6,318 nt of DNA from Thioalkalivibrio sp. (GTDB taxonomy: Bacteria > Pseudomonadota > Gammaproteobacteria > Ectothiorhodospirales > Ectothiorhodospiraceae). Positions within the stretch are counted from its first letter, which is position 1. The number at the start of each line of letters is the position of its first letter. The stretch lies in NCBI GenBank assembly GCA_007133115.1, contig SLNI01000212.1, positions 1 to 6,318 of the forward strand. The letters run 5' to 3'. The translations under genes and the position numbers were made by a program. The notes beneath the pieces are model-generated. The model was given only the letters and a program-made list of their open reading frames with translations, ran no database searches and was not told the origin of the DNA. Shown here in pieces: positions 1 to 6,318 of this stretch.

Positions 1-2055
1 CCCGTAATCGACGCCGATACCGACCGAGATCGCGATCACCGGCAAGGTGGATACCTTGAGGCCGATGCCGAGCAGGGCCATCAGCGCGCTGCACATCACC
101 GCAACGATCATCAGCGGCACCACGATGCACAGGGTCGCGCGCCAGGAACGGAACTCGGCGAAGAACAGCAGGCCGATGGTGCCGAAGACCAGCAGCAGGA
201 TGGTGACCGACGCCGCGTCGACGGCCTCGTTGGTGGCGGCCATCACCCCGACATTCCCGGATGCGAGCAGGAAGTCGAGTTCGGCGGAGCGATGCTGTTC
301 GCGGAAGCGTTTCACCTCGTCCACCACGTGTGCGATCGTCGCGCCGTCGTGATCCCGGGTGAAGATCAGCACCTGCATCGCACTGCAGTCGGTATTCAGA
401 AGGCCGGTTCCGGTATCCACGGGCGAGACGGCCTGCGACAGGATCGTCGGATTCCGCGAGAGCGCGCGCCAGGTCGGGTGTCCCTCGTTCCAGCCCGCAT
501 TGATCACCTTGGCCACACCGGGCAGTCCGATCACGGTCTGCACACCGTGGACGCCGCGCAGCGTGGTCTCGAACCGGTCGATGGTATCCATGATGTCGAA
601 GTCGGTGCAGGCGCCGTCGACGTCGTGGCTCTGCACGATCACGGAGAGCACGTTCACCCCGATCGAGAACGCGTCGGTGATCGCCCCGGAGTCGAGGTTG
701 TAGCGTGAGTCGGCACGCAATTCCGGGACGCCGGTGCCGAAGTCGCCGGTGCGCAGGTCGCGGGCCTGCCACACGGCCGCCAGCAGGATCACGGCCGTCA
801 GTGCCAGGACCACGCGTGCGTTGCGCGGCTCCACCAGGCGCTTGAGCCGTAGCCAGAGCCAGTCGCCCGCGTGTTCGCGGCGGGCCGCGCGTTCAACCTC
901 CCACGCGGGGAGCCGGGTCCAGGAGAGCAGCACGGTCAGCAGCAACAGGTTGGTGATCAGGATCAGCGCCACGCCCAATCCGGCCGTGAGCGCCAGCTCC
1001 CGCACCATGTCGATCTCGATGCGCATGATCACCAGGAACCCCACGGCGGTCGTGGTGAGGGCCATGGTTGCGGGGACGAAGAGCTTGCGGAAGGCGTTCC
1101 GGGCTGCCTCCAGGGGTACGGTGCCCGCGATCACTTCGAGGCGCCAGGCGTGGGTCATCTGCACGGCATGGCTGACGGCGATCGCGAAGATCAGGAAGGG
1201 CAGCAGAATGGACATCGGATCGATGCCGAATCCCAGCATCGGCAGCAGCCCCAGCAGCCAGGCCACCGGGATCATGGCGCTCACCAGCGTCAGCGCTGCG
1301 AGACGGGCGGATCCGGAGTACCAGAACAGCAGCAACGCGGTGATCGCAAACGACACGCCGAAGAACACCACCACGCCGCGGGCCCCGTCGGTGATATCGC
1401 CCACGGCCTTGGCGAAACCGATGATGTGGACGTTGACCCCGTCGCGCGCGTGGCGCGTGCGGATCTCCTCCAGTTGGGCCGCCACGCGCGGGAGGTCCAG
1501 CCGCGCGCCGGTCTCCGGATCGGTCCCGAGGAGTTCGGCGCTCACCAGCGCGCCCTGGTGATCGTTCGCCACCAGGCGGCCCACCTGCCCCGATTTGAGT
1601 ACGTTTTCCCGGACGGTGGCCAGTTCTGCCGGAGTGCCGCTGAACCCTGCGGGGATCACGTTGCCGCCGGCGAATCCGGCCTCCACGATTTCGATGAAGC
1701 GCACGTTCGGTGTGAACAGTGATGTCACCGTGGCGCGGTCCACGCCCGGGATGAAGAACACCTCGTCGGTCACCGACCGCAGGGTCTCAAGGAAGCGGGC
1801 GTCGTAGATTTCTCCTTCCTCCCGAATCAATGCCACGAGGATGCGGTTGGCGCCGCCAAAGCTGTCTCGGTAGGCCAGGAAGGTTTTCATGTACGCGTGC
1901 TGAAGCGGGATCATCTTCTCGAAGCCCGCATCCACCTGCAGCCGGGTTGCCGAAGCGACGAACACCAGCGTGGTCAGGACGAACACCGTGAGGAACGGAA
2001 CCCGCCAGGCGAACAGCCGATCCGCGCTGCGGTCGATGAATCCCCGGAATGTCAT
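1..2055 (-). CDS. RND/MMPL-family inner-membrane permease (3' end beyond window)
   Basis: Proton-driven RND-superfamily permease of the MMPL/COG1033 type, in the inner membrane. Reading from the ATG at 2055 gives 685 uninterrupted codons to base 1, ending GIGVDYG. Family members are usually about 750-800 residues, so roughly 100 are missing (rest of TM10, TM11, TM12 and tail). The visible topology fits the RND plan: TM1 (about 19-36), first periplasmic loop (37-225), TM2-TM6 (about 226-378), TM7 (about 412-428), second periplasmic loop (430-612), TM8-TM9 (about 613-662) and the start of TM10 (668-685). TM10 carries the GxDY motif whose Asp (683) is the expected proton-relay residue; the matching place in TM4 reads AVSHAVQ, with no Asp. 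C483 and C557 both lie in the second loop. No membrane-fusion protein or TolC-type channel gene is beside it, so classic tripartite drug efflux is unlikely. The context suggests movement of a hydrophobic substrate between membranes. Confidence 0.92.
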   Translation of the reverse strand, partial: MTFRGFIDRSADRLFAWRVPFLTVFVLTTLVFVASATRLQVDAGFEKMIPLQHAYMKTFLAYRDSFGGANRILVALIREEGEIYDARFLETLRSVTDEVFFIPGVDRATVTSLFTPNVRFIEIVEAGFAGGNVIPAGFSGTPAELATVRENVLKSGQVGRLVANDHQGALVSAELLGTDPETGARLDLPRVAAQLEEIRTRHARDGVNVHIIGFAKAVGDITDGARGVVVFFGVSFAITALLLFWYSGSARLAALTLVSAMIPVAWLLGLLPMLGFGIDPMSILLPFLIFAIAVSHAVQMTHAWRLEVIAGTVPLEAARNAFRKLFVPATMALTTTAVGFLVIMRIEIDMVRELALTAGLGVALILITNLLLLTVLLSWTRLPAWEVERAARREHAGDWLWLRLKRLVEPRNARVVLALTAVILLAAVWQARDLRTGDFGTGVPELRADSRYNLDSGAITDAFSIGVNVLSVIVQSHDVDGACTDFDIMDTIDRFETTLRGVHGVQTVIGLPGVAKVINAGWNEGHPTWRALSRNPTILSQAVSPVDTGTGLLNTDCSAMQVLIFTRDHDGATIAHVVDEVKRFREQHRSAELDFLLASGNVGVMAATNEAVDAASVTILLLVFGTIGLLFFAEFRSWRATLCIVVPLMIVAVMCSALMALLGIGLKVSTLPVIAISVGIGVDYG

Positions 2056-2085
2056 GGCGTGTCTGCGGGGTTCATGGTCCCCTCC
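2052..2085 (-). promoter_or_regulatory. Coupled stop/start (ATGA) with a strong upstream Shine-Dalgarno
   Basis: The propeller gene stops with TGA at 2054-2052 and the RND permease starts with ATG at 2055-2053, sharing four bases. The 12 bases just before that ATG hold no Shine-Dalgarno sequence. The nearest good one is GGAGGGG at 2085-2079, inside the propeller gene and too far away for ordinary initiation. This points to translational coupling: ribosomes ending the propeller gene restart on the permease. Confidence 0.7.
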
Positions 2086-3035
2086 AGGATCCATTCCTGA
2101 ACCCCGTCTTCGCCAAACAGCAGGTAGCGTCCAGGTGTTTCGGTCGCCAGCAGGGTTGTCCACAGGTTGCCGGAAGGGGAGGGCAGCCGCTGCAGGCTCT
2201 GGCCATGGTCGGCACTGACCCGAACCGTGCCGTTCTGCCCCACGAGAAAGACCCGACCGTCCGGTGTTACGCGACCGCCGAACAGCGAAGCCTGCGTGTC
2301 GCTGTCGACTTCTTCCCAGGAGTCACCCCGATCGCGGGACCGGAACACGTGGCCGCGCATGCCATACAGCAGAAGCGCGCCATCCGCAGTGGCCAGAACG
2401 CCGAAAAACGACCCCGCGTAGGGTGTGTCCAGTGCCGACCAGTTCGTGCCGTGATCGTCGGAGCGAAGTAATGTGCCGGCTTCACCCGCGATGAATCGAT
2501 CGGCTTCGATGGCTGCCATTGCGTTGAGATGAAGCTCGTTCGCGTCGGGATCGTTCCGGGTCCAGGTCCGCCCCGCGTCCTCGCTCGTCATCAGGCGACC
2601 ATAGGCACCCAGGGCAAAGCCCCGGCCCTTCGCGTCGAACTGTACCGCCAGCAACGGTTCCGCGTCATCCGGCGCCGAGAACACTTCGGACCAGGTCTCG
2701 CCGCGGTCGTCGCTGCGCAGGATCCGTGCGTCGTGGCCCACCGCGACCAGTGTCTGGTGATCGACGACGGCCAGGGCCGTGAGCAGGGTCTCGAATGGGT
2801 TCGCGGCTCGACGCCACTGGTGTCCGTCGTCGTCCGAAAGAAAAATATGCCCCCGCTCGCCGACCGCGACGATGCGCAGTCCGATCCGCTGCGCATCCAG
2901 CATCAGCAGGTGTTCGATCCGCACCTCCGTGGCCGGCATCGGGGGGGCGGGGCGCTGGGAGAAGGTAAACCCCACGGCCGCGACGACGAGGACAACGAAC
3001 AGGATTCCCGGAAAACGACGCATCACCGTTGGCAC
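2052..3035 (-). CDS. Membrane-anchored BNR/Asp-box (YCF48-like) beta-propeller protein
   Basis: 327-residue protein with an N-terminal hydrophobic segment (about 8-25) that is either an uncleaved anchor or a signal peptide, then a periplasmic beta-propeller. Asp-box motifs of the form S-x-D-x-G-x-x-W occur at 67-74, 108-115, 151-158, 192-199, 233-240 and, with the Trp replaced by Leu, 274-281. Each is preceded by a strand ending in a G-x-x-G-type turn. Blade spacing is 41, 43, 41, 41 and 41 residues. A seventh unit (LLFGEDGVQEW, 305-315) has lost the box, which fits a seven-bladed propeller. Such YCF48/BNR proteins generally act as scaffolds or assembly factors; the sialidase label some carry is not supported, as I see no sialidase FRIP motif. 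The 3035 start codon is GTG with a weak GAGG 13 nt upstream (3052-3049); the ATG at 3023 (fifth codon) is a real alternative that keeps the hydrophobic segment. The gene ends in an ATGA overlap with the RND permease, suggesting a partnership with it. Confidence 0.87.
   Translation of the reverse strand: MPTVMRRFPGILFVVLVVAAVGFTFSQRPAPPMPATEVRIEHLLMLDAQRIGLRIVAVGERGHIFLSDDDGHQWRRAANPFETLLTALAVVDHQTLVAVGHDARILRSDDRGETWSEVFSAPDDAEPLLAVQFDAKGRGFALGAYGRLMTSEDAGRTWTRNDPDANELHLNAMAAIEADRFIAGEAGTLLRSDDHGTNWSALDTPYAGSFFGVLATADGALLLYGMRGHVFRSRDRGDSWEEVDSDTQASLFGGRVTPDGRVFLVGQNGTVRVSADHGQSLQRLPSPSGNLWTTLLATETPGRYLLFGEDGVQEWILEGTMNPADTP
2193..2837 (-). repeat. Six tandem Asp-box repeats within the propeller gene
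   Basis: Six protein-level repeats of about 41 residues are coded here, seen as SDDDGHQW, SDDRGETW, SEDAGRTW, SDDHGTNW, SRDRGDSW and SADHGQSL. They are diverged at DNA level, so this is an old structural repeat and not a recent tandem duplication. Confidence 0.85.
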
Positions 3036-3064
3036 GGGCGGGTCCGAACCTCGCGTCGTTTCGG

Positions 3065-4414
3065 TCAGCGGGTGCCGATGCCGCGCAATCCCGACGGGGT
3101 GAAGCGCGCGGGCCGAGGCTCCGTCGCCACGTAGACCCGGGGTTCGTCATTGCGCAGACCCATCGCGATATAGCGGCCGGACTGCAGGTCGTGATGTACC
3201 TCGAGCGACGGGTACTGCATCGGGATGTCGTAGAAATTGATGTTGTGCTGCTCGGCTACACGCCAGAGCTGGTCGCGGGCATCGTACTTGTCCACCACCA
3301 GCGCCATCCAGGAGTCCTCGTCGAGGTAGAAGGTCCGACGCTTGTAGATGTGGCTGGTGCCGTCCTTCAGTCGGGCATCCACCACCCAGACCCGGTGCAA
3401 CTCGTAGCGGGTGTGTTCCGGGTTCAAGTGACCCGCCTGCAACACGTCGCCCATCGCAATGGTATCGCCGACCAGGCGATAGGAGTTGTAGGGCACGAAG
3501 ATCTCGCGCTTGCCCACCAGCTCCCAGTCGTAGCGGTCGATGGCGCCGTTGAACATGATGAAATCATCGTTGGTGCGCAGTCCGTCCGCCGCGGTGCCCG
3601 GGTTGTCGTAGGCCACGTTCGGCGCCAGGCGAACCCGGCGTTGCCCCGGGTTGTAGGTCCAGGCCTGACGCGAATCCAGAAACTCGTGAACCAGCAGGAT
3701 CTGTCCGGCCAGGCGCGCCGGCGCGGTTACGTTCTGCAGGAAATTGGCGATCTTCTTTGGCTCGATCTGGTCCGGGGACTTGCTCAGGCTGCCGTAATGG
3801 AAGTCGTACTCGTAGTCGAACCGCACCGGGGTGTAGTTGCCGGTGCGGGTCACCGCCGCCTGGCTCCAGTTCATCAGGTAGGACTCACCCCGGTAACGAA
3901 CCAGATGGTTCCAGATCGCTTCTGCCCCGCTCTTTGGCATGGGGAATGGAATGCCACCGGTGGTCCCCTCGAAGGTGAGTCCATCTTGAGCCATCGAAAC
4001 CCGGGTCGCGTTGGCCCGGTTCTGTTCGTAATGCCCTTCGGGAAAAGCCGCGCTGCGACGCGTCGGGTAAATGTTCATCTTCCAGCTGGGGTAGGTCTCC
4101 AGCATCGCGACCTGACCTGGGGTCAAAAAGTCGCGGTACGCGTCCAGGTTGCTTGCGTCGATGGTGAACAGGATTGCGTCATCGGCGAAGGGGTCCGGAT
4201 AGTGATCGCCCGGAACGTGGCCTTCGGGCGCGCGGGTCAGGCCGCCCTCCCAGGCCGGAATGGTGCCCGCCGCGTTGCCCGCACGCTCGGCGCCCATGGG
4301 AGTCAGATCTTCCCCGAGTCGGGCGGCCTCGGCCTCCGGAACCTGCGCGTGAGCCAGTGCAGTCGACAGGATCAGCAGCACGGCCGCCGCGAGAAGTGTG
4401 CTTGGGTTGAACAT
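3065..4414 (-). CDS. DUF1329 periplasmic protein, LolA/LolB-like carrier candidate
   Basis: Complete 449-residue member of the DUF1329 family (PF07044), near the usual family length. Residues 1-23 form a Sec signal peptide (hydrophobic core 7-20, likely cut after AHA at 23), so the mature protein is periplasmic. The whole chain has no cysteine, so it cannot be a lipoprotein. Recognised family blocks are GTIPAWEGG (50-58), YPTRRSAAFPEG (116-127), FPMPKSGAEAIWNH (157-170), RQAWTYNPGQRRVR (249-262) running into APNVAYDNPGT (264-274), DRYDWELVGKREIFVPYN (293-310), and ARFTPSGLRG near the C-terminus. DUF1329 proteins are often annotated as related to outer-membrane lipoprotein-sorting proteins, because they are thought to share the LolA/LolB-type open barrel that holds an acyl chain. 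On that basis a shuttle between the inner-membrane permease and the outer-membrane DUF1302 barrel is the likely role; this is inference. It follows DUF1302 by 30 nt and precedes the propeller gene by 29 nt. Confidence 0.93.
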   Translation of the reverse strand: MFNPSTLLAAAVLLILSTALAHAQVPEAEAARLGEDLTPMGAERAGNAAGTIPAWEGGLTRAPEGHVPGDHYPDPFADDAILFTIDASNLDAYRDFLTPGQVAMLETYPSWKMNIYPTRRSAAFPEGHYEQNRANATRVSMAQDGLTFEGTTGGIPFPMPKSGAEAIWNHLVRYRGESYLMNWSQAAVTRTGNYTPVRFDYEYDFHYGSLSKSPDQIEPKKIANFLQNVTAPARLAGQILLVHEFLDSRQAWTYNPGQRRVRLAPNVAYDNPGTAADGLRTNDDFIMFNGAIDRYDWELVGKREIFVPYNSYRLVGDTIAMGDVLQAGHLNPEHTRYELHRVWVVDARLKDGTSHIYKRRTFYLDEDSWMALVVDKYDARDQLWRVAEQHNINFYDIPMQYPSLEVHHDLQSGRYIAMGLRNDEPRVYVATEPRPARFTPSGLRGIGTR

Positions 4415-4424
4415 GGGTCTCGAG

Positions 4425-4429
4425 CTCCT
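4425..4429 (-). promoter_or_regulatory. Ribosome binding site of the DUF1329 gene
   Basis: AGGAG reads on the minus strand at 4429-4425, ten bases before the ATG at 4414-4412. It lies in the 30-nt gap after the DUF1302 stop codon, which is too short for an obvious promoter. This start is also supported by the signal peptide that begins right after it. Confidence 0.7.
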
Positions 4430-4444
4430 GAATGCCTGGGTTGC

Positions 4445-6318
4445 TCAGAACGAGTAGCTGACGCTGATCGCGAGGAAATCACGATCCTTGAGCGGGTTGG
4501 TGCTGCTGGCGTAGCTCCGTGCCTGTCCGGCGGGATTGGGGGCGGGGTCGGTCCCGCGGATCTCCCTGCCGCCGAAGAACGAGGTGTAGGCGATGTCCGC
4601 CTGCCAGCGCTGCAGGTAGTTCACGCCCAGGCCCAACGTCAATGCCTTGGCGCCTGCATTGAACGTCGGGCTGCGCCCGCTGACATCATGCGAGAAGCCG
4701 ATGCGCGGCAGCAGGGTCGCCGCCCCCAGCGCATTCGGATACTCGAACCGGCCGAGCAAGCGGTAGCCCCAGGAGTCCTTGGTTGCGAAACAGCCGGAAT
4801 CGGTGGAGCCGAAGGCTGCCGCCGCCGATGATCCGGGTTGCGGGAGATGGCAACCGGCCGCGGCAAACTCGAGGCCCGATGGAAGCTCGAGCCGCGTATA
4901 CCCGAGCTCGCCCACCAGGACCAGCTGGTCTGCGCCCAGGAATTGCGGTACCGCCTTGGTGCCGGTGAGCTGCAGTTGGTGCATGCCGACCCTGCGGTAG
5001 CCCTGGATCTCCTCGCCGTAGGGAACCGCGAACGCCTGGTTCGGGTTGGTCGAGGTGACCTGGTTCGCCAGTCCGAGTGCCGCATTCAGGATCTCGGCGG
5101 AGGGCAGTTGCACCGGCTGGTTGCGGCGGTAGGAATACTCCCCCTGAAGGGCGCTGTCGGCCGGACCGGCGGTGTTGAAACTCACGCCGAGCAACTGGAT
5201 GTCCTTAGGATATTCAACGAAATAACTGCCCTGCGGTGAGGCGCCCGATCGCGCGGCCAGGCCCTGCGCCGCCTGGCAGGCCACGCGTGTCGCGGAGACC
5301 GCGTCCCCGGTCTGCTGGAACACCTGCCCGAAGGTGGGCACATCAAAAACCTGGCACCCGGGAACGATGGTGGCATCCGTCGTGATCCCGCCGCGATAGC
5401 CCGATACGAACGGAGTGCGGCTGTGGTAGTTCGCGAAATAAAAGCCGAACTCGGTGAAATTGAGGTCCGGCGCGAAGGCTCGGAGCGCGAACCCGTATTC
5501 ATCGCCCGAGCTCGGCTCGCGGTCGGCCGACCGCGGTGCGATCAGGCGTGCGGTGGGGCTGAGCGGGAATACACCCGCAGGGCCATTGGCGTCATTGCGG
5601 CGGCCATACCCGGTATAGGCATTGTCTCCGCCGGTGGCGACGAAATCGTTCGTGCTGAAAAAAGTCCCGACCGGTTCGAGCCGGGTCTTGTCCCACTCCG
5701 CGATCCAGACGCCTTCCAGCGCAACGTTGTCGGTGAGCGCGTGTGAGCCCCAGAGCATCCCGACCGGCATCAGGCCCTCGCGGAGTTCCGAGCCCGGAAT
5801 GCGCAGCCGGGTGACGTTGATCGGGTTGAGCACGTTGATGCCGTTCTGGATGAACGTGCTCTCGCCCCAGCTGACCACCTGTCGCCCGGCACGCAGGTTC
5901 AGGTCACGCCCCCCCACATCGAAGCGGCCGCGCACGAAGGCATCGAGGATCTCGGCGTCCCGGCCCGCCTCGTCGCGGGCGGCGCGGCTCAGCTCGTTCT
6001 TGTTCCAGATGGCATCGTCGTAGAAATACGATGCGCGCAGAAAACCGCCGAAATTCCGGTAGTCGAGCTCGAGGTCATGGGTCACCTTGACCGCCGAGGA
6101 AACCAGGTCACCGCGATCGTAGTTCAGGTTGCCGTCGTCGGCGTTCGGGTCACGCGAGGTGCCGCCGTTGGCGATACTGACCAGGGTCGGATCGCGACTC
6201 TCCATGCGCCACAGGGCGCCCAGCGAGACCGTGGTGTCGAAACTGCCCCGCAGTTCGCCGTCCTCGCTGGAGAATTCGAAGGCCTGTCCCGGTGCCGCGC
6301 CGCCCAGCGCACAGGCAA
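4445..6318 (-). CDS. DUF1302 family outer-membrane protein (5' end beyond window)
   Basis: Probable outer-membrane beta-barrel of the DUF1302 family (PF06980), the likely outer-membrane part of the system encoded by this operon. The frame is open to the window edge; 623 residues are visible. Upstream of the first in-frame ATG (base 6205) it reads ACALGGAAPGQA-FEF, the end of a signal peptide with a likely cut after GQA (visible residue 12). Roughly 10-20 N-terminal residues are therefore missing, and the ATG at 6205 is not the start. Family hallmarks are GRQVVSWGEST (145-155), NGINVLNPINVTRLR (158-172), EPVGTFFSTND (214-224), TEFGFYFANYHSRTP (288-302) and YSYRRNQPVQ (394-403). The protein ends in ...SVSYSF, a C-terminal phenylalanine after alternating hydrophobic residues, as expected for a Bam-inserted barrel. 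Four cysteines (321, 347, 489, 509) fall in two close pairs. Substrate is unknown. The family call is firm; the barrel and transport role are inferred. Confidence 0.93.
   Translation of the reverse strand, partial: ACALGGAAPGQAFEFSSEDGELRGSFDTTVSLGALWRMESRDPTLVSIANGGTSRDPNADDGNLNYDRGDLVSSAVKVTHDLELDYRNFGGFLRASYFYDDAIWNKNELSRAARDEAGRDAEILDAFVRGRFDVGGRDLNLRAGRQVVSWGESTFIQNGINVLNPINVTRLRIPGSELREGLMPVGMLWGSHALTDNVALEGVWIAEWDKTRLEPVGTFFSTNDFVATGGDNAYTGYGRRNDANGPAGVFPLSPTARLIAPRSADREPSSGDEYGFALRAFAPDLNFTEFGFYFANYHSRTPFVSGYRGGITTDATIVPGCQVFDVPTFGQVFQQTGDAVSATRVACQAAQGLAARSGASPQGSYFVEYPKDIQLLGVSFNTAGPADSALQGEYSYRRNQPVQLPSAEILNAALGLANQVTSTNPNQAFAVPYGEEIQGYRRVGMHQLQLTGTKAVPQFLGADQLVLVGELGYTRLELPSGLEFAAAGCHLPQPGSSAAAAFGSTDSGCFATKDSWGYRLLGRFEYPNALGAATLLPRIGFSHDVSGRSPTFNAGAKALTLGLGVNYLQRWQADIAYTSFFGGREIRGTDPAPNPAGQARSYASSTNPLKDRDFLAISVSYSF

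Follow-up and report, generated by a model that had tools for sequence, protein, structure and literature searches.

Passage of hydrophobic molecules across the periplasm of Gram-negative bacteria is understood for few systems. The four-gene set considered here is already published, as AmeABCD (2018), as an operon controlled by AphR, AphS and AphT (2019), as a P. putida set (2024) and as a benzene-culture cluster (2026), and, depending on the authors, it has been linked to monoterpenes, to aromatics, to benzene or to Tween. In Castellaniella defragrans 65Phen, AmeABCD is located in a monoterpene island and consists of a DUF1302 protein, a DUF1329 protein of the LolA superfamily, a COG4447 propeller and an HAE3 RND permease; according to the part of the report covered, deletion of ameABCD lowered tolerance to monoterpene hydrocarbons and slightly raised Nile Red accumulation, while growth on perillyl alcohol, aldehyde and acid was normal (PMC6394551). 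The COG4447-COG1033-PF07044-DUF1302 operon under AphR/AphS/AphT unites the same four families and is co-controlled with aromatic catabolism, with no PsrA-type link reported in the text covered (PMC6449761). Finally, PP_0765, PP_0766, PP_2018 and PP_2019 of P. putida (a DUF1302 protein, a DUF1329 protein, a periplasmic protein and an efflux transporter) are described, in the portion of the source covered, as sharing a Tween 20 phenotype and predicted contacts; they occupy two separate loci, whereas the set described below forms one operon (PMC10866462).

Organization of the cassette

The window analyzed, a whole contig of 6,318 nucleotides from a Thioalkalivibrio-type bacterium, is filled by four minus-strand genes with intervals of 30, 29 and -4 nt, as the original prediction had it, and they encode a DUF1302 protein, a DUF1329 protein, a YCF48-type propeller and an HAE3-like RND permease:

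4445..6316, minus strand: ameA-like gene, DUF1302 outer-membrane barrel (623 aa visible, 5' end missing)
3065..4414, minus strand: ameB-like gene, DUF1329 LolA-like periplasmic carrier candidate (449 aa, complete)
2052..3035, minus strand: ameC-like gene, YCF48/BNR-type beta-propeller (327 aa, GTG start)
1..2055, minus strand: ameD-like gene, HAE3-like RND permease (685 aa visible, 3' end missing)
1168..1173, minus strand: Ser295-His296 of the RND permease, TM4 half of the proton-relay region
4..9, minus strand: Asp683-Tyr684 of the RND permease, TM10 half of the proton-relay region

These genes stand in the order of an AmeABCD-type tetrapartite RND system and correspond to it in family, the window permease being HAE3-like, and neither set contains a fusion protein or TolC (PMC6394551, as far as covered). 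Since HAE1 systems are recognized by a membrane fusion protein and a TolC-type channel gene, and neither family occurs among the window's four genes, the predicted departure from that architecture holds within the window. Unlike AmeABCD, as described in the text covered, near relatives of the window cassette bear PsrA-type and beta-oxidation genes.

Because the window is the whole contig, the genes at its two ends are truncated, and in comparison with the closest relative, locus L003, about 24 DUF1302 residues (623 vs 647 aa) and about 97 C-terminal RND residues (685 vs 782) are missing; the pathway predicted to be complete is thus complete as a set of four, but not gene by gene. An alternative ATG start of the propeller gene at 3023 would widen its interval from the DUF1329 gene to 41 nt. 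No promoter-like site was found within the window, the operon start lying beyond the contig. For the same reason that the terminal genes are truncated, gene neighbourhoods were studied in relatives.

Predicted folds and the RND permease

A PDB sequence search with the DUF1329, DUF1302 and RND proteins gave no meaningful match, and folds were therefore used instead. The DUF1302 protein (PF06980, 550.8 bits) has an OprD-like predicted fold, in agreement with the barrel expected of it. The DUF1329 protein, which by eye carries an apparent N-terminal signal peptide, matches PF07044 at 472.9 bits and LolA_like PF17131 at 36.8 bits, and the latter match together with the LolA-like predicted fold of residues 159-449 bears out the proposed kinship with the lipoprotein carriers LolA and LolB. 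It is nevertheless larger than these, having an extra N-terminal part (residues ~30-158), and is partnered with an RND permease rather than LolCDE. The propeller matches PSII_BNR (YCF48) PF14870 at 68.6 bits, as well as other BNR-type families, and has a hydrophobic N-terminal stretch, again judged by eye.

RND permeases are known as exporters, and those of the HpnN and MmpL type deliver lipids from the inner membrane to the periplasm. The top NCBIfam model for the window permease, which is 95% identical to that of L003, is HAE3 TIGR00921, with 120.4 bits for the window protein and 164.8 bits for the full-length L003 protein, both below the cut-off of 351.9. Scores also remained below the cut-offs of HpnN (58.9 and 86.9 bits, respectively; cut-off 751.85) and of MmpL/actII TIGR00833 (31.8 and 82.2 bits; cut-off 874.7), and Pfam gave just two sterol-sensing-type matches, both below cut-off. 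Three partner proteins and a Ser-His in TM4 further set the window permease apart from the HpnN and MmpL types. This Ser-His faces Asp-Tyr in TM10; the former is kept in all 120 nearest RND relatives and the latter in 119, the remaining one having a gap. From a weak internal alignment (19.6 bits), Ser-His appears to occupy the position of an acidic pair; lack of the TM4 acidic residue counts against a proton-driven exporter. The Ser-His/Asp-Tyr arrangement is new here.

Distribution, neighbouring genes and PsrA-type control in relatives

Recurrence of the four genes elsewhere had been set beforehand as a test of the prediction, and it was observed: a contiguous A-B-C-D cassette in fixed order is present in 31 of 275 genomes of the class sample, and 52 survey loci hold it on one strand (46 without six entries that repeat a place already counted), so that the arrangement is not due to chance. 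Despite this spread, deletion of the whole operon was found in a single published study.

The predicted proximity to lipid-catabolism genes was seen in part of the relatives. Lipase-type genes adjoin 8 of 30 class cassettes versus 1 of 52 other DUF1329 loci, although this cluster was first noticed in cassette loci, seven of which supplied the sequences for its profile. Six named loci have FadE after the TetR gene, and four have thiolase plus FadB; in the class sample FadE is not commoner near the cassette (2/30) than near other DUF1329 genes (1/52). No lipase or other acyl-lipid gene was present among the ten L003 neighbours scanned, which counts against export of a fatty-acid-like molecule by this cassette. 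Several neighbours have no evident acyl-lipid role, among them a DNA photolyase, a HerA helicase, Ser/Thr kinases, PAS histidine kinases, a RelA/SpoT-type protein, GatB, an amidase, glutamate dehydrogenase and an MFS protein of sugar type; the scan covered a minority of the single neighbours.

Adjoining lipase genes, taken with the LolA-like fold of DUF1329, could also mean that the machine serves the export or assembly of a surface lipase or an envelope lipoprotein, with DUF1329 acting as LolA does; we consider this very improbable, since a lipase neighbour is missing from the stretch covered around 22 of 30 class cassettes, L003 has none among the ten neighbours scanned, and the AmeABCD phenotypes, in the text covered, concern small molecules (PMC6394551).

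A PsrA-type TetR gene, of a fatty-acid-sensor family, is present in 10 of 17 named loci of relatives, and the published PsrA palindrome precedes gene A in eight of nine TetR-linked cassettes, compared with 40 of 1840 control windows. The site of P. aeruginosa PsrA has GAAAC half-sites, and a first scan for these with at most two mismatches gave 322 matches versus 229 in shuffled sequence; CAAAC half-sites were suggested by the matches of that scan, counted, and later found in print in a source covered in part. The choice of site was thus informed by the data, and the loci with a match, eight in all, represent about three lineages (the Thauera/Azoarcus group, one gamma MAG and one Thioalkalivibrio), so that the p-values of about 1e-12 overstate the evidence. 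The six TetR proteins tested scored 145-166 bits on the PsrA model, below its cut-off of 300. In the class sample only 1 of 30 cassettes has a PsrA-type TetR gene close by, which argues against the exporter reading. On the window's own branch no such sign was detected, which counts against that reading too: the best site before L003 gene A has four mismatches, and a PsrA-type TetR (TetR_C_30 profile) is absent from genomes G000 and G015. The literature search, with most subscription journals and the 2009 Kazakov PsrA/FadP study outside its scope, returned no report linking AmeABCD or the four families to PsrA; the association with PsrA-type TetR and palindrome, like that with lipase-type neighbours, is new here and concerns relatives. 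TetR control of the cassette is suggested by this gene and operator context.

Among the candidates scored (at most 48 per genome, with further candidates existing in G014, G015, G016, G017 and G027), all eight cassette-carrying Thioalkalivibrio genomes lack FadE and a strong FadB domain, an absence also new here. One of them, G016, has both the PsrA-type TetR and the palindrome. Within the genus, FadE occurs in 0 of 8 carriers and 2 of 22 other genomes, which is not significant, and a search for FadD gave only weak AMP-binding relatives in all 14 Thioalkalivibrio genomes covered (best in a carrier: G014, 32% identity, 2.2e-47). The stronger statement that carriers have no acyl-CoA dehydrogenase at all was dropped, as Acyl-CoA_dh_N has one match each in G014 (E 2.1e-15) and G016 (E 2.7e-13). 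With neither FadE nor strong FadB among the candidates scored, the eight carriers are unlikely to feed on fatty acids, so that the cassette is retained in bacteria for which these are probably no food.

This bears on the reverse direction, in which the machine would import fatty acids or other hydrophobes that, say, a surface lipase has freed outside the cell, and pass them to the inner membrane so that the cell can use them. The lipase neighbours and the requirement of the P. putida homologues for Tween 20 (PMC10866462, as far as covered) fit import equally well, the beta-oxidation genes of the named loci favour it, and FadE is somewhat commoner in class carriers (25/32 vs 139/243 non-carriers, p = 0.034). 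Against it stand the eight carriers, the export function typical of RND permeases, and the normal growth on perillyl compounds and higher Nile Red accumulation of the ameABCD mutant in the text covered (PMC6394551); we regard import as unlikely, although worth serious consideration.

Proposed route and its significance

The original prediction of a trans-envelope pathway for a hydrophobic molecule is supported in part, by gene order, families, conservation, the LolA-like and OprD-like predicted folds and, in relatives, the neighbouring genes and the PsrA-type palindrome ahead of most TetR-linked cassettes; for complex formation, substrate, export direction and TetR control we go by inference. 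Our favoured reading, held tentatively and a little short of evenly balanced, is that this ameABCD-type cassette encodes a proton-driven trans-envelope exporter whose hydrophobic cargo is probably fatty-acid-like. Proton flow via Asp683-Tyr684, and perhaps also His296, would power the RND permease (D) as it extracts the cargo from the inner membrane. On the permease, the anchored propeller (C) would dock the carrier, the LolA-like DUF1329 protein (B), which would ferry the cargo through the periplasm to be released by the OprD-like DUF1302 barrel (A). In favour of this reading are the fixed gene order, the two predicted folds, the PsrA-type TetR and palindrome, the lipase neighbours, the carriers with neither FadE nor strong FadB, the monoterpene tolerance and Nile Red accumulation phenotypes of ameABCD deletion, and the Asp-Tyr retained in TM10. 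Counting against it, real-time Nile Red efflux was unchanged in the ameABCD mutant (PMC6394551, part covered), and the published substrates of such systems, in the sources as covered, are terpenes and aromatics.

The latter point agrees with a general solvent-tolerance exporter of terpenes, aromatics and small hydrophobes, near which fatty-acid genes would reflect shared lipid or membrane-stress regulation and not the substrate. The monoterpene link of AmeABCD (PMC6394551), the control shared with aromatic-degradation genes (PMC6449761) and the benzene-culture cluster, all from sources covered in part, point this way, as do a ring-hydroxylase gene adjoining the L115 cassette and the lithotrophic host; the PsrA-type palindrome and TetR among the nearest relatives and the neighbouring lipase and beta-oxidation genes speak against it, and we find it quite doubtful.

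The PsrA-type operator and lipase neighbours yield a specific, testable proposal, namely that fatty acids are a core substrate. In its broadest form, which is possible but rather unlikely as a whole, DUF1302-DUF1329-propeller-RND would be a general proton-driven trans-envelope route by which fatty acids and hydrophobes like them travel; an anchored propeller and a LolA-like shuttle would replace fusion protein and TolC, an asymmetric Ser-His/Asp-Tyr relay would operate, and in part of the system's range PsrA-type fatty-acid sensors would switch it on. Lithotrophs lacking FadE and FadB would then use it as a relief valve for fatty acids. Thioalkalivibrio, with neither FadE nor strong FadB in its carriers among the candidates scored, offers a natural setting in which to separate export from feeding.

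The DUF1302–DUF1329–propeller–RND cassette and its distribution

The window takes up the whole of contig C226, which is 6318 bp long and one of 288 in a fragmented 1.61 Mb assembly that is 80.75% complete. The closest named relative found, L003, lies on a contig labelled Thioalkalivibrio paradoxus and shares 95% identity in the RND permease. As originally predicted, the four genes are co-directional, all on the minus strand, with intergenic gaps of 30, 29 and −4 nt:

6316–4445, minus strand: gene A, DUF1302, start cut off by the contig end
4414–3065, minus strand: gene B, DUF1329
3035–2052, minus strand: gene C, YCF48/BNR-type propeller
2055–1, minus strand: gene D, HAE3-like RND permease, 3' end cut off by the contig end
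1168–1173, minus strand: Ser-His of the permease, TM4, conserved in relatives
4–9, minus strand: Asp-Tyr of the permease, TM10, conserved in relatives

The pathway had been called complete; all four families are indeed present, but gene A lacks its start and gene D its end, since the contig stops there. The architecture itself is already known, since the set has been published as AmeABCD of Castellaniella defragrans, with the same families in the same order (PMC6394551), as an operon that AphR, AphS or AphT controls in some Betaproteobacteria and that has been proposed to protect against toxic aromatics (PMC6449761), in P. putida (PMC10866462), and in a benzene-degrader cluster with DUF1329, YCF48 and MMPL proteins described in 2026 (PMC13101534).

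The class survey covered an even sample of 275 genomes, with a DUF1329 threshold of E ≤ 1e-40 and no more than six candidates scored per genome. Among these candidates, DUF1329 occurred in 46 genomes at no fewer than 88 places; the stretches around all 88, the window being one of them, were fetched. Contiguous A-B-C-D on one strand and in that order was present in 31 of the 275 genomes (counted by hand: the window and 30 further genomes, each with one fetched locus); a 32nd carrier, G307, has a contig that ends within gene C. In the remaining 52 fetched class loci DUF1329 stood by itself or was joined by DUF1302 alone, the genes came in a different order or as second copies, or the locus was truncated where its contig ended. 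The recurrence expected for the set thus held up in this synteny survey, and the four-gene arrangement is beyond chance. Loci L126, L127, L129 and L131 (genomes G281 and G177) carry the four families in tandem, duplicated and partly reshuffled side by side, and L109, L110, L105 and L118 have variant layouts: the order B-A-D-C, gene A inverted relative to the others, or C-D and A-B pointing towards each other.

Conserved residues of the permease

The TM4 Ser-His was found in all 120 nearest RND relatives and the TM10 Asp-Tyr in 119, the remaining one having a gap. In the survey alignment, whose 73 rows take in reference and second copies, both pairs were present in 66 rows, TM10 Asp-Phe in one, and a gap at one site or more in six. 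MmpL3 and HpnN carry acidic residues in both halves of the relay, whereas the window's family has Ser-His in TM4 and Asp-Tyr in TM10, so that its relay appears asymmetric. Even distant survey relatives retain the two pairs, and a proton relay of this asymmetric kind may therefore mark the family. A different RND permease adjoining the L096 cassette has Asp-Asp at the apparently equivalent place, in a weak internal alignment.

PsrA-type regulators, candidate operators and acyl-lipid neighbours

A PsrA-type TetR gene (TetR_C_30 type) lies near the cassette in 10 of 17 named loci. It is followed by a FadE gene in six (L005, L010, L011, L012, L013, L014), with thiolase and FadB additionally in four (L005, L010, L012, L013), and adjoins a long-chain acyl-CoA ligase gene in L018. 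Since six of these proteins scored 145–166 bits against the NCBIfam PsrA model (cut-off 300), they are PsrA-like rather than proven PsrA.

The palindrome CAAAC-N4-GTTTG, scanned with up to one mismatch in 400 bp around the 5' boundary of the gene A open frame, was detected in eight of nine TetR-linked cassette loci (L005 and L008 to L014; absent at gene A of L085), in 5/37 cassette loci without this regulator and in 40/1840 random 400-bp control windows from the same loci; the p-values computed from these counts are too small, because related loci were counted and the half-site was settled on only once an initial scan had been run. A second copy precedes the TetR gene in all positive loci except L008 (7/8). 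Among loci of about 3.3 kb fetched for the TetR gene alone, the palindrome was exact in L068, had one mismatch in L066, L069 and L070, and was absent from L065, L067 and L071. It fits the reported site of PsrA, C/GAAAC-N2-4-GTTTG/C, a regulator described as responding to long-chain fatty acids (PMC13104628). The palindrome also precedes gene A in two Thioalkalivibrio genomes, G014 (L017, 2500–2513) and G003 (L057, 4675–4688). Neither yielded a TetR_C_30 gene, and the site there may be a remnant or act for a different regulator.

Across the class, 8/30 cassette loci were accompanied by a Lipase_bact_N-type gene, versus 1/52 other DUF1329 loci (p 0.001). Seven of the eight calls were confirmed as PF12262, and the eighth, L093, was called with a custom profile (106 bits); the one positive non-cassette locus, L108, has DUF1302 paired with DUF1329 where its contig runs out. 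At least one gene for a lipase, FadE, FadB, FadD or thiolase occurred at 10/30 versus 3/52 loci (p 0.003). A PsrA-type TetR gene was near only one of the 30 cassettes, and many had unrelated neighbours. Individual neighbours included a wax ester synthase/diacylglycerol acyltransferase gene immediately 3' of the permease (L098, 13980–15389), a gene for a Ser/Thr kinase carrying a cyclic-nucleotide-binding domain immediately 5' of gene A (L087, 5951–7237; L095, 12666–13958), and a long PAS histidine kinase gene divergent from gene A (L074, L075, L076; one scanned).

Thioalkalivibrio carriers and the proposed route

Eight of the 30 genomes from the genus have full-length DUF1329 (E < 1e-100), and cassette genes adjoin it in all seven carriers besides the window. 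G019 is probably a ninth carrier: its contig, matching L007 by coordinates, contains C, D and TetR and ends before B. FadE was absent from all eight carriers, six of which are at least 96% complete, and the best match to the FadB domain 3HCDH_N among the candidates scored was 3.2e-5, so that in these Thioalkalivibrio the cassette is unlikely to feed classical beta-oxidation. Two carriers each had one short acyl-CoA dehydrogenase match, and 3HCDH_N matches better than 1e-40 occurred in G009, G011 and G018, all without full-length DUF1329. G016, which has neither FadE nor FadB, nonetheless possesses the PsrA-type TetR and palindrome. Class-wide, FadE was found in 25/32 carriers (G307 counted) versus 139/243 other genomes (p 0.034), and the cassette and FadE therefore often coincide outside the genus. 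Within it the cassette is patchy, with neighbours differing by genome (L003, L004, L006, L008), a hint that it may have been acquired or moved more than once.

Read most simply, the cassette would encode a proton-driven, outward route for fatty-acid-like hydrophobes: the RND permease would hand them on, past the propeller, to DUF1329 as a LolA-like shuttle, and from there they would reach the DUF1302 barrel. RND permeases usually export, in line with this direction. Import by the same machine is a serious rival, because lipase-type neighbours fit it, as does the Tween 20 phenotype reported in common for the P. putida DUF1302, DUF1329, periplasmic and efflux-transporter proteins (PMC10866462); co-folding in that study suggests weak contacts of DUF1329 with barrel and transporter, and a strong one between periplasmic protein and transporter. 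A general solvent pump is a third reading. Deletion of AmeABCD is reported to make cells grow less well on non-functionalised monoterpenes and tolerate them less, and to raise Nile Red accumulation slightly in CCCP-treated cells; real-time efflux kinetics were almost identical with and without the operon (PMC6394551).

The trans-envelope route for a hydrophobe that was originally proposed is partly supported, and the fatty-acid part of the export reading rests on relatives. For the window's own branch the substrate is extrapolated, since no operator was found in L003, no PsrA-type TetR in G000 or G015, and no acyl-lipid gene among ten L003 neighbours scanned. What would be new is a testable regulatory link of PsrA type, predicted from sequence in near relatives of the window cassette.
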